DNA from: Linanthus parryae
Taxonomy: Eukaryota > Streptophyta > Magnoliopsida > Ericales > Polemoniaceae
Length of the DNA: 64,000 nucleotides
Assembly: GCA_023055425.1 (NCBI GenBank)
Contig: JALGPY010000002.1
Span: forward strand, 47,329,321-47,393,320
Reading direction: 5' to 3'
Part shown: in pieces, positions 1-64,000 of the stretch
How positions within the stretch are numbered: position 1 is the first letter of the stretch
How the letters are laid out: each line of letters starts with the position of its first letter
The notes under the pieces: generated by a model
The model's database searches: none
The model's input: only the letters and a program-made list of their open reading frames with translations
Told to the model about the DNA's origin: nothing
Position numbers and translations under genes: made by a program

Positions 1-389
1 AGTTCATAACTTGACTGGGAGAGAACAAAAGGAGAGAGAGCAAGCAAGCAAGAGAGGCGTCCGCCCCCCTTGCCGCCGCCCCCTTCCCGTCGGCCCAACA
101 AGGAGGCAGCCCCCTCCTTGTTGCCTCGTGTTGTGTGATTTCTTCTTCCTATTACTCCGTTACGGGCTAGCACAAAGGAGAAGGAAGATCTAGATCTCAA
201 CTCTAGGTGTGGATCAACTATAGAGAACGTGACACAATTCACGTTACAAGTCATCACAGGAGAAACCCTAAGGTGTGTAACTTGATTTCTTCCCTTACCA
301 TCGTTATGTCTTTTATCCTGTGATCCTTGGAGGGTATTGCATGGATAAAATTTGTTTTTCCGCTGCGTATCCATGATTAAAACCCTACA
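1..389 (+). mobile_element. Partial copia LTR (3' portion), cut by window edge
   Basis: This is the 3' part of a long terminal repeat. It matches, with few differences, the last ~390 bases of the copia LTRs at 49957-51381 and 56958-58430, including the terminal AAAACCCTACA. No tRNA primer site follows base 389, so this is either a 3' LTR or a solo LTR abutting the gypsy fragment on its right. Its left end lies outside the window, so target-site duplication cannot be tested. Confidence 0.85.
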
Positions 390-578
390 TGTTGTCTGGG
401 AACTGTGCCAATAAATATTCCACTGCCTGAGACTTAATTGCTTTTGGACGGGCGCACGTGATATCATACTACGAGATAGTCATGTACCACTTCGCTAGCC
501 TTCCACAGGGAGAGGAATGACTGAACAAGTACCGGATGGGGTCACTCTTTGTGATCCCCACGACTTGTGAGAAGAGAA

Positions 579-1906
579 TTAATTATTTAACTTTCCCATG
601 ATGAAAAATAAAGCAAGGCAATGGCGTTCTATATCAGTGTACCTGGACTCAGCCGGCTGTACCACGCGAGAGATGTAATAGATTGGTCTTTCCTGCCCTT
701 CATGCTCTTGAGCTAACAACGCTCCTATAGACCTCCTGGTCGACGTCAGATACAACAGAAGTGGTGACCCCAATTGAGGCGCAATCATTACATGTGTGAA
801 GTCAACAGTTCCTTCAGCTTTTCAAACTTGGCTTGATGCTCCTTTGTCCAATTATACATGGCGCCCTTCTTGAGAAGATCACCAAAACAGAAGGTGAGCT
901 CTGCGATTGCCGGTACAAATCTTCGCAAATACGATAGCTTCCCCAAGAACGTCTTTAAGGTGCTTTGGTTGTGGGTTGCCACCATGCTAGTGATGGCTGA
1001 AATCGTCGCAGGATCAGTTTCAATCCCATGGCGGTGGATCACACACCCCAAGAATTTCCCGGAAGTTACCCCAAATGCGCACGTTATTGGATTCATCTTT
1101 AGTTGAAAGCTCCTGCACCTTCCGAACACCTTTCGTAGATCGCCGAGATGATCTGCTTCTTCTCTTGACTTAGTGACCAAATCATCAACATAGAACTCCA
1201 CTTCCTGATGCATCATATCATGGAAAAGAGCCATCGTGGCACGTTGATAAGTTGCACCTGCATTCTTCAATCCAAAGGGCATAACTGTGTAGTTGAAAAC
1301 CCCAACTGGCGTGATGAACGCAGTTTTCTTTGCATCTTCAGGGTCCATCTTGATTTGATTATACCCACTGAATCCGTCCATGAAACTGAACACCCGGTGA
1401 CCTGCGGTAGAATCAATGAGCAAGTCCATGTTTGGTAACGGGAAGTCATCCTTGGGGAAGAAGCGGTTGAGATCTCTGAAGTCCACGCAGATGCGACGCT
1501 GTCCATTTTTCTTGACAACTGGCACAATGTTGGCCAACCAAGTAGGGTGATGGTTGGGTTCAATAAACTTGGCGCTCAGCAACTTAACTATTTCCTCCTC
1601 GATCTTCATGTTGATCTCTGGTCTGAAACTCCTTGCACTCTGCTTTACCGTCTTGGACCCTGGGACAACATCCAACCTATGCATTGTCACTCCTGTATCA
1701 AGGCTAGGCATCTCATCGTACTCCCAGGCGAACACATCTCTATACTCTGTGAGCAACTTTAGCAAATTTTCTTCTTCTTCGCCCTTGAGATCCGCACTCA
1801 AGAACACGGGCCTATTTTTCGCTTCAAATGGGCTTAGCAATACTTCCTTTAGCTCCTGCTTTTGTGGCTTTAATTTGTCTTCCTTGCACTCGGGCGCTTC
1901 CCTCAA
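579..1906 (-). pseudogene. Gypsy reverse transcriptase plus start of RNase H, broken
   Basis: This is the polymerase part of a Ty3/gypsy pol. The 372-residue RT stretch (1906-788) shows the family blocks in order: a KNGQRRICVDFRDLNRFFPKD-like finger/palm block, the LPNMDLLID block, an MPFGLKNAGATYQR block, and the catalytic YVDD box followed by an FLGCVIH thumb block. A change of frame near 790-800 separates it from the RNase H start (788-579), which has the LLAQEHEGQERPIYYISR motif and is then truncated at about 575. The enzyme would copy element RNA into cDNA in virus-like particles. The missing RNase H C-terminus and integrase mean this copy cannot act by itself. It is placed upstream (on the plus strand) of its own protease and gag remnants, as expected for minus-strand orientation. 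Confidence 0.88.
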
Positions 1907-1965
1907 TTTCTCCTCCGGCAGGTCCGGCTTCAGCTGGTCGTTTTCTTCCCATTATAGTAGAAACT

Positions 1966-4137
1966 TTATATCTCTTTGCCTTTGTTTTCATGCTTCACTA
2001 CCCTTTTTAGGGTGTACACATTTTTCTTCTGATACACAGTTTTTGACACCTCTTCGCACGTAGGCACCTTCTCCTTAGTGTTTTCCCTTGTCACCATCAC
2101 TCCTGCCAGTGACAGATCATTGATATCCTCCCATAGAGGCAAAGGGGTTGGCTTAAATGGCCCAGGTGTCTGTTCGTCTGCCATCTCGGTGAACCATACA
2201 GCCTCAGTTAGGTGCGCTTCATTCAAGTTGAATGGGTTTATCGAAGCTGGTATCTCAACTACCCTGCTATTCCAAATGGCCTTCATCACATGGTGGGCTG
2301 TCGAAGGTACTGCGTCAAAACGATGGATCTACGACCGACCAATGATCATGTGGTAGGTCGTGTTCGCATCGATGACATAGAACTTGACAGAACACTTTAT
2401 CCTTCCTATCTAAATTCCCAAGTGAATCCATCCCACTGTCATTCTTGAATCGCTTCCGCATCCCATTAACGAAGATGGGCGCCTGACAATTTTCTTCTCG
2501 GGAATTCCTGCTAACTTCAGGGTGTTGAGCGAGACTACGTTGACGGCCGCTCCTCCATCAACAAACGCCCTTTTAAACTCGACATCATTGATCACTGCTG
2601 TGACATCCAGAGGCTTCTGATGGCTCACATCTGTCTTCTTGTCTGATTAAGAAAAATCATTATCTTCTCAGTCGAGCGAGAGGCCCTTACAACTCTCCCA
2701 TTGGAGACAACTATATCCTCCTCAAAGTCTTCTGCCACTCTGAGGATCGCCTTCTTCATCTCCTTGCAGCACTTTTCTCAAAAGTTCATTTAATCAAAGA
2801 ACCTTTTGAAGTCGTGTGATCCCTTCATCCTATCGGCGCGCGAGTCCTTCGTGTCCATGCTATAGTCTTCCTCATCATGGAATTCGGCTACAACATGTAG
2901 CCCATCTTATGCGATCTCTTTGAGGTCCATAATCGCGATCATGGCCACCTCCTTGTCTTTTGGCTCTTGTTCTGAATGGACTGGTAGGGGATTGTTGCGC
3001 ACATCCTTCCTTTGCTCGCTGATGACCAGCTCCCCTTCCTTCATCTTCTTGTTTACCAGCCACTTGAGCTTCTTGCATTCAGGTGTTGGATGCATGAATT
3101 TACCGTGGCATTCACACCACTTTGGATCCCTTAGCTGCTCCCTAGTGGGTGCCCTTTCGAGTTGAGGTAGGACCCCATCTTTACGCCACTATTTGCAGAG
3201 ATCGATCACCTCCTCAAGAGAGCATGGTAATGGCGGGACATCTGCAGTCGAACCCTTGTGCTATTTGTGCAGTGAGACTGTATTGACTTCAGCCTCGCGC
3301 CCCCTCTTGTAGTTAAATCTGCCAATCCCGAAGGTCGATCCTCCTGGGGACCGTTCAGTGGCATGCGTCTTCCTTTGCCTCTCAACTATATGCTCTATAT
3401 TCTTGGTACAATCGATTAACTTCAAAACAGTAGGCATTTGCAAGTTAATCAACACACCCTTGTACTCGTCTCGCATTCCTTGGAGACATATCTCGACGAG
3501 CCGACTTTCAACCACCTAATCTCTGCACTCCAGTGACTTTACCCTGAACTTCTTGATGAATGCGACTCCTTCTTCATCACACTTTTGATACATGCGCGAC
3601 AGGTGAATCATCGTGACCTTCTCCTCCATATGAAAGAACTTGGTATAGAACATTTTGACCATGTCCTCCCATGTCTTTATGGAGCCAGCTTCCAATGCCC
3701 TGTACCACTTGTATGCGACGTTCCCCAAGGACTTGGGAAACTCGCGCATCAGTAGGTTAGAATCTACCCCGTGTGGCCCCATCATGTCGATGAAGCGCAT
3801 GACATGCTCCTGAGCATTCTCATTGACATCATCGAACTTCTCCCACTTGGGAGCTTTGTATCCTGCAGGGTTGGGCATCAGGTAAATCTCGCGCGAAATA
3901 GGAGGCGCGTTATCAACCTTCGGGATAATGGTGTCCGTGAAGCATTGATTCGCGAGGAAATTATCCAGGCGCTGCTCCAAGGCTGTCATACTTGCTGGTG
4001 TACTTGTTCCCGCAGCAGGAAGAAGGGTTGCAGCCGGGGAAGGAACATATGCAACACTTGGATTGGCGGCGTTACCAGCGTTGTTTACAACTACCGGCGG
4101 GGGGAGCAGGGGTTGCTGTGGTTGGACATTAGTGGGA
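1966..4137 (-). pseudogene. Gypsy gag and aspartic protease remnant
   Basis: Translating the minus strand from about 4137 gives a proline/alanine-rich N-terminus, then a gag core (MPNPAGYKAPKWEKFDDV, 3989-3516). A further gag block follows (ESRLVEICLQGMRDEYKGVL, 3515-3261, joined after a stop), and then a cysteine/histidine-bearing segment (about 3095-2880). The protease block with FVDGGAAVNVVSLNTLKLAG lies at 2628-2410, and 2289-1966 corresponds to the linker between protease and RT. Each block aligns by eye with the gag and protease of 47598-45312. In-frame stops and small indels separate the blocks, so no complete polyprotein can be made. Gag would form the particle shell and the protease would mature it. 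Confidence 0.85.
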
Positions 4138-4142
4138 ATGCC

Positions 4143-5111
4143 CAGTAGCAGATGTAGAGAGGATTTGTCACTCCCACATAATGGGAGAAAATATCCACGG
4201 CCGCTCGAGGAATGGCGCTCATTGAATGTCTGGCCAGACTCAGATAAATCAATATGGAGATATTGATGTTATCTGCTTGCATAAGCATATTTCCAGGATC
4301 GAGGGACTATTGATTGGATATACGAGTGTGACTATTTATGTTTCGTGTCCAATCCGGATATGGAGACAAAGGGATAGTACAATATGTGATATTGGGCACA
4401 AAATGTTTGTCGGGATCACTGACTTATTACTGTTAGTTGGGTTGCATGAATGTGTTGCTATACACCGCTCCATGTTAGTAATAAGTTACTACCAAGTAAG
4501 TAGAAACATATGGGGTCACACGTCAAATAGAGTTGAACTGGATTTGGGATTAATTAATATGATCAATTAATTAGAAGGATCACTTTGCAACACCTTGCAA
4601 ACTTAGTAGGACTAATATGCAAGGAAGGGACTAATCCAAGTTCATGTAGAACTAGGAAGGGCCCTATATGCATTTAACAAGGAGTTGTTGGACTATATAA
4701 AGGATGCTCTAGCTCCTTCCCACAACTAATGCTCATAACATAAGTGAGTGAGAGAGAAAGCAAAAGAGAGAGCAAGACAAGACTAGAGGCCGAAGCCCCT
4801 AGCCCGTCCGCCCTACCCGTCGGCCACAAGGAGAGGGCCGAACCCTTTCTTTGTCCTACGTTGCTTGATTCGTTCTTCCCTCTTCCTCCTTTTCAAGCTA
4901 GCACTAGGAGAAGGAAGAATCTAGATCTCACCTCTAGACGTGGATCAACCGTAGAGACGAGGACAATTTTCTTCGTCTGATCTCCCGAACCAAAAGGTAT
5001 ACATCTTCTATGTCCTTCATCATGTTATGAATGTCTCTTCCTGTGATCCTTTGTGGGCTTTGAGTAGATTTTTTTTGTTATTTCGCTGCGTAACCTACGT
5101 CAAAACCCAAC
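4143..5111 (+). mobile_element. Divergent copia LTR, 5'-truncated
   Basis: Similarity to the copia LTR at 49957-51381 starts inside that LTR (about its base 460) with the block around CTCCCACATAATGGGAGAAAA and runs to an end resembling AAAACCC. It has the TATA-like ACTATATAAAGGATGCTC and the same purine-rich and CCGTCGGCC patches, but differs clearly enough to be a separate subfamily. No primer site follows. The left part of the LTR is missing where it meets gypsy gag. Confidence 0.8.
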
Positions 5112-5760
5112 GAGTCGTTACTCCACAACCCTTAATCATATTTTCTTTGCAAGTGACACATATATCTTACAAAAATTCTCCCAGGAACATGTCGGGATCT
5201 TAAAATGGGGCTTGGATGCTTTTTGTGAACAATTTGGTCAGCGTATAAACCTAGAGAAATCAGACCTTGTTGTCAGTCCCAATATGGCTGAGGAGGATGC
5301 TAGAATCCTTAGCCAAACGCTTGGTGTTAAGCTGTTAGATAAACCGGGGAAATACTTGGGAAGCATTATGGACTTCAAACTTCCCAAAGCTAAAATATTC
5401 AAAGGTACTCTAAAGAAATTCCATTCAAAAGTGAAACACTGGAAGATGCTTTCTCTTTCCTTCGCTGGAGAATGTGTCCTCATCAATCCACCTGCCAGCT
5501 ATCACAACCTACATCCTCTCAGTTTTTAAAGAGCCGACAATTTTCTTTGCGAAATTAAAATATTTATCACAAACTTCTTTTGGTCTGACGACAACAGCAA
5601 ATGTATTAGATTGAGAAAATGGTCTATTCTTTGCAAACCATTGACAAAAGGTGGTATGAGATTTAGGGACTTGGAGATTCAAAATCAAGCGCTTCTAGCT
5701 TAGACTGCTTGATACTTCAAAATCCTGATACGCTTATGGAAAAAATTCTGATCATAAAAT
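5112..5760 (+). pseudogene. LINE (L1-type) reverse transcriptase C-terminal remnant
   Basis: The reading around 5190-5520 gives LKWGLDAFCEQFGQRINLEK followed by KYLGSIMDFKLPK and a KHWKMLSLSFAGECVLI block. That is the typical order after the catalytic domain of plant non-LTR reverse transcriptases. After an in-frame stop near 5526, the segment LTKGGMRFRDLEIQNQALLA (about 5640-5700) continues the same protein. The catalytic YADD region should lie upstream and is absent, lost at the junction with the copia LTR. It is not functional. Confidence 0.8.
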
Positions 5761-7832
5761 ATTATAATTCAAAACCATTCTTGCACTCCAAGCCAACTCA
5801 AAATTCTTCGTGGGGGATGAAGAAGCATTCTCTGGGAAAAAGAATTACTTCAAAATAAAATGCATTGGAAACGGGAAATCAATTAATCCTCTTACAGACA
5901 AATGGTTCTCTGAATGAGAATTTCTCCATGAAACCTATGGAAACTTCTATCCAAACCTTCGGATTAAAGATTCATGCCGACACCAAACATTGGAAAAATG
6001 ATATTTTATTTCAATTCTTTGGTACTGAAGCTTCTTGTGAAAATGAAAATAAAAAATAAAAAATCATCCCGCACTTAGAACAGGAAGACAGATTACTATG
6101 GCCACACAACAGTTCTAGACACTACTCGGTCAAATCCGGATATCTTCAGTTGACAAAAGTCAAAAATCCAATGATTCCCTACATGGATACCTCATAAATC
6201 AATCTTTGGAAGAAAGTAAGGCTCTTATGGCTGACCGCCACTTTATCATCATTTTTCTGAAATTACTTTCGACTGCTCTCCTAATTCTAAGCATCCTCCA
6301 TATAAGACATTGCTCCATCAACAATGCAGTTTGCCCTCGTTGCAGAGACATGGATGAGACCCTCTTCCACTGAATTTTGGGATGCCGCTCCTCCCGTGCT
6401 ATTTGGTTTGCCTCAAATCTTGGTTTATCTCCGCCTTCTAGCCCGTCGCAATCTTTTTCTTCACATCTTTTATCTCTTTTCGACTCTTTCTCTTCAGAGG
6501 ACATGTTATATTTCCTCCTCACCCTGCGACATTTATGGTTATTTAGAAATGAAGCAGTAATGAAAGCCAATTTCATTACTCGTCAAACTTTGTTAATAAC
6601 CCTCGGTCATGCGGTCACAAATTTCAAAGGTAGACCCAAACTCCAAATTCCCCATGAAATTCAGGAACGTCAAATGTGAGGATCTTCAAGAAAATTGGTT
6701 TAGGGGTCAAGCTAACAACAAAGTTACCAACTTCATGGTTGATGCATCCTGAAACACTAACGGAATAGTAGCTTGGTTAAAAGACGAGTCAAATATTGAA
6801 GCTAGTTATGTTACTTATCAGGCTCATTCCCCTCTGCTGGCGGAATCGACTGGCATTTCAAAAGCACTTTATTGAATACTTTCACATCGCTTTTCAATTG
6901 TACAACTCCACACGAACTGACATAAGACGATTCTAAATCTCAAAGGACTAGTCACAGACTTTGCACTCCACTCGGTCATCTCTGACGTTAGAAAAGGTAG
7001 TTATAATTTTCATTTTCTGAGTATATAATGCGTGTAAAGAGATCTCAGACATGGATGAGACCCTCTTCCACTGAATTTTGGGATGCCGCTCCTCCCGGGC
7101 TATTTGGTTTGCCTCAAACCTTGGTTTATCTCCGCCTTCTAGCCCGTCGCAATCTTTTTCTTCACATCTTTTATCTCTTTCGACTCTTTCTCTTCAGAGG
7201 ACATGTTATATTTCCTCCTCCCCAGCGACATTTATGGTTATGTAGAAATGAAGCAGTAATGAAAGCCAATTTCATTACTCCTCAAACTTTGTTGATAACC
7301 CTCGGGTCATGCGGTCACAAATTTCAAAGGTAGACCCAAACTTCAAATTTCCCATGAAATCCAGGAACATCAAAGTGAGGATCTTCAAGACAATTGGTCT
7401 AGGGGTCAAGCTAACAACAAAGTTACCAACTTCATGGTTGATGCATCTTGGAACACTAACGGAAAGACAACAGTAGCTTGGTTAAAAGACGAGTCAAATA
7501 TTGAAGCCGTTATGTTACTTATCAGGCTCATTCCCCTCTGCTGGCGGAATCGATTCGCATTTCAAAAGCACTTTATTGAATACTTCACATCGTTTTTCAA
7601 ATGTCCAACTCCACACGGACTCACAGAAAGGCCACGAATTTTGCACTCCACTCGGTCATTTCCGACATTCGAAAAGTTATTCATAATTTTCATTTCTTGA
7701 ATATTAAATATTATGCGAAAAGATATTTCACCCAAAAATTCACGACAGAATTCAATGGAGAAAATCAAAATTGTAATCCGCTTTATTAAATGAAATTTCT
7801 ACCTTTCAAAAAACAAACAAAAACAAAATAAT
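5761..7832 (+). pseudogene. LINE 3' part: zinc-binding and RNase H-like domains, duplicated
   Basis: Downstream of the RT remnant, a reverse-transcriptase zinc-binding region is visible around 6325-6420 (VCPRCRDMDETLFH then ILGCRSSRAIWFASNLG). It is followed by an RNase H-like start, NFMVDASWNTNGK, in the 7434 copy. The stretch of about 6346-7046 is repeated at about 7049-7720, so both domains occur twice, each interrupted by stops. An A-rich stretch at about 7800-7832 looks like the LINE tail. The whole sits directly upstream of the AAPT 5'UTR. Confidence 0.72.
6346..7720 (+). repeat. ~700-bp tandem duplication inside the LINE
   Basis: Copy 1 begins at GACATGGATGAGACCCTCTT (about 6346) and copy 2 with the same words at about 7049. 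Both run through the same zinc-binding and RNase H-like sequence to a TAATTTTCATTT tail (about 7010 and 7686). The copies differ by scattered substitutions and small indels, so the duplication is not recent. Confidence 0.85.
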
Positions 7833-8124
7833 CCATAGCTGCCCTTCAACTTTATGGGGAATGGAGCACAGCTGTCCCAATTTGGCTTAGAGCAGAAATT
7901 TAAAAAAAGATGTATTAGGCTTTTCAATTAATTTTTTTTTGAAATTAATTAATTAATCAATTAATATGAAAGTTGCTTTTCCCAAAAAGCAATAATAATA
8001 ATCCATAACTAAACAATTCTATTCCCTTTCAGCGTAGAACCGCGCCCTCGAATCGGAGAACCATATTCCCAGATCGTTAAAGCATCCGCGGCGGATCTCA
8101 CATCTTCCGCCTTCAATTTCCAAG

Positions 8125-8282
8125 GTCTGGCTTCGTCTCTCCACTCTCACTTGCAAAATAGTTTCGTAATATTCGTTCGTTTACCCTCAGATCTGTTCTA
8201 TATCTGTATATGCACACAATTACACTGTTGGGTGTTGACGATTAACATATAAACTCATTGTTTTTTGTGCTAATTTGGGCAG
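8125..8282 (+). other. Probable 5'UTR intron of the AAPT gene
   Basis: A CAAG|GTCTGG donor at 8125 and a TTTGGGCAG acceptor ending at 8282 lie 22 bases before the AAPT start codon. The sequence before 8125 is CT-rich and UTR-like. The call rests on splice consensus only; no transcript is available. Confidence 0.5.
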
Positions 8283-8304
8283 CTTTAGATTGAAGAGGAA
8301 CGGA

Positions 8305-11008
8305 ATGGGGTATATAGGAGCTCATGGTGTTGCTGCGCTCCATAGATACAAATACAGTGGAGTGGATCACTCCTATGTGGCTAAATATGTCTTGCAGCCC
8401 TTTTGGACCCGCTTTGTTACCTTCTTCCCACTTTGGATGCCGTAAGTTTCTTCTTCATTTACTTGTTTCAAACTGTTGTTTTATTGGTGGTTTCAATGAT
8501 TTGCTGTTTATTGTTTGAATCTGTTCTCTGATGGGTTTGGTGCAATTTTGTGAACTTGTACTCATGAGTTGCTTTGGTTGTTGTTTGGTCTTGAGAAATG
8601 GGATAGATACCAATGGTTGCTATATTATGCAACTCTATGTGAAGGGTGATACCAATGGACATCTGGGTCAAGCCTTTGTTTGATAGAGTATATTAGTACT
8701 AGGGGATTGCGGGCACTACCCTAAAAAACACTAAAAAATTCATTGCCTTCATTTGACATCTTCTATCTAAAATGAAATTTTTTGAAACATTTCTTGCACC
8801 TGCGATGTAAAAAGTGAATGACAACACAGAGAATGAAATTAGTAGGAACCGGAAATTTTCGGAGCCACCATGTGAGAAATTCGGGTGAAAGAGAGTGAAA
8901 ATGGGGGAAGTTAAGATGCGTGGAGGAAGTCGGGAGAAGTTACAAAAGTGATGGTGTGCACTACAAATATTTGAAAATACACGATTTGCCCCCATTCCCA
9001 ATTTTTGGGGAATTCTAACTATAAGTAAGTGGGTGGTAAGTGAGATCTAAGGGCTGCGGCTGATTTGATCTAAAGGCCTAAATGACATTTTAAAGTCAAA
9101 CCATGCTATTTTATAGAATAGATTGGATCCGGTATGATGTTGATTCGTAGAGCTTAGCTCTCTTATGTGTTGGGAGAATACCAAGAACTACAGCAATGCT
9201 GTTTTCCTCTATGTCACTAGCCTTTTGACCAACTATCTTGTACTGTAGAGCACTAGAAACCTCTTACTCTCACTTGCGCTTATGGTGACTTTTATTTGAT
9301 TTTTGGTATAAAATTCGGGCTATGAGACAAGACAACAAGTTCATGTATCGAAGTGATGGAAATGCTGTCTTAGTGATAAATAATAGTAGGGGGCGAAATT
9401 TATACATTTGGTGTGCAAATGGTGCCACGACTATATATGTTCTTAATCTGGATTAGACTTTTGTTATAAGGGAGGCTGATACCCTGAAGATGATCTAGTC
9501 ATTTAGTTGTGTGTTTGGGGACATCTCTTTCTTTGATCCAGTCTTTCGGAGCACCAGAGGGGTGAAAGAAAGGTCGAAATGTTGTACCATAGGAAAATAT
9601 GTTCGTGGCCCACATGGTGCTTATCGTTTCTGAATCAAAACCATTGAACCAGACATTGAAAACCCTTTTTGTCCCTCCAAATATATTTTATAGTGTGTTG
9701 TTTATTTTACATATGTCGAAACAGTGTAGTGCCGCCGTCTAAGAAGTACAGTTGCAGGTGCGCTAGCGGCTTCGAGCGCAGCACTTTCAAAAAATTAGGG
9801 GTGCTGGTGCGGGGTGGGTGTGGTCAAAGTACGTATGTATATATAAAATTATGTGTATATACTACATATATTTATGTTATTTGTGAGATATGCTACTTGT
9901 AACGGCCAACCGTCTGGCACCTTGAGAAACCTATAAGCACGCTCCTACGAGTGTCACGAGGTCAGCCGTCCCCAGCCCTGAACTAGCAAGCTTGTCATAT
10001 GCCGTCATGATACCTTGGGCAAGGATACTAGCATACCTGAAAATATAGCCAACCGTCACTACCATTTAGATATGAAGGCCACACAATCCACACATGTCAA
10101 CCCTGCCGCGCACTGGATGTGGTAAGGACGTTGAGCCATGACATTCATTTACATGAAAAAAATGTAAGTAAGGTTGATAAAAAAATGAAAAATAAACATT
10201 AGTGGACCAAATTATATACTATAAACCAAACATATTAACCATTCTGCAAAATAGATCATACACATCACATGGTCACAAGTCATAATAGATGCACGTTATT
10301 TTGGTTAAATTGTAGTTGTATTTTAGAAGACCTCTCTACTGAAAGTTTCGAAATGAATGCCTCATCCACAAATCATCTAGAGGCACCTGATGCAGCTTGC
10401 AACCTCCCCAAAGCACCCGCACTTCCTAGGCTTCCATGAACGGATTGGACTTTGTAACCAATGGTTGCTAGACATGTGTGCCAAAAACACCTACCGTGTC
10501 AAAGAGATTTTTGAGAAATTCCATCTGTAGAATGCCAAAATCTGTCTCCAAACTAAGGGCTAGTGGCGTTTAGAAAGTAGCTGTGCCGGAAGTGCTGTAA
10601 GAAAACTGCTGTAGAAATTCACTTAAAAAGTGTTTGGTAACTTTCATATATAACCTGCTGTATAAAACAGAGCTTTACATTTTGTGTTTGGCAATAATTT
10701 CTTTAGAGTTGTTGTAAGTGTCGAAATGATAATATCATACATGTTAAGAGTTTTATTGCAATTAGATAAGCTTTTTTGAATTATTGTTACGACATGGATA
10801 AAAAAGTCTACTAATAAAATAATCAGCAGCTCTGAAAAAGCGGAAAGCAGTTACTGTCCAAATAGCAGCTAATTAACAATTTACCGAACATATCAACATC
10901 TGCTATTTGCATAAAAAAGCAGCGTTCTAGAAAGCAAAAGCATTACCAAACAAGCTCTAAGCTATTGTGCAGTAGAAGTTGATTTGTTGGAGTAATAACA
11001 GATGTATA

Positions 11009-11047
<39 letters not shown>

Positions 11048-14000
11048 CAATGAGTTTAGTGTATTTATTTGAGTACTTTAGCTGCTTTGAAAGTTTCACG
11101 AAACTCAACTCTTCTTGTATACAAGTATAGGTCTTTGTATGGATGAGTCTCGTATCTCATCTCTGAAATACGGAGGTGGTGTAGTGCCTGCGTTGAAAGC
11201 GTGTGAGAACGAGTAGATAATTTTGAATGAGATATTTGTTTTTAACGGGAAAGTTAGCATTCAAAATGTAATGTCAATTCGTGTAGTGAAATGATGTTTG
11301 AGGTTATAAAAAGATGGAGTGAGAATTGATGAGTAGTAATATAAATGAACATAGGGGGGAGAGAATGACCGTGTGATTGAAAATAGAAGTGATAACGATT
11401 TTAAGTCATGAAATCTAACGGCCCACAAGAGAGGTCATTAGGGTTTTCAACTTTAGATTTTACTCATTGTGATGGAAATAATCAGTACACCACATACTTT
11501 GGAAAATGATGTAACGTTAACCTCATCATTTGACAATTGACACTTTCTTTCACAGAATATCTGAAATTTATTATTTACATGAACCAGTGAAGAATATCTG
11601 AAATTTATTATTTACATGAACCAATGAAGATAATATCAGTAGAATCAAAATATGTGACGATGACTCAATAAGACCATCAGTGGAACACGTGTCCCTTAAG
11701 TGTTAAGTGTTACAAAACCCAAGGTGTTCATGCTTTCTCAATTTTCTCATTAACACCTACGTGGAAGTTGAAACTTGCTAAAAATGTTGATTTGTATTGT
11801 TTTGTATTTGCACATGTATCAAATGAAAGTACCTTGTGTGTTGTCATCTAGAAGTGCAGTTTTATAGATATATGGACAGCAAACAGAAAACCTTCATACA
11901 TCATGCACGTGATTGCTGTTAGATATCTCAGATTGGCAATTATTATCTTTTGGAGAGATATACTAATTGTTTTTTTTTGCATGCATATGCCGGATGCTTT
12001 TCCAGACCTAACATGGTAAATCTTTGACGGATCTCATGTTTTTCATTTATGAATATTTAAGTATGTGTAGCTTTGACTTCACATTTTCTGATGTCAACCT
12101 GTGGTGATTGCAGATCACTCTAATGGGATTCATGATGTTGGGGGTATCTGCCCTACTTAGCTACGTGAGTTTTATTCTTACTTCCCTCCTTCAGAGTCGT
12201 TAGTTTTGTTTCTGCACTATTGTTAGTTTAGTGGTATTTTGTTTAGTTTTTAACTAATATTCTATTGACTTTCTTGTAATGACTGCTTACAATTCTTTTG
12301 TCACACTACTGACTGAAAACTTATTATCATTTTTAACCCTCACCCACTAAAATGATTCAGTGATCCAGTATTTTTGTAGTGGATTGGGCCTCTTTTTTGA
12401 TAGGGAAATCAACTTTATCTACACACTTTTTTGATAGAAAACTTTATAAATAGAAATTTATGTACAGGCAGTTCTCATTGCTGCACGTGTGACCTTTGCA
12501 GTTGGCTTTAACCTGACACGAAGCAGTCCTATCACGTCTATACATCCTTGCTAATAGCTATACTGTATTTTCCTAGAAATTGGTGTGTATACGTGTATTG
12601 TGCTTAGAGAATCTTCATAACTCATTTAGCTCCTTACATATATTCGCCTGGGCTTTCTTCAGCTAGTTTTGGGTGTATGTGTATAAATGTAGTTCTTTTT
12701 TGCTTGGGCTTTTTTCAGCTATTTTTTGGGTATATTTGCCTGCATGTTTTCGTTGCCTCAGCTTTATGACGTCTCAACTGTTTCAGATATATTCGCCTCA
12801 CTTGGATACAGCTCCACCAAGATGGGTCCATTTTGCGCATGGATTGCTTCTTTTCTTATATCAGGTTTGTGAAGTGCAAGCAGAGTTACCATGATCTATT
12901 ATTCTGCAATTTTGTTAACTTTATAAATTCTTATATCATCATTGACCAATTTGGGTGTTCTTAATCCCAACTTCGCTTATTTCCTTCTGGATTTTGAGAG
13001 TTGCAGAGCCATACTGCTTGGTGTGTGTGTATAAAGCAGAGTTATCATGATATATTTATCCTGCAATGCTGTTAACCTTATAAATTCTTATATCATCTTT
13101 GACCAAATTTGGGCGTTTTACTTCCAACTTCGCTATTGTCCGGAATTTTGAGAGTTGCAGAGCCATACTGCTTCTTGGTGTATACACACACACACTTAGT
13201 CCTCATATAGGTGTCTGAGGCTGGGTGAAACGAAAGATTGCGTTAGAGGTTTTGTGTCCATAGAATCCTTGTTAGTTTTATTATGTAGTGCTGAATGTGG
13301 GCCAGAAGTTTGTAAATGAATAATTTAAGTAACCGAAGTCAAATTTAAGATGATAACTGATGTTTCTCTTAACATATCAAATTCTCTATAGGTGCATTAT
13401 TAAGAACTTTATACACAATAAAGATATAGAAGTTCAAAGTATCCTATTGATAGGCTCGTGAGAAAAGGGTAACAGTTTCAAATGATGTGTACAAGATTGA
13501 GTCAAAAGGATAACAGAGTTGCTAAAATTTAAGTGAGTTCTAACAGATCAAATTCGCTACAGGTGCATTATTTAGAACTTTATACACAATAAAGATATAT
13601 AAGTTCAAAGTATCCTAATGATAGGCTCGTGAGAAAAGGGGAACAGTTGCAAATGATGTCTACAAGAGTGAGTCAAAAGGATAACAGAGTTGCTAAAATG
13701 TAAGTGAATTGTAAGAATCCATAGGGTTCCACCTCAAAACCAATTGGCTATAAGTGGAGTAGCCCATTAAACTTATTATAACTTGTTATTGAATGTCCGA
13801 TGTGAGACTTCTCAACACGCCCCCTCACGTGTGGCATCCTTTGGCTACATGTGGATCTTTTTTGTCTGCGGGTGGCAATGAGCACGTGGGTTGACCTTAA
13901 GGGCAGCGTGGTCCACAGAGAGATCTTGTTCTTGAGCGGCACGATGTCTTATCACAACCTCATAGGCGTTGAGGTTAGCGCCTATAAGGTTTCCATCATC

Positions 14001-17000
14001 TCCGTTGACTGCACGGTCTTGTTTTATTACTGCAAGAGCCTCAACATTGACTTCTTCTTTCAGCTCGGCAATGTTTCCGTTTCCGCCTGTCCTTACGGTG
14101 AGTTGCGAGATTGCAGGTTGGAAGTGTGCTCTGTGCACCATCTGGTCCACTTGATTAGTACCAGCCATGGTGTGGTCCTCTCTCTCTCTATAGAGAATGG
14201 CACACGGCTTAGCAAAACGCAACGCGTATATATATTGGCGTTGTGAATTGCCAGCTACCACGTCACCTACCCTCAAGTTTAATGAGTAAATTTACTGGAC
14301 CCTCTGATTTGGAACCACATCAACTCATCTAGCAAGGGCTCGGAAATTTACTCGTAATATACTCATTAAACCAGAGGGTCATAATTTCCTAGCCCTTGCT
14401 AGATGGGTTGCTGTGGTTCCAAACCAGGGGGTTATTCCAGTAAATATACTCATTAAACTTATGGGTAGGGGGGGCCGTGGTAGCTGGCAATTCACAACGC
14501 CTATATATATACGCGTTTCGTTTTGCTAAGCCATGTGCCATTCACTATCGAGAGAGAACACCACACCAGGGCTGATACTAAGCAATTGGACCTATAATCT
14601 TGCAACTCACCGTAAGGGCGGGCGGAAACATTGCTGAGCTGAAAGAAGAAGTCAAGGCTGAGGCTCTTGCCGGGATAGAACAAGACCATCAGGCAACGAC
14701 AATGGAAACCTTATAGGCGCAACCCCAACGCCTAAGAGGCTGTGATAACATATCGTACCACTCAAGATCTCTTTGTGGACGACCATTCACGTGTGGGAAC
14801 CAGACTCTAATATCATGTAAGAAATAAGAATCCATGGGGTTTCACCTCAACACCAATTGGCTATGAAGGGAGTAGCCCATGAAACTTACCAACTCATTCT
14901 TCGTGTTATCGAATGTCTGATGTGGTACTTCATGAATCATTCTTCAATTCCTTTATGAGAAGATAACAATTTAAAGACCAGTAGGAGGAAATGATTCGTT
15001 GCGGCAAATTGTCTATTTTGGTAGAAGCATGCCAATTGTGAGTTCGTGACCAGTCATGTGAAGATATGCCTGAAATGGTATGGAAAAAGAATTGTGACCT
15101 ATCCTGAAAAGAAGGAATTATTATCTAGAAATAGCATAAGCTAGCTGTAGTTTAAAATGAGAAAATACCTTTGAGTTGGTTAGGCATGTACGTAGTGGCT
15201 GCATGTGCTTGTTACTTGAGACTTGTGACAGAATTAAGGGAGTCGAAGGACAAAATGGACTTGGTAAATCATTGCGCAAACTAAATCTTATTGGGGACGT
15301 GGTACTTGAAAGACTCTGGTGGAGGAAGTGAAGTTTGGCGACCGGCTCCAAGAAACTATCCGAAAGCCATTCAAGTTGTGTGTTTAAGCTCGTTACTGTT
15401 GTGTGCGTACATCAGGAGGCACATGTGGTTATTAATTGTTCTGAGTGGTAAAATTTTGAAGATAAACACACTTCATGTTATGTTTGTCCCACAGAGACTT
15501 GAAAGTCATGATATCACGTGAGTAGTCTTTGTATGAGTCCTGCTGGAAAACATGGCTAGTTTGACGAGATGCTTTAAGGTTTTAAAAGAATATAATTGCT
15601 TTGTATACTATATATTATCATTACTGTGCCAGGACTTGCTTCCATTCCATCCCTATTGTATTTTAGCCTTTGAAATGCTTGTCAGACTTTCGATGCTGTT
15701 GACGGGAAGCAGGCAAGGAGAACAAATTCCTCGAGTCCACTGGGGGAGCTTTTTGACCATGGTGAATTAAGTCTTTCATGTAGCTAATCTTCATATTTCT
15801 TTTTCGGTTATGCTTGCAAACTAACATCTCTTTTGACATTGACTTAAATTGCAGGATGTGATGCTCTTGCCTGCGCAGTACGTACTTTTATTGTAAAATT
15901 GTTTCTTTTTAACTACTGTTAGTGTACTTCATCTTTATCTCTCAACAGTTGGAGTCTTTGGCTTTTGGGAGCACTGCCATGTGTGGAAGAAGTACTTTCT
16001 GGTTTTGGGTGATTTCAGCTATTCCGTTTTATGGTGCTACATGGGAACAGTAAGTGGCTCACTTCACACTGGTTGCTCGTGAGGATGCTCATAAGCCTAT
16101 GATAAATAGTCAAATATTATTCTTGCTTTCCATGCTAAATTTTGCATACAGCGTGCATTCCGGCCTGGACAACCATTACCGAAACTGTTAGCATGCCCTC
16201 CCCAGTTTCCAAACACCTAATGCCCTATCCAGTATCGAAAGGTGTGGCAATCAACCTTTTGTTAAAAATATCCGACCATACCCTAACCATCACGATTGTT
16301 GTCAGCACCAAAAAAAATAATAGCAGAAAAATGAAAAAGAATGAGGAAGAAAAAGATAAACACAAATACTTCCTTTCTATTAAAAAATTGAAAACAAAGT
16401 TATCTCTCGATCTTTCTCCATCTCCACCAACCTCTCCCTCCCTGCCGTTCTCTCTACCCTAACAGAGATCATATCGCCAATCCTTCTGTGTTTGTGTGTG
16501 TGCAAGACATGGACGGTGGGGTGGGGTTGATCAGAAGATTTTGAAATTACGTGACTCCAATCTCAATTGAGGATATCGGAGCCTAATATGGTGGCCGAGT
16601 GGTGCGATTGATTGCAGAAGGTTTCGGGAGATATAGAAAGCTGGGTTTCATTTGGGCATTGATCTGTGTTTCTTTGTGTCTTGCTATAATCGATTCAGTT
16701 GGAGTTCAAACCAGATCTGTTCGTGGTGAGGTCGATGATCGGTCTCTGGTCTGTTCTCTGTCTGGTGGCCATTGATTCGGACAGAAGCTTCTTCTCTGGT
16801 GGCTCTATGTCGGCGATTTGGAGACTCGATTGCGATGGTTTGTTCGGTGTGGTGGCTGACTTGGTTGGAAGTGGCGGTCTTGGTGGAGGGGGTGATTGTC
16901 TTGGTGGCGATGAGGGTGGGATGTTGTTCGGTGGAGGTGATGGTGGCAGCGGGGGTGATTTCATTGGTGAATTGGAGGGAGTGTTCACAATGTTATTATT

Positions 17001-20000
17001 TCTTTTAGTTGGATAATTTTATCCCTACATCAAGGGACATATTTGGAAAGTAACAGAAAATGTTAACAGAAACTTTACCAAAAGATTGATTGCCACACCT
17101 TTTGGAACCGGGGAGGGTATTAAGGCAGGTTCAGAATTGAGGAGGAACGCTGACTGTTTGGGTAATTGGGGGTGGGCAAGCAATTAAGCCTATCATGTAT
17201 CAATCAATGTTGGATACAATTGGAAGTTATTTGCACGATAGAGCAAAGAGAACAAACCAAAAAGAGATGAAATTTTATTGGTATTGAAATGATAATCCCG
17301 GATTTAAGAGCCTTGTCTCTCCCACAGGATTTTGAGAGCCTGGTCTCTCCCTAAACCAAATGACTACCAGAGTCAACGTCCCTACCTCATTAAACAAACA
17401 CCTATGTATTCTCATCGTTCTCTGTTGAAGTCTAAAATTCACTGATTTGATACTCACCAAATCAGGACCCAAATTAACATAAATCAAATTAATTAACAAA
17501 ATCAGAAATTCCAATCAAGCATCAATCACTTAATCTGCATGCAGATTTCTCGCTCTATAATAGGTATGGATTATTGAGTTTCTATTACTGCACTGAAGGG
17601 GAGAGGCCGAGTCTCATACCTGAAACTCGAGGAGCTTATAAGAGCATCTCCAACAGGAGGAGCAAAACCTGGTTTGAACCAAAATTCGGTCCAAATTGAC
17701 AAAAACATAGCTCCAACAGGTGGAGCATTGGGAGGAGCAAAAGCAAAGACAGGTTTTTGGAGGAGCAAACCTGTGACAATTATGTCCAGGAGCAAATATA
17801 AAAATATAACTTTTAATGATTTTTGGGTTTTAGTTAGATGGTTGGGCTGTAGAAATTAGGTTGGGCCACTAATCATAATTTTAATTGCTTAGGATTGGGA
17901 TTCTCCATAAATCGTTAGTGGGTTTATTATTTAAATTTATTATTTTTAACATGTAAATTATTACAAAAATTATTTAACATGTTATTTAATCTAAAATTCT
18001 AAATTATTTGATCTTAATTTGTATGTAAATTAGTTAATTTAAATTATTACTTTATATTAATTCATATGAAAAATATAATATTAATATTAAGTTTCAATAA
18101 TGGAGCAATTTTGCTCCACTGGTGGAGCTCAAGCAACAAAATCCTGGACCAAATCTGATCCAAGGACATTTTTTTTGCTCCTCACTGTTGGAGATGCTCT
18201 AATGCCCTTACCTTAATATAGCAACCCAGTGCTACTATTATTTGATGATAACATTGTTCTTAACTGGGAATAGATGGATTTTTTTATTGTTCAGTTTCAT
18301 CTACATTTTACATGTGCCTGTGTTGGCCATAGTCTTATGGTATGCTGCTCACAAGTTATGCTCCTCTGAGGTCCAACTCTCTTGGGTACTCAGCCTGTTG
18401 TTACTACCTTTTTTCTTATGAGATGTTGTCAGCTGACTTATGATAATAACCAATTGATTTTCTTCTTTTTCTTTCAGCTATTTCACCAATACTCTTATTC
18501 TTCCAGCAGTAAATGGGCCTACAGAGGGTCTGATGCTGATATACCTATGTCACTTCTTTACGGCTATGGTTGGTAAGGTCCTTTGACATGCTGGTCTTAT
18601 CAATACTCAAGTCAATATTAGCCTCTTTGCATATTTATTACTATATGACTTGAAAGGAAGTCATCTAGCAGTCTTCTGATTCCCCCTTCCAGTACATATT
18701 CCGCCAATTTTTTAAGTTCATTTATGTCTCTCCAGGTGCCCAGTGGTGGGCTCAACAACTTGGGGAGTCTCTGCCTTTCTTGAGCTGGCTTCCGTTTTTA
18801 AGTGGTAAGAAAGCTCATATCAGGAGGTCTTTCTTCTTTATTTTGGTGCCAGATCTTTGCATTGTCATTTATGGAATCCTTTTGCAGATTTGCCCACCTG
18901 ATGTCTTACAATTCCTGCTCTTTGTTTCTTACTTTTTTCGGTGTGATTATTTTTCATTTCAGAAATCCCAACATTCAGGGTCGTGTTGTTTCTAATGGTC
19001 ATCTTTGCTGTGATACCAACAGTCTACTTTAAGTAAGTACAGCATGTGCCTGAGTACTTGTTAAGTATCCATGCATTTCATCAGTATTATGTTTATTTTT
19101 GTTTGCCCACCTCATCATGTGTGCTTCTCTCATATTGTTAATTATGAAACATGGTCAATAATAGTTACACAAAAGGAGTTGCTAGATTGGTTTTGATCGC
19201 TCACTGCAGCAGTCGGTGTAAGAAACCAGCTTTGGAAACAATTTTTAGCACTATTTCTATAACGGGAGATGAGCTTGCACGCTTGTCTATGTCACCTGTG
19301 CATCCGTTTGTTTGGATGTGTTAAGAATTATTTTGGACTAAAATACAACAATGATGTCAATTTGACAGAACATTGTTATCGACATTAAGAAACACTGACG
19401 CAACATGTTTCAGCTTAAATCCATGATTTTCTGAGACTATTTTATTATAATGGACTAATGATCAGTTTTAATTTGTTTGCGAAATGTTATGGTTTTCTGC
19501 AGTGTTCACAATGTTTACAAGGTTGTTCAGGCAAGGAAAGGAAGCATGTTATTGGCTTTAGCAATGGTAAATATAATCATTTTGGATCATTTTCTCTTAC
19601 TATTTGAGATGTTCATATCATCTTATTGCTTCTGTTTGGCAGCTTTACCCGTTCGTCGTTCTGTTAGGAGGAGTCTTGGTGTGGTACGGGACTTTTGCTG
19701 TTTGCTGTTTTTTCCTTTCCATGTGCATGGCTTTTTAGGTGTCTTCCATAATACGTAATTTTCCTACAGGGATTACCTGTCTGCAGTTGATCTGTTGGGG
19801 AGCTACCCACATTTGGTTATAATGGGAACTGGACTTATATTTGGATTCCTCGTGGTAAGCTACACATCTTTGCTCTGGATATCTCTTTAAGTTCAATCCT
19901 GTAACCAGGCAGCTGGATTTAGGGGTTACTTATACACTACTTTCGTTTCTCCACAATTCACTACCATTTCTGCAGTCTCTTTGTAGAACTATCATTTCGT

Positions 20001-23000
20001 ATAATTGACACCCTATTCCAACTTTTTATCTTCATGTTATGCACATGCAAACTTTAGAAACTGTCGAACGGAGGGAGTAGTATTCGACAGTAAATGTATA
20101 ATTATAACTTTGCATGTTACCTATATTAAGTTCCCTGGTCAGTCAATTTATAGAATATCTATAAGCTTGTGCAGTGTTTACATCAGTAATTACTTAATTT
20201 TCTTAGCTGTATAAACACGAGCAGCTATGCGAATAGCTGTATTGGATCGTAATGCTGGCACTCCTGACATGCTTACTTACCCATCCTTTTCTTTTTCAAG
20301 GGCACAGAGTCTAGAAGTTGTTGGACCAAGAAAAGAAAATCTCTAAAATCTGCATGTATACAGCCTGTCTTTTTTCAGTCTACTTTGCACCTTATTTATG
20401 GTACCAACCTTAATTATGCGCAGGCTATGCTTGGATTTTCTAAGAAAAGGGAAGTGAATGTGAAAATATAAATAAAAAGCTCAAATAATCTTGGACTCGT
20501 GAGTTTTAAAAACTAAATTCCCTAACAATATATATAATTTTATATTACTTTTTGAAACTATTGTAGAAAATGTTTTTTTTTTTTTTTTTTTATCACATTC
20601 ATATTCGAAGTATTTTTTTTTCTTTGCGCTCCCCTTTCAATTTCTTTTAGGTAAACTTCATTATGCATTTTGATCAATTTTAAAGCACGGGTATAATTTT
20701 CGGACTCTGGCCAAACCACAGGTGAAGTTCACCCTTTTCTTATACCAGCAAAATCTATGGTTCCAATTTTAGTTTTTAAAACAAGACTGGAACCAGGTGT
20801 GGTTTGACAATTGGATTGGCCACAGTCAAGCTGGTGCATTTTTACCCCAGAACCGGGCGGGTCGTAAGCCGCCCAGATTTGATTTATTCTTAAAAAACTA
20901 ATTTGAGGCACATGCGAGGAGAATCGAACCCGCATTAATCCTGACTTACTAGGCATTATACCACAGGCAGAAGCGTAAAAATGTAATCTTAGACTCCGTT
21001 TTTATAATAAATACATAAACACAATTACTTAAAGTTTTAGGCTAATTTGTTATTCCCATGTAATGTTGTAGTGCAACTGAATATTTCTATGAATTTCCTG
21101 TCTAAAATGAAATTTGTTTCTATTACTCTATATTAAGTACTAACTTCCTTCATGTTGGATTGATTTTGTCTTTAGTCATACTTCATCTGCACATGATAGT
21201 AATTGTTTCGTAAGACCGAACCCTACATTTCATGCTTCATAGAGATAATACTGCTTTTTAGTTAAATGTATGTTCTTGAATCAGCCTACTTATTTATTAA
21301 ATATGAAGCACTAAACCAGGGCCTAACATGATTGACGTCCAGTTCGGTTTTAAATGAATAATCTCATTTTGTTACCCTTCCAGTTACCACCATTAAACGG
21401 CATGATTTTATGTTGGAACTTCTTTCTGCAGGGAAGGATGATCTTGGCCCACCTATGCGATGAACCCAAGGGGCTAAAAACTCAAATGTGCATGGTAGGT
21501 TATAATCTATAATGGCCAACTCTTTTACTCGTGTTTTACTTCCCGTGGAATTATTTCACGTGTCACATGCTCATCTGCTGAAACTTTTTGTTGTTTTTTC
21601 AGTCTCTTGTCTGTCTTCCTTTCGCCATCGCCAATTCTCTCACTGCCAAATTGAACAATGGGTATGTCGTATTATGATTATCGATATACATCTATCTTGA
21701 ATACTATCAAGAGGTTGACCTGCTTCACTGCTTCACTTATTGGTTTATCCATCTGGTACGCATTGTGGAGATACTCATAGGACTGACAAAAGATGTACTT
21801 TTGACAGAACTCCATTAGTTGATGAGCTTTGGGTACTTCTGGCTTACACCGCCTTAGCAGGTATTGTTTCTTTTGCCTGCTGTTTTTTAGGGCTACATTG
21901 TCGCACAAAAGACTTATTCTTTTACAAGGATATTCTTTGGATCCTGTTTGAAGTTATATGATGGGTTAACGTTGATTCTTATGTAGATGACTAGTGTCTT
22001 TCATGTCCTGCTTACGTTTGCTTTTGTTTTGAGAATTCCGCTCTAAACCAAGATACATTATGTGGCCTCATGTATCTTCTGTTTTTTATTGGTCTTCAGC
22101 AACATTCTATCTGCACTTGGCGACATCCGTGATTCATGAAATAACAACAGCATTGGGCATATACTGTTTCCGGTATGTGTCTTTCAGAGTTCAATTGTCT
22201 TGTTCCTTATCGTACTGTGTAACAGTTGCTCTTTGTCTTGGTGTGTGCAATGCTTCTTCTGTTTTAGTTTGTTATTTTCTTGTTTTGGGGCATTTCGGGT
22301 ATGTATTGATTTGTGTAGGCAGAAATTCTGTTTCTTGAGTCTTTAGGGGCTGGACACAGCATCTCCTTGCCTTGATGTGTCCTGGTCCGTCCGCAAAATA
22401 CGACGAAAACATTACGACGAACTCGTGCCATTTTGAAGTGATTGTTATACATTCCATGTTAATTGCTTCAGGTCAATGGATGATTCATGTCCGTGTCTGA
22501 CACAATGAAATCCCAAAAGTGGTTTCTGACTTGAAAACAGATAGTATAAATCCCTACCAGCTAAGTAGTTTCCACAGAAACCCAAGGGAAGGACACGGTG
22601 CAGAATCCTCAATAGGGTTTGATGGTTAAAGATTTCAATGACTTAGTGAGTACATGATATAATTATGTACGCTCAAGATAGAATAGTAAATGAACTCGGA
22701 ATAGTAATTGTAAAAAACAGATTTTTAAGTTGAATGTACTTGTAGATGCCAAATGCCAAATGAGTTTCTCTACATCTTCCCCCCATTCTATATGGTACTT
22801 GGCGGAGGTATTCAAGGACCAGGGGTGGCACTTGCCCTGAGTTTTCAGAAATTCCACTTGCACCCCTAATTGTGAGTATTTTCATAGTCGAACCATTTTA
22901 TTAATTACACAAATGCCTCGGCTGATTCCGAGCTCTTGCACGAGTGCCCTGACTTCACTTAGAATTTCGCCTCGGCTGTTCCTTAATCCTGGCTCCGCCT

Positions 23001-23095
23001 CTGGCTATTATGTTATAGAAGAGGATCCTTTCTGGTACAAATTATTGGTCTGATTTTCCTTAATGTCCACCAGGATAACGAGGAAGGAAGCTTGA
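8305..23095 (+). CDS. AAPT1: Aminoalcoholphosphotransferase (choline/ethanolamine phosphotransferase)
   Basis: The protein transfers phosphocholine or phosphoethanolamine from CDP-alcohols to diacylglycerol, the last Kennedy-pathway step, in ER/Golgi membranes. I assembled 18 coding exons, all with GT-AG borders and matching phases: 8305-8441, 12006-12015, 12114-12164, 12787-12864, 15686-15761, 15855-15877, 15949-16049, 18478-18572, 18736-18804, 18963-19032, 19503-19566, 19643-19683, 19770-19854, 21432-21494, 21603-21661, 21808-21860, 22100-22172, 23074-23095. They total 1170 nt, i.e. 389 residues, the usual length of plant AAPT. The start [20 protein letters not shown] is diagnostic. The CDP-alcohol phosphotransferase signature spans residues 98-120, with D98, G99, A102, R103, G112, D116 and D120 all present. 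Several hydrophobic segments follow, and the end is RITRKEA. Exon 2 is only 10 nt. Introns 1, 4, 7 and 13 are swollen by transposons. The coding sequence looks intact. Confidence 0.96.
10556..10958. mobile_element. Degenerate MITE, hAT-like ends
   Basis: The ends AGGGCTAGTGGCGTTTAG and ACCAAACAAGCTCT are imperfect inverted repeats of the GGGCTxGTTTGGTAA type. Inside are several GCTGCT/CAGCAG-like words. This resembles the element at 23994-24435 but is more decayed. No clear target duplication is visible. Confidence 0.45.
11013..11045 (+). repeat. T33 homopolymer
   Basis: An uninterrupted run of thymines in AAPT intron 1. It is possibly an old antisense poly(A) of a retroposed sequence, but no parent is recognisable. 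Confidence 0.9.
11552..11627 (+). repeat. 38-bp tandem duplication
   Basis: The word GAATATCTGAAATTTATTAT plus TTACATGAACCA occurs twice back to back, with one difference (CAGTGAA versus CAATGAA). Confidence 0.85.
13371..13709 (+). repeat. ~170-bp two-copy tandem duplication in AAPT intron 4
   Basis: Unit 1 starts AACATATCAAATTC at 13371 and unit 2 AACAGATCAAATTC at 13542; both end with GTTGCTAAAAT(T/G)TAAGTGA. The units are about 95% alike by eye. The small LTR element that follows is inserted at the very end of unit 2. Confidence 0.85.
13710..14932 (-). mobile_element. Small TRIM-like LTR retrotransposon with internal palindrome
   Basis: On the minus strand the 5' LTR is 14932-14816 and the 3' LTR 13817-13710 (117 and 108 bp, TG...CA). 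A primer-binding site resembling the initiator-Met type (TGATATTAGAGTCT versus TGGTATCAGAGCCT, differing only by transitions) follows the 5' LTR. A purine tract GAGGGGGCG precedes the 3' LTR. A 5-bp target duplication TGAAT flanks the element (13705-13709, 14933-14937). There are no gag or pol domains. The interior is mainly an inverted repeat of about 450-bp arms centred near 14365. It lies in AAPT intron 4, antisense to the gene, and needs enzymes supplied in trans. Confidence 0.82.
13855..14800. repeat. Long imperfect palindrome inside the TRIM-like element
   Basis: The left arm (about 13860-14350) and right arm (about 14384-14800) are reverse complements over most of their length. Paired landmarks are GGCGTTGTGAATTGCCAGCT near 14240 with AGCTGGCAATTCACAACGCC near 14485, and CTAGCAAGGGCT with AGCCCTTGCTAG at the centre. 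The right arm has some deletions. A 143-codon open frame on the minus strand of the left arm is not preserved in the right arm, so I do not call a gene. Confidence 0.8.
16186..17186. mobile_element. MULE-like element with a proline-rich coding insert
   Basis: Long imperfect terminal inverted repeats are seen. The left one reads TAGCATGCCCTCCCCAGTTT ... AAAGGTGTGGCAATCAACC, and the right one is its approximate reverse complement (GGTGTGGCAATCAATC when inverted, 17077-17107, with outer match to about 17186). Between them, on the minus strand (16988-16695), an open frame of 97 codons is rich in [14 protein letters not shown] repeats like cell-wall or PERK extracellular proteins. Long TIRs around gene-like sequence suggest a Pack-MULE. 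No clear 9-bp target duplication was found. It lies in AAPT intron 7. Confidence 0.42.
17642..18199. mobile_element. Tourist/PIF-Harbinger-like MITE
   Basis: The ends GAGCATCTCCAACAG and CTGTTGGAGATGCTC are perfect inverted repeats flanked by the trinucleotide TAA on both sides, as for PIF/Harbinger elements. Inside are further GGAGCAAAA/TTTTGCTCC words and an AT-rich core. It is inserted in AAPT intron 7. Confidence 0.82.
20575..20592 (+). repeat. T-rich homopolymer in AAPT intron 13
   Basis: A run of about 18 thymines in an otherwise unremarkable intron. Confidence 0.8.
20700..20965 (-). mobile_element. Possible tRNA-derived SINE remnant
   Basis: The minus strand begins with GCCTGTGGTATAATGCC (box-A-like) and about 30 bases later GCGGGTTCGATTCTCC (box-B-like), followed by a non-tRNA body. 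This is the order of an RNA polymerase III SINE head. I see no clear tail or target duplication, so this is tentative. Confidence 0.35.
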
Positions 23096-23993
23096 GAGCT
23101 GTTCGTGTTGTTGTATTCCAGGTTTGCCCTCCTTCCAAAACTATGCTCTATACACTATTAATATGATGGCTATGGAGATTTTTAGGCATAACACCGTGCA
23201 TCTTTTTTCTTATGTTTTCTTCCAGTCAGGGAGGGAAAAGAATTTTCTCATGTTTTCTTCCAATTAGCGAGGGGGAAAAGGGCAAATCAGGAGCTCATCG
23301 CCTTCAATTTCAACTTTAAAGGCAGATCTTGTTCAAAAGCAGATTCAAGTGCTGTTTCTGATTATTGCTTGTAGCTTAAGAAGATTCCACTACCGTCAAA
23401 TACCCATGTGGAATTTTTATTTATTTGATTAGGAGTGTATGGAAATGAGAATCCACATACTGGTGAAACTTTGTTTGGATGGATTGACATCAGTGGTTGT
23501 ATGGGGATGGCTTAAACTCTGCCTTTTTATGGAATGCGTGCTTCGTGTAAACGTTACCCTCTGGAGCCATGCGTTTGTTGTGAAGCTGATGCTTGTTGAG
23601 TTGGCCATATCATCTTTATCCTTTTCGGTAGATTTAGATTTGGTGCAAGATATGGATTGGAAAGTGGAAACGTCGTGTTTTGCAATTGAGAGTGTTGTGT
23701 TTCTTTTCGTGATGGTATGCTGGATCCTGCGATTTTTTTACCTACTTTCTCTGCCACACTCTTGGTTTCTAAACTCAAGATATTGGTTGGTAATTTCCGA
23801 TTCTAGTTATACAACTAGTGCAACTATGTTCAGCTACTAAAGATCGATCTGTATAGCTACATATACTCCCTGAACATAGCTCAGCTAACAAGGAGCTGAG
23901 TTTCAGCAAACTAGAGTGTTTCGGGTCTGAATCCTTTGTTCAGTAGAAAAAAATGAGAATTTCTGTTTGAACTCTTTCAGGCTAATCACTTGG
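23096..23993 (+). other. AAPT 3' flank
   Basis: The 3'UTR of AAPT must begin here, and a CCAG|GT word at 23118-23123 could be a 3'UTR splice donor. I found no convincing polyadenylation site or gene. An open frame at 23439-23840 has no recognisable features. Confidence 0.6.
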
Positions 23994-24435
23994 GGTGAGT
24001 TTGGGAATGCTTCTGCTGCCAGCACAGCTGCTTTCCAACAGCAGAAGCAGTTTTAGTGTGTTTGGTAAAAATAAAATTTCTACTTTTCCGGACAGTTTCT
24101 GCTGTCCCACAACAGTTTTCAGGAAGCAAGGGGGGAAATGCTTTTCCAGAAAGTGCTTTTGATTAATTTATCTACAACCGATTTTGACCTTAATTTTTTT
24201 TTAAATAGCAATAGTTATCTTTCCGGAAATGACACGTGTCATATATTTGTCATTTTACCCTCTCACAGTTACTTCACGGTTGATTTTACCAAACACAAAA
24301 TTACTATATCAATATATCACAGCAGCTTCTACGTAATATTTACCAAACAACATTTTATCAAAAATTCACAGCAGTTTTCTACCGCATTTTCACACAGCAG
24401 CTTTCTATCACGGCCACAGCATTCCCAAACTAGCC
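23994..24435. mobile_element. MITE with GGxxAGTTTGGGAATGC ends
   Basis: The ends GGTGAGTTTGGGAATGC and GCATTCCCAAACTAGCC are inverted repeats, flanked by CTTGG on both sides (23989-23993 and 24436-24440). The interior carries CAGCAGAAGCAG-type words at both ends. It resembles hAT-type MITEs, although a 5-bp duplication would be short for that group. Confidence 0.7.
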
Positions 24436-24641
24436 CTTGGTAGCCTTTGTTAAACGAGTCATCCTACAGTTTTACATCCTTCACAATCCTTAAGATAGGA
24501 GTTGGGGATTAACAATTTTTTAATATCTAAATATATTACGATAATTTTTGGTGGATGAAAGCCTTTACCAGTAGCGTAATGATTGTAGCTTATGGTACAA
24601 TGATTGGGGGCGTCTGGTGTCGTACATTGAGTTGAGTTTTG

Positions 24642-24964
24642 TACCACTCCGTCCCAGGTGCTTTGCACCATTTGACTTTTTTATCCATAATTGCATTATT
24701 TTGATCGGTATATGTTACTGGGTTCCTTTTGACCGGATTATTTAGATAACAAAACAATGAAATTTGTTAATAATCTTTTCATGGTTTATTCAACACCCTC
24801 GACAAGGAGACTCGTCTATCTCGCATAGTCATCTCTTAGATGAGCGGGCTGCTTCTTTCCCCATGAAAAGGCTATCAAAAAATGACTATCCAAATTATCG
24901 GGTCAAAGTAATCCAATGAATAGTGGTAAAAATTAAAATGAAAGGAAAGGCAGAATATAAGTAG
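24642..24964. mobile_element. TACCACTCCGT-type MITE, copy 1
   Basis: It begins TACCACTCCGTCCCA and ends ATAAGTAGTA where the next copy starts. It has an internal GGTCAAAGTAATCCAATGAA word, the reverse complement of the TTGACC/TTACTGGG region near its other end. It belongs with 24965-25222, 25699-25964 and 32098-32356. The TA at the borders suits a Stowaway/Mariner origin. Confidence 0.6.
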
Positions 24965-25222
24965 TACCACTTTGTCCCACATCTTTTGCACAATTTGAAA
25001 TTTTACCACTCTTCACTGGGTCACTTTGACCATATGATTTGGATAGCAAGATTTTACAATTTTTAAATAATTTTTTCGTATGTAGAGAAGCTCTTACTCT
25101 ACAAGTCCATAAAAAATTATCAAAAAATTATATCGTTTTGCGATTCAAATCACCAGATCAAAGTGACGCGGTTGCGGGTGAAAAAGTCCAAATAGTACAT
25201 TAGAGATGGAACGGAGTGGTAC
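24965..25222. mobile_element. TACCACTCCGT-type MITE, copy 2
   Basis: It starts GTACCACTTTGTCCCACATC and ends GATGGAACGGAGTGGTAC, giving inverted ends. The subterminal words TCACTTTGACC and GATCAAAGTGACG are also inverted. It directly abuts copy 1. Confidence 0.68.
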
Positions 25223-25698
25223 ATAACTTGGTTGGAACTTGGAAGAAGTTAAAAGTGGCTCGTGGAACTACCAGAATGTTCGACTCCTCGTGAAGCCTTC
25301 ACATTGAACTATTCACTAGAATTGCCACGGTTTCGATTTTCGAAGTTGAGATTACACGCAGGGGTAACAAATGTTATTCTATTAAGTCAGCATTCGATTT
25401 ATTTATTTTCTCTTCAAATATCTCGACCTCCTCCATGTTCAACAGATGAATTATGTCATCTTCGATGAACAACAGATGATAAACTCGGCAGTGACCATGT
25501 ATTTTTGGTTTAGTTTATTGCAACTTGAAAAATCACACACATTAGTGAAAGTTGTCAATCTTTGCCGGAAAACAGTTCAACAACTTTTGAAAGTTTCAAT
25601 GCATACGCCACCAAACGTCAGGTGAATAGACGCTTTCGTCGTCAGTTGGTGCTGAAGATCAAGCTTCCCGCTATTTTAAAGTTGCTTAATTTGACTAA

Positions 25699-25964
25699 TA
25701 CCATTCCGCCTCTGCTCTTTCTACTCAATTTGATTTTTGTCACTATTCACTTAGTCACTTTGACCTGTTGATTTGAATAGTAAACCGATGCAATTTTTCG
25801 ATAAATTTGTCATGATGTTGTAGAATAAAAGCTTCTATATAATACGCTGAAAAAATTATCAAAAATTCGTATTATTTTATTATCCAAATTACCTGGTCAA
25901 AGTGACCCAAATACGAATCAAAAAATCAATTTGGGTAGGTAAAAAGAGCAGAGCTGGAGTGGTA
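25699..25964. mobile_element. TACCACTCCGT-type MITE, copy 3
   Basis: The ends TACCATTCCGCCTCTGCTCT and AGAGCAGAGCTGGAGTGGTA are inverted repeats of about 20 bp. The same subterminal TCACTTTGACC / GGTCAAAGTGACC pair is present as in copies 2 and 4. Confidence 0.72.
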
Positions 25965-26245
25965 AGAAATTGTCATTGCTTGTGTCTACTAATGATGATG
26001 AACGAAAATGGTGAAGTTCCATTTGAAGAAAAGTTGCAACTAACTGAGTTAGTGCTACTCAACTTGCTACAAAAGTTATATTTAAAAACTACAAATAATT
26101 TTGTTACAAGATTAAAACATATCCCTACGTGGGAAAAAAACTAAATTAAGCTAAAGCGCTAAAATACAACCCCCGGTGCAAAATTGTACAAAAAACCGGG
26201 TTCACACTATCCCGGTTCAATTCCCATCTCTTCTCTGTTCTACCA

Positions 26246-27306
26246 TCAATAACCCCTAATAATACCCGTCATTCCCGGTTCACCACCGGCCACCTCTTTC
26301 TTCCGGCGCATTTCCAGCACTTTCCGGTGACTGTTCGAGTGAACCTCGCCGGAAAACGTCGGACTACAAGCCGGTCTGTACTCCGGGTACAGCCGACCGG
26401 ACTTAAACCGAACCCCACAAGCGTTACACAGCGTTTTCGGCCCGAGCGGTCCGGCTCGCCACTGTGGGGTTTTCTGAACCTGACAATGGCTACACCGCCG
26501 TAAACACTGGGACCCACTTGCGTCCTCACCGGTTTTCACCACCGGTCTCTTCCTCTGCTTCTTCGCAGGCCGGTTCACGGCGTGAACCGGGTTCCACAAG
26601 CTGAAAACCGACGTCGGAGAAGACAGGCAAGACGACGCCGTTCCCGACGACGACTCGCTGACCGACGGCGACCCGCGTGACCACGCCTGACCGCCGGGTC
26701 TCGACCTCTTGCTCCTCGCTTTCGCCGGAACCGGAGAAGAAAAGCAAAAAACCGGTGTCCTCTGCAGAACCGGTCTCTTCACCGGTTCACTCCGGTTCGG
26801 GAAACAACTTCCGGTTTTGGCCTTCCACTCGCCGGCGGGACACGGGAACGACATCTCCGGCACGGAGTCGTCGGCGAATTGGGACAGCCACTCTAAACTC
26901 TCCAAATCATCAATCTGCAGAAAAGGGTTTTCATCAATTTCACAAACCCACAAAAAATATATCAAAAAATCACTCACCCACAAACCCAACATGTTGAAAT
27001 TCGAATTCAAATTATTACCGGAATTGGCAATTCGCCGGCGGTGAGACCGGCGCCGGAATTGTAAACGTCGTCGTCCAGAGAAGAAACAGAGAGCGAACTC
27101 TTGGTGGTATCGGGTTCGTCGACGATTTGGCCGTCGTCGTCCAAATCGTCGCCGGAAAGGTCAAGGAAAACATCGACTGGGAAGTCATCGTAGTTTGGAC
27201 CGTTGATTCCGTTCACGTCCATCATCAAATCGTCGTACTGGGTCGATTTCAAAGCGAATTCGGAGAGGAAACTGGATTTCAAAGCTCTGGCTGCAACGAA
27301 CTCCAT
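26246..27306 (-). CDS. GATA-type zinc-finger transcription factor (subfamily A-like)
   Basis: A plant GATA factor that should bind (A/T)GATA(A/G) sites in the nucleus. Two exons are seen: 27306-27019 (residues 1-96) and 26914-26246 (residues 97-318). They are joined in phase 0 across a 104-bp intron with a CCG|GTAATA donor and a TTCTGCAG acceptor. The N-terminal half is acidic ([18 protein letters not shown]), then comes a [16 protein letters not shown] block typical of the GATA4/9/12 group. A basic stretch AKKQRKRP is a likely nuclear signal. The single finger (residues 237-262) has CSHC, an 18-residue loop with [14 protein letters not shown], and CNAC, i.e. the plant type IVb spacing, followed by [16 protein letters not shown]. 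The C-terminus has a basic EMRRKKE stretch. The length suits the family (about 300-330 residues). The exact orthologue is not assigned. Confidence 0.94.
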
Positions 27307-27963
27307 TTCTGGTGAATCTTTTTGGGGGGAAAGAGAAACAGAAAGGAGATGAAGATTTGGGTGTGGAGAGAGAGAGAGATGGGAGAGATTTGCGGGGGAG
27401 AGAGTAGTGGGGGGTGAATGGTGGGTTTGGTTGTTGTTTGAAGAGGATTTTATTTTTTTTCTTTGTTCTCTCTCTTTGTGATGGCTATTTACAGTGGTGG
27501 GGGATGAGCTGACTATTATTAGGTGCGAACCACGATGTTGATGATGATGTTGAGGAGTGGGGGGTTAATTGGGCTGGGCTGGTTCGGGTCGGGTTGGGCT
27601 GTTTTGGACTGACTGACCGACCGAACGAACGAACTGTTCCCGCCAAAGATATTTTTCGTCTGATTTTGACTATGGGGGCCTGCCACGATGGGGGCACGTG
27701 ACACTGCAAAATGCACGACTTTGAACGTACTAGTACTACTACGAGTTTGATCTTGTGCATTTGACCATTAATTATGTAAATAGACACTAAAAGTCTTAAT
27801 TATAGTTTAAAAAACTGGACCGGAACAATTAGTTCCGAACTTCCGATTGTCTCTGTAGTGTTCGGTTCTATTGTTGGACCAGACATGAAAATTACCCGGT
27901 TCTTTTTCTAACCGTCGAACCGGTTCAACATGTTGATTTATTTAATTTTGAAAATAATGTTTC

Positions 27964-28031
<68 letters not shown>

Positions 28032-28060
28032 TAAAAAAACTTGTGAGTAAATATATACAT
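27307..28060 (-). promoter_or_regulatory. GATA gene 5' region
   Basis: Immediately upstream of the GATA start, the sequence reads as a CT-rich leader on the gene's strand (GAGAGAGAGAG on the plus strand at 27367-27377). A run of TTTTATTTTTTT (27448-27459, reading AAAAAAATAAAA on the gene strand) may be the TATA region. Further out is the TTA microsatellite. No gene is seen. Confidence 0.45.
27965..28031 (+). repeat. (ATT)n microsatellite
   Basis: About 22 uninterrupted ATT triplets about 660 bp upstream of the GATA start codon. Confidence 0.95.
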
Positions 28061-28294
28061 TACTCTCTCCGTTCCTACAAATTTTTTCACAAAATTATTT
28101 GGGTATTATATGGGCCTAGCAAATTGGATAGCAAAACAAAGCAAGAATTTGAATTTTTTTGTGATACTGCAAAGCAAATTTTACTCTAGGACATCATGAA
28201 AAGATATCAAACTCTTGCATCGTTCTAATCAAATCGCTAAATTCAAATAATACACAAATATTTTTGTGAAGAATCTGGAGCAACGGAGGGAGTA
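28061..28294. mobile_element. Stowaway-like MITE, copy 1
   Basis: The ends TACTCTCTCCGTTCC and CAACGGAGGGAGTA are inverted, with TA borders. Internal words GCCTAGCAAATTGGATAGCA and CTAATCAAATCGC are shared with copy 2 just downstream. Confidence 0.8.
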
Positions 28295-28415
28295 TGTGAT
28301 TGTGAGAATGATCTTAGATAAAGTTATTATCATTCATTACGCCTGTACATTGTTCATATTGGAGTTATTTTCTTACGTTCTTTTAAACATCTATGAAAAA
28401 ATATACATAATCATA

Positions 28416-28643
28416 TACTCACTCCGTTCCTTCAGATTCTTTATTATTTGGGTCTAGCGATTTAGTTAGCAAAACAAAGCAAGATTTTAATAATTATTTT
28501 TAGGTATTGTAAAGCAAAGTTCACTCTACGACATCGTGAAAAGATTACCAATTTCTTGCATCGTTTTGCTAACCTAATCGCTAGGCCCAAATAAAATAAT
28601 ACCCATATAATTTTGTGAAGAATCTGGAGGAACGGAGGGAGTA
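28416..28643. mobile_element. Stowaway-like MITE, copy 2
   Basis: The ends TACTCACTCCGTTCC and GGAACGGAGGGAGTA are inverted repeats. The body GTTAGCAAAACAAAGCAAGA ... CATCGTTTTGCTAACC can fold on itself. It is the same family as copy 1, about 120 bp away. Confidence 0.82.
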
Positions 28644-30116
28644 TTGTTTAAAACATGTGCGATTTGACAGTTTGAATCGTATGTCTGAATGTTTGAACCG
28701 AAAATCAATGTTTCGCCGGTTCGATGTCCGATTCGATTTTAAGAAGTAAGCTTGCATATGATCTTGTTAAGATCATGCATGCATCTATTAAGAATAATTC
28801 TGAACGAACAGAATTTTAGACAGAATTTCTACTTTTAGTGATATTGATTATGTGTCAATGTTTTCTAAGGGTTTAATATATCCATAGTACGGATTGATTT
28901 TACTACGTTTGGAAATTATGTCTATGTTTATGTCAAAAATTCTGTCTATATAGCATTACTCATCTGTTAATCATGTTTTTTTTTTATATTATTTTATCAG
29001 CAAAAAGATATAATGTTATGTCAATCTTTTAGTACATAGGGCTGTCTAGATGAGCTAGATTAATTGAGCAATTTAGTTGATTAATAGATAAACTCATTTA
29101 ATCTTGAGTGTTTAAATATGACATATATATATATAGAGAGAAATAATTATTTTTTGCCAAATCCGATGAGGAAGAGGATTTTTATCAAAATTTTATAATT
29201 TTGATCCGGAATAATCCACAATTAATTATGGAAATTGTAATAAAAGAAAATTGGCCTATTGTTGTTAGTGCTTTCAAGAAACTGTTGGTGCAATTTCTGG
29301 AAAATGAAAGGTGAGACTGATCAAGCTAATAAGGGCTTGAGACGCGTCGAGTGACGACCGCAATATTTTGACTAGCCGGAATTCACGTTGGGAAAAGATG
29401 GTTCCTAATTCCTAAAAGACCTTTCCCGAAATCGGATTTTCGTACACCGGAATCCTCTTCCCCAAGCAAATTCGGTTTAGAAATAATTGACCAAATCTTT
29501 CCTTGCGATATTTCTCATCCAAACACTCCTGTAGAGTGGTGTTAAAAAATAGAACATGACAGGAAAATGGAAGTATGCGATTCTAATTCATGTGGGGTGT
29601 TATGTAAATGATTCCTCCATGTACATGTGAGATGTTTCATTCAAAATTCAAATTTGAATTATCATCAATTTTCGTTCTCCCTCTTGTGCCTCCAAAGGCT
29701 CCAACAGTCACTTTCGCATGCAATTAGTTAGGTTGAGGATTAGGGATGAAGAAAAGAAAAGGGGGCCAATGTTGCTTTGATTAGCAAAAGAAACGCTTTG
29801 ATGAGAGGGGAACACAGATATTGAATTATATCATCCCACGTAAACAAGTTACTGGATTAGTCATGTTAGACAAAAAAAAAAAAAAAAAAAAGATTAGTCA
29901 TGTTCGATATTTTTTTAGGTGTAGTGCTAAAAAAAATTATACCGCTCAAGTAGCAGATCATTGAAAAGCCCTTATATGCAAACATTCTCCAATTGGTTAG
30001 CATGTTTAGGTATAAACAACAATTAATGGTGTTTGAGTTGAACACTAGGGAATAATAGTCCATGGCTGACTGAACTATTCCAAAAAACACTAAGAACGTT
30101 GCACCAATTGTAATGT
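28644..30116. other. AT-rich intergenic DNA
   Basis: I see no gene. There is a short TA run at 29122-29133 and an A20 tract at about 29871-29890. Sequence around 28796-28960 contains ACAGAATTT and AAATTCTGT words that could be a decayed MITE, but no borders can be set. Confidence 0.6.
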
Positions 30117-30330
30117 CATCAAACAGAAGTTGTCAAAAATTTGTTTGGACTCCTAAGGAAGGAAATGTGTTGGCTGATTTAATTGTTAAATTGTTGAATG
30201 GATCTGTAAAGGGTAGCTATAGTTGGGAGGATGAGCTAAATGCTCAAGCAGTTAGGGACTTGATGTAGTCTGGTGGTTTTTGTGTTTTTTTCTCTGATTT
30301 TGGTAATATATATCTTTTTGACAAAAAAAA
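30117..30330 (+). pseudogene. LINE 3'-end remnant
   Basis: The reading FVWTPKEGNVLADLIVKLLN followed by GSYSWEDELNAQAVRDLM-stop resembles the C-terminal end of the RNase H-like domain of plant LINEs (R/K-x-x-N-x-x-AD-x-x-A motif). It is followed by a short non-coding tail and an A-rich stretch at 30321-30332. The piece is a 5'-truncated insertion and is inactive. Confidence 0.55.
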
Positions 30331-32097
30331 TAATGTCATCAAACAAAATATATATTTCATCCACAAAAGTTAAAACACATTTTTTCTTTCTAATTTTTTT
30401 AAAATAAGTTGTAGCAAATTTTTTAAAAAACTCGTCCAAATCGGTTCGCACACCACCAAGATGGCGCTAAAGAAAGTTCAAATCCTAGGAGGAGTAAAGA
30501 GAAAACAGCGTAACGAACTTCCCAGAAAGCCGCCAACTTTTCGTCTTGGTTCTGTTTTGCAGACTTTTTGAAAATTTAAGGCTCCAATTCTTGACTTTAT
30601 TAACTTTAATTACGTACCACAAAAGATAAAGAAAATAAAAATGAAAATTGTGGTGGATACAGCTGTACGAAAAAAAGTCCCGCGTTGATTGCGCCGCCTA
30701 GTGAGTGTTGGGGTGATTTTTCCGTACTCGCTTTGCTTCTGATTCCAGTAACACATGCGTGTCACGCTCTCCCTTTACGCGCGTGGGCAGGACCATTACA
30801 TTCCCACTTTGCTTCTTTCGGTCCTCAACTTGCACACTTGGTCGGGTCGGGCCGGGCCGGGTCGGGTCGGGACCGGGACACTGGTTATGGAAATTTCTTT
30901 CTTGAGTGTTTGAGGTGCATCAGTGCATCATCGACTCATCTTATGTTAGTGGAACAAAAGTACACATGACCAACAAGAGTTTGCGATTAGAAGAAGTGCT
31001 AATTGCATTTTGCTCCCTTGTGGCTGTTGATATGTGCGAAACACCCCATGTGATCCATATAGTTCAGAGTGTTTCCACGTGGCTTCGTCTTTCGTGCGGT
31101 TTCTATTGAAATTAAAAGAATTTGTAAAAATCGGGCTTGAAATTCCTACCATAGCCTTGTTCTTAAACGAATTTCCAAAATCATACAACAACAACGACAA
31201 GAAGTCCATGTTTTCCAGGGTAAAAGACGCTTTCACACTCTCTAGTTTGACTGAAGAACACTTTCACACATCCAGTTTAGAAAATGACCCTTTCACTCCT
31301 TGAGCGTGTCAACTTCAAGTAACTTACACTTTTTTATTGTGACAACGTTACTTTTTAGAATAATTTTCAGACGAATATGTCAATGTATTTTGTAAAATAT
31401 GGGGTTATAAAGCAATTCGGTACAACGGAGTTTGCATCATGAAGAACAAAATTGTCTCCAACATTATTTTTAGTGAATAACCCTACCTACTAACACAGTC
31501 AAAACAAATTGTGCAAGTTACTTTCAATTCGGCACATTGAAGAGTCGGAAATTCTTTTTTAAACTACAGGGGACAAAAGTGTCCTTCAGTTAAACTAGAG
31601 ATGGTGAAAGTTTGTGTATTCTACCCTCTCAAATAATATGTTCAACTGAAAGAGTGAGGTTTATGTTCAATCCCAACATATCCATGATACTCCCTCATAT
31701 TTTGGATAACTTTCAACTTCTTTCTGTATATGTATGTATTATGTTTTTTTTTAGAAATTATGCACTATACATTTTTACTTATAAAACGACACAATAAATT
31801 TTGATCGAATTTCACCATTCATAGCTGAGATTGAATAGTTGGTATAAGTAGTGCACATCTGTTGGAGCACCCAACAAACCTTTCCCCTTGTACTGAACTC
31901 TAGTGCTATATTTGAACTTTTTTTTCTTCATGAAATCTATTATTATTTAACTTGCATGTCTCGCTATCTCACTCCCACTTAGGCAAATTATTGAGGATGG
32001 GCTTAATATCCCCACCCACTCACAGTGACGCGAAATGCACTCCACCCATGAGTCCCCTACTAATCTCATTTATCTTCAGAATTCAGAAAAATTGTAA
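30331..32097. other. Intergenic DNA without a recognisable gene
   Basis: Short open frames here show no family features. A (GGGTC/GGGCC)n tract lies at about 30840-30876, and a single Stowaway-like end, TACTCCCTCATATTTTGG, is at about 31689 without a partner. Confidence 0.6.
30840..30876 (+). repeat. GGGTC/GGGCC short tandem repeat
   Basis: Pentanucleotides GGGTC and GGGCC are repeated about seven times. The run is strongly GC-rich in an AT-rich surrounding. Confidence 0.85.
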
Positions 32098-32356
32098 TAC
32101 CACTCTGTTTTTTTCTTTTTCCCCAATTGAAATTTTATCACTATTCACCGGATCACTTCAACCGGTGAATTTGATAGCAAAACGATGCAACTTCTTAATA
32201 ATATTTTCTTGGTATTCTAGAATAACTTTTACTCTACAATACCAAGAGAAATTATCAAAAAATTGCCTGATTTTGCTATCCAAACCACAGAGTCAAAGTG
32301 ATCTAAATACGGGTGAAAAAATAAACTTAGGGAGAAAGAGAAGAAATATAGTGGTA
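32098..32356. mobile_element. TACCACTCCGT-type MITE, copy 4
   Basis: It starts TACCACTCTGTTTTTTTCTT and ends GAAGAAATATAGTGGTA. The internal pair GGATCACTTCAACCGG / AGAGTCAAAGTGATC matches the subterminal words of the copies near 25 kb. Confidence 0.62.
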
Positions 32357-32486
32357 GTACCTAAAAGTTTGTTTGGTACATATTAAAAATGATAATACTA
32401 AAATCGATGTTCAACGTTTATTTTGATTGAAAATGTTACTGTTCTCTAAATAAAGGGTTATCAAACAGACACTAATTTATCGGCAA

Positions 32487-32517
<31 letters not shown>

Positions 32518-33446
32518 CATAAGTAGAACTTTCTTTTAAGATGACTTTTGATCAAATATCAAAAGAAAAGAAAATTTTGTTCCCCTAAAAAAATAAAAGA
32601 AAACAAAAAATTGGTTTTATTTTACATGGGAGCGAGAACTGTCGCAACACCTCACAATAAAGAACCACCAAACAAGGTTGATTTAACATGGCATTAATCC
32701 TACTACCATTGGAATTGGAATTCAACTTCTTAACGAATCCACAGTACAAACAAATGTTTTAGCCTTCAATGAAATACGGTAAAATGAATATTTAACAAAT
32801 ATTTCATCTCCTTAAGTAAATCATTGGCGAAATTATGCAAACTGTTGTTTGGTACATGTTTAAGTGAAAAGCTCAAAGAAAACATTAAAATTGGTATTTT
32901 AAAAACTGGATGTTTAAAGCCGTCAAGTTATAGTTTCAACAAATTGTACTAGTACATTGTTTTTAGAAGAAATAGCAAAATTTCCACTCACTGTTGCACT
33001 TTTTCTAAATTACTCCAAAGTCCTAAATACTCTGCCTAAAAGTTTTTATTTTCTACATATATAATTCTTTAATAGTCACATCACAGGCCATACGGCCCCG
33101 ATATTATATGAATCAGTGACCTACTGATAGTGAAGTGTACTGATCAATCTTCCTGCCTAAAAAACTGAGAAAATGCCCAATGCTTCCACATACAGCAAGC
33201 CATCATCGTTTCTGCAGTACCGCAACACACAAAACTACAAAATTGAAGTTCGAAAAATGCTAATAGACACTTGCACTGCGAATTATAATCACGCCAGCTT
33301 AATCTATGACCACTCTGATGAATTCAAACAGGGCTGCCGACTGCATAATTCAGAGTCTTATGGTTAACTAGATTGAGTGCTGATAGTGATGTTAAACCAA
33401 AATCACACCTAACAGAAGCTTACATGGATATAAGTAGCAACAATAG

Positions 33447-33485
<39 letters not shown>

Positions 33486-34101
33486 ATTAAATGATATGAA
33501 CTTCTCAATTGACCATACACTTGCTTGATTGAGCTTATCCATGCAAATTATTCATTAAATTATTGGAGCGTAAGTCATCTCTGTTCGGTTTCCAGTTTAA
33601 GAACGGGAAAAAAAATATGAAAAAAAGTTCAGGAAAGCACAAAAATATGTTCAAACAATTGTTATTTTATGACATACTAAAAAAAACATACAAATATGTT
33701 TTTAATTAAAAACACCGTTGTTAAACAAATCGGGTTAAGAAATATAGATTTGTCAAATCAGCAATGGGTTAATTTCAGTATTTCACTGACTTAGAATTTT
33801 TCGTATTGATTTTGGCGCTTCTAATTGCAATATTTTTTTAAAATGATGTCATCTTTAGTAATCTTTACGTTTTACTAGATCTTGCCTAACGTCGGTGGAA
33901 GTTCAAATTCTTGAAAGTTCCCAGTCGACCTTTTTTAGTACTTCATATTCAATATTGGATTGCTCTACAATATACAATGTCATTGTCTGTTGATTTTGAG
34001 GTGGAACATCATAGAGAGTTGTTACACTGATGTTGCTCATACAAGAATATGAGTTGAAGTTAGTAACAGATATAAAAGTTTGGCAGTAGATGTGTGCTAG
34101 G
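32357..34101. other. Intergenic DNA without a recognisable gene
   Basis: AT-rich DNA with an A35 tract at 33449-33483. No coding features or transposon borders could be supported. Confidence 0.6.
33449..33483 (+). repeat. A35 homopolymer
   Basis: Thirty-five consecutive adenines. No retroposed parent is recognisable immediately upstream. Confidence 0.9.
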
Positions 34102-34687
34102 TATAGAAGAATGTAATTAGGGTTACAGAGAAAGAAACGAGAGGTGAAGAGGATGAATCAATTTGGTAAAGTAACAGACTGATATCTCATTAATTCCTGA
34201 ATCGACTATTACATCATTTTATACTATCTTCTAATAGCATATAACATAATTGCATAACAGTCCTTGTACTTCTAACAACATTACAATATACCATTTACTT
34301 CTTGGGAATGAAGTACTCTAAAACTCCTTCTGGTTTTGTTCTTAGTCAAACCAAATATGCTACAGAAATCTTGCTCAAGGCCGGTCTCCTTGAATGTAAA
34401 CCTGTTCCTACTCCCATGGCGACTAAAGTTGAAGCATCTCCTGATTTTACTCCCTTGGACAAACCAGGCTCTGATACCATATAGAAGAATGTAATTAGGG
34501 TTACAGAGAAAGAAACGAGAGGTGAAGAGGATGAATCAATTTGGTAAAGTAACAGACTGATATCTCATTAATTCCTGAATCGACTATTACATCATTTTAT
34601 ACTATCTTCTAATAGCATATAACATAATTGCATAACAGTCCTTGTACTTCTAACAACATTACAATATACCATTTGTATTCTTTAACA
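34102..34687 (-). mobile_element. Mini LTR retrotransposon enclosing an antisense copia RT piece
   Basis: The right LTR is 34480-34687. The left LTR is 34102-34296 and lacks the last 13 bases of the right copy. The shared 195 bases look identical. A 5-bp duplication CTAGG flanks the element (34097-34101 and 34688-34692). Just left of the right LTR, 34467-34479 is GGCTCTGATACCA, the reverse complement of an initiator-Met primer site, so the element runs on the minus strand. The interior (34297-34466) encodes, on the plus strand, a piece of copia RT with SGFVLSQTKYATEILLKAGL and CKPVPTPM. There is no complete gene; movement would need outside enzymes. Confidence 0.85.
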
Positions 34688-35687
34688 CTAGGTGGTGTTG
34701 CACCCGGTTAGACGATTAAACAGGAAATGCATGGGAAAATATCGACGTCGTTTTGGTGAGATGCCGTGATCAAATCATGTCATTCTAGGAGGCAGTGTCT
34801 GCTAATTCTGGCTACGGATGAATTATTAAGAATCTACTGTATAAATAGAAGTGAAAATACTTACAGTTTAAGGAATCATCATCATATATAAAACTGAAGT
34901 ATTAACAGAAATGACACTGTTTTTTTTTTTAATTCAGAAATAGCATTGTCATTTGACTTGTAAACTAAGAAAAAATCAAAGGAGTTTAGTCATTCCCTAG
35001 TTTTTTTTCCAGATAGATAACTAACAGAAGTAGAAAAGTTGAAGAAGAATCAAACAATTTGACACGATGAATGGATCAATTCTAACAGAAGTATGACTTT
35101 TACCTTTCAAAATGTTATTGATTGATTGGTGGTGTTTTGATAAGATAGGTTGTTGGACTGAATTCAATCTGACAATTCATGATATGATATTTTGCCCCGA
35201 AAATACAGACCCCGATATGTGTAAACCAGGACCAGCCTGAAAGTTCCTACCGGTACTTAAATAGGCCGGTCTCCGGTATTAATGTCATAGGCTCAAGCGA
35301 AGCGTGATAGGCGATTGGACAATATTACTAGTCGTAATCAGTTAATGGTACATAACAATTTAGCCCTTTTGGTCCTATAAGTGGTCATGCTCCTAAGTGT
35401 CAGACTTAAATACATTCCTTTACTGTTTCTGTGGAAATGCATGTAGTTGACTGCCTCTTGCTTAAGCAACATGCAGGAACAGGACCATCATATGTATCCC
35501 CCTTCAAGTTTCTGTTGAATTCATTTTCCTAGTTAGGTTAGGTCTGGTTTTGTTTCCAAAATTGGTTAGGATTGATTTAGTACCTAAGTTTGTTATACCT
35601 CAAGTTTAGGTAGTTTGCTAAGGACCTAAGTAGCTAAGCTCGCGAGTGATGATACCACTTTTTACAAGAGTGGATTTCTTTCTGTTT

Positions 35688-35710
35688 GGGGGGGGGGGGG
35701 GGGGGGGGGG
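35688..35710 (+). repeat. G23 homopolymer
   Basis: Twenty-three consecutive guanines. This is rare in plant DNA; length errors in the assembly are possible here. Confidence 0.9.
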
Positions 35711-35859
35711 AGGTTGGATAGACCATTATCAAAGTGATGACTTCTGCAAGAATCGAACACGCTACCTCCTCCTCCTCAAAGAAATAAAATTAATTCCAAT
35801 AAAACAGTTTGAACAATAAAAAGAGTACAAATATACAAATAAATTTTCCACACCCCATT

Positions 35860-35960
35860 ATGGCTTAAATACTGATATTGCCCTGCACTATGGTTAAATA
35901 CGGATTGTCCCTGTCAGAGGATGGAGGTAACGACGCACTAACGGAAGGACAAAAATACCC
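35860..35960 (+). repeat. Intergenic repeat, paired in inverted orientation with ~61110-61220
   Basis: The words TATGGTTAAATACGGATTG, CCTGTCA and GGATGGAGG occur here in order, and again in the same order on the minus strand at about 61105-61225. Both copies stand close upstream of a gene start. It may be part of a repeat family; no terminal structure is clear. Confidence 0.6.
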
Positions 35961-35983
35961 ATAAAATTTACCAAAATTACCCC

Positions 35984-36049
35984 ACTATAAAGCCATTTCC
36001 TTCCATTCTCCTCTTCATTTCCTAACCCTAGCCACAAACCTTATCCCCC
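35984..36049 (+). promoter_or_regulatory. Putative TATA region separated from its gene
   Basis: CCACTATAAAGCC (35982-35994) is followed by pyrimidine-rich leader-like sequence (CTTCCATTCTCCTCTTCATT). This is continued, after removal of the inserted element and one CCCCC, by AACTCCCTCACCTCTTTCTG at 48271. The ORF start at 48380 would lie about 170 bases from this TATA in the uninserted allele. Confidence 0.45.
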
Positions 36050-36675
36050 TGTGCACAAGAGATTCCGGCGGGGAGACCTCCGCGTGCACCGTGTGTAGTG
36101 GATCAAGGATCGCACAGGAAGAGTAGGGGTGTGTGTAGGGAGAGAGTAAGTCAGTAGCAATGTCTGAGAGAGAGACAGAGGTTTGGCAGAGCTTCCGCGT
36201 ATGGCAGTGTGTTCTCCTTTGTATGGAAAGGTTGACGATCTATATATACTGGAGAACGTGACCGTTAAAGTGTGGTTAATGCGCCCATTAATGGCGGCTT
36301 AATTAGCTTAACCATAACGGCACGTTCGTCCGAGTATATAGGAACCGTTAGAGCACGTGGTGCGCGGATACCGGAACCGTTACGAGATTGACCGGGTTTG
36401 ACCGGATTGACCGGGTCTAGGGAGCTCGTGCCATAGATCTCTCAAAACAGTTACTAAAGGTCGCGTGCGGGCTTGGCTCGCACGCGACAGGGCTTACTCT
36501 AGCCTCCAAACCACTAAGTCCCTACAAGTCCCGTGCAGTGGCATGCGAGGGCTCTGTCTCGCAGCCCCCACATGGATCAGCTCGGCTGGTGATCCTGTGT
36601 GTATGGAGCACAATATGGTGTGCTGGATGGTTGCCACGTGGCCAAGATCTGTCATGTCAGAAAGCAGTATCTACA
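36050..36675 (-). repeat. 3' LTR of the Tat-type element
   Basis: 626 bp, TGTAGATACTGC at its start and CTTGTGCACA at its end on the minus strand. It is almost identical to 47640-48265. It contains TATATATACT near 36240 and several CACGTG or CGTG words. The open frames within it recur in the other LTR and are not genes. Confidence 0.95.
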
Positions 36676-36690
36676 TTAGCCCCCTTTCTG
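36676..36690 (-). promoter_or_regulatory. Polypurine tract of the Tat-type element
   Basis: On the minus strand AGAAAGGGGGCTAA stands directly before the 3' LTR, the position where plus-strand DNA synthesis is primed. Confidence 0.75.
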
Positions 36691-37352
36691 CGCGTGAAGG
36701 CTCATAGCCGTATAGACTTCCATGCGCGGAAACCAACATGCGCGTCGCCGCCACGCACCAATTCAAATACGGGTAGATTCAGCCCCCGTGCGTGTCATTA
36801 TGACCTAAAACCCCTAGAGTCGTGCCGTCTGACCTTTAGGGTTTTAGGCGTGACGTCAGCTTGTCCTGTGATTGCGCGATTCGACGGTGACGGTTGCGAT
36901 TCGACTACTGAAGAGACGCAACCCTTCATTCTTTTGGATAAATACCTTGTATGCCCATTATTGCAAAGCATCACTTCTTTCTCATAAAGTGAATGGTACC
37001 CGGAGATCTTCGAGAGCAGATCCAGATAATCAATCACCAGTTCAGAACTGCAAATCGTATTCTTCAATTGTGCATATCCAAGCAGGCTTCAAGAAAACAA
37101 GGTTGGCCTCGTTTACTTTTGATTTAAGATACCAGTGTTTGCCTTGAACTGTGTTGAATCTGTGAATCCATGAATTTTGTGAAGAGGCTTTGATCTTTGA
37201 ACCCGCTTCGTTTTAATCTTTCAACAATATTGGATCTTGCAACTCCCCGATTTCTGAAATCGGTACCGGAACTGTTCGTTAGATCTCGAATTCCAAAATT
37301 CAAACTGAAGTGTGGTATTTCTCCCCCCTTTTTTTCTTGCTCTTCCGCAGGA

Positions 37353-40300
37353 ATGGCCAAGACAAGAGTAACCAGACCCGTCAAGGAAGATGAAGAGATA
37401 CCCGAGCTTCCGCAGGCCTTGTGGCGAAAAGCCCCCTTTCTGGGTGGGAAAGATTATTACCATGCGAGGGTAAAGGCGAAGAGGATGCCTGATCCTGTTC
37501 CAGTTGAGCGATTGCTGACGTTGACTCGCCCAGTTAACTCAGCCCTGCTCGAGTGGGTTGGTTCCGAGGATGTAGTTCGATTGGGGATCGAAAACGGGCA
37601 CTTCCCATACACTGCGATTTCTACTCAGGCATTCGTCCAGAAATTGGACTATATGGATGAGTGGATTGACCACGTATTGGATCATCACGCCGAGACTCTT
37701 AATGAGGCCGGCGTATACTTTGCTATCCAGGCTATGAAGGGCGCTGCCGTGAAGTTGGATCAGTCCATGCTTCTAGACCTTCTGTCCCGTTACTCGCCTG
37801 CGACTCATACGTTCCATTTTGCTGAGTTCGAGGCTGCCCCTACGCTCGAGGACGTGCAAATGCTGTACGAGCTTTCCCCCATGGGCGAGGTAGACCCTCT
37901 GAGTCCCTTGAGGACATCCGCAGAGATTGCCTTGTACACGCAGATGGAGGAATGCCTAGCAGAGGTGAAGAAAATTTCCACTCGGTGGGCTACTACGAAG
38001 CCTCTTCCGAATTGGCAGTTGGTCGATACGTCTGCAAAGAATACCTGGAACAAATGGTTGCAGTACTTCTTCCGAGACTATGCGAACATCAGCATTACTA
38101 AGAAGCTTCTGAACGAGGACCCGGAGGCCGAGAATTACGTAAAGGGCAAGGGCTACCATTTGACCCTTTGTGCTTTTCTCTGTGCCTGGCTGTCAAGGTA
38201 TTTGATTGATGGTCACCCCCATGATGGAGTCTTCTACCATGTGTTGCCTCTTGCTGTGAGGCTCGCTCTTGGCCTGAGGGTCGCACTCGGACCCTTGGTC
38301 TTGGGTACGCTGTACTATAGGCTTGATCAGCTGGTTCTGGCTATGAGGGAGTCGCGTGGCCGCCTCGATGTACTGACCTTTGTCAATATTTCCTTTTTGA
38401 CAATGTGGGTGTTCGAGCGCTGGCCGTCTTATGCTCCAACTGCTCTCCAACTTGAAAAGTGGTGTCCCCCAGGCGAGACAGAAGCACGTAACAGCGGAAG
38501 AGCTGCGAGATGGTTCGGAACAGGCAACCCCAAGTGCGTTTGGAGTTTGATATGCGACAAACGGAAGGAGTTTACTGCCAGGCCCTATGCCACGCGTATT
38601 GAGAATGTGAGATGGTTTCCAAAGCTGTACCCCTCTAAAGGCATGGTCTTTTTAGAAGAGCTTCTCTTTGAAAGGGGACCTCATTTCCATGAGCGCTACC
38701 GCGAGTTCTTTTGCTGGTGTCTGCGAGGTTCCCTTCCTGCCCTCGCAGAGCATATCCGTGAGCTCGCGCCGAGGTATGAGAAGATCACCGTGGACGTTGA
38801 CCCCACTAGAGTTTCTCCTCAGTTTGGTTTTGATGCGGTGGCCCCATCAATCTGGCCCCAGTCCATTGTCAGAGGATGCTACAAGCGCTTGCTAACAAAG
38901 GAGTGCGAGACGGTTTTCATGAACAATCTCCCTTTTGAGCAGCCTGCGGGAACCCGTGAGGGTGGTTGTTCCCAGAACTGGCTCGCATATTGGGTTGCCC
39001 AGCGAACGAGGATCGAGACAGAGTCGGCCGCGCAGCCGGGTAAAGCTCCCTTGATCAAAAGAAATTCTTTTCCGTTTCGCCCCACTTGCAGTCTGAGTGA
39101 GTCTGAGTATGGTTGCTACTCACTGTGGGACCGTGAGAACCATCTGTGCCCTGATTTCATTCTGAAGGAGCAGGTCGCCGCAATCAAGAAAGGCGACGCG
39201 CAGGTCGTCAGATACAGCAAGGCTTTTGCTGATGTAAGCAATTACTTCGCATGTGTTAAGTTTTCTCAATTTCCTTGTGCTGACACTATTATTCTGTACT
39301 GTTGTAGTGTCATGTGCGGAGATTCGCAGCTGGTGATCGCTCCAAGTCGCTGGTCAACACCATCGTTGCCACCAGAAGACAACAGCAGCCGTTCCGGCTT
39401 TCATGGAGGATGGACGCTGAGGTCGAAACAAAGGTTCGCGCAGTCATGAATGTTTTTACTGACTCGCTGATAGACAATCCTCCGGCTTCTCTCCTCCCGG
39501 AGATGACCCGTCTCCTCCAGCGACTGCGGCGCCAAGAGTGAAGAGACCTAGGCAAAAGGGAATTACGATTTCTTCCCCTAGGAGTGCTCCAGCTTCTCCC
39601 CCAGTGAGGTCCCTTTCTATCAAGGACAAAGGCAAGGGTCGCATGCCCAGCAAAGTGCGAAAAGATCTCGCAGTTGAGACTTTCGTTCCATTCAACCAAG
39701 AGGAAGAGGAAGAGAGGCAGGAGCCCCAGGCAAGTGATGAAGAAGAAGAAGCAACAGTTGTGATGCGCGAGGAAGAGTCAGGAGGTACTTCCGTCGCATC
39801 TCCTTGCCCTTCATCATGATTTCTTTGCAATTCTTTTCTTTGAACCAACTGTGTACTCGCAGATGATGATGATGAAGCCGTCGGTGGCCTTGTGGCCAAG
39901 AGTCAAAAGAGAGATACCCATTCTAGCATTTCAGATGATCCCATAAGTGAGGATGTTCTTGCTGAGTCCCGGAAGACAGCTGCGGAGGCTGCTGAAAGAA
40001 GAAGGCAGCAAGAGGAAGAGGAGCTCGAGCGTGTGAAACAGCGGAGCCTGGAAGAGCAGCATGTTGACGACTTAGTGCGTCCAGTTGGTGAGGAAGACGA
40101 GCTTCCCGAAGAAGTGGCTCCTCATGTGGAGGAGGAAGATGAGGTTCTCGGAGAGGATGCAGCAGCACTAGAGCAAGTCCAAGCGGACTTCGAAGAGATC
40201 GCAGGCGGCGACAAAGGTGAGATCTTCAATCTCGCAGTAACTTATAGAGATGTAATTGTGGGTGCGTTAAAGCACGGCGTGTCAAAGCCTGACATTCGCC

Positions 40301-41645
40301 GTTGGTTGGTAGGCAAATGCGGAGAACCCTCAGGTAATTATTTGAGTGATATGCACATACTAGGCTGTAGCCACTTGAGGCAAAATCATGACTGGTTTAC
40401 TCGCATCCCAGGTCACGCTTCTCTTAAAGATTTGCTTAGTGAGGACACACTGATAGGGCACAGTTCCACGTCCCTAGTGTATGATGAGGATACCTCAATC
40501 CCACCTTCGCGTGGAGGTGCTTGCTCTTAGCTTTAGTACAGATAACGAAATAACTTATCGCACAAGTTACCTCATCTCATCGCATTTGATGTCGCAGGTC
40601 ACGCTGAGGAACCTGAGCTGGAGCAGAGAAGTCAGCCTTCTGCATCCTATGTTCCGATTCCGAGCTCCCATACCGAGAAGCCCGTCGCAGCTGCTGGACA
40701 CGTAAGTGAGCCTCACGAGGATGTCATCGATCTTTCCGATGATGTCGAAGCTGATGCTGTGCCGATGGACGAAGGTGTCCGTACCGGTGCTGACGAGGTA
40801 AGGACAACTGCTGCTAATGCTTCCGCATCCAAGAGTGTCCTACGACAAGCGACTTCGACTGTCCCTTCGCCTCCGGCGATGGCTGAGTCAGAGGCACCCA
40901 TTCCTGCGTGGAGCTTTTGGGGCTCGCAGGTTGGGAATGTAGTCGGAGCTGGTGCGGCCTACACTCTTCCTCCCGACTATGAGAGGTTGGAACTCGCAGC
41001 TGATAGGAGAGCCATGGAGCGAGGGCAGTCTTCGAACAACCCGGTGGCCCGCATTCCTTCTCTTCATGAGATTCTGGAAGGCACTGGTAAGTAAAGATTT
41101 ACCGTTCGCACGTCGCATTATTTGACTTGCGAGTTTTGACATCATAACTCATTTTTGACGTCTCCTCAGGTTTGAAGCAAACCGATGTAGACTGGGTGGT
41201 TCGGATGCGTCTCAGATACCCCCGATCGTTTGTGAGATCTCTGGAGATCGGGCCTTTTGACAGGAGGCTATTCCTTACTGAAGCCATCTGGATACTGGAG
41301 CAGCTATCTGCGGCTACTCCTGCGACCATTTCGGTCCAGAGTGCTGAATTGCTATGCGGCATGTGCCAAAACCTCGTGACCAAAGTCCAAGGCAGAATGG
41401 GCTTTAAGTTTCTTAAGGACAGAGTCACGCTGATTCGCGCGGCTGTAACTTTGAAACTTGGTCACCAGAATCTCGCAGCTGAGATGCAGAAGGTGGAGCA
41501 GCAGAAGCAAAAAGTTGATGAAGCTCTGAAGCTGTATCACGAGATGAATGCCAAGTGCGAGCTACTGAAGCAAGAAGTGAAGCAAGTGGAGAAGTTGAGC
41601 GAGCAGTTCGCGCCCCAAGACTCCTTAATCAAGAATTTGCTTTGA
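37353..41645 (+). CDS. Plant mobile domain (PMD) protein carried antisense inside the retrotransposon
   Basis: The ATG at 37353 follows a TCTTCCGCAG acceptor. Exons: 37353-39233, 39308-39784, 39863-40333, 40412-40516, 40598-41086, 41170-41645. The first intron is phase 0 and the other four phase 1, all GT-AG with short pyrimidine-rich acceptors. Exon 1 (627 residues) holds the PMD region, recognised by THTFHFAEFEAAPTLEDVQM after DQSMLLDLLSRYSP and by a long helical W-rich domain. Exons 2-5 are acidic and low-complexity (EEEEERQEPQASDEEEE, RRRQQEEEELERVKQRS). The last exon ends in a coiled coil (KVEQQKQKVDEALKLYHEMN). One defect is seen: between 39440 and 39475 the frame shifts, through a small indel or an unrecognised splice. 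Host PMD proteins such as MAIN and MAIL1 act in silencing and gene expression; the role here is unknown. I infer its transcription is independent of the element's own. Confidence 0.8.
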
Positions 41646-42599
41646 TTTTTCTGAGTCTTGAAAAATAGCAAGGGAATAGCTGAAACATTAATGTAACGTT
41701 TTGAAACATTAACGTAATGTTGCTAGGGTTTCTCCCCCTTTTTTTTAACAAGAACAATGAACTTTCCCGTTTTGCCCTTTTTCGGGATTTGATTGGACAT
41801 TTCTGTGCATATCCAATTATGACATCAGCAGTTGATTCTCTGCTTGATTTTCGCGCTAATTTCTCGGCAGATAAGCACGCTTCCGTTGGGAAGTCCATCC
41901 GAATCATGACTATCCGTCATTTATTAGGATACGCAACTGAATCGTCGTAGCCTTTAGTAGGGTAATTGATTGTTACCGCTTTTCAAGGCGTAAGTGATTG
42001 AACTTACCCTCTTTTTGAATTTTGCTGACTCATCTTAGGCAACCGAAGAGTCTCCACAGGGTCTATATAAACCCTGTCTTTGCTATTTGGGTTCTTCATC
42101 CCAAACATGTGCTTTGCCGTGAGTCCTTACGACTGCTGGCTTCAACGCTTGTTTTTCGTTGATTCATGGCAACTTCAAGTTTTGAATCCTGAGTTTGCGC
42201 TTTGAAACCGGTGGGTTCATCCTTTGCAGTCCGGGTTTCCGTACTGTGTCTCTATTGGCTTACCAGCCACTTTTCGAATGTATTGTAAGCCATGTTGGCT
42301 GCGTAGTTAGATTCGAGCTTTTCGCTTGTAAGCTGCTATCTAGGCAGATAAATTGTAAGTCATTTGACTCGTAATGATAAATAGCTTTCTGTATTGTCTG
42401 CTGTCTCTTTACAACAGAATACAATTTCGCACGCGTTTCGGTGTATTTCGCCTTGCATAATGCTATGTAATTGTTTCGCATCTGCGATATATTGATTTGC
42501 TGATGCTTTGCTAGATCGTTCGAGATCAGACTTTTCGCAGTTGTGCCATCATAGCGGATGGGCTTGTTGTTGCCCGTTGCAAATCATTTAAGATTATGT
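41646..42599. other. Non-coding part of the Tat-type element
   Basis: This stretch lies between the antisense PMD gene and the tandem array. It includes GGGTCTATATAAACCCTGTC (42059-42078), a TATA-like palindromic word, and no supported reading frame. Confidence 0.55.
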
Positions 42600-43500
42600 T
42601 CACAACATTGTTATCGTAACAGATAGTCTTTAGCAGATCAATTAAGATCATTAAGTGGTGCGAACTGCTATCACAAAAGATAGGCTTTATTAGCGAACTG
42701 CTTGAGATCGCATCTCGCATAAATTGCTATCGCAACAGATAGACTTTTAGAAGATCCAGTAAGATTATCTTGCGCATGCGTTTCCATCGTATCAGAGGCT
42801 TGGGTGATAAATTAAAATCACTTTGCATATGAGTTGCTATCGTAACAGGCAGGCTTGAGAGAATCAGGTAAAATTGTTTTGTGTATGAGTTGCTATCGTA
42901 ACAGATAGGCTTTAATGAAAAATTGAGATCGCATTTGCGTTTAGCTGCTATCGTGAGAGATAGGCTTTGCATGATCAATTAAGATCGTATTTTTGTTTGA
43001 CTGCTATCGTATGAGATAGGCTTTGGATGATCAATTAAGATCGCATTTGCGTCGGCTGCTATCGTGAGAGATAGGCTTTGCATGATCAATTAAGATCGTA
43101 TTTTTGTTTGACTGCTATCGTATGAGATAGGCTTTGGATGATCAATTAAGATCGCATTTGCGTCGGCTGCTATCATGAGAGATAGGCTTTAGATGATCAA
43201 TTAAGATCGCATTGGCGCTTGGCTGCTATCGTAGGAGATAGGCTTCAGATGATCAATTAAGATCGCATTTGCGTTTGGCTGCTATCGTAAGAGATAGGCT
43301 TTGGATGATCAATTAAGATCGCATTTGCGTTGGCTGCTATCATGAGAGATAGGCTTTAGATGATCAATTAAGATCGCATTGGCGCTTGGCTGCTATCGTA
43401 GGAGATAGGCTTCAGATGATCAATTAAGATCGCATTTGCGCTTGGCTGCTATCGTAAGAGATAGGCTTTGGATGATCACTCAAGATCGCATTGCATTGGC
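42600..43500. repeat. Satellite-like tandem array of ~57-bp units
   Basis: About 15 units each contain GCTGCTATCGTxxGAGATAGG, CTTTxxATGATCAATTAAGA and TCGCATTTGCG. Units on the right are very alike, and those on the left (42600-42900) decay progressively. Two-unit (about 113 bp) and three-unit blocks repeat, showing recent higher-order duplication. It lies just downstream of the integrase stop in the element's 3' untranslated region. Confidence 0.92.
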
Positions 43501-43725
43501 CGCTATTTTAGCGAATAAACTATTGTTAACAGTAATAACAAATCAAATAGAGCAACATAAACAGCTAGAAATATGAACTTCTCATTTGGGAGAATTCTTT
43601 TATTATAACGCTCTCATATGGGAGAGATGGGATTACAATCCTCTCATATGGGAGAGGAGATTGCGTAAATCATAGCCACATGAGACATTTAGCACGTTAT
43701 CATAAAACGTATGAAATAAGAGAAG

Positions 43726-45311
43726 TCAGGGATAGTACTTCTTGATCCAACGCATGTTGATTGAGCTGGGAGTTGAGGTTGTACCGTGCAACCTTCGTAT
43801 GCTGCAGTAGCCACTATCGAAGACTTCTGTGACTTCGAAGGGTCCTTCCCAATTAGCTGCGAACTTTGGGTGAGTTGCTTCTCGCATGCAGTGATCAGAT
43901 GCGCGCAAGACCAAGTCTCCGACTGCGAAATCCCTTCGCTGAACCGTCTTGTTGTAGGCGCGAGCGATTCTTTCCTGGTACCGTTTGTTGGTCCTTTTGG
44001 CTTGTTCTCGCTTCTCTTCCAGCAAGATTAAGTCATGATCGCGTTGATTTTCACAGAGTGCATGGAAGGCCAGCCTTGCCGAGTTGACTCTAACTTCCGC
44101 AGGTACCACAGCTTCGGCCCCATAACATAGTAGAAATGGCGAGGCCCCTGTGGGTGTCCTTGGAGAAGTTCTGTAGGCCCACAGAGCTATGCTTAGAGAG
44201 TCGGCCCACTTCTTGTGGTCGTCTGCGACCATTTTGCTCAATATTCTCAACAGCGTCTTGTTAGTCGCTTCGGCTTGTCCGTTTCCCTTTGGGTAGTAAG
44301 GGGTAGAACATATCTGCCTGATATTGTACTCCGCTAATTTCGCAGCTACCTGGCGATTAACAAAAGGAGTACCGTTATCTGAAAGAATGGTGTTTGGGAT
44401 TCCGAACCTGCATACGATGCTTTCCTGGATGAAATTGACCACAGCCAGCGCATTTGCCGTCTTTAGTGGTATTGCTTCCACCCACTTGGTAAACAGCTCG
44501 GTCGCGGTGAGAATGAAATGATTCCCATGCGACGTCGGTCGGATGGGCCCGATGAAGTCCAGAGCCCATGTGTGAAATGGCCACGGCGTCCCTAATGCAT
44601 GTAAATCCACGGCGGGGGCGTGCACTAGGTTCCCTTTGAATTGGCATTCTTGGCAGCGTCGCACTTTGGTGCGGCAATCGACTTCCATTGTGGGCCAGAA
44701 GTATCCGATTGAGAGGAGCTGTCTGCATAATTTCGCACCTCCTTGGTGTTCCACCTGATGAGAAAGGTCCATGACTTCTTGTGCTTCTCTGCCGTCTAGA
44801 CATCGCAGCAAGTTGCCCTCGTGACCTCTTCGCCAAAGGAGGTTTTCCTGTACCACGTATCGAGACGCTTTCCTTTTTAATTTTTCTGCTTCTTTTCTCG
44901 ATTCAGGCACTGTGCCCTGGGTAAGGAAATCGAACAGTGGCTTCCTCCAATCTGTGTCGTCGTCGATTAAAGCGACGAGTAGAGAGTCTTTGATTAGTGC
45001 GCAACTTTCGCATTTTCCTTGTATCAGGGCTGCAGCTGTTGACATGCCTGGCCAATGGATGCCATATCTCTGAGCCTTTCTGTAGATTGACACCTCGCTT
45101 TCTCCGCAAGCGTGTTGGTGAATCTTTTCTAACAGCTGTTGTCCCTCTTGCTCGGAGACACATCGCATGAGTATTCCTCCAGGACCCTTGTAGTAAAGGG
45201 TGTTGTCGTGGATGCAGTATCCTTTTGTGAGTGCCCAGCTTTCGCTGCTGGTGCCTTTTGCAATAGCTTGCAGGACCCTTGTAGTAAAGGGTGTTGTCGT
45301 GGATGCGGTAT
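43726..45311 (-). CDS. Integrase of the Tat-type element with two zinc-binding modules
   Basis: Integrase inserts element cDNA into the chromosome. Reading the minus strand, two successive H2C2-type modules appear. One has LYYKGPGGILMRCVSEQEGQ, then KIHQHACG and GKCESC. The other has LLRCLDGREAQEVMDLSHQV and RRCQECQ. The catalytic core has WALDFIGPI (first D), ILSDNGTPFVN (second D) and GNGQAEATNKTLL (E), so the DD-E triad is intact, and a GDLVLRASD C-terminal domain follows. It stops at 43726. The open frame continues into the deletion scar at 45176-45311 and cannot join RT or RNase H, which are absent. Whether it is translated depends on readthrough of the gag-protease break. Confidence 0.9.
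45176..45311 (-). repeat. RT/RNase H deletion scar with duplicated segment
   Basis: The words CAGGACCCTTGTAGTAAAGG plus GTGTTGTCGTGGATGC occur at about 45179-45214 and again at about 45272-45307, 93-95 bp apart. The second copy is joined directly to the end of the protease region (minus-strand WNDRIVEIP). The roughly 2 kb that should encode RT and RNase H is missing here. Confidence 0.85.
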
Positions 45312-46001
45312 CTCGACTATTCTGTCGTTCCAGATAGCTTTCATAACCTGGTGAGCCGTCGAAGGGACTGCGTCGAAGCGATGAATCCAGGCTCGACCTA
45401 TAATCATGTGGTATGTGGTGTTCGCGTCTATGACATAGAACTTCGCCGAGCACTTGATCTTGCCAATCTGGACGCCCAGGCGGATCCACCCGATCGTCAT
45501 TCTAGAGTCGCTTCCGAATCCCACCAGTGGAGATGGACGTTTGACTACCTTGTGCTCGGGGATCCCTGCTAGCTTCAGTGTGTGGAGTGGGACAACGTTG
45601 ACTGCTGCTCCTCCATCGACGAATGCTCGCTTGAATTCGACGCCATTGACGATGGCGGTCACGTACAGAGGCCTCTGGTGACTCGCATCCGTCTTCTTGT
45701 CGCTGGCAGAAAAGGTCATGATCTTTTCTGTGGAACGAGACGCCCTGATGACTTTCCCGTTGGAGACTACGAGGTCCTCCTCGTAGTCCTCCGCTATCCT
45801 TAAGATTGCTTTCGTCATATCAGCCCGGCACCTCTCGGAGAAATTCATCTCGTCGAAGAACTTGCTGAAGCCGTGCGACCCTTTCATGCGGTCGGCACGT
45901 TCATCCTCCGTGTCCATGCTATAGTCTTCGTCTTGATGGACCTCAGCAATGATGGGCAGACCATCCTCTGCGACTTCCTCCAAGTCTACGATCGAGATCA
46001 T
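45312..46001 (-). CDS. Aspartic protease region of the Tat-type element
   Basis: This is the pol protease that matures the polyprotein. The minus-strand reading from 46001 (ISIVDLEEVAEDGLPII) continues through DYSMDTEDERADRMKGSHGF to the active-site block AFVDGGAAVNVVPLHTLKLA, where DGG stands for the usual D-S/T-G, as also in the sister fragment at 2410-2628. It then runs through VGFGSDSRMTIGWIRLGV and MIIGRAWIHRFDAVP, ending at WNDRIVEIP. It is in a different frame from gag because of one extra base near 46037. Beyond 45312 the frame enters the duplicated scar and loses homology. Confidence 0.82.
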
Positions 46002-47598
46002 GGCGACCTCTTTGCCTTTCGAGCCTGACTCTGTATGGGGCAGGAAGTGGGTTGTTGCGCACGTCCTTCCTGTTGTCGCTGACGATTAGCTCGCCGTTCT
46101 TCATCTTCTGATCGAACGCGAACCTGAGTTTCTTGCACTCGGCGGTGGGATGCATGATCTTGCCGTGGTACTCGCACCACTTAGGGTCCCTCACCATCTC
46201 CTTGGAGGGTGCTTTCTCGAGCGGTGGCAGGACGCCGTCCTTGCGCCATTGTTTGCAGAGGTCACTCGCTTCCTCTGCCGAGCATGGCAGAGGTGGTACA
46301 TCGAAGTTCACAACCTTCGCTTGTTTCTGGGGCGAAACTGTGTTGATTTCAGCTTCGCGTCCCCGCTTGTAGCTGAACCTTCCGATCTTGTAAGTGGTGC
46401 CGCTCGCAGGTCGCTCTGGAGCGTTCTTCTTTTTCTGTCTCTCGACTATGGGCTCGATGTTCTTCGTGCATTCGATTAGTTTTGAAAACGTAGGTGTTTG
46501 CAAATTAATGAGCATACCTTTGTATTCATCTCGCATGCACTGTAGGCATATCTCCACGAGCCGGCTTTCGGGCATTGGATCTTTGCACTCCAAGGATTTC
46601 GCCCGGAATTTCTTGATGAAGGTGATCCCATCCTCCTCGCGCTTCTGATACATCCGCGAGAGATGGATCATTGTCACATTTTCCTCCATTTGAAAGAACT
46701 TGGTATAGAACTTTTGGACCATGTCGTCCCAAGTCTTCACGGATCCGGCCTCCAATGTCCGGTACCATTTGTATGCTACGTTCCCAAGAGATTTTGGGAA
46801 CTCTAGCATCAGCAGCTTGGAATCGGCTCCGTACGGACCCATGACATCAATGAAACGCATGACATGCTCATGAGCGTTTCCATTGACGTCTTCGAACTTA
46901 TCCCATTTGGGAGCCTTGTACCCCGCCGGGTTAGGCATGAGATAGATCTCTCGTGGAATGGGTGGATCATTGTCTAGCTTCGGGATAATGGTATCCGCGA
47001 ATGACTGATGAGCCAGGATGGTGTCCACGCGCTTTTGCAAAGACGTCATGCATTCTGGAATGCTTCCCTCGGTAGTCGCCGGAGGGGTTGCCGTAGGCGG
47101 TGGCGACACGTATGCCGTCGGAGGATTGGGAGCATACTGAGTACCCGCGTTTCCCCTGATCATCGTTGGGGGAGGCAAAGGGTACTGCAAAGTTGGCTTG
47201 GACGCCAAAGCCGAGGGCTGAAGAGCGTGGGCAGCAGGAGGCAGCATTTGTGCCGTCGATCCTTGAACCGAAGGAAGTTGCGCAGCCGACGGTGGAGTCT
47301 GCAGATGAGGGTTGGGAGGGGTGGCTGGCGCTCCCAATCCTGGAGCAGTAGGGGTTCCTCCTCCTTGAGGGATAGCGGTGGCTGGCGGAGGATTTGGTGC
47401 GAGGGTGCCTAGAACAGCCAAGATTTGTTCTAGTTGTGCGGATTGAGACTTGAGAGCTTTCGCCTGACTTTGGACGGTAGCGTCCAAAGACTCTAGCGTT
47501 GGTGCTTCGCCGGGAGTCGTCGGAGTACGGCGGGTCTCGTCTCCTGAGGGGGTTTCGGTGGAAGGCGACCGGTTGCTGACATCATCCTCCTGAGACAT
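45943..47598 (-). CDS. Gag of the Tat-type element
   Basis: Gag is the particle-forming structural protein. The ATG at 47598 lies only 41 bases after the 5' LTR. Residues 1-190 are low-complexity, rich in proline, alanine and threonine. The gag core follows (EIYLMPNPAGYKAPKWDKFE, MRFIDVMGPYGAD, KSLGNVAYKWYR, MVQKFYTKFFQMEE, IHLSRMYQKREEDG). Next come LVEICLQCMRDEYKGMLINL, a basic RFSYKRGREAEINTV stretch and a zinc-binding-like WCEYHGKIMHPTAECKKL. After NNPLPA the frame is wrong: compared with the sister copy at 2920-3095, one extra base in a run of four G (plus strand, 46037-46040) displaces protease. The gag part itself is intact. Confidence 0.9.
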   Translation of the reverse strand: MSQEDDVSNRSPSTETPSGDETRRTPTTPGEAPTLESLDATVQSQAKALKSQSAQLEQILAVLGTLAPNPPPATAIPQGGGTPTAPGLGAPATPPNPHLQTPPSAAQLPSVQGSTAQMLPPAAHALQPSALASKPTLQYPLPPPTMIRGNAGTQYAPNPPTAYVSPPPTATPPATTEGSIPECMTSLQKRVDTILAHQSFADTIIPKLDNDPPIPREIYLMPNPAGYKAPKWDKFEDVNGNAHEHVMRFIDVMGPYGADSKLLMLEFPKSLGNVAYKWYRTLEAGSVKTWDDMVQKFYTKFFQMEENVTMIHLSRMYQKREEDGITFIKKFRAKSLECKDPMPESRLVEICLQCMRDEYKGMLINLQTPTFSKLIECTKNIEPIVERQKKKNAPERPASGTTYKIGRFSYKRGREAEINTVSPQKQAKVVNFDVPPLPCSAEEASDLCKQWRKDGVLPPLEKAPSKEMVRDPKWCEYHGKIMHPTAECKKLRFAFDQKMKNGELIVSDNRKDVRNNPLPAPYRVRLERQRGRHDLDRRLGGSRRGWSAHHC

Positions 47599-47619
47599 GG
47601 TTGCTTTTGCCGGTAAGAT

Positions 47620-47636
47620 TCACGTCGGGTTCACCA
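47620..47636 (-). promoter_or_regulatory. Primer-binding site of the Tat-type element
   Basis: Three bases after the 5' LTR the minus strand reads TGGTGAACCCGACGTGA, starting with the TGG that pairs with a tRNA CCA end. I cannot assign the tRNA with confidence; it is not the initiator-Met type used by the copia and TRIM elements here. Confidence 0.65.
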
Positions 47637-47639
47637 AAA

Positions 47640-48265
47640 TGTGCACAAGAGATTCCGGCGGGGAGACCTCCGCGTGCACCGTGTGTAGTGGATCAAGGAT
47701 CGCACAGGAAGAGTAGGGGTGTGTGTAGGGAGAGAGTAAGTCAGTAGCAATGTCTGAGAGAGAGACAGAGGTTTGGCAGAGCTTCCGCGTATGGCAGTGT
47801 GTTCTCCTTTGTATGGAAAGGTTGACGATCTATATATACTGGAGAACGTGACCGTTGTAGTGTGGTTAATGCGCCCATTAATGGCGGCTTAATTAGCTTA
47901 ACCATAACGGCACGTTCGTCCGAGTATATAGGAACCGTTAGAGCACGTGGTGCGCGGATACCGGAACCGTTACGAGATTGACCGGGTTTGACCGGATTGA
48001 CCGGGTCTAGGGAGCTCGTGCCATAGATCTCTCAAAACAGTTACTAAAGGTCGCGTGCGGGCTTGGCTCGCACGCGACAGGGCTTACTCTAGCCTCCAAA
48101 CCACTAAGTCCCTACAAGTCCCGTGCAGTGGCATGCGAGGGCTCTGTCTCGCAGCCCCCACATGGATCAGCTCGGCTGGTGATCCTGTGTGTATGGAGCA
48201 CAATATGGTGTGCTGGATGGTTGCCACGTGGCCAAGATCTGTCATGTCAGAAAGCAGTATCTACA
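47640..48265 (-). repeat. 5' LTR of the Tat-type element
   Basis: 626 bp, differing from 36050-36675 only at two adjacent bases. It directs minus-strand transcription of gag and pol. The right border meets the second CCCCC of the target duplication. Confidence 0.95.
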
Positions 48266-48379
48266 CCCCCCAACTCCCTCACCTCTTTCTGTCTGAGACA
48301 ACAGCGACTTTAATGCAACCAATCGATTCACTCTCAGAAAGCGGCAGCAAGAACCCGAGATAGGTCGAGTTCTGGAGAG

Positions 48380-48694
48380 ATGCGGCGGTGGATAGGCGGA
48401 GTAGGAACTCTAACTCGTCGTCTTCACTCTTCCTCGTCGGCGGCGAACCAAAGGCCGCGACCCACCTTCGACCATTTGATTTCCCTAATTTCTCTCCACA
48501 TAGAACAACCACCACCGCCACTACCAACCTCGACAACACCCGAACCAACACCGACACAATCCATTTTTTTTTCCTTCCACCTTCTCACTCTTCTCTGGAA
48601 CAAGTCTGATCCCTCTCCCTCACCTTTCTCTATCTATCACGGAGGCGGAGTTCGATGTTTCTGCTACCAGTTTTCTTCTTTGTTGTTTAAGTAG
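48380..48694 (+). CDS. Uncharacterised ORF, probable first exon of an interrupted gene
   Basis: The frame begins MRRWIGGVGTLTRRLHSSSS, an arginine/serine-rich start without acidic residues like a mitochondrial targeting peptide. A proline/threonine-rich stretch (QPPPPLPTSTTPEPTPT) follows, and the frame ends after 104 codons. I do not recognise the family. It may be a first exon whose remainder was displaced or lost: downstream (48700-49166) reads as intron or UTR and then a large solo LTR begins. Its likely promoter is at 35984, now 12 kb away because of the Tat-type element. Alternatively it is a non-coding transcript start; no downstream exon could be found. Confidence 0.4.
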   Translation: MRRWIGGVGTLTRRLHSSSSAANQRPRPTFDHLISLISLHIEQPPPPLPTSTTPEPTPTQSIFFSFHLLTLLWNKSDPSPSPFSIYHGGGVRCFCYQFSSLLFK

Positions 48695-49166
48695 ATCTTG
48701 ACAGTTGGGGGTTTCAATGGCCATTACTGAATCACCTGAGAGGGATCCTCTGTTTGGGGTTTCACTTTTTGTGAAAGATTTGGTGGGATTGATGAGCTTG
48801 AATCGATAATATATTTTCAATTGAGCTTGGATATTAACTTTGTAACTATGGTTGGGGGTGGTTTAGGAGGTCATGGTGTTTCGTGGTCTTGATGGTGCGC
48901 TATGTGAGCCCATGTGACTTGATTTATGTATGGTCCTGGCTTGATTTATGTCTGGTCCTCAATGGTTACACAACTGGTCCTCAATAATCCATCATATTCT
49001 ACTGCATCACAATGGGGCACTTGATAAATGTTATCCGTACATATCCTACGGTGATGATTCTGAGTTTTTCACTACTGGATATTTCATTCAATTATGGGTT
49101 CAAATTTGATTTATTCGAGCTCAATTATGGGTTTCAGTTATGTTCTTGTTGTTACCGAGTTCGTGT
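48695..49166 (+). other. Sequence between the truncated gene and the solo LTR
   Basis: No coding exon was recognised. The pyrimidine-rich AT character suggests intron or 3'UTR of the upstream ORF. It continues at 60292 after removal of the inserted LTR sequences. Confidence 0.5.
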
Positions 49167-49956
49167 TGCAACAACCCCTTTATCCGGCTCGGACCAAACC
49201 GGGAGGGCGATGCTAAAAGTAATGGCGAAATATCAAAAGATCACATTCCAACATATATATTACATACTATTAAACATTACATATCGTTCTTAACGTTTTC
49301 ATACGTCATTACTAAAACATTATGCTTACACTAACCACACTATCTTACTACTCGTGACAGTGTCCTTCTTAGTGAGTCTCGTACCCAGCTACACCATAGT
49401 CTTCAGCTTCTAAACCTTCGCTGCGAAGGAAAACAAGAACCGCAGCTTCCAAAGTCAGGATAAAATACTGAGTAAGTAAACACCCGAGCTCGTAAACAGA
49501 TGACGAAGCATGTTTTCTTTTCACAGCAAATATAAAGAGTAATATACCATAAAAGAGTAAACTTGAAGAACGGAGTATGAACACACATTAATTTCTCATC
49601 CCTTTAATTTTTTTTTCTCAACTTTCAAACGGGGAGTAATATTCCCGATCACTTCTTCTTCCTTTTTCATAAATATCCTTTTCTCATAGAAAACCACATT
49701 TTTAACTTGTTGATACGGGGAAGATCTATCCATCTCGCATATTTCCAAGACCTTAAGTGCCGGAACCAACCTAAGACTTCTTGTGGCCAGAGAGGTGAGT
49801 ATATCAAGCAACCATGCGGGTTGCGACCGGGTAAAAATAAACGGATCGGGTGACCGCATCCAACACGACCAATCTTATCAAAAACCAAATATAAGGATCC
49901 CCACAGAACTCTTTCCACTTTACGTTATTATGCATTATTATTCTTCGTGTGACAGT

Positions 49957-51381
49957 TGTTGGAATAGATGCCCTAGAGGCAATCTAGTTTAGTATGAATT
50001 TATTTCGGCTAGAACATTCATTGTATTCTTTATTGGATATTTAATATAATGAAGTCCTTAGATTTACAATTGTGTTGTTTATCTTAAATATCCCCAGTCC
50101 AGTATAATGATTAATGGGACAATCATCTATAGACTAGTATGGGGTTGGATTGATATGGAGATATCATGATCCAACACATGGGTGTGCATTAAGGGTAATG
50201 ACGCACCGGATTGACCCATCTCCGAGAAGGCTACATACATGTTATGTTAAGTCACAAGTGCTTCTCGTGGTGCAACAGTATTGTCATCCTTAGACTTGAA
50301 GTCACTAGATATTCTAGTTGTGGATTATTGTGATTTTGGTAGCGTTAAACGCTACACCGTAACTGGGTAGTTATAAAGGCGTGTACCGGATACAATAAGA
50401 AGCAAGCTTAGAGATCGTAGTGTACGTAGATAGAATTTGTACCTCCCACATAACGGGAGAAAATATCCTAGGACACTCGAGGGATAGTGCTTATAGAATG
50501 TCTGGCCAGACTCAAATAAATCAATATAGGATATTGATGTTATTTGCACGAATAAGGCTATTCCCATGGATCGAGAAACTATAGATTGGATATACGAGTG
50601 TGACTTGTATGTCTCGTGTCCAATACGGGTATAGAGACAAAGGGATGAGACAATTACTTGTACAAGGTTTGTCGGATGACTATTCTATTAGTTGGCTAGA
50701 ATAGATGTTTTGCTAGAAACCGCTCCATATTAGCAAAATGTTACTACCAACTAGATAGAACCTATGGGGTCACACGCTATATAGAGTTGAACTAGATTTG
50801 TGAATTAATTAATAGGATTAATTAATTAGAAGGATCACTTTGCAACACATTGCTAAGTTAGTAGGACTAATTTGCAAGGAAGGGACTAAACCGAATTCTA
50901 GTAGGACTAGAATGGGTCCTTTAGGTAGTTGACAAGGATTTGTTGGAATATATAAAGGATGCTCCTTCCTTCCTTCCCACACTTATGAGCCTTTAGTTCA
51001 TAACTTGAGTGGGAGAGAACAAAAGGAGAGAGCAAGCAAGCAAGAGGGACCCGTCCGCCCCCTTGCCGCCGTCCTATCCCGTCGGCCCAAACAAGGAGGA
51101 CGATCCTCCTTGTTTCCTCGCGTTGTGTGATTTCTTCTTCATCTTCCTCCGTTTCGGGCTAGCACAAAGGAGAAGGAAGATCTAGATTTCAACTCTAGGC
51201 ATGGATCAACTATAGAGAACGTGACACAATTCACGTTACAAGTCATCACAGGAGAAACCCTAAGGTGTGTAACTTGATTTATTCCCTTACCATCGTTATG
51301 TCTCTTGTCCTGTGATCCTTGGAGGGTATTGCATGGATTATATTTGTTTTTCCGCTGCGTATCCATGATCAAAACCCTACA
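49957..51381 (+). repeat. 5' LTR of the copia element
   Basis: 1425 bp, TG...CA. A TATA-like AATATATAAAGGATGCTCC lies at about 50947-50965. The same family supplies 1-389 and, as a diverged subfamily, 4143-5111. Confidence 0.92.
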
Positions 51382-51382
51382 G

Positions 51383-51400
51383 TGGTATCAGAGCCACAAG
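51383..51400 (+). promoter_or_regulatory. Copia primer-binding site
   Basis: TGGTATCAGAGCCACAAG begins two bases after the LTR and matches the standard plant initiator-Met tRNA primer site. Confidence 0.92.
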
Positions 51401-53059
51401 TCGTAGAGTATAAACGTGGTTTATGTGTTACGTTTTGATAGTTTTACACTTTAAATTTATTGTTCGTAAAACAAGAAAAATCAAGCATATGATGCAATTT
51501 GTCAATAATTAATCATAACAAGACCTAGTTTTTGCATTGGATGCATGAATTAGTGAGTTTGAGAAATTTTAGGATCTTAGATCTAGGGTTTGGGCATCCT
51601 ATGGAAAGAAGGAGTTTTTTTCGTACAAGGAAACAACCAAACTTGGGCACCAAGCAAGGGAGTTGTTTTGGAAACAACTCCCAAAGGAGGTTCGGCCCCC
51701 TTATGGGACCGCCCCTCCTTGCTTGCCTCCCAAGCAAGGGACGACGTAGGGGTCGGGGCAGCTCTAGCCCGCGGCCTAGCCGCGTGGGCTAGGGGCCGGC
51801 CGGCCCAAGGCCCTTGCGGTCCTCTTTTTGGGTCCGGGCAATTTGATTGTTGGACCCAATTGACCGTTTTAACCCTAGAAAATCCTAAAATCAATTAAAA
51901 TTGACCAAACGCGTTAAAATTGGATTTTAACACTTTATGTGCAAATCGCATGATGATTGGATATGGCTTTAGGATGTGGTTTGGTGTGAATGTTTCATTA
52001 TTGTGGTTTGGTTTACGGCCTGCGAGCTGATCAATTAATTGTAATAATTAATTAGGGTTTTATGGCCTGCGAGCCATTTTTTTTCTCAACTTGTGAGATT
52101 TATTTTATTTAGTATAGTTGTTAGCTAGTGCTAGATAGAGTAGATTGTTAGCCAAGATTGAAGGAAAGAAGCCCAAAGCCAAAGGGAGCCACAAAAGATG
52201 GAGCATGGAGCATTCCACATGACTATGAAGGATGGACCAAAAGATGAAGACGCATGGAGATGTGTTTGCTTTTAGGGTTCATAGATAATTCCATTGGCTT
52301 GGAATTATTTAGTCTAGAAAAGGCCATATTCACATCACGTTTTATTTTGTTTTGTGGTTGTTTATTTTATTGTCTTATTATTGTGTGGTTGGTGTATGCA
52401 TGATGCATGCAATTAGGATAATAAGATAATTAGACAACCCGGATCTATTATTTGGAGTTGTGCCCAAACTCAAATAGATAGATTAGTTGATATGGATCAA
52501 CAAAAACAATTAAAATTGAATTGAAAAAATCCCTCAAAAATTCAAATATTGTGTTCTTGCCTTCTCGTTATTTAAACACTCATTATCATCATGATTTATC
52601 AAGTTCGCGCGTGCCAAAGCATGGCGACTTGATTCATAATGATGGAATGCGATGGCACAAACATGTAATGTGCAAATGATTAAATAAGAGGTTGAACATA
52701 ACTAGGCTATTAATATGATTAAAAACCTAGAGGCAATCAATTGGGATTATCCATACGGATGGATAAATAAGGACTTATTTGCCCAATTGAACCAAGAGTT
52801 GCATAGAAGATGCAATTGGAATTGTTCCTACCTGAAGTAGTCAAATTATGGGTGACTTGCCAAAGCAAGCTCATAAGGAGATGAAACATGAATCTTGGCC
52901 CACTAGAAAATATAAGGATATTTTCCGCATTAATACCTTGAGGGTTATTAATCCGTAGAAAAATAGTGGGAGCTATATTTGATAAACTATCCATTATTGA
53001 ACATAGTCAAAAATTCACAAATACTAAAACTTGTGTATTTTCCTTTTGTAGAATTCCAA
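51401..53059 (+). other. Copia leader with a GC-rich patch
   Basis: This 1.66-kb untranslated leader is mostly AT-rich. Within it, 51660-51840 is strongly GC-rich with self-complementary words such as GGAGTTGTTTT / AAACAACTCC and GGGGCCGGCCGGCCC. A packaging or dimerisation role is possible but unproven. Confidence 0.6.
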
Positions 53060-54637
53060 ATGGCAAACAACTCATCGAGTTCACAACATTCCCTACGATC
53101 TGTCCTTGAGAAGGACAAGTTCTCTGGAACCAACTTTCTTGATTGGTACAGAAACTTGAGAATCGTTGTCAAGAAAGAGAAGAAACTGTACGCAATAGAG
53201 GAGCAAGTTCCAGCAGGTCCAGAGAACAATACCCCTGCAGCCCTAAAGGCGTATCAAAAGCGTGTCGATGACGCTAATGATGCGGCCTGCCTTATGCTAT
53301 GCACCATGACTTCTGAGCTTCAGAAGCAAAACGAAAACATGAATGTTGTCGATATGATCGAGTATCTGAAGCAGCTCTTCCAAGAGCAGGCAAGGGTTGA
53401 GAGGTATGAGGTCTCTAAGGCATTGTTCAAGTGTCATCTAGAAGAAGGGAACCCGGTGGGACCCCATGTACTCCGTATGATCGGGTACTTGGAGAATTTT
53501 GCCCGACTAGGGTTCCCGGTCGGCCAAGAGTTGGCAACCGATCTCGTGTTGCAATCGTTGCCCGAGTGTTATGGACAGTTAATCATGAACTATAACATGA
53601 ACGAGATCGTGAAACCACTGCCAGATTTGCTCAATATGTTGAGGACAGCTGAACAAAGCATCAACAAGGGTAAGGGCAAGGCCATTATGATGGTGCAGAA
53701 AGGAAAGGGAAAAAGGTTTGCCTCATCCTCCAAGGGCAATGGCAAGTCAGTTATCAAGTCCAAGGAACCTGCCCTTAAGCCTGTTGGTGGGATTGCCAAA
53801 TGTGTGACTAAAGGTGAGTGTCACTACTGCAGTCAGCATGGACACTGGAGGAGGAACTGCCCAAAATATCTGGAGGACAAGAGGCTTGGAATAGTGATTC
53901 CACCACCACCAGGTATTTTTGTTGTAGATGTCAATTTAACTGTGTCTACATCATGGGTATTAGATACTGGATGTGGATCTCACATTTGTCGAAATGTGCA
54001 GGATCTAAAGAGAAGTAGAAGATTGGCTAAAGGGGAGATAGATATGCGCGTTGGGAATGGAGCAAAAGTTGTTGCGTTGGCAGTAGGCGTGTGCGAGCTA
54101 TATCTGCCTTCAGGATTAGTTTTAGAATTAAATAATTGCTATTTTGTGCCTGCTATGAGAAGAAACATTATTTCTATTTCTTGTTTGGACAAGAAAGGTT
54201 TTATTATTACAATAAAGAACAATTGTTGTTCATTTTATTTTAATAATATTCACTATTTTAGTGCGCAATTATTTAATGGACTGTATGTCCTTGATCTAAG
54301 CAATCCTGTCTACAACATTAATACCAAGAGGATTAAAATACATGATTTAAATCCTGCTTATTTATGGAACTGTCAATTAGGCCACATAAACGAGAAACGT
54401 GTGTCTAGACTCCATAAGGATGGACTACTAGACTCATTTGATTTTGAATCATATGAGACATGTGAGACTTGTTTATTGGAAAAAATGCAAAAGTCCCCTT
54501 TCAATAAGAAAGGTGAGAGGACTAGTGAGCAATTCTACTTCATTACGTTTACTGATGATTACAGTAGATATGGATTTGTGTACCTTATGAAGGCCAAATC
54601 CGAATCCTTTGAAATGTTCAAAGAATTCAAAAGTTAA
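53060..54637 (+). pseudogene. Copia gag, protease and start of integrase
   Basis: The ATG at 53060 opens with MANNSSSSQHSLRSVLEKDK, then FSGTNFLDWYRNLRIVVKKE and further gag core. A CCHC zinc knuckle CHYCSQHGHWRRNC is at about residue 255. The protease active site WVLDTGCGSHIC is at about residue 300. A pre-integrase block with H...H and CETCLLEK follows, and then the start of the integrase core (FITFTDDYSRYGFVYLM). The frame stops with TAA at 54635-54637, in the middle of integrase; the same frame continues beyond the stop. The upstream part of this frame before 53060 is leader. Confidence 0.88.
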
Positions 54638-55141
54638 GTAGAAAAGCAACTTGGCAAAAGTATCAAGGCTCTACGATCAGATCGTGGAGGAGAATACTTG
54701 AGCCAAGAGTTTGACGACTATCTTAGAGAGTTTGAGATCGCGTCCCAACTCACTCCACCCGGAACGCCACAATGGAATGGCGTGTCTGAGAGGAGGAATC
54801 GAACCCTATTGGATATGGTTCGATCTATGATGTGTCATACAGCTCTTCCATTATCGTTTTGGGGCCACGCTCTATTAAGTGCAGCTTTCACCATTAACCG
54901 TGTTCCATCTAAATCAGTCATGAAGACACCACATGAGATGTGGAGTGGGACGCGTCCCACACTGTCGTTCATGAGGGTTTGGGAGTGCGATGTCTATGTA
55001 AAACGTTTACAATCGGACAAGCTAGGGCCAAAGTCGGATAAGTGTAAATTTGTGGGGTACCCTAAGGAAACTAAGGGATACTACTTCTATAATCCAACCG
55101 AGAACAAAGTGTTTGTTGCTCGGACCGACGTATTTCTATGA
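54638..55141 (+). pseudogene. Copia integrase, second part
   Basis: It continues in the same frame after the premature stop: SIKALRSDRGGEYLSQEFDD (second catalytic D), TPPGTPQWNGVSERRNRTLL (catalytic E), then MVRSMMCHTALPLSFWGHAL and the C-terminal KCKFVGYPKETKGYYFYNP block. It ends at another stop at 55139-55141. Confidence 0.87.
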
Positions 55142-56736
55142 AGAGAATTTGTCTCTAAAGAAGCAAGGGGGAGGACTGTAGGACTTGAAGAAATTCAAGA
55201 GCCACAAATCACTGAACCGATTATGGAACATCAACAGGAACCACAAGCAGTTGTGGAACAGCCTGTTCAGGAAACACAAGAGCTTCGTAGATCTAGTAGA
55301 GTGCGCCAGGAACCCGAGAGGTATGGACTTCTCGTGACCGATTCTGGTGACACGATGCTCATAGATGATGAGCCTACTACCTATGAAGAGGTCGTGAAAG
55401 GGCCAGACTATCATAAGTGGCTAGAAGTCATGAGATCCGAGATGGAATCCATGTATACCAACAAATTATGGACTTTAGTGGAACCACCCGAAGGGGCGCG
55501 ACCCATAGGGTGCAAGTGGGTCTTCAAGAAAAAGATCGACATGGATGGTAATGTGATTACTTATGACCAAATCCATCCGAATCCTACTTATTCATGGTAT
55601 TGACTATGATTAAACCTTTTCACCAGTCGCTATGACCAAATCCATCCGAATCCTACTTGCAATTGCAGCATACTACGACTATGAGATTTGGTAGATGGAT
55701 GTCAAAACAGCATTCCTTTATGGGAATCTCCTCGAGCACGTGTATATGATACAACCAGAGGGTTTTGAGGATCCAAAGCAAGCCAACAAAGTCTATAAGC
55801 TGCAACGATCCATTTATGTATTGAAGCAAGCTTCTAGGAGTTGGAATCGACGTTTTGATGAAGTAGTCAAAGATTTTGGCTTCATCAGAAACGAAGATGA
55901 GTCTTGTGTCTACATGAAGGTTGGTGGGAGCTCTGTAGCTTTTCTAGTCTTGTATGTGGATGACATACTACTCATTGGAAACGACGTTCCCATGCTGCAA
56001 TCTGTTAAAGATTGGTTAGGGAAGTGTTTCTAAATGAAGGACTTATGGGAAGCAGCCTATATACTCGGTATAAAGATCTATAGAGATATATCTAAGAGAC
56101 TGCTAGGCCTAAGTCAAAGTACATATATTGACAAGGTGTTGAAGCAGTTCAACATGAAAGATTCCAAGAAGGGATTCTTGCCCATGTCACATGGAATCAC
56201 TCTTTCGAAGAAGTGGTTGTCCTTCCAATGAGATTGAGAAGGAACGCATGAGTAGAATTTCCTATGCCTCGGCTATAGGATCTATCATGTACGCCATGTT
56301 ATGTACGTGACCATATGTGTCATATGCCTTGAGTATGACAAGCAGATACCAATCCAATCCGGGTGAGAGTCACTGGATTGCAGTCAAGAACATCCTAAAG
56401 TACTTGAGAAGAACTAAGGATGCTTTCTTGATATTTGGCGGTGAGGAAGAGTTGCGTGTAAGGGGTTACACTGATGCAAGCTTCCAAACCGACATAGATG
56501 ACTTTAGATCACAGTCGGGATATGTGTTTTGCCTGAATGGAGCAGCGGTGAGCTGGAAGAGTTCCAAGAAAGAGACGGTGGCTGATTCTACAACAGAGGC
56601 TGAGTACATTGCTGCAAATGGCACAGCAAAGGAAACTGTTTGGATCAGAAAGTTTGTTTCTGAACTTGGTGTGGTTCCTAGCATTGCGGATACAGTCGAG
56701 TTGTACTGTGACAACATTGGGGCAATTGCGCAATAA
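55142..56736 (+). pseudogene. Copia reverse transcriptase and RNase H, disabled
   Basis: A spacer with RRSSRVRQEPERYGLLV precedes RT. The block WTLVEPPEGARPIGCKWVFK is present. The following KARLVAKG segment is replaced by a rearrangement in which a 28-bp word occurs twice (55562 and 55634). RT continues with MDVKTAFLYGNLLEHVYMIQ, the catalytic LYVDDILLIGND, and after a stop near 56033 ILGIKIYRD. RNase H shows GYTDASFQTD, SKKETVADSTTEAEYIAA and VELYCDNIGAIAQ, then stops at 56734. A further in-frame tail to about 56943 (DPLTKPL) is the normal end. At least four stops are seen. Confidence 0.88.
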
Positions 56737-56957
56737 AAGTAACCCAGGTCGCACCAGAAATCCAAGCACATGCTCAGGAAGTTCCATCTGATTCGAGATA
56801 TTATCGATAGCGGAGACGTTCGGATATGCAAGATTCCTACAGATGATAATCTGTCAGATCCACTTACAAAGCCGCTTGTGCAGTGGAGGCATGAAGGGCA
56901 CACTAGGAGCATGGGCATACGAGATGCGTCAGATTGGCTCTAGTGCAAGTGGAAGAC

Positions 56958-58430
56958 TGTTGGAATAGATTCCCTAGAGGCAATCTAGTTTTGTATGAAT
57001 TTATTTCGGCTAGAACATTCATTGTATTATTTATTGGATATTTAATAATGAAGTCCTTAGATTTACAATTGTGTTGTTTATCTTAAATATCCCTAGTCCA
57101 GTATAATGATTAATGAGACAATCATCTATAGACTAGTATGGGGCTGGATTGATATGGAGATATCATGATCCAACACATGGGTATGGGGTTGGATTGATAT
57201 GGAGATATCATGATCCAACACATGGGTGTGCATTAAGGGTAATGACGCACCGGATTGACCCATCTCCGAGAAGGCTACATACATGTTATGTTAAGTCACA
57301 AGTGCTTCTCGTGGTGAAACGATATTGTCATCCTTAGACTTGAAGTCACTAGATATTCTAGTTGTGGATTATTGTGATTTTGATAGCGTTAAACGCTACA
57401 CCGTAACTGAGTAGATATAAAGGCGTGTACCAGATACAATAAGAAGCAAGCTTAGAGATCGTAGTGGACGAAGATAGAATTTGTCCCTCCCACATAACGG
57501 GAGAAAATATCCTAGGCCACTCGAGGGATAGTTCTTATAGAATGTCTGGCCAGACTCAAATAAATCAATATAGGATATTGATGTTATTTGCACAAATAAG
57601 GCTATTCCCATGGATCGAGAAACTATGGATTGGATATACGAGTGTGACTTGTATGTCTCGTGTCAAATCCGGATATAGAGACAAAGGGATGATAAAATTA
57701 CTTGTACAAGGTTTGTCGGATGACTATTCTATTAGTTGGCTAGAATGGATGTTTTGCTAGAAACCGCTTCATATTAGCAAATTGTTGCTACCAACTAGAT
57801 AGAACCTATGGGGTCACACGCTATATAGAGTTGAACTTGATTTGAGAATTAATTAATAGGATTAATTAATTAGAATGATCACTTTGCAACACCTTGCAAA
57901 GTTAGTAGGACTAATTTGCAAGGAAGAGACTAAACCGAATTCTAGTAGGACTAGAATGGGTCCTTTAGGTAGTTGACAATGATTTGTTGGACTATATAAA
58001 GGATGCTCCTTCCTTCCTTCCTTCCCAAACTTATGAGCCTTTAGTCCATAACTTGAGTGGGAGAGAACAAAAGGAGAGAGCAAGCAAGCAAGAGGGACCC
58101 GTCCGCCCCCCTTGCCGCCGCCCCATCCCGTCGGCCCAAACAAGGAGGACGATCCTTCTTGTTTCCTCGCGTTGTGTGATTTCTTCTTCCTCTTTCTCCA
58201 TTCCGGGCTAGCACAAAGGAGAAGGAAGATCTAGATTTCAACTCTAGGCGTGGATCAACTATAGAGAACGTGACACAATTCACGTTACAAGTCATCACAG
58301 GAGAAACCCTAAGGTGTGTAACTTGATTTCTTCCCTTACCATCGTTATGTCTCTTGTCCTGTGATCCTTGGAGGGTATTGCATGGATTATATTTGTTTTT
58401 CCGCTGCGTATCCATGATCAAAACCCTACA
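56958..58430 (+). repeat. 3' LTR of the copia element
   Basis: 1473 bp. It is 48 bases longer than the 5' LTR, explained by a tandem duplication at about 57137-57229 of the segment TATGGGG(C/T)TGGATTGATATG through CACATGGG. A weak purine stretch GTGGAAGAC precedes it. Confidence 0.92.
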
Positions 58431-60291
58431 ATAGTATCAAAGCAACTTCTTTAAAATGAAAGGAAATATCAAATGAAACATGTAAGTTACGAACACATTT
58501 TTGAGACAAGTATTAATAATCATATTGCGTCAAGAAAGAAGCTAGGCACACAACGATTGGCGTATTTACTTACCTAAAACGATAGCATGTTCTAAATCCT
58601 ATAGTCGTAGTTCTTGCCTAGGAAACCGTCACCTACAAATTGTAGCTTCTAAATCAACACAAATCTATATAGAGTGCCACAAGTCTTAACAAGAATTCTT
58701 TATATATCAACCCAATACCCATTTGATTATTTCCTAAAGTTTTACTTAGTCACAGTTTCCTATGAACAAAATTATATGAAACGACGCATCTATTTTTAAA
58801 CAACTATTAAATTTTATGTTTCTCAAAGTGATTATTTATTTAGAGAAGTTGTTTGTATTAAAAGACATGAAATATTAATGAAAACAAATGAATTATTACA
58901 ACTATAAGATTAAATGATATTTAAGAATATTAAATTTTAAGAAAACTTATTCCAAATACGACGCAACATAGTTTATATATTAGCAAAATGTCATTTTTAC
59001 TAATATTGAACAAGCCAAAGTGAAAGCCAAACGATTAGAAATATTTATTTAGGTTTTTAGTAAAAACATTTATTATTTAATTTTTAGCAAACGATTCGTA
59101 TACTATTACGATACCCGCATCACATTTGTACGAAAACGACAAATCTAGTATTTTTAGAAAATATTTTGAATTCGAAAATAACATTTTTACTTTTTGCATA
59201 CAGTATACTGTAGGTAAAAGACACGAGAAACACCTAAGTTATATTAAAAGCCAGCTAGTACCCCTACCCACTCACAAGTCATAATCATTAAAATACACTA
59301 ATTACCCAACTGGTTCTTATAAAGACAACTATCCCGTTACACCTAGCTTAAGTAAAAGACAATAACCCCCCTAACATGAACTTCAAATTAATCAATCCAG
59401 TCATGGATTCAAGCATGCAAGACACGATTTTGATTATTGTAATCAACTCACGACGAGATTTAGAGCATACCAGAATCAAGAATCGTGAGAAATAGTCAAG
59501 ATTTGGGTCGGGTCGAACTTCCCGTCAGGGATGACCTGAGGTGCTTTTCGTCGCAGGTGATAGAGGTTCTCCTAGCTCTGGTTCTCTCTGGAATAATTCT
59601 CCTTGGACCTCCTGGAGGTGTTTAAGATTGGTTACAGATGGTGGGTGATGCTGAACTCGCTTCAGTGGAGCTCCTTGCTGGCAAAAATGGTGGACGACAG
59701 TGGAGGAGCTTCGGCAGCTTACTGTTGCTGCTTCTGTCTCCTTTCTGACCCCGAACAGAGAGAGAAAAATAGAGAGAGAGAAGCAGAGAGCTAGAGAGGA
59801 GACGGAGGTGGTTGTGGGTTTGGCCGAAGGTGTTGGTGATGGTGGCCGAAGGTGATGATGCTGGTGAGAATGGTGAAACTGATGACGATGGTTATATAGA
59901 GGAGCTTCCTTGAAGAATTTAGCTTTCCAAAAAGGTGATTGGTGGTGATGATTGTGGCGGTGGTCAGTGGAGAAAAATCTCCCAAAGAAGAAGAAAATTG
60001 GATAAGATGAAGTTGAGAAATGTTAAGATGTGGGTGATGTACAAGGTGTTGGAATGATTGGGTGTGGCACACCTATAAATTCTCGCGGTGGTCGCACACG
60101 CGGTCAAAACTAGAAATAAAGAAACACTCACGTATTAATTACGAATAATAATCTAACGTTCTTTAAAATCCCACACGATTTTTTTTAACTATAATACACA
60201 ATAATTTACCCAATCTTATTTTTCACAACTAAATTTTTATTTAGCTTGTCGAATTACTATTTTACCCTTGGGTTTTAGACGAGGTATTACA

Positions 60292-60545
60292 AGTGTTCTA
60301 ATCAGTTTTCCCTTAGGCAATGATGAATTTGATATGTTGAATTTAGGTGTTGAGAAATTGCTACTTTCTTGGCGGGAAAATTAGTTTTGCAGCCATGGTA
60401 GGTGCAATCTTCTTTGCCTGATTTCAATTATAGATTTGACCCTCTTGTTAAGTTTTGTTCTTTGTTATTTTTGTTGTTTGTTTGTTTGTTTGTTTTGTTG
60501 TTGTGTGTTGTTGTGTGTTGGTGGTGGGGATTTGGCGGCGGTGGT
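60292..60545 (+). other. Intergenic DNA right of the large solo LTR
   Basis: T/G-rich low-complexity sequence with TTTG repeats (about 60475-60500) and GTTGTGTG words. No gene is seen. Confidence 0.6.
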
Positions 60546-60973
60546 TGTTATACCCTGGGGGTATTCGAGCAAGAACGATGAAAATAAACTCAAGAACGAG
60601 AGACAAAATTAATGTGGTTCACTAACGAATCTAATTATGGATTCGCAAGCTACCTCCACGGCCATAACCTGAACTTTATTTAGAGAGAACCCGATTACAA
60701 TGCACACCGTGGCCACAACGTCCACAATGACTACCCCGATAGACTACACAACAGTAGTCACGACTCCAGGTCCTTATATAGGCCTAGGATACCGACTAGT
60801 GCCCAAGAAACAAAGAAGATACCAAAACGAACAAGGAAACAATTTCCAGTCGATACTATCGAACTGTTATGCCAGACCCGTCAAACTGTTCTGCCAACTT
60901 TCTCCGTGTTTGCTCGCTGCTACAAATCTTCAAATCTTCGTCAATTCGTTGCTTCATTGAATCATTCCTAACA
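60546..60973. mobile_element. Solo LTR, 428 bp, with perfect TSD
   Basis: It starts TGTTATACCCTGGGGG and ends GAATCATTCCTAACA, with GTGGT on both sides (60541-60545, 60974-60978). It contains ATATAGGCCTAGG, a TATA-like region. Words such as GAGCAAGAACGATGAA and GTGGTTCACTAA are shared with 61884-62281, so the two are one family. Confidence 0.87.
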
Positions 60974-61394
60974 GTGGTGTTGGTGGTGGGGATTTGGTGG
61001 TGTTGTTGGTGGGAATTTGGTGGTGGTGGTGATCAAGAACATCAAGAACATGAACACAATAAACACAAATAGTGGCAAAATAGTCTCATAAAAGTCAGAT
61101 TGCACCCCTAGTATCTGTCCACCCTCCATCCATTGACAGGGGGTATCTGTCTTTGACAGGGGGCCAATCCGTATTTAACCATAGTACATGGGTATCCGCA
61201 TTTAATCCATAATAGAGGGGTGGAAAATGTCTTTTACCCTAAAAAAATGGTTCAAAATTCTCGAGTTTTCTGTTGGAGAAAGGCGAGTTTCGAGGGACTC
61301 TTGGCTTGACAGATCGCCAAACACAACACAGCCAATCTCCGACCATCTGCCGTCGTCTCTCTCTCTTTCTATCGCCTCCTCCGTGAATGAATGA
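60974..61394 (+). promoter_or_regulatory. SH3P2-like gene 5' region
   Basis: It includes the inverted copy of the 35.9-kb repeat (about 61105-61225), then a pyrimidine-rich leader (CGTCTCTCTCTCTTTC). Two out-of-frame ATGs at 61387 and 61391 overlap the chosen start. The first opens a seven-codon frame, possibly with regulatory effect. No clear TATA is seen. Confidence 0.5.
61105..61225 (-). repeat. Inverted partner of the 35.9-kb intergenic repeat
   Basis: The minus strand reads CTATGGTTAAATACGGATTG, then CCCCCTGTCA and GGATGGAGGG, in the same order as at 35860-35960. Confidence 0.6.
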
Positions 61395-63647
61395 ATGGAA
61401 GCAATAAGGAAGCAAGCCTCCAAGCTCCGAGAACAGGTCGCCAGGCAACAACAGGTCCATCTCTCAATTTCATCTTCTTCTTTTTTGTTTCTTCTGTGTC
61501 ATTGAGGCTTGCTTTGGTTGCATTTGTTTGATGATTATGTGTATGCCCATGATTATCTTCTGCGTCATTAATTGATTTTTCTATCATACAGAAAGAGGAA
61601 TTAAACATTGGAATATAGTTCCAGAGATCTCTTGGCCCTCTAGTAGAAGAAATTGAATTCACCCCTTCAACCTACTGAGGACTCTCTATTTGTACCTTCT
61701 TGGCCAAAATGTTAAATTCGATTGGAACAGTATCCAACAATGCAATGAACTTTGAGTGATGTACTTAGTGAGAAAGCACCCTTACACCTTTTAAGCATGT
61801 TCATCGCCTTCACGGCCAAAATGTAATTGAAGAGGCATGCTGTAGTGTTTTGTATCGAAGCCCTACATTGTATGCATCATAGCTGTTAAAACGTCGGTAT
61901 CAAGCAAGAACGATGAACCAAAACGAAGAACGAGAGACAAGAATTTAACGTGGTTCACTAATTGTGAAACTAGCTACGTCCACGACCCGAAACCGGAATT
62001 TATTTGAGAGAAACAACCCGATTACAACTCAAACTACACCACACAAGTCTGCACGTTCTAAATGTTTATATAGACCTAAGGGTCCTGACTTGGGGCCAAA
62101 GCAATGCCAAAGTTGCCTAAACTGATAAGGAAACTACCGAAAATTCGCCAGCCCCGCTACCAGGTTGTGTTACCTCCTGGCAGGTCGTGCAACCTCTGCA
62201 AAAATCCTGATACTGCAGCTTGATTTCTTGGTCTCCTCTTGCCCTTTTGCCTGACTTGCTTGACTTTGAATCACTCCAACAATAGCCATTGAATGCAGCA
62301 GTAGGTCATCTGGTCTACGGTATCCCGAACACTTAAGTGTACCAAATTTCCAAATAGTTGACCTCTTACCATCAATTGTGGAGAATCTCCGGTACAGCAA
62401 CTAATGTTCAACTGGAAATCTCTTATTCTACTTGCCATTTATGATTAATGTACTCACATCTATCACTATTTAGGATAGTCTCTCGTAGTACCCTTCCAAT
62501 ATCCATACCAAATTGCAGCATGTGCTAATAAGATAATATTCCACATGGACTCTATCCCTGTGTAAGTGCGAGTGATTTATTTGATAAAAAGGCATAAAAG
62601 TTATATATGTGCAACAAAAGTTTTTATTTTACCTTCCCACCATTCAGTTCACCCCTTTAATAACTGGATCTTATTACTTTTGATTTAGGCTGTGCTTAAG
62701 CAGTTTGGGGGATATGGAGGTTCGGATAATCTCGTCACGGATGAGGCAGAGCTTCAGCAGCATCAGAAACTTGAGAAACTCTACATCTCAACGAGGGCCG
62801 CAAAGGTTTTACCTACACATGTATTATCACCTGTGATATGAACTCTATGTTTCTCAATCAAATACTCTTGTTTTCAGCATTATCAAAGAGATATTGTTCG
62901 AGGAGTAGAAGGTTATATCGTGACTGGGTCAAAACAAGTTGAGATAGGTATATTACGAGGGTTTCTTTGTTGTTCATTGTTCATTGTTAACTCTCATCTG
63001 TGAGCCATGAAAAGAATTTGATGTTCATATTCTTGCTTTTACAACTTCCCAGGAACTAAATTGTCAGAAGATAGCAGGAAATATGGCACCGAGAATACAT
63101 GCACGAGCGGCAACACATTGTCTAAAGCTGCCTTATGTTTTGGGCGGGCTCGTGCACAGATGGAAAAGGAGCGCGGAAGCCTCTTAAAAGCCCTTGGTAC
63201 TCAGGTCTGTTGCTTCTTTCACTCTTATTTAATTATCATGAAATCTGGGTTCCACTAACATGACATAGGATTTGTATTTGTTAGGCCTTATTTCCTTTGT
63301 AGTAGTTAAGAGAATCAGTCATCAAGCTCGGCTTCTAAGTTCTGTATTTCAGATTTGATTGGGTCATTCTGACAAATGATATACCAGCAAAGTTCTTATA
63401 GAGTAGTAGTTTTTAGTAATATGACTCACCCTTCCACTTTATTTGAAAGCATTAATGCATATTGTATCAAAATATAATCTTATAGCACTTACATTTTAGG
63501 CTGAATTCTTGACATGTCTACTGTTTTCGGTGCCAACTTTACAAGATTGCAGAGCCACTGAGAGCTATGATTTTGGGAGCTCCACTTGAAGATGCTCGAC
63601 ATCTTGCTCAGCGTTACGATAGGATGAGGCAAGAATCTGAAGCTCAG
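61395..63647 (+). CDS. SH3P2: SH3 domain-containing protein 2-like, 5' part (BAR domain), cut by window edge
   Basis: Plant SH3P proteins have an N-terminal BAR-like domain that binds curved, PI3P-containing membranes and a C-terminal SH3 domain; SH3P2 acts in clathrin-linked trafficking and autophagosome formation. Five exons are seen: 61395-61454, 62689-62805, 62878-62947, 63053-63204, 63546-63647, all GT-AG and in phase, giving 167 residues. The start MEAIRKQASKLREQVARQQQ, then HQKLEKLYISTRAAK, YQRDIVRGVEGYIVTGSKQV, SEDSRKYGTENTCTSGN, RARAQMEKERGSLLKALGTQ and APLEDARHLAQRYDRMRQE are characteristic, closer to SH3P2 than SH3P1. The SH3 end lies beyond base 64000. Exon 1 is separated from exon 2 by a 1.2-kb intron containing a solo LTR. 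No defect is seen. Confidence 0.93.
61884..62281. mobile_element. Solo LTR, 398 bp, in SH3P2-like intron 1
   Basis: It starts TGTTAAAACGTCGG and ends GAATCACTCCAACA, with ATAGC on both sides (61879-61883, 62282-62286). It shares CAAGCAAGAACGATGAA, GTGGTTCACTAA and a TATATAGACCTA region with 60546-60973. Confidence 0.87.
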
Positions 63648-63700
63648 GTATTTGATTTACGATAAATTTGTCACTTAGGTACCATGAGGCATGAGCTACT

Positions 63701-63701
<1 letters not shown>

Positions 63702-63744
<43 letters not shown>
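63702..63744 (+). repeat. T43 homopolymer
   Basis: An uninterrupted thymine run in the last visible SH3P2-like intron. Its length is uncertain in any assembly. Confidence 0.9.
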
Positions 63745-63745
<1 letters not shown>

Positions 63746-64000
63746 AACTACTGTTTATATGATTGCTCTCTGTATCCCATATGATAAGCACTGCTTTCCG
63801 CTTCAGATGTTTGAAAAAAATTCTTTTTCAAATTTGAAGCATTACTCTTCTTTTTTACCCTTCTTCCACCTCTCAAATTAAAACACAATTATGAATCTAG
63901 ACGATGACAATAGTGTAAGTTGTCAACTTGTCATTCACGTCTCTTAAATTGTGTATTCACTACTCAGTCAAATGACATGAAAGGAGCTTAACATTGCTGA
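63745..64000 (+). other. SH3P2-like intron, continuing past the window
   Basis: AT-rich sequence after the last visible exon. The next exon is not reached. Confidence 0.7.

Follow-up and report, generated by a model that had tools for sequence, protein, structure and literature searches.

A 64,000-nucleotide stretch of Linanthus parryae DNA, referred to here as the window, contains an LTR retrotransposon that carries a multi-exon gene with a plant mobile domain (PMD) on the strand opposite to its structural and enzymatic genes. The gag, protease-like and integrase reading frames lie on the minus strand. The PMD gene lies on the plus strand and, being antisense and between pol and the 3' LTR, occupies the aORF-3R position. 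Table 1 lists the features. The strands, the nearly identical LTRs and the flanking TSD bear out the original prediction of a gene opposite to gag and pol inside a TSD-bounded gypsy element, although the TSD, because of its low complexity, would be weak as lone evidence. Outside the element are two identical 195-nt direct repeats (34102-34296 and 34480-34674), 378 nt apart.

Table 1. The LTR element and its antisense PMD gene, in window positions.
Feature	Position	Strand	Remark
LTR element, whole	36050-48265		gag-pol reading on minus strand
TSD CCCCC	flanking both LTRs
3' LTR (left copy)	36050..36675	-	624/626 identical to right LTR
Region upstream of PMD gene, putative antisense promoter and 5' UTR	36676..37352	+	promoter role putative
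Exon 1, 627 codons, plant mobile domain	37353..39233	+	PF10536
Intron 1, phase 0, 74 nt	39234..39307	+
Exon 2, private one-base deletion in window copy	39308..39784	+
Intron 2, phase 1	39785..39862	+
Exon 3, acidic linker	39863..40333	+
Intron 3, phase 1, open in frame	40334..40411	+
Exon 4	40412..40516	+
Intron 4, phase 1	40517..40597	+
Exon 5, least constrained exon	40598..41086	+
Intron 5, phase 1, 83 nt	41087..41169	+
Exon 6, C-terminal coiled coil	41170..41645	+
Tandem repeat array, about 56 nt x 11, non-coding	42891..43506	.	between PMD gene and pol
Integrase ORF (rve, H2C2)	43726..45501	-	Pfam
Protease-like ORF	45129..46085	-	aspartyl protease matches below Pfam cut-offs
gag ORF	45943..47619	-	Retrotrans_gag E 9.3e-8
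5' LTR (right copy)	47640..48265	-	LTR length 626 nt

The PMD gene runs from an ATG at 37353 to a stop codon ending at 41645. Its six exons total 3,899 nt in the window copy, or about 1,300 codons; the six-exon model proposed from the sequence stands, and the length given with it, about 1.2 thousand codons, was too low. A profile search confirms the domain, with a match to PF10536 in exon 1 of 93 bits (E 2.7e-26, against a Pfam gathering cut-off of 34.9) and 93.3 bits in a sister copy. The four phase-1 introns that had been described are introns 2 to 5, and of these only intron 5 shifts the frame on removal. Because intron 3 is open in frame, its retention is possible. The C-terminal coiled coil is seen as a heptad pattern in exon 6, whose best 35 residues are matched by 0.05% of shuffles of that stretch, a figure that is optimistic in that the best window was chosen. 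The putative promoter region upstream of the gene contains TGACGTCA (about 36851) and, near 36937, a TATA-like stretch.

The window copy itself is not intact. The one-base deletion in exon 2, absent from all 29 other copies compared, ends its spliced frame at codon 705, and the other copies show that this private deletion accounts for the frame mismatch between exons 2 and 3. With intron 1 fixed, 376 choices of an alternative intron joining these two exons in the window would fit, and none among those listed was convincing.

RT and RNase H are absent from the window element, between the protease-like ORF and integrase. Sister copy L055 has about 2.5 kb extra at this place, encoding RVT_1, RT_RNaseH and a second RNase H (RT_RNaseH at 418-518, then RVT_3 at 570-687, ahead of integrase). 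A second RNase H between RH and INT is the criterion given for Tat elements by Neumann 2019 (PMC6317226), and the arrangement in L055 therefore supports assignment of the family to the Tat lineage (Ogre/Retand type) of Ty3/gypsy, as originally predicted. The LTRs, TSD, gag and INT that mark it as Ty3/gypsy are found in the window, and RT and RH come from the sister copy. Five further sister copies were sampled near the break point: L071 continues about 60 nt beyond it with no deletion, L068 has a deletion different from the window's, L070 and L072 end before it, and L069 matches another part of the element in the opposite orientation. A 42-nt stretch at the deletion junction (45271-45312) also matches the sister's integrase side, and this double match suggests that recombination or template switching between repeats may have made the deletion. 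At a substitution rate of 1.3e-8 per site per year, and with the two LTR differences taken as separate changes, the insertion is about 0.12 million years old.

A DNA search of the 1.51 Gb genome with exons 1 and 2 gave 7,650 first-look candidates, of which 40 were scored and 30 given as loci. All 40 scored copies show 97-100% identity over query positions 1-2093 and contain both exons, though the search itself selects gene-bearing copies. Our comparison set is the 29 loci, besides the window, that most resemble it in exons 1 and 2. When spliced, these exons are open for 786-788 codons in 19 of the 29 and broken in the other 10, proportions that are too rosy because the copies were chosen for likeness to the window in this very region. 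Consensus borders, part of the original prediction, are present at nearly every site in the 30 sequences. Both GT and AG occur in 30/30 for intron 1; intron 2 has GT in 30/30 and AG in the 29 sequences listed, intron 3 has each in 29/30, and intron 4 has GT in 30/30 (one in a disturbed stretch) and AG in 29/30. For intron 5 and exon 6 the comparison covers 12 sequences including the window, one copy (L059) having been dropped because it gave no alignment; GT is found in 12/12 and AG in 11/12.

Mean divergence from the window is 2.5% in exon 1, 3.4% in intron 1, and 2.5% in exon 2, then 6.2% in its second half. It reaches 8.2%, 10.2% and 13.9% in exons 3, 4 and 5, compared with 19.9%, 11.3% and 13.0% in introns 2-4, 5.5% in the LTR and 6.1% in the upstream region. 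Divergence alone therefore does not set exons 3-5 apart from introns, and the low figure for exon 1 is due in part to the query, since intron 1, also inside the query, is low as well. Query bias does not explain the contrast between synonymous and nonsynonymous changes described below, nor the behavior of exon 6, which lies outside the query. Relative to the window, the 29 copies have two indels in the 1,881 nt of exon 1 against 128 in the 677-nt upstream region (an indel common to several copies being counted once for each), a few in exon 3, two in exon 4, and 14 in the first part of exon 5, 12 of them not multiples of three. Exon 6 has none in 11 other copies versus 26 in the 3' flank, while substitutions are fewer in the flank than in the exon (3.8% vs 5.3%).

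Selection on the gene was estimated by placing changes on a tree by parsimony and comparing them with a neutral ratio from the change spectrum of the LTR and upstream region. In exon 1, internal branches carry 118 synonymous, 30 nonsynonymous and no stop changes, for an omega of 0.088, and 114 of the 148 changes fall at third codon positions; terminal branches carry 128, 112 and 4, for an omega of 0.302. The same columns read in the wrong frames give 1.66-3.64, and a non-coding block read as codons gives 0.876 and 0.984. Internal omegas for exons 2, 3 and 4 are 0.195, 0.222 and 0.179 (the last over 34 codons), and 0.494 for the first 115 codons of exon 5, with terminal values for exons 2 to 5 (part) of 0.626, 0.536, 1.107 and 0.733. 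All omegas were computed with and without three long-branch copies (L030, L032 and L053). Without them exon 1 gives 0.106 internally and 0.346 terminally, and exons 2-5 give 0.272, 0.303, 0.215 and 0.643 internally. Binomial p values on internal branches are 6e-43 for exon 1, 2e-4 for exon 5 and 0.22 for the non-coding control, all optimistic in that changes are treated as independent.

Pairwise comparison by the Nei-Gojobori method gives a median dN/dS of 0.100 for exon 1 (range 0.014-0.643 in 427 of 435 pairs, the other eight having under five synonymous changes and being dropped). By pairs, dN/dS is 0.256 for the last 76 codons of exon 5 and 0.103 for exon 6 (66 pairs, 12 sequences), where wrong frames give 1.12 and 1.87 and the 3' flank 0.89. 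These values, well below 1 across copies, together with the difference between internal and terminal omegas, strongly support purifying selection at the level of the family, followed by decay of the gene after insertion. The claim that it is selected rather than drifting thus holds for the family and fails for the window copy, which is broken. In the one pair with pol data, the gene is held about as tightly as integrase (PMD exon 1 0.111, integrase 0.106, gag 0.431, from 25, 11 and 27 changes respectively).

Two alternatives are already contradicted by dN/dS. It is very improbable that only antisense transcription matters, through dsRNA, siRNA or promoter interference, with the protein incidental: antisense transcripts of retrotransposons can be regulatory, according to a review (PMC7264820), but such a role leaves unexplained the amino-acid constraint on exon 1 (0.09 after rounding, internal) and on exon 6. 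Recent capture of a host PMD gene that is now decaying inside the element merits equally little credence. The broken window copy and the 10 of 29 others broken in exons 1 and 2 are what it would lead one to expect, but exons 1-2 and introns 1-4 are common to the 29 other copies with few exceptions, stop changes are absent from internal branches, and no close counterpart exists among 15 other PMD ORFs compared. The introns, moreover, would favor long residence, or capture from genomic DNA and not from mRNA.

The genome has at least 127 PMD matches. Clusters of long PMD frames, often open and in many cases scoring 250-377 bits against PF10536, lie at C57:126.3-127.7 Mb, C46:154.9-155.9 Mb and C2:29.2-29.9 Mb, and these are apparently host genes; one of them is locus L001. 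No gag, RT or integrase resembling this element's was found in 24 PMD loci of about 4 kb that were checked. Locus L009 (C57:122937000-122941500) has a 678-codon PMD frame that matches the element's at 30-31% identity across 538 aligned positions, more closely than any other of the 24 loci compared, and no gag, RT or integrase similar to the element's occurs in the 9 kb downstream. It is possibly a domesticated relative. In a PMD tree the window PMD pairs with L009 (100/99); the program flags long branches, and for this reason we rest no claim on the grouping. DUF1985, the VANC domain family, is abundant as well, with at least 150 matches (the best 150 of 686 candidates scored). Many of these have 592-codon frames and are spread over many contigs, which suggests a multicopy element.

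Structure prediction suggests a link between the two domains. The predicted PMD model resembles in fold the crystallized, DUF1985-containing part of VANC21 (9lnj). The well-predicted model came from L001, a genomic PMD locus and not the element; the window's own model has a mean pLDDT of 54.8 and a Foldseek E of only 0.16. Comparison of PMD with DUF1985 (PF09331) by hhalign gave E 0.0012-0.0021, at a low probability of 13-19%. Two PMD alignments were made, A1 (the window and 15 other PMD ORFs) and A2 (L001 and 16 others). PF09331 is missing from the Pfam matches of the window protein at E<=0.1, and neither the window PMD nor A1 matched any PDB sequence at E<=1. A viral structure library gave no match at E<=0.001 (best 1.3), and none of 7,995 scored candidates in a protein database was a homolog at E<=0.001. 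According to the report of a 2021 meeting (PMC8756742), a VANC21 structure, unpublished at the time, was announced there. We found no structural link between PMD and VANC or DUF1985 in the literature searched, mostly without subscription papers and preprints, and the paper for 9lnj itself may state one. DUF1985 and the plant mobile domain occur together in no paper of that literature, and papers naming both VANC21 and the plant mobile domain do not link their structures in their available text.

The best explanation, to which we give slightly under even confidence, is that the PMD gene is an accessory gene encoding a VANC21-like anti-silencing protein of this Tat-lineage family. A promoter of its own beside the 3' LTR would drive antisense transcription, and the transcript, spliced in six exons, would yield a protein of about 1,300 residues. 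The N-terminal domain, with its predicted VANC21 (DUF1985) fold, would bind DNA, and the acidic linker and coiled coil may provide spacing and self-association. After entering the nucleus, the protein would bind non-coding DNA of its own family, the leading candidate being the 56-nt tandem repeat array, and keep silent marks away from it, the part that VANC21 plays for VANDAL21. Defective copies, the window's among them, could be served too, if the protein acts in trans; by analogy with VANC, such action would fit young copies without RT, which need RT in trans in any case. We prefer this reading because of the non-coding array beside the gene and the predicted fold. Against it, similarity of fold does not establish function, constraint on exon 5 is weak, with frame-shifting indels in its first part, and MAIN and MAIL1, the PMD proteins studied in most depth, promote silencing. 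In the element's non-coding parts no short motif exceeded shuffle maxima; TCGCAT, at 8 occurrences outside the array versus 1.8 expected, stayed below them.

Given this unremarkable motif result and the silencing role of MAIN and MAIL1, a role through the host's own PMD pathway remains a serious rival, although we consider it unlikely. The protein would join or mimic complexes of the MAIN/MAIL1-PP7L type, as a dominant negative or as a restraint on the element's copy number. The predicted PMD fold is shared, the genome has at least 127 PMD matches, some in gene clusters, and MAIN and MAIL1 are described as acting with PP7L in TE silencing and gene expression. The element's PMD is, however, only 19-30% identical to 15 other genomic PMD ORFs, far for a mimic, and a self-restraining protein would be hard to maintain by selection within an element lineage. 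Less probable still is a nuclear life-cycle factor that would import the integration complex or tether integrase to chosen chromatin. Grande GENE23 and similar antisense accessory proteins are nuclear, and reviewers propose such roles for them (PMC7264820); constraint comparable to that on integrase, seen in the single pair with pol data, would suit this too. The gene is nevertheless a separate antisense unit with its own introns and not part of a gag-pol product, and its predicted fold points to VANC21, though a DNA-binding tether is conceivable. The VANC21-like reading gives independent, model-based support to the original suggestion of interference with host silencing. As an idea this is not new, since a 2021 review (PMC8616336) already suggests that TEs turn a PMD of their own against silencing; the same review regards the function of the plant mobile domain as unknown and the way in which MAIN and MAIL1 act as largely so.

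PMD genes inside gypsy elements, and antisense accessory genes, are already in print. PMD is reported in 57% of Ogre elements as eORFs (Neumann 2019), and PMD-A clades are described as exclusively gypsy-encoded (Ikeda 2017); like the gene described here, these place PF10536 inside a gypsy/Tat element. Grande gene23 (which has its own promoter), RIRE2, Retand ORF4 and PvRetro13 share its position and orientation and are also conserved across copies. For the reviewed antisense ORFs, transposase_28 (Retand) and SMC (PvRetro13) are given as the only clear protein similarities (PMC7264820), whereas this one has a PMD and five introns. The sunflower Tekay 5' aORF protein is, as here, the product of a conserved gypsy accessory ORF and a silencing modulator by predicted structure, but it is described as a sense 5' ORF in a chromovirus, not antisense in Tat, and its maize and sorghum relatives as resembling dsRNA-binding proteins, not VANC (PMC11728184). 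MAIN and MAIL1 have the Pfam domain in common with the element's PMD, but they are encoded by the host and promote both silencing and gene expression (PMC5418596, PMC7156037), while this PMD is element-borne.

A further parallel, in predicted fold, is with VANC21, which like VANC6 is an element-borne DUF1985 protein, and VANDAL elements have non-coding tandem repeats, as does this gypsy element. VANC is carried by a Mutator-like DNA transposon, the PMD gene by an LTR element; VANC has a known binding motif and demethylating activity, whereas for the element's PMD both are proposed. VANC21 is reported to bind short motifs that are dense in VANDAL21's non-coding tandem repeats and to make methylation disappear (PMC5735166, PMC10398659). 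The predicted match to a DNA-bound anti-silencing protein turns the question of PMD function into a direct binding test and, if true, would mean that LTR retrotransposons as well as DNA transposons encode VANC-like anti-silencing proteins. PMD proteins reportedly act with DNA motifs against Polycomb silencing, in a recent report not found in the literature searched. A wider proposal, possible but more doubtful than the anti-silencing role itself, is that PMD and VANC/DUF1985 belong to a single ancient superfamily of sequence-specific DNA-binding modules carried by transposons, with which LTR retrotransposons (PMD) and DNA transposons (VANC) would shield their own non-coding DNA from silencing, and of which MAIN and MAIL1 would be domesticated members.
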